The notes beneath the pieces were generated by a model. It searched no databases. It was not told the origin of the DNA and saw only the letters and a list, made by a program, of their open reading frames with translations. The position numbers and the translations under genes were made by a program. DNA of 11,942 nt, taken from assembly GCA_028689195.1 (NCBI GenBank), contig JAQTWR010000047.1, positions 1-11,942 on the forward strand. The letters run 5' to 3'. Numbering within the stretch: the first letter of the stretch is position 1; every line of letters begins with the position of its first letter. The DNA is from Anaerolineales bacterium. GTDB taxonomy: Bacteria > Chloroflexota > Anaerolineae > Anaerolineales > Villigracilaceae. Of the stretch, positions 1-11,942 are shown piece after piece.

Positions 1-112
1 GCTCAACCTGCTCAAACAGGAGAAAACTGCCAAAGGCGGTATCCGTGCCAAACAGTTCCAAGCCGCACTGAGAGAAGATTACCTCCTCAAAGTCCTCGCA
101 GCTGGCAATTAA
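1..112 (+). CDS. 3' end of an unidentified protein-coding gene
   Basis: The frame beginning at base 2 is open and ends in TAA at 110-112. It encodes the last 36 residues of a protein whose start lies outside the window. The tail is Lys/Leu/Ala-rich, contains the stretch KGGIRAKQFQAALRED and ends LLKVLAAGN, which is compatible with an amphipathic C-terminal helix. I do not recognise the family. There is no obvious terminator hairpin after the stop, so transcription might read on towards the gene at 332. Confidence is for this being real coding sequence, not for any function. Confidence 0.5.
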   Translation, partial: LNLLKQEKTAKGGIRAKQFQAALREDYLLKVLAAGN

Positions 113-133
113 GATGCGATTGCCCTGACCGCG

Positions 134-162
134 CTGGTATTATCCGCAGTCCGTAGTACAAT
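134..162 (+). promoter_or_regulatory. Possible promoter upstream of the CsbD-like gene
   Basis: A good -10 hexamer, TACAAT (157-162), lies 17 bases after a poor -35 match, CTGGTA (134-139). It would give a leader of about 160 bases before the ATG at 332. The leader holds a short palindrome, AAGGCGCCTT (290-299), but no riboswitch or tRNA that I recognise. The weak -35 makes this tentative. Confidence 0.3.
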
Positions 163-331
163 GAAACTAGATCGCCAGACGGTGAGTGCATTTGTAAATT
201 TTGTTTTGTCTTACATGGGGAAATAAGCATTGCTTACAAAGCCATAAAGCGTCAACTGAATCGCAAAGGCCCAAAAGCGCCGCTCCAAGAAGGCGCCTTG
301 AAGCGTTTAAGTAAGATTGGAGAATTACGGC

Positions 332-565
332 ATGATGAACAAAACGATATTCGAAGAAAACTGGAGCGTAATCCGCGGCATGATCAACGCCAGGTGGAGT
401 CTCATGGTCGAATACGACCTGAAAAAAATAGATAAAGCGGAAGTGAAATTCGAGAAACTGGTCACCATGCTTCTCGTCAAATATGGATATACCGCCCAGA
501 AAGGCAGAGAAGAAATCGGCAAACTCTGGGCTGAATATGAATCTGAAAATAAAAACAAAACTTAA
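332..565 (+). CDS. CsbD-like stress-associated small protein
   Basis: This encodes a 77-residue soluble protein. It follows the CsbD pattern: N-W..I.G near the start, an RW after the first short helix, then DL-KID, a KFEKLV segment corresponding to the usual glycine/leucine-rich repeat, and a KYGYT motif matching the conserved RYG. CsbD proteins are small helical proteins found in general stress regulons of many bacteria; their molecular role is unknown. I chose the ATG at 332 because GGAG at 319-322 sits 9 bases upstream. A TTG at 317 is possible but overlaps that ribosome binding site. The gene is followed after 11 bases by a small basic protein with its own strong AAGGAG, suggesting co-transcription. 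Classification is by motif reading only. Confidence 0.75.
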   Translation: MMNKTIFEENWSVIRGMINARWSLMVEYDLKKIDKAEVKFEKLVTMLLVKYGYTAQKGREEIGKLWAEYESENKNKT

Positions 566-576
566 GGAGTAATATA

Positions 577-729
577 ATGGACACGACGACCGCCAAAACC
601 AAGGTTAAACGACCCTCCAAGGGGGTGCGCAAACACAATCGCAGAGTGAAGCAGGAAGCGCGCAGAACCAGCATTCCCGGGCTGGAAGTAGTCAAGAAGA
701 AAAAACGTCCCGCGCAAAAAACAGCGTAG
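577..729 (+). CDS. 50-residue highly basic hypothetical protein
   Basis: An ATG at 577 follows a near-perfect AAGGAG (564-569) at 7-base spacing and opens a 50-codon frame ending in TAG at 727-729. The product has 11 Lys and 7 Arg against only 3 acidic residues, with clusters RKHNRR and KKKKR, no cysteines and no hydrophobic segment. Such a charge pattern is typical of nucleic-acid-binding or ribosome-associated small proteins, but that is inference and I recognise no family. It lies 11 bases after the CsbD-like gene. Its last 38 bases overlap, in the +1 frame, an open frame that continues into the next gene, so a frameshift linking the two cannot be excluded. The strong ribosome binding site is the main evidence that it is translated. 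Confidence 0.6.
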   Translation: MDTTTAKTKVKRPSKGVRKHNRRVKQEARRTSIPGLEVVKKKKRPAQKTA

Positions 730-741
730 CCAACATAAAAA

Positions 742-760
742 TCGGAACAATCTGTTCCGA
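742..760. promoter_or_regulatory. Perfect 8-bp inverted repeat, operator or hairpin
   Basis: TCGGAACA and TGTTCCGA are exact reverse complements separated by ATC. No T-run follows, so it is not a standard intrinsic terminator. A second, overlapping pairing (CCGAC at 757-761 with GTCGG at 769-773) would be mutually exclusive with it in RNA. It sits 13 bases after the stop of the basic-protein gene and just before the likely start of the membrane-anchored gene, so it could be an operator or a leader structure. The half-site spacing (GAAC-N5-GTTC) differs by one from the Gram-positive LexA box (GAAC-N4-GTTC). Confidence 0.4.
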
Positions 761-793
761 CTTCTAGGGTCGGCGCTTATCATCATCGAATCC

Positions 794-1399
794 ATTGAAG
801 TTAAATTACCCGACGGCACTCAGGTATTACGCGCAGACGAATTCGGCAAAATTATTTTGGGGCTGGGCGTCACATTCCTCATCGTCGCGGCGTTATTTCA
901 AGTCTTCGATAAAAACAGTTTCCTCGAAAGAAAAGCGCGGGAACTCGATATTCTCGAAGCCAAAAAATACTCAACCCTGCGCGACCTGCTTCACATGTAT
1001 GTGAGTCAGCCCGGCGGATTGGATTTTGGCGCGTGCGTTTACAATGACAAAATCTATCACGATATCAGCGCCGACCAATTTGCCAAACGTCTCATCCAAT
1101 ACCGCGTGCAGCGCAACCTCGACAAGCAGACGCAGTATTATCTTGAATTCGGCAAAGAGATCAACGCGCTGGTAGACCCGATCAACAAGCGCATGACAGA
1201 CCTACAACAGGGATCGCTTTTTCGCGTAATCCTCGACGTTGAAAAGGGCGGATTTTTCTACCACCAAATCAGCGACAATTGTTATGTCATCGGCGCGACG
1301 GTAAATCAAGAAGCGATGGATAATAATTCCGCCGACCTTGAAATGCGCTCCCTCGTGCGGGCGGTGGAACGCCAGATCGCCAAATTAGAAAATCAATGA
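794..1399 (+). CDS. Membrane-anchored protein of unknown function with non-canonical start
   Basis: From about 779 the frame reads as convincing protein (IEVKLPDGTQVLRADEFGK), then one hydrophobic segment (IILGLGVTFLIVAALFQVF), then a soluble domain of about 160 residues. That domain includes a charged helix (LERKARELDILEAKK) and a mixed alpha/beta region around GGFFYHQISDNCYVIGATV. I recognise no family. No ATG, GTG or TTG exists in frame between the upstream stop at 689 and a TTG at 857, which would cut off the N-terminal segment and part of the membrane helix. I set the start at ATT 794, giving 201 residues, but ATC 779-785 is equally possible. The TGA stop overlaps the antiporter ATG in an ATGA arrangement, so the two are probably translationally coupled and may function together at the membrane. 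A frameshift from the preceding basic-protein frame is an alternative explanation. Confidence 0.65.
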   Translation: MEVKLPDGTQVLRADEFGKIILGLGVTFLIVAALFQVFDKNSFLERKARELDILEAKKYSTLRDLLHMYVSQPGGLDFGACVYNDKIYHDISADQFAKRLIQYRVQRNLDKQTQYYLEFGKEINALVDPINKRMTDLQQGSLFRVILDVEKGGFFYHQISDNCYVIGATVNQEAMDNNSADLEMRSLVRAVERQIAKLENQ

Positions 1400-2409
1400 G
1401 CGCTTCCTTCCGACAGCAATTGCTCTATCCTTTTCTCGTCGCGCTCGCAGGATTTGGAATCGCTTCGGTCATCGACGTCTCCAACCTGCCCCAACAAACC
1501 TACTACGATACATTTACCTACGCCCTGCTGGCGGTCGGTCTCTACGGCAGCGTTTATGGGATACATCTGGGCGAATTAAAAAGTCACACGAAGATTATCA
1601 TGCAGGCGGTGACCATCGGCGTTTTGTTGAAAACCGTCATTATCGGATTTACCTTATACCTCGTCTCGCATAGCGCGGTCGCATTTCTGCTTGGACTCAC
1701 CGTCGCGCAAATTGACCCGCTATCCGTCGCAACTTTATTGCAAGCGGGACCCTCGAAACTTTCGACGCGCGCAAAAACGATTTTGGGAGCGTGGTCATCT
1801 TTCGACGACCCGATGACCGTCCTGCTCTCAATCTACGCGCTTTATTTTTTCCTCCCACAAAGCGGAACTGGCAGCCTGATTAATTCTATCGCCCCATTTT
1901 TTATCGGACTGGCGCAAAACCTTCTTTTTGTCCTTGCGGCTTATCTGATTTACAAATATTTGAAGCACAATTCAATTGCGATGACGATCCTGCTCGCGGT
2001 TTGTTTTATCGTGGCGGTTATGTTCAAATGGATGTTGGGCATCGCTATCATCGGCTTGTTCCTGCGCCCCGAAATAAAAAAACTTTCGCTCATTATCTCG
2101 GCGGCGTTCTACACCGCGGTACTGTTGCTGGGATTCCTGCTCGTAAACGGAGTCTTCTGGGCGGAAGGATTAGCCCTCGCGGTTGGAGCGATCTTCGCGC
2201 AAATCATCGTCGGCTTTCTGTTGACCCGCGACCTGCCGCGCAATGAAAGACTCTACCTCGCATTCGCCCAGCAAAACGGAATCACAGCCATGATCCTCGC
2301 CCTATTCTTCGAGAAAGATTTGGCGGGGACGGTGGGCGTCGTTGCCCCCGCAATCGTATTTATCAACATGGGCTATTATCTTTTCAACCGCGTTTTATTC
2401 AAATCATAG
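1396..2409 (+). CDS. Cation/proton antiporter (CPA superfamily), short form
   Basis: This is a 337-residue polytopic membrane protein with about ten hydrophobic segments. Family signatures are visible. AQIDPLSVATLL (104-115) corresponds to the TDP motif of the unwound helix 4. SSFDDPMTVLLS (134-145) corresponds to the ion-binding helix, with Asp137-Asp138 at the position of the Asp-Asp pair of electrogenic NhaA/NapA-type exchangers; electroneutral CPA1 members usually have Asn-Asp. FAQQNGITAMILAL (290-303) matches a conserved late helix. Such proteins exchange Na+ or K+ for H+ across the cytoplasmic membrane. It is shorter than usual (about 380-430), with only one clear helix before the segment ALLAVGLYGSVYGIHL, so one or two N-terminal helices appear missing. 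There is no C-terminal nucleotide-binding domain. The start overlaps the preceding gene by 4 bases. Ion specificity cannot be read from the sequence. Confidence 0.8.
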   Translation: MSASFRQQLLYPFLVALAGFGIASVIDVSNLPQQTYYDTFTYALLAVGLYGSVYGIHLGELKSHTKIIMQAVTIGVLLKTVIIGFTLYLVSHSAVAFLLGLTVAQIDPLSVATLLQAGPSKLSTRAKTILGAWSSFDDPMTVLLSIYALYFFLPQSGTGSLINSIAPFFIGLAQNLLFVLAAYLIYKYLKHNSIAMTILLAVCFIVAVMFKWMLGIAIIGLFLRPEIKKLSLIISAAFYTAVLLLGFLLVNGVFWAEGLALAVGAIFAQIIVGFLLTRDLPRNERLYLAFAQQNGITAMILALFFEKDLAGTVGVVAPAIVFINMGYYLFNRVLFKS

Positions 2410-2427
2410 ACTTGAGGCAATCCGTCG

Positions 2428-2468
2428 AAAAAAAAACAACGCCCTGAATTCAGGACGTTGTTTTTTTT
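2428..2468. terminator. Two-way rho-independent terminator
   Basis: The arms CAACG (2437-2441) and CGTTG (2456-2460) are continued by CCTGA/TCAGG after one C-A mismatch. The hairpin is flanked by nine A's on the left and eight T's on the right, so it can terminate transcription from both sides: the antiporter (+) and the small membrane protein (-), which converge here. Confidence 0.88.
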
Positions 2469-2486
2469 GAAAAGCGCCTTGCTTGT

Positions 2487-2888
2487 TTATTGTTCCTTTT
2501 TCACGCTGACCGAAACGCCAAACACTAAATAAGCGTAGCCGAGCGCCAAAACGACATAAATCGTCAGGGGAATCCAACCCATATCGCGAATAACCTTAGA
2601 CGCCGCCATGCCAACGATGGTCAAAATAAATCCGCCAACTGAAGAAATCATCAGCACGGCTGATTGAGTCTTCTGCAAATTTTTAACGCTATCCTTCAAG
2701 AACCAAAGCAATGCCGCTATCACCATCAACGCGCCGCCAAAAAAACGCGCCATGACCAGCGCGGCGACAACGTTGATCGAATCATTAACGCCGAAAAAGC
2801 GCATCATTGTTTGCGGCACAAACAAAAAGGCTGCCCCAAAAATAGCGGCGGCAATCGCATTTACGATAAACATCAAACGGTAACTCAT
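2487..2888 (-). CDS. Small four-helix membrane protein, unknown function
   Basis: This encodes 133 residues with four predicted membrane helices at roughly 5-25, 40-63, 76-98 and 105-126, and a lysine-rich C-terminus (VKKEQ). A recognisable pattern is LFVPQTMMRFFGV followed by ARFFGGALMVIAALLWFLKDS, seen in several poorly characterised bacterial small membrane proteins. No catalytic motif is visible. I chose the ATG at 2888 because AAGGAG lies 6 bases upstream on the minus strand; an upstream ATG at 2927 would add 13 polar residues and include the ribosome binding site in the coding region. It lies about 100 bases downstream of ffh in the same direction and ends at the shared terminator. Confidence 0.7.
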   Translation of the reverse strand: MSYRLMFIVNAIAAAIFGAAFLFVPQTMMRFFGVNDSINVVAALVMARFFGGALMVIAALLWFLKDSVKNLQKTQSAVLMISSVGGFILTIVGMAASKVIRDMGWIPLTIYVVLALGYAYLVFGVSVSVKKEQ

Positions 2889-2986
2889 GTTGTTCTCCTT
2901 TAGAATATTTGTTTGCGCAAAATCCAACGCGCGCTAATTTTACGCAAAACTGGAGATTTAGAGCTCCAACAAAAGTCCCGTTTTTA

Positions 2987-4309
2987 TTATCCAAACATCC
3001 TACCCAAACCCTTGCCGCCCGTTTTTTGGATCATCTTCATCATCTTCTGCGTCTCGCGGAATTGCTTGATAAGACGGTTCACGTCCTGCACTTCCATACC
3101 GCAGCCGGCGGCAATGCGGCGGCGGCGCGAGGCGTTCAAAATATCGGGGTCGCGGCGCTCTTTGAGCGTCATCGAATAAATAATGGCTTCAGATTGTTTG
3201 AAAGATTTTTCCACCAGCGTCGGGTCAATGCCGCGCGCGGCTTGTCCCATTTGCCCGGGGAGCATCTCCATAATTTGCGAAAGCGGTCCCATTTTTTTCA
3301 TCTGCTTCATTTGGTCGAGCCAATCTTCCAAAGAGAATTGACCCTTCATCATTTTTTGGGCTTGCTTCTCCATGTCTTTGCCGTCGTAAGCGGCTTCGGC
3401 TTTTTCGATCAAACCGATCATATCGCCCATGCCCAAAATACGCGAAGACAAACGCGAAGGATCGTACGCTTCGAGCGCGTCGAGTTTCTCGCCCGTACCG
3501 ATGAACTTGATTGGGATACCCGTGACCGAACGAACAGAAATGGCTGCGCCGCCGCGCGAATCTCCGTCCATCTTGGTGAGAATCAATCCCGTCAGGTTGA
3601 TTGCATCGCGGAATCCCTGCGCGACGTTCAGCGCCTCTTGACCGATCATCGAATCTATCACGAGCAGAATATCCACAGGGTTGACGTTCGCCGCGATGGA
3701 TTTCAACTCGTCCATTAGTTGCGCGTCCATTTGCGAACGCCCCGCAGTATCCACAATGACCAAGCCAAAGCCGCCCTTCTCGGCTTTCTCCGCCGCGCGT
3801 TTGGCGAGCTGCGGCGGCGCAAGCGACGTATCGGTTTCGACCTCGACGTCAATGCGTTGACCGAGTTGCTGCAATTGCTGAATAGCGGCGGGACGATACG
3901 GATCGCCCGCGACGAGCAACACGCGCTCGCCTTTGGATTTCATCAAACGCGCGAGTTTTCCCGCCGCAGTGGTTTTGCCCGCGCCCTGCAAACCGACCAT
4001 CATAATGACGCGCGGCTTGGGTCCCGTTAAATTTAATGGGGCGGGTTCGCCAAGCGTGGCGATCAATTCTTCATTAACAATCTTGATGATTTGTTGACCG
4101 GGATTTAATGCCTTTGAAACCTCCGCGCCGACGGCGCGTTCGCGCACGCGGGCGATGAATGTTTTGACCACGCTGAAATGCACGTCCGCTTCGATGAGCG
4201 CGAGGCGCACTTCTTTCATCGCGGAGTCTACATCCGCTTCGGAGAGTTTTCCGCGTTTGCGGAGTTGATCGAAGATTTTGCCGAGTCGTCCAGTAAGCGT
4301 TTCAAACAT
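2987..4309 (-). CDS. ffh: Signal recognition particle GTPase Ffh (SRP54)
   Basis: Ffh binds the 4.5S/SRP RNA and signal sequences of nascent membrane proteins and delivers ribosomes to the receptor FtsY. At 440 residues it is full length. The N domain (about 1-90) precedes the NG GTPase, with P-loop GLQGAGKTT (106-114), insertion-box element AGDPYRPAA (134-142), DTAGR (187-191), TKMD (245-248) and the closing loop DGDSRGGAA (248-256). The methionine-rich M domain runs from about 320: the finger-loop region KKMGPLSQIMEMLPGQMG, then the RNA-binding helix-turn-helix SRRRRIAAGCG (394-404), where Cys stands in place of the common Ser. The C-terminus is GKGLGRMFG. The start MFETLTGRLG is typical of the family. 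The gene precedes a small membrane protein in the same direction; neither rpsP nor ftsY is adjacent. Confidence 0.98.
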   Translation of the reverse strand: MFETLTGRLGKIFDQLRKRGKLSEADVDSAMKEVRLALIEADVHFSVVKTFIARVRERAVGAEVSKALNPGQQIIKIVNEELIATLGEPAPLNLTGPKPRVIMMVGLQGAGKTTAAGKLARLMKSKGERVLLVAGDPYRPAAIQQLQQLGQRIDVEVETDTSLAPPQLAKRAAEKAEKGGFGLVIVDTAGRSQMDAQLMDELKSIAANVNPVDILLVIDSMIGQEALNVAQGFRDAINLTGLILTKMDGDSRGGAAISVRSVTGIPIKFIGTGEKLDALEAYDPSRLSSRILGMGDMIGLIEKAEAAYDGKDMEKQAQKMMKGQFSLEDWLDQMKQMKKMGPLSQIMEMLPGQMGQAARGIDPTLVEKSFKQSEAIIYSMTLKERRDPDILNASRRRRIAAGCGMEVQDVNRLIKQFRETQKMMKMIQKTGGKGLGRMFG

Positions 4310-4486
4310 GAGGGTAAATACTCCAGGCGTAGAATCTATTGAATAATCGGAAAGCGTTTGGCGGGGGAAAGCCGCGCAGGGTTTATCGGTTGCAGCGCAG
4401 CCCGTAGATAATCGGTATCCAGAGACTGAAAAATTTCAAGCGCGCCAATGATAGCGCCTCCATTGATTTGCGACAACCGAATTTTC

Positions 4487-4515
4487 TTTACAACGCAATC
4501 GAAACTACTTATACT
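4487..4515 (+). promoter_or_regulatory. Sigma-70-type promoter of the UMF1 transporter gene
   Basis: TTTACA (4487-4492) and TATACT (4510-4515) are each one base off consensus and are separated by exactly 17 bases. Transcription would start near 4522, leaving a leader of about 40 bases before the ATG at 4563, which has GGAGG at 4554-4558. This lies in the 253-base divergent spacer between ffh and the transporter. I see no clear counterpart promoter for ffh. Confidence 0.7.
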
Positions 4516-4562
4516 CGCCCGTGTTTTCTAACTAATCATTCATCTCAATTCACGGAGGAAGC

Positions 4563-5930
4563 ATGTCGAAAGAGAACGTAACTGTAAACGACAAAAAAGA
4601 GATTTTCGGCTGGGCAATGTACGACTGGGCGAATTCCGCGTTCAGCACCACCATCGGCACGGTATTTTTAGGTCCGTATGTGGCGAGCCTTGCGCGCGCG
4701 GCGGCGGAAGCGGCGGGGACGACAACCGTTTCATTTTTGGGAATTCCCATCGCGCCTGATTCATTCCTCCCTTACTGTATTTCATTTTCTGTGGGGATGC
4801 AGGTTTTGTTCCTGCCGATACTCGGCGCAATTGCAGATTATTCCCATTTGCGAAAACAAATGATGCAGGTTTTTGCGACCATCGGCGCGCTGGCGACGAT
4901 TTTGATGTTCCTTGTCACAGGCGGATTATGGTGGTTGGGCGGTTTGCTCTTCGTGGTTGCCAATCTCGCTTTCGGCGCGGCAATCGTTTTCTACAACGCG
5001 TACCTGCCCGATATTGCCAGCGAGGATGAGAGAGATCGCGTCTCATCTTATGGATGGGCGATGGGCTATTTGGGCGGCGGTATTTTATTGGCGCTCAATC
5101 TGGCGTTCTTTACGTTCAGCGACGCGCTTGGCGTGCCGGGCGATCTTGCAGTCCGCATCAATCTTGCATCGGCTGGCGTCTGGTGGCTGGGATTTTCCTT
5201 CTTCACATGGCAAAGGCTGCGCCCGCGTCATGCGGCGCGCTTGTTGCCCGCAGGCGAAACATACGCGAGCATCGGCTTCAAACAATTGCGTAAAACCGTT
5301 TCCGAAATCAAGCAGTTCCCCGAGACCATCAAATTCCTTGTGGCGTACTTTTTATATAACGACGGCATCCAAACAGTGATTGCGGTTTCTTCCACATTCG
5401 CCGCCGCGCCGCTCATTCAAGGCGGGCTTGAACTTGGAACGTCCACTTTAATTTCGGTCATTTTGATGATTCAATTTGTGGCGTTCTTCGGCGCGTTATT
5501 CTGGGGAAAACTGGCGGGCTGGATCGGCGCGAAGCAATCGGTGGTCGTCAGTCTTGTGATTTGGGCGGGCGTGGTCATTTATGCGTACGGCGGGCTGAAA
5601 GGCGAAAGCGCAACCGCGCAATTCTTCATTCTCGGCATTTTCATCGCCATCGTGATGGGCGGTTCGCAAGCCATCAGCCGCAGCCTCTTCGCGCAGATGA
5701 TCCCCAACGGAAAGGAAGCGGAATTTTTCTCCTTCTATGAAATCAGCGAACGCGGCACTTCATGGATTGGTCCGCTCGTGTTTGGTCTGGCAAATCAATT
5801 ATTTGGGAATCTGCGCTACGCGATTCTCTCTTTGATTTTCTTCTTCATCGCGGGGTTGATCCTGCTCCCCTTTGTGGATGTGACTAAAGCCATCACAGAC
5901 GCGAAGAAATACGAAGCGGAAGCAAGATAA
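4563..5930 (+). CDS. MFS transporter of the UMF1 (Atg22-like) family
   Basis: This is a 455-residue polytopic membrane protein with about twelve helices. Diagnostic segments are GWAMYDWANSAF (16-27) at the N-terminus, the major facilitator loop motif PILGAIADYSHLRKQ (85-99), FYNAYLPDIA (143-152), SSYGWAMGYLGGG (161-173) and GGSQAISRS (366-374), followed by EFFSFYEISERGTSWIGPLVFG. Together these identify the UMF1 family, bacterial relatives of the yeast vacuolar effluxer Atg22. Bacterial members are presumed efflux carriers in the cytoplasmic membrane, but the substrate is not established; yeast Atg22 exports amino acids. The start is supported by GGAGG 4 bases upstream. The gene is monocistronic, with its own promoter and terminator. 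Confidence 0.93.
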   Translation: MSKENVTVNDKKEIFGWAMYDWANSAFSTTIGTVFLGPYVASLARAAAEAAGTTTVSFLGIPIAPDSFLPYCISFSVGMQVLFLPILGAIADYSHLRKQMMQVFATIGALATILMFLVTGGLWWLGGLLFVVANLAFGAAIVFYNAYLPDIASEDERDRVSSYGWAMGYLGGGILLALNLAFFTFSDALGVPGDLAVRINLASAGVWWLGFSFFTWQRLRPRHAARLLPAGETYASIGFKQLRKTVSEIKQFPETIKFLVAYFLYNDGIQTVIAVSSTFAAAPLIQGGLELGTSTLISVILMIQFVAFFGALFWGKLAGWIGAKQSVVVSLVIWAGVVIYAYGGLKGESATAQFFILGIFIAIVMGGSQAISRSLFAQMIPNGKEAEFFSFYEISERGTSWIGPLVFGLANQLFGNLRYAILSLIFFFIAGLILLPFVDVTKAITDAKKYEAEAR

Positions 5931-5940
5931 CAAGTTAAAT

Positions 5941-5977
5941 AAAAAAACAGCGCGGTGATAAGCCGCGCTGTTTTTTT
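5941..5977. terminator. Two-way rho-independent terminator
   Basis: The GC-rich arms CAGCGCGG (5948-5955) and CCGCGCTG (5963-5970) pair perfectly around a 7-base loop, with seven A's before and seven T's after. It serves both the transporter (+) and the lipoprotein gene (-), whose stop codon is only three bases away. Confidence 0.93.
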
Positions 5978-5979
5978 AT

Positions 5980-6642
5980 TTATTCCGTGAGCCACAAGGG
6001 CAGGTTATAGACGCGCTTCTGTTTATATATTTTTTCCTCCAAAACCAGTTTGAAGCGCGGGGCTTCGCCTATAAAGGAAATGGAAAATTTCGGCGGCGCA
6101 TTTTTATTGACGGCGACAAAAAAGCGTTCTCTCGCCGGATTGACAATGACGCTTATATACTGTTCGCCCATCCTCGCGGCATAGACCATTCCGTTATCCG
6201 CGACATAAACGATGAAGTTGTTGTTGGGTCCCGCGGCATATATGCCTTTCGCAAACGGTCCGAGATCGTATTCCAATTTATCTTCGCAGCGAAGGATGTG
6301 AAGCACATCGCCCGCCTTGGTATCGGTTCGGGTAATTACGAGGGGACATTCCGTCCAACTTGGCATGGATGTAGGAGTAGGTTCGTAGAAAAGCGTGAGC
6401 GTCGGCGTGCGCTGCACCACGGCGAGCGTGGCGGTGGATTCATAGAAAAGCGTGACCGTTGGCGTGGGCTGCACTACCGTAGACGTAGCGGATGGAACAG
6501 AAGCGGCTGCGCTCGTAAGAATCATGGGCAATTGGCTTGCAATGGGAATTTCGGGCGTAGAACCCGCCGACGGAAGATTGCACGCCCCCAGTAAAAGAAT
6601 AATCGCAGATAATACAAAAATCGAATATCGTTTAAGTTGCAT
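5980..6642 (-). CDS. Lipoprotein of unknown function with a tandem repeat
   Basis: This encodes 220 residues. The N-terminus MQLKRYSIFVLSAIILLLGAC is a clear lipoprotein signal, with lipobox LGAC and the lipidated Cys at 21, so the mature protein should be anchored outside the cytoplasmic membrane. A Ser/Thr/Pro-rich linker follows, with two tandem 19-residue units of form VVQxTPTxTLFYE. The C-terminal domain of about 120 residues has paired Cys (TECPL and LRCED) that could form a disulfide, and ends in NLPLWLTE. I recognise no family. I chose the ATG at 6642 because AGAGG is just upstream on the minus strand; an ATG at 6660 would add six residues ahead of the signal peptide. It lies downstream of the thioredoxin-like lipoprotein gene, and the nearby terminator marks its end. 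Confidence 0.8.
   Translation of the reverse strand: MQLKRYSIFVLSAIILLLGACNLPSAGSTPEIPIASQLPMILTSAAASVPSATSTVVQPTPTVTLFYESTATLAVVQRTPTLTLFYEPTPTSMPSWTECPLVITRTDTKAGDVLHILRCEDKLEYDLGPFAKGIYAAGPNNNFIVYVADNGMVYAARMGEQYISVIVNPARERFFVAVNKNAPPKFSISFIGEAPRFKLVLEEKIYKQKRVYNLPLWLTE
6385..6477. repeat. 57-base direct repeat inside the lipoprotein gene
   Basis: Bases 6385-6420 and 6442-6477 match with a few differences; the period is 57 bases, that is 19 codons. It encodes the duplicated VVQxTPTxTLFYE linker units. It probably arose by in-frame duplication of the spacer between the lipid anchor and the folded domain. Confidence 0.8.
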
Positions 6643-6662
6643 GAGCGCCTCTTGGATCAATT

Positions 6663-6701
6663 AATTTTGAGGCGGCAGTCGCCGGCCGCCGCCCCAAAAT
6701 T
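6663..6701. repeat. Long GC-rich inverted repeat between two minus-strand genes
   Basis: The arms AATTTTG-A-GGCGGC (6663-6676) and GCCGCC-C-CAAAATT (6688-6701) pair over 13 of 14 positions around an 11-base GC-rich loop. It lies just after the stop of the thioredoxin-like gene and about 20 bases before the lipoprotein start on the minus strand. There is no long U tract on either side, so it could be a weak terminator or attenuator, an mRNA 3'-end stabiliser, or a dispersed repeat. Confidence 0.6.
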
Positions 6702-6709
6702 ATAGCGCC

Positions 6710-7216
6710 CTACTGAATATATTTTGCGAACTCCGCTTCAAAATCCTCTTGCGAGGTATAGCCGATAAATTTTTTCAACACCTTTCCGTTTGCGTCCAGT
6801 AAATAAAATTCGGGCTGGTAATAAAAACCCAGCGCGCGCTGAAAACTATCCGTATTCGCGTCGTCCGCGTCTAAAAATGCGAACTTGATCTTGCCGTAAT
6901 ATTTTGCTTCAAGCCCATGAACCATGGGCGCCATCGAGCGGCAGGTACTTCAGGTGAAGCGAAAAAATTCGACCATCTGCAAACCGCCCGAAGCGAGGTT
7001 AACCGTCGCGGGGTCGGTGGCTTGAAGTTTATCGCCGCGCGAAGTAACCGCAGGGACGACAGCGGGCGCTTGCGTGGCTTGAGGCTGGGAAACGCTTTCG
7101 GCGGGTTGAGTCGCTGCCTGCGTCGAATTCGCGGCGGGTTGTTTCGCTTGGGGGGCGCAGGAAGTCGACAAAAGGGCAACCAAAATCAGGGTTGGAAAAA
7201 AAGCGCGGGGTTTCAT
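6710..7216 (-). CDS. Thioredoxin-like lipoprotein, candidate selenoprotein (TGA = Sec in UxxC)
   Basis: Read through one in-frame TGA (6950-6952), this gives 168 residues. The signal peptide MKPRAFFPTLILVALLSTSC suggests a lipoprotein (Cys20, non-ideal lipobox). A Gln/Ala/Pro-rich linker leads to a thioredoxin fold. The strand MVEFF is followed by RFT-U-STC-RSMAP, where the TGA (residue 89) replaces the first Cys of CxxC and Cys92 is the resolving Cys. Then come a helix (HGLEAKYYG), the strand KFAFLDADD, and the probable cis-Pro135 (YYQPEFYLLD), 43 residues after Cys92 (41 in E. coli thioredoxin). Both halves are in the same frame and the fold is complete only when joined. AAGGAG precedes the ATG. 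The likely role is extracytoplasmic thiol-disulfide or peroxide chemistry; the exact substrate is unknown. The alternative is a nonsense mutation or base error converting TGC/TGT to TGA. Confidence 0.8.
6906..6939 (-). promoter_or_regulatory. SECIS-like hairpin downstream of the in-frame TGA
   Basis: In the minus-strand RNA, GCCCAU (6929-6924) pairs perfectly with AUGGGC (6918-6913) around the loop GGUUC. A lower stem (bases 11-16 after the UGA with 38-44, one bulged A and one G-U pair) is separated by a UGGC bulge. Bacterial SECIS elements lie directly after the UGA, with the apical loop about 16-37 nt downstream and a conserved G-U in it; here the loop starts 27 nt after the UGA and begins GGU. 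This matches what SelB recognises, but has not been scored by software. Confidence 0.65.
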
Positions 7217-7235
7217 TTCATCTCCTTATATTTTT

Positions 7236-7254
7236 ACGTCAGACAATTTGACGT
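7236..7254. promoter_or_regulatory. Palindromic candidate operator in a divergent spacer
   Basis: ACGTCA (7236-7241) and TGACGT (7249-7254) form a perfect inverted repeat with a 7-base centre, about 20 bases upstream of the thioredoxin-like gene. It sits in the 136-base spacer shared with the divergent response regulator, so a dimeric regulator bound here could affect both. No regulator gene is identifiable nearby. Confidence 0.4.
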
Positions 7255-7306
7255 CTCGCTATCTTACAAAATCAGAAGAACGCCGCGGGCGGCAAATAAC
7301 AGCCCC

Positions 7307-7341
7307 TTGCCAATTCATCTGTATTATGCTATTTTTAGCAT
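7307..7341 (+). promoter_or_regulatory. Possible extended -10 promoter and small palindrome before the response regulator
   Basis: TTGCCA (7307-7312) is followed after 17 bases by TATTTT (7330-7335), preceded by TGC as in extended -10 promoters. The -10 lies inside a perfect inverted repeat, ATGCTA-TTTT-TAGCAT (7326-7341), which ends just before the AAGGA ribosome binding site (7343-7347). The predicted transcript start, near 7342, would give a very short leader, so the element may instead act as an operator or as a hairpin. Confidence 0.35.
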
Positions 7342-7352
7342 TAAGGATAAGA

Positions 7353-7733
7353 ATGACTGATTTCCAGCAAAAAACGGTAATGATTATCGAAGACGAACCA
7401 GACGCCGCGGAAATGTTCGGCGAAATGATGCGCGTAAATGGATTCCGCGTGATCAAGCTGTTTTCCAGCGCGCCCGCCATCCCCATGCTCTCGCAAGAAA
7501 AACCCGACCTCGTCATTTTGGACGTGATGATGCCCGAAATTTCCGGTCTTGAAGTGCTGCGACACATCCGCGGCGAACCCGAACTCGCCGCCATCCCCGT
7601 CATCATCGTCTCGGCGAAAAGTATGCCCGGCGACATCAAAATCGGTCTGGAAGCGGGCGCGTCCATGTACCTCACCAAGCCCGTCGGTTTTCTCGATCTC
7701 AAAAATGCCGTCGAAAAAGTTTTATCCGCATAA
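7353..7733 (+). CDS. Single-domain response regulator (receiver domain only)
   Basis: This is a 126-residue CheY-like receiver. The acidic pocket is EDE (13-15), the phospho-acceptor Asp57 is in LVILDVMMP, the switch Ser87 is in VIIVSAK and the conserved Lys109 is in LTKP. There is no output domain and no room for one, so it acts through protein contacts or as a phosphorelay intermediate. No histidine kinase is encoded in the window. I chose the ATG at 7353 because AAGGA lies 5 bases upstream; a longer frame from 7248 has an N-terminal extension unlike receivers. It is followed after 6 bases by thpR in the same direction, suggesting co-transcription without a clear functional link. Confidence 0.93.
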   Translation: MTDFQQKTVMIIEDEPDAAEMFGEMMRVNGFRVIKLFSSAPAIPMLSQEKPDLVILDVMMPEISGLEVLRHIRGEPELAAIPVIIVSAKSMPGDIKIGLEAGASMYLTKPVGFLDLKNAVEKVLSA

Positions 7734-7739
7734 ACTTGC

Positions 7740-8336
7740 ATGAGTCTTTTGCGCGCCTTTATCGCCATCGAATTTCCTAAACATACCCGCGATGCGGTCG
7801 CTCAACAAACCGCGCAGCTGCGCCAAACTTTGGGGAACGATATTATCCGCTGGGTTCCGCCCGAAAATATGCACCTGACGCTAAAATTTATCGGGGAAGT
7901 CGCCGCATCGCATCTGAGTTTTCTCAAGCAGATGATTTCTCACGCGGCGGATTCATACCCTCAGTTTGACCTGCAACTCAGCGGGCTTGGCTCGTACCCG
8001 GCGACGCGCCCTCCTCGCGTGTTGTGGATTGGAATCCACGCCCCGAATATTTTAATCGCGCTTCAAAAAGATATAGAAGCGGGCGCGGCGCGATTAGGAT
8101 ATGAACCCGAAGAACGTCCTTTCGCGCCGCATCTCACGCTCGGCAGAACGCGCCAAAACGCAAATCCCGCCGAACTGCCGAAAATCCGCGCCGCGCTGAA
8201 CGCAATTCAACTTGGCAAAATTGATACCGCGCAAATAGACTCCGTCCATCTTTTCAAAAGCGATCTGAACCCGGGCGGCTCGATCTACACAAAATTATTT
8301 TCTGCGCCATTAAAAGCGGACTCAAGAATCCCCTGA
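7740..8336 (+). CDS. thpR: RNA 2',3'-cyclic phosphodiesterase (2'-5' RNA ligase family)
   Basis: This 198-residue cytoplasmic protein belongs to the 2H phosphoesterase superfamily. Both catalytic motifs are present: HLTL at 45-48 (in NMHLTLKFIGE) and HLTL at 131-134 (in PFAPHLTLGR), about 86 residues apart as expected. The N-terminus LLRAFIAIEFP and the late VHLFKSDLNPGGSIYTKL are also characteristic. Family members hydrolyse 2',3'-cyclic phosphate ends of RNA to 2'-phosphate and can join tRNA halves with a 2'-5' bond in vitro; the cellular role is unclear. No good ribosome binding site precedes the ATG, and the previous stop is 6 bases away, so translation probably depends on coupling to the response regulator gene. 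Confidence 0.94.
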   Translation: MSLLRAFIAIEFPKHTRDAVAQQTAQLRQTLGNDIIRWVPPENMHLTLKFIGEVAASHLSFLKQMISHAADSYPQFDLQLSGLGSYPATRPPRVLWIGIHAPNILIALQKDIEAGAARLGYEPEERPFAPHLTLGRTRQNANPAELPKIRAALNAIQLGKIDTAQIDSVHLFKSDLNPGGSIYTKLFSAPLKADSRIP

Positions 8337-8358
8337 TTTTTGAGTAAAACCGCAAAGT

Positions 8359-8380
8359 TCAAAAGTCTGGAGACTTTTGA
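8359..8380. repeat. Perfect 10-bp inverted repeat upstream of rsfS
   Basis: TCAAAAGTCT and AGACTTTTGA are exact reverse complements with GG in the centre, in the 67-base gap between thpR and rsfS. In RNA it would form a tight hairpin ending about 14 bases before the rsfS ribosome binding site. It lacks a T-run and so is not a typical terminator. It could be a processing or translational control site, or one copy of a dispersed short repeat. Confidence 0.55.
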
Positions 8381-8403
8381 GTTCAACACATTTGAGGTGA
8401 ACC

Positions 8404-8748
8404 CTGAACGCACTAGAACTTGCCCGCGAAATCGTAAACTCGCTCGAAGATAAAAAGGGCGAAGACATTGTCCTGATAGACCTGAAAGAAATCGTTTCTT
8501 TCACCGATTATTTTATTATCTGCACAGGCACCAGCGACCGCATGATAGACGCGCTCGCCAAAGCCGCCATTGAAGACATCCGCGCCGCGCACAAGAAGAA
8601 GGGCAAACTGCAAGGCTTCTCCCGCGACGGCTGGATAATCATTGATTACGGCGACGTTGTCGTACATCTTTTCTCGCCGGACCAGAGGGGTTTTTATAAT
8701 TTGGAAGAATTATGGGAAGACGGTAAAGTGTTGGTGAGGGTGCAATAA
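8404..8748 (+). CDS. rsfS: Ribosomal silencing factor RsfS, with CTG start
   Basis: This 114-residue protein is of typical length. RsfS binds ribosomal protein L14 (uL14) and blocks joining of the 30S and 50S subunits under nutrient limitation. Signature segments are LELAREIVNSLEDKKGEDI at the N-terminus, FTDYFIICTGTSDRMIDALA (33-52), and GWIIIDYGDVVVHLFSPDQRGFYNLEELWED (76-106). The conserved N-terminal half is encoded upstream of the first in-frame ATG (8542). The only in-frame initiation candidate after the stop at 8398-8400 is CTG at 8404, preceded by a strong GAGGTG (8394-8399) at 4-base spacing. The gene ends the three-gene run, with a strong terminator 33 bases after the stop. The usual partners nadD and obg are not adjacent. 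Confidence 0.92.
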   Translation: MNALELAREIVNSLEDKKGEDIVLIDLKEIVSFTDYFIICTGTSDRMIDALAKAAIEDIRAAHKKKGKLQGFSRDGWIIIDYGDVVVHLFSPDQRGFYNLEELWEDGKVLVRVQ

Positions 8749-8781
8749 AGAGGGTAGAAATTAGAGAGTAAAGAATAATTG

Positions 8782-8815
8782 TTTCCTGCGCAGACAGACG
8801 CGCAGGAAATTTTTT
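8782..8815 (+). terminator. Rho-independent terminator after rsfS
   Basis: TTTCCTGCGC (8782-8791) and GCGCAGGAAA (8800-8809) form a perfect 10-bp stem around an 8-base loop, followed by six T's. It ends the response regulator-thpR-rsfS unit. Confidence 0.92.
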
Positions 8816-8856
8816 ATTTAATGCAAGTTGCCGCTACCATGGATTTTGACTGATTT

Positions 8857-8891
8857 GAAAAAAATCTGTGTAAATCCGTGAAATCTGTGGC
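8857..8891. repeat. Dispersed repeat copy A (inverted relative to the next element)
   Basis: This AT-rich stretch contains GTAAATCCGTGAAA (8870-8883), whose exact reverse complement is at 8962-8975 in the palindrome below. The neighbouring bases also align (GCC-CA/GC-ATTT), so it is a degraded copy of the same unit in opposite orientation. There is no sign of coding. Confidence 0.55.
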
Positions 8892-8949
8892 AAAGGTTTC
8901 TTGTTTTTGACTTATGCAAAAAGTCTAATGGATAAAAAAACAAAACCCA

Positions 8950-9023
8950 TTAGCCGCAAATTTTCACGGATTTACGCGAATCTAGTTTGAAAATCCGCGA
9001 GAATTCGTAAAATTCGCGGCTAA
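8950..9023. repeat. 74-base imperfect palindromic intergenic repeat
   Basis: TTAGCCGC (8950-8957) pairs with GCGGCTAA (9016-9023). Inward, AATTTT, ACG, ATT and CGCG segments of the left arm each have complementary partners in the right arm, with a few mismatches. The whole can fold into a long cruciform or hairpin, like REP/BIME or miniature inverted-repeat elements. Together with copy A it fills most of the 371-base gene-free spacer 8749-9119, which otherwise holds only two terminators. Confidence 0.65.
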
Positions 9024-9063
9024 AATTCTTGAAACAGGCTTAACCATTATTCACGTTAACAAT

Positions 9064-9104
9064 AAAAAAAACATCCCACAGATAAAAATCCACAGGATGT
9101 TTTT
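9064..9104 (-). terminator. Rho-independent terminator of ndk
   Basis: AAAAACATCC (9067-9076) and GGATGTTTTT (9095-9104) pair perfectly around an 18-base loop. Read on the minus strand, the stem is followed by a run of T's (the A's from 9064), which fits termination of the ndk transcript 15 bases after its stop. The long loop makes it slightly atypical. Confidence 0.75.
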
Positions 9105-9119
9105 ACGAATTACGAACTT

Positions 9120-9572
9120 CTATTTCTCAAATACCCACGCGTCTACTGCGCGCGCCCAATCTACCAATTCATCCTTCTTGAACCAGAGCGCGACTTCGCG
9201 TTCGCCGGTTTCAGGTTTATCCGAAGCGTGGATGAGATTGCGTCCCACTTCGAGCGCAAAGTCATGGCGGATGGTGCCGGGGGCGGATTCTACGGGCTTG
9301 GTCGAGCCGACGGTCTGGCGCACAGCCGCAACCGCGTTGGGACCTTCCCATACCATCGCCATCACAGGCGCAGATGTGATGTAAGCAATCAATCCGTCAT
9401 AAAAGCCTTTGCCCTTATGCTCGGCATAATGAGATTCAGCCAGTTCATTGCCGACCTTGATAAATTTGGCGGCAACCAAACGAAGTCCGCGGCGTTCAAA
9501 GCGGGAGATGGCTTCGCCGATCAATCCGCGCTGCACGCCATCGGGTTTTACAAGTACGAGCGTTCTTTCCAC
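9120..9572 (-). CDS. ndk: Nucleoside diphosphate kinase
   Basis: Ndk transfers the gamma phosphate from ATP to nucleoside diphosphates through a phosphohistidine and balances NTP/dNTP pools. The 150-residue length is standard. KPDGVQRG is at 9-16, and the catalytic His115 lies in [20 protein letters not shown], which matches the family signature N-x2-H-x-S-D. The N-terminal strand [12 protein letters not shown] and the C-terminal tryptophan region are also typical. The start is GTG at 9572, supported by GGAGGA 6 bases upstream on the minus strand. It follows the large TPR gene by 48 bases in the same direction; a weak promoter-like TATATT (9597-9592) and a 15-base palindrome lie in that gap. 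Confidence 0.97.
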
Positions 9573-9600
9573 AGAAATTCCTCCGAAATAAAATATATAA

Positions 9601-9615
9601 CGATTCGTCGAATCG
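9601..9615. promoter_or_regulatory. 15-base palindrome in the ndk upstream region
   Basis: CGATTCG and CGAATCG are exact reverse complements around a single T. The site lies between the TPR gene stop and the ndk start, just upstream of the AT-rich TATATT (9597-9592, minus strand), so it could be an operator over an ndk promoter. Evidence is sequence symmetry only. Confidence 0.3.
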
Positions 9616-9620
9616 CTAAA

Positions 9621-11942
9621 TTAACGTATTAACTCTTCCGCCTTGTTATAGGCTTCGAGGGCTTCCTTCAAACGGTTGGCGCGCATATAAGCGTCGCCCA
9701 ACGCCTGCCAGATACTCACTTCCACAGGGTAGCGGTAAATGGATTCTTTCAAATCGCGGATGGTCTCTTCGAGATGTTTCCCCTTCTTGATGAGATTTCC
9801 ATAATGCTTCAACGCCGTCGGAATGTCGCCGCGCTCCAACTCGCCCTTGGCTTGATCCAACGCGGCGGTTCCGCTTTGCGCCTCAGGTTGGCGCGTCCGC
9901 GCGGGCAATCCTGTTTTCTTCCTGGCGGGCGCATCTGCGGGTTGAACTTGAACGGGCTGCGCGGGTTTCTGCGCCACAGGTTGCTTCTGCTCGGGCGCGG
10001 CTGGAATTGGCTTCGGCTCGACGGGTTTCCAATCTGAAGGCGAGGTGGGCATGGGCTGCACAGACTCGAACTTTTCGCGGTGATCCCATGGCGAGAGTTC
10101 GTCCTCATCGGGGATAGGCTCCGCTTCGCTGGTATCCAGAAGCCAATCGGGCAGGCTTTCCATCGCGGCGGGCGCAGGTTCCTCTTTTGTCACAGGCTGC
10201 CAGTCATCGGCTGATTCTTTTGCCTGAGAATCCACGTCGCTCAACCAATCGGGCAGATTGGATTTTGAAACAACGGGCGGCTCGTTTTTATTTGCAATCG
10301 CATCAGCCGCGATGGAAGCGGGCGTGGGCATTGCGTCGAAGGGAAGTCCCGGCTCCTCGTCCAAACTGCTCAGCCAATCTGAAAGATCGTTTTGCGGCAT
10401 ATCCTCGGCAGAAGTCTTTGGCGCGGACAATTCATCTACGCCGCTCAACCAGGCGGGCAAATCGGATTTTTGCGAATCTTGGGTCCGTCCGCTTGCGTCC
10501 GTATCGCTCAGCCATTCTGGGATTTCGCCGCGTTCTAAAGCGGGTTCTTCCGTTTGGTTTGCGGATTGGGCTGTCGAAGCGCTTTCAAATTCGGCAAAGA
10601 ATTGCTCGCCGATATTCATTGCGTTTTCAACGGGCGCGGATTGTTCTGGCTGCGAAGCGCTTTCGAATTCAGCGAAGAATTGCTCGCCAATATTCATCGC
10701 GTTTTCAACGGGCGCGGATTCTTGCTGACCGATGTTTTGCGCCTGCGTCACCCATTCGGGCGGGGTCTCGTTGCGTTTGCTTGGGTCGGTGACCAGTTCT
10801 TCGGGTTTTGCGCCGTGCTTCGCGGCAAGCGATTCGAGCCATGCAACCGCGTCGTCTTGTTCCTGCGCGGTGGAGCCTAATCTATCGGCAGAAGCGGCGG
10901 GCGGCTTTTGAACGGGCGCGGATTCTTGCTGACCAATATCTTGCGCCTGCGTCACCCATTCGGGCGGAGTCTCGTTGCGTTTGCTTGGGTCGGTGACCAG
11001 TTCTTCGGGTTTTGCGCCGTGCTTCGCGGCAAGCGATTCGAGCCATGCCACCGCGTCGTCTTGTTCCTGCGCGGTGGAGCCTAAACTATCGGCAGAAGCG
11101 GCGGGCGGCGCGGGCGTAAATTCAACGGGCTGCGAATCGCCAAGTCCGCTGAGCCAATCAGGGACGTCGGCGGGTTGCGCGGGCGTTAATTCAACAGGCT
11201 GCGAATCGCCAAGTCCGCTGATCCAATCGGGGACGTCGGCGGGCTGCGCGGGCGTTAATTCGACGGGCTGCGAATCGCCAAGTCCGCTGAGCCAATCGGG
11301 GACGTCGGCGGGCTGCGCGGATTCGGTTTGCGGAGTTTGCCCTTTCAGCCAATCAGGAATATCAGCGGGGGCGAGCTCTGACGCGGGTTCTTCATCAAAC
11401 ATAGAGGTGGGTTGTTCAGGGCTGGTGGATTCTCCCCAACCTGCGGCGCGAAGGAAATCGGGAATGCCATCGCTCGATTGGGAAGATTCGGGCGCGGGGG
11501 CTGCCTCTGAAGATTCCGCGGGCTTCAACCAATCGGGTTGTTCGGATGGCGAAGCGGCAAGCCCAAGCGAGGAACTCCACTCGCGCGGCGCGGATTCTTC
11601 CATTTTGTATTCGAGCCGCTCCAGATTAATGGCGGCATCGGGGACTTCGCTAGATTGAAAAACGGAGCCTTTTACGAAAGTGGCGTACGGGTCGAGTTCG
11701 CCGACGCGCATACGATAAACCTGCGTGCTTTCGGCGGCGCCTGCCGTGGCGGGCAGCAGCTCGACCATGATGCGGTTTGCGTCGAAGCAATACGCGTAAC
11801 GTTTGAGCAGTTGCACGCACATATCCGACGCATCCGCTTTTTGCCCGCCCTTGAAGTAGGCGCGCGCGAGCAGGACTTGCATATCCATGCGCTGCGGGTC
11901 CTGGGCAAGCACGGCGCGAATTTCGGCGATGGCTTGCGGATA
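9621..11942 (-). CDS. Large TPR protein with repetitive D-W-L linker (5' end outside window)
   Basis: 773 codons are visible; the frame is still open at the right edge and starts inside a TPR (YPQAIAEIRAVLAQDPQRMDMQVLLARAYFKGG), so the true N-terminus lies beyond. A C-terminal TPR block (from about GTAALDQAKGELERGDI to the end, EALEAYNKAEELIR) closes the protein. Between them lie about 580 residues of acidic, Pro/Ser/Glu-rich, probably disordered sequence. At least ten short P-D-W-L-like motifs occur there (IPDWLKG, VPDWLSGLG, LPAWLSGVD, LSDWLSSLD, LPDWLLD). Three families of internal repeats, of 23, 68 and 26 residues, are embedded in it. No catalytic domain or signal peptide is visible. TPRs suggest a scaffold, and the D-W-L motifs look like repeated docking peptides, but the partner is unknown. 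It precedes ndk in the same direction. Confidence 0.85.
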   Translation of the reverse strand, partial: YPQAIAEIRAVLAQDPQRMDMQVLLARAYFKGGQKADASDMCVQLLKRYAYCFDANRIMVELLPATAGAAESTQVYRMRVGELDPYATFVKGSVFQSSEVPDAAINLERLEYKMEESAPREWSSSLGLAASPSEQPDWLKPAESSEAAPAPESSQSSDGIPDFLRAAGWGESTSPEQPTSMFDEEPASELAPADIPDWLKGQTPQTESAQPADVPDWLSGLGDSQPVELTPAQPADVPDWISGLGDSQPVELTPAQPADVPDWLSGLGDSQPVEFTPAPPAASADSLGSTAQEQDDAVAWLESLAAKHGAKPEELVTDPSKRNETPPEWVTQAQDIGQQESAPVQKPPAASADRLGSTAQEQDDAVAWLESLAAKHGAKPEELVTDPSKRNETPPEWVTQAQNIGQQESAPVENAMNIGEQFFAEFESASQPEQSAPVENAMNIGEQFFAEFESASTAQSANQTEEPALERGEIPEWLSDTDASGRTQDSQKSDLPAWLSGVDELSAPKTSAEDMPQNDLSDWLSSLDEEPGLPFDAMPTPASIAADAIANKNEPPVVSKSNLPDWLSDVDSQAKESADDWQPVTKEEPAPAAMESLPDWLLDTSEAEPIPDEDELSPWDHREKFESVQPMPTSPSDWKPVEPKPIPAAPEQKQPVAQKPAQPVQVQPADAPARKKTGLPARTRQPEAQSGTAALDQAKGELERGDIPTALKHYGNLIKKGKHLEETIRDLKESIYRYPVEVSIWQALGDAYMRANRLKEALEAYNKAEELIR
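10576..10720. repeat. 78-base (26-codon) tandem repeat in the TPR gene
   Basis: Two units starting at 10576 and 10654 encode NAMNIGEQFFAEFESAS plus a variable tail ending in SAPVE. The copies differ mainly at third codon positions, suggesting an older, selected duplication. Confidence 0.85.
10707..11108. repeat. 204-base (68-codon) near-identical tandem repeat in the TPR gene
   Basis: Units begin at 10707 and 10911. Each encodes the segment that includes DDAVAWLESLAAKHGAKPEE and NETPPEWVTQAQ. They differ at only a handful of bases, so the duplication is recent or the copies are homogenised by recombination. Such a repeat could vary in copy number and can be collapsed by short-read assembly. 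Confidence 0.9.
11113..11318. repeat. Three 69-base (23-codon) tandem repeats in the TPR gene
   Basis: Units at about 11121, 11190 and 11259 repeat exactly every 69 bases and encode DVPDW(L/I)SGLGDSQPVE followed by an Ala/Pro-rich spacer. Each unit delivers one D-W-L-type motif at regular spacing. Confidence 0.9.

Follow-up and report, generated by a model that had tools for sequence, protein, structure and literature searches.

An apparent stop codon almost certainly encodes selenocysteine in a predicted thioredoxin-fold lipoprotein of Anaerolineae

Introduction

Classical thioredoxins carry the active-site motif WCGPC. A selenocysteine (Sec)-containing thioredoxin (PF00085) with a UxxC active site is given as an experimentally verified prokaryotic selenoprotein in PMC13188914 and PMC9312934, whose lists also hold a DsbG-like family, and the first of these lists NF041057 (Rcas_1661 family thioredoxin-like (seleno)lipoprotein) as DsbG-like with a UxxC motif. 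For the Anaerolineales, single-cell genomes have revealed Sec formate dehydrogenases and a Sec translation factor (PMC4959059); the words selenoprotein and thioredoxin are absent from the main text of that paper.

The window analysed here is a stretch of 11,942 nucleotides from a metagenome-assembled genome (MAG) of an Anaerolineales bacterium that is 82% complete, with 2.85 Mb on 422 contigs. In one of its genes, an apparent stop in mid-gene almost certainly encodes selenocysteine, which would make the product a selenium-dependent redox lipoprotein. The described family nearest in kind is NF041057, likewise a thioredoxin-like selenolipoprotein with UxxC, but membership was rejected, as the window protein gave no match at E 0.01 (cut-off 190 bits); a relative (L117) matches weakly, with 23 of the 190 bits. 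Among the matches listed, NF041057-like genes without TGA, below the cut-off, lie on contigs C113 and C144 of the window genome, and a third match of this genome exists outside the matches listed. With the Sec thioredoxin the window protein shares the PF00085 domain and the UxxC active site, but it differs as a predicted lipoprotein with a long linker, reads U-S-T-C-R-S-M-A-P-M-V-H-G rather than WCGPC, and falls far below the cut-off of the NCBIfam thioredoxin model (29.9 vs 96.8 bits). With the extracytoplasmic thioredoxins of the TlpA/ResA/DsbE type it shares an exported thioredoxin fold, and it may plausibly be a client of CcdA as well; its match to that group is weak (DsbE, 25.5 of 123 bits). 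A TlpA-like gene, named from its sequence, is separate from the family gene and lies upstream of it in 6 of 102 loci (L114, L119, L120, L123, L125 and L127). No NCBIfam model had its cut-off passed by any of the seven proteins scanned. The window family is absent from the lists in PMC13188914 and PMC9312934, in whose main texts the strings Chlorofle-, Anaerolin- and lipoprotein do not occur, and a search of literature mostly outside the subscription journals listed no title naming it.

Results

Reading frame and predicted protein

Translation of the minus strand from 7216 to 6710 yields 88 residues, the TGA at 6952-6950, a further 79 residues and the stop TAG (Table 1). The earlier note, made from the letters of this DNA, had described two same-frame halves split by a single TGA at the first Cys position of a CxxC motif, and had regarded TGA as an ordinary stop elsewhere in the window. 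Translation bears out each of these points: there is one internal TGA, it falls at residue 89 and is followed by STC-RSMAP, and two other window ORFs have TGA as their normal stop (1397-1399 and 8334-8336).

Table 1. Features of the selenoprotein locus in the window
Feature	Position	Strand	Remarks
CDS, Sec-containing thioredoxin-fold lipoprotein (predicted)	6710..7216	-	168 residues with UGA = Sec; stop TAG 6712-6710
In-frame UGA, residue 89, first position of active-site motif U-S-T-C	6950..6952	-	
TGC codon, Cys92, second active-site residue	6941..6943	-	Invariant, 21/21 rows of alignment A2
Pro135, probable cis-Pro facing the active site	6812..6814	-	Invariant in A2; directly before strand 136-140 (model)
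bSECIS-like hairpin G-CCCAU-GGUUC-AUGGG-C	6913..6929	-	CCCAU arm begins after 21 nt from UGA
Thioredoxin domain, about residues 78-165	6722..6985	-	Pfam PF00085, AlphaFold2 model, Foldseek
Predicted signal peptide and lipobox, Cys20 at its end	7157..7216	-	STSC in window copy, atypical
Shine-Dalgarno-like AAGGAG, ahead of ATG	7222..7227	-	Sequence

Read through with TGA as U, the protein passes the cut-off of the Pfam Thioredoxin profile PF00085 (35.8 vs 23.5 bits, residues 78-162). The AlphaFold2 model (pLDDT 82.6 on average; block means 93-98 for residue 71 and beyond) places a helix (90-105) directly after residue 89 and a strand (136-140) directly after Pro135, the predicted cis-Pro, and Foldseek related the model to a thioredoxin at 7.1e-8, the best PDB matches both by fold and by sequence being thioredoxins. 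Assignment to PF00085 is by the curated profile cut-off, and in the model by the fold, a redox pair where the first long helix begins, and Pro135. The earlier suggestion that the second half carries the rest of a thioredoxin fold, probable cis-Pro included, is upheld by the Pfam match, the model and the invariance of Pro135 in alignment A2, which has 21 rows.

In A2, every invariant or nearly invariant column other than M1 and C20 is at residue 69 or beyond; Cys20 is present in 21/21 rows. A permissive lipobox is found in 84 of 103 rows, and the window copy, with its atypical S-T-S-C20, is not one of them.

The codon at residue 89 in relatives

The set of relatives comprised 151 genomes, the window's own included, 126 of which gave matches to the read-through protein at E 0.001; the weakest of these matches are taken to be other thioredoxins. 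Among the matches listed, 122 aligned stretches cover residue 89, with TGA in 112, Cys in 8, GCG in 1 and CTG in 1. The GCG belongs to an upstream copy in locus L127, and the CTG to a frame-shifted reading in L146 (genome G104), which retains a TGA at the corresponding position. When 17 duplicate rows, mostly repeat records of one contig, were dropped, 103 distinct copies were left, and the homologue alignment that had been proposed as a check shows Cys or TGA at the site in all of them (95 TGA, 8 Cys). By genome, the counts among the matches listed are 88 for the TGA form and 8 for the Cys form. A homologous position with Cys or UGA, by which a bacterial selenoprotein is recognised, is thus found here. 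TGC or TGT at this codon had been named as a sign against the selenoprotein reading; in relatives it occurs in the 8 copies just mentioned, which come from 8 genomes, 5 of them without SelB and SelD. A fast tree of the 103 rows needs three changes between U and Cys, of which its starred branches force only one; with few columns and long branches, the tree does not fix the direction or number of these exchanges.

Counting one site per locus, the next stop lies 70-82 codons past the UGA in 88 of 93 loci. Over 70 downstream codons pN/pS is 0.27 (means 0.192/0.718), calculated from 2280 non-independent pairs with pN < 0.30 that were compared site for site with no alignment step. Across the 18 codons that follow the UGA, which contain the hairpin, pS is 0.42, versus 0.82 further on. 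The downstream half is under purifying selection and is a working part of the protein; decay of this half in relatives, which the earlier note would have held against its reading, was not seen.

A covarying hairpin downstream of the UGA

RNAalifold, run on an alignment of 94 distinct TGA sites (A1), produced unprompted a single hairpin in columns 28-42 (CCCAU-GGUUC-AUGGG), 21 nt after the UGA, with two-sided changes in 3/5 pairs. In a six-pair version of the hairpin 97.9% of cells are paired, and 35 cells are changed on both sides, versus a shuffle mean of 5.5 (0/500 shuffles as high); hairpin controls slid along the alignment have 0 or 1 such cells. Two of the five pair measures for the six-pair version fail to exceed the shuffles; the count of pairs changed on both sides (4) was reached by 63/500 shuffles and that of further pair types (8) by 296/500. 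The C-G pair at columns 30-40 is U-A in 9/94 sites, where the Pro codon ends in U and the partner codon is AGG, so that Arg replaces Gly, and the pair at columns 28-42 is U-A in 7 sites, with Pro changed to Ser. Pairing is therefore kept where the amino acid changes.

Not one of the order's 8 Cys forms has all five core pairs. Searches of the class and phylum added 28 further TGA sites, among them one (L180) that looks identical to a site of A1 (L060), and 26 of these have five pairs and 2 have four; the 14 Cys sites from the same searches, many of which a WCGPC motif marks as ordinary thioredoxins, have five pairs in 1 case and four in 3. Folded as a single sequence, the window hairpin is not unusually stable (z -0.85), so that the case for it rests on covariation instead, and Rfam at gathering thresholds had no match in the window. 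Its distance and loop agree with the general description of a bSECIS. Judged by sequence comparison, a candidate bSECIS hairpin, shortly after the UGA and kept by compensatory change, is present.

Selenocysteine machinery

The window genome holds a tRNA-Sec (66.4 vs an Rfam cut-off of 47 bits; ARAGORN anticodon tca), SelB (337 vs a cut-off of 242 bits) and SelA, the last broken in two at contig ends (445 bits for one piece, 26 bits for the other, an N-terminal fragment). Of the four genes for which a search had been advised (selA, selB, selC and selD), three are accordingly present, the tRNA being tRNA-Sec(UCA), but no SelD over the cut-off turned up in this MAG, which is 82% complete; the sole match reaches 60 of 125 bits. 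Over cut-off, SelB occurs in 126 and SelD in 127 of the 151 genomes. Given this frequency and the incompleteness of the MAG, we infer that SelD is missing from the assembly rather than from the genome; it is only in relatives that the Sec pathway is seen complete. In the SelD of relatives, one in-frame TGA is seen in nearly all listed matches over cut-off.

Among the matches listed, 88 genomes have the TGA form, 6 of them without SelB and 8 without SelD over cut-off, and none lacks both. Three genomes with the TGA form but without SelD (G028, G057 and G087) are nevertheless 95-100% complete by estimate. SelB and SelD are both absent from 14/151 genomes, of which, among the matches listed, none has the TGA form and 5 have the Cys form; weak matches of two of the 14 (G114 and G126) lie outside the matches listed. 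Of the eight Cys-form genomes, those five lack both proteins, and G116, G132 and G150 have both. A Fisher test of codon form against machinery, which ignores kinship, gives p 9e-7 and overstates independence, because the five Cys genomes without machinery belong to one genus.

Distribution and database annotation

Searches of the class and phylum with a profile of 21 rows, at a threshold of 1e-15, gave matches in 76/298 class genomes and 32/301 phylum genomes. Among the class matches listed at E < 1e-30, 37/38 contain TGA, the exception being in G422, and the 50 loci examined from both searches comprise 36 with TGA and 14 with Cys at the site. About a quarter of the sampled class genomes thus have a clear match, and Sec prevails there. 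All 19 named family loci are labelled Chloroflexi/Chloroflexota, Anaerolineae or a group within it, or Brevefilum.

Database relatives numbered 31, and 11 were examined at the site. Five have Trp there (P0001-P0005), and Cys is found in P0006 and P0008, the start of P0008 being unrelated; P0007 starts after the site, and P0009, P0010 and P0021 end at the residue before the stop. The split annotation that had been predicted is therefore real, with three of the 11 entries ending before the stop, one starting after it and five carrying Trp. Many related, mostly uncultured bacteria share the protein, and sequence databases split or misread it.

Discussion

Proposed mechanism and gene neighbourhood

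Computation has established the reading frame, the conservation of the UGA, a hairpin that covaries, the thioredoxin fold and the Sec machinery (minus SelD in this MAG). Taken jointly, they are read as a selenoprotein directed by SelB and the hairpin, exported, lipid-anchored, acting as a thioredoxin-type oxidoreductase and reduced, probably, by CcdA, and we regard this joint reading as very likely correct. SelB and Sec-tRNA(UCA) would read the UGA at 6952-6950 as selenocysteine, the short hairpin inside the coding sequence, 21 nt downstream, directing the insertion. After export, a lipid attached to Cys20 would anchor the product, which would act outside the cytoplasm as a thioredoxin-type thiol-disulfide (selenenylsulfide) oxidoreductase, in which Sec89 is expected to attack and Cys92 to resolve, and its reduced state would probably be maintained by a CcdA-type membrane protein, with partner, direction of electron flow and substrate all presumed.

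The window genome encodes a DsbD_TM (CcdA-type) protein (71.7 bits, in an ORF of 242 residues), and 3 loci, all from a single family, have a CcdA-like gene at a distance of 1.6-1.9 kb downstream of the selenoprotein gene. An HMA-type P-ATPase gene is found downstream in 10/102 loci (L114, L123, L125-L127, L133-L135, L137 and L138), with a CsoR-like gene between the two in 4 of the 10, these names being read from sequence. Both neighbour links, to CcdA and to the HMA-type ATPase, are suggestive only as regards function. The neighbourhood of the 102 loci has no single partner gene, and its commonest neighbours are uninformative on function: an aldehyde-dehydrogenase-like gene, upstream in 45/102 loci and divergent in 44 of these, and an ATG22/MFS gene, downstream in 25/102 rows (the window's place being entered twice, as the window and as L027), were both rejected as partners and look like chance synteny.

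Alternative explanations

The HMA-type neighbours raise the possibility that the protein is a selenoprotein whose main role is metal handling, at a copper site or under copper stress, and not general disulfide reduction. The downstream ATPase genes and intervening CsoR-like genes speak for such a role, but all of these loci are in other taxonomic families, none in the window's own, and 6/10 are Cys forms; we consider it unlikely. Sec insertion in bacteria competes with termination, and the export signal sits in the upstream half, so one could picture a regulated stop at which low selenium yields a lipoprotein cut short at 88 residues as a genuine product, with Sec read-through as the minor outcome. 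With the conserved columns of A2 starting only at residue 69, apart from M1 and C20, there is no hint that the upstream half functions alone, and this version is distinctly improbable.

Two further explanations dispense with selenium altogether. If UGA were reassigned or leaky and read as Trp, the Trp of entries P0001-P0005 would follow directly, but that Trp is also the output to be expected of a gene caller set to TGA=W. Two other window ORFs end normally at TGA, the sense codons found at the site are Cys, save for the one GCG copy and the one frame-shifted reading, and a Trp reading leaves both the covarying hairpin and the tRNA-Sec(TCA) without explanation, which makes it very improbable indeed. 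That the TGA is a nonsense mutation or sequencing error, with the downstream half a relic, is scarcely credible. In its favour, the assembly does show a broken frame, and close to the site relative L146 (G104) carries differences that disrupt the frame, but the TGA form recurs in 88/151 genomes among the matches listed, and conservation contradicts decay, both in the downstream pN/pS of 0.27 and in the place of the next stop, 70-82 codons on in 88/93 loci.

Significance and related observations

Beyond the single gene, we think it probable that the lipoprotein belongs to an unlisted family of outer-face thioredoxins for which Sec is the rule wherever the class has clear members, and whose in-gene SECIS would dictate the residues P-M-V-H-G/R, is broken in the order's Cys copies and apparently serves two UGAs (UxxU) in one genus. 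The Anaerolineae, known here mainly from MAGs, would thereby gain a widespread selenium-dependent redox protein that databases split or misread. As a comparative case, the family shows Cys forms alongside lost Sec machinery in one genus, and a stretch of protein constrained by the RNA signal that overlaps it; the presumed extracytoplasmic selenium chemistry of the protein is open to test by expression in a laboratory host.

Several related genes were seen alongside the family. L147 (35-490, minus strand) and L148 (2459-2914, minus strand) hold a paralogue in which two UGAs stand in frame at a spacing of 9 nt, reading WUTTURA (UxxU), and which has one hairpin, CCCGU/ACGGG, 21 nt past the first UGA; when L147 is counted from its second UGA, the predicted fold no longer keeps this hairpin. 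A second, different type of Sec thioredoxin, with a hydrophobic stretch near its N terminus and the motif YUVGC, is found at L107:429-914, where a hairpin CCUGU/ACAGG stands at an equal distance. Two TGA-containing family members lie in tandem at L115:2291-3415 (genome G095). The upstream copy in L127, beside a TGA-form gene, has WAPDS in place of UxxC and apparently no redox pair. Weak matches (E 1e-7 to 1e-4) with one TGA each, in G022, G036, G048, G067, G079 and G107, are possibly other Sec thioredoxin-like proteins. Elsewhere in the window, the minus strand of 9621-11912 holds a 763-residue ORF whose internal repeats, PADVPDWLSGLGDSQPVELTPAQ for example, are nearly identical.
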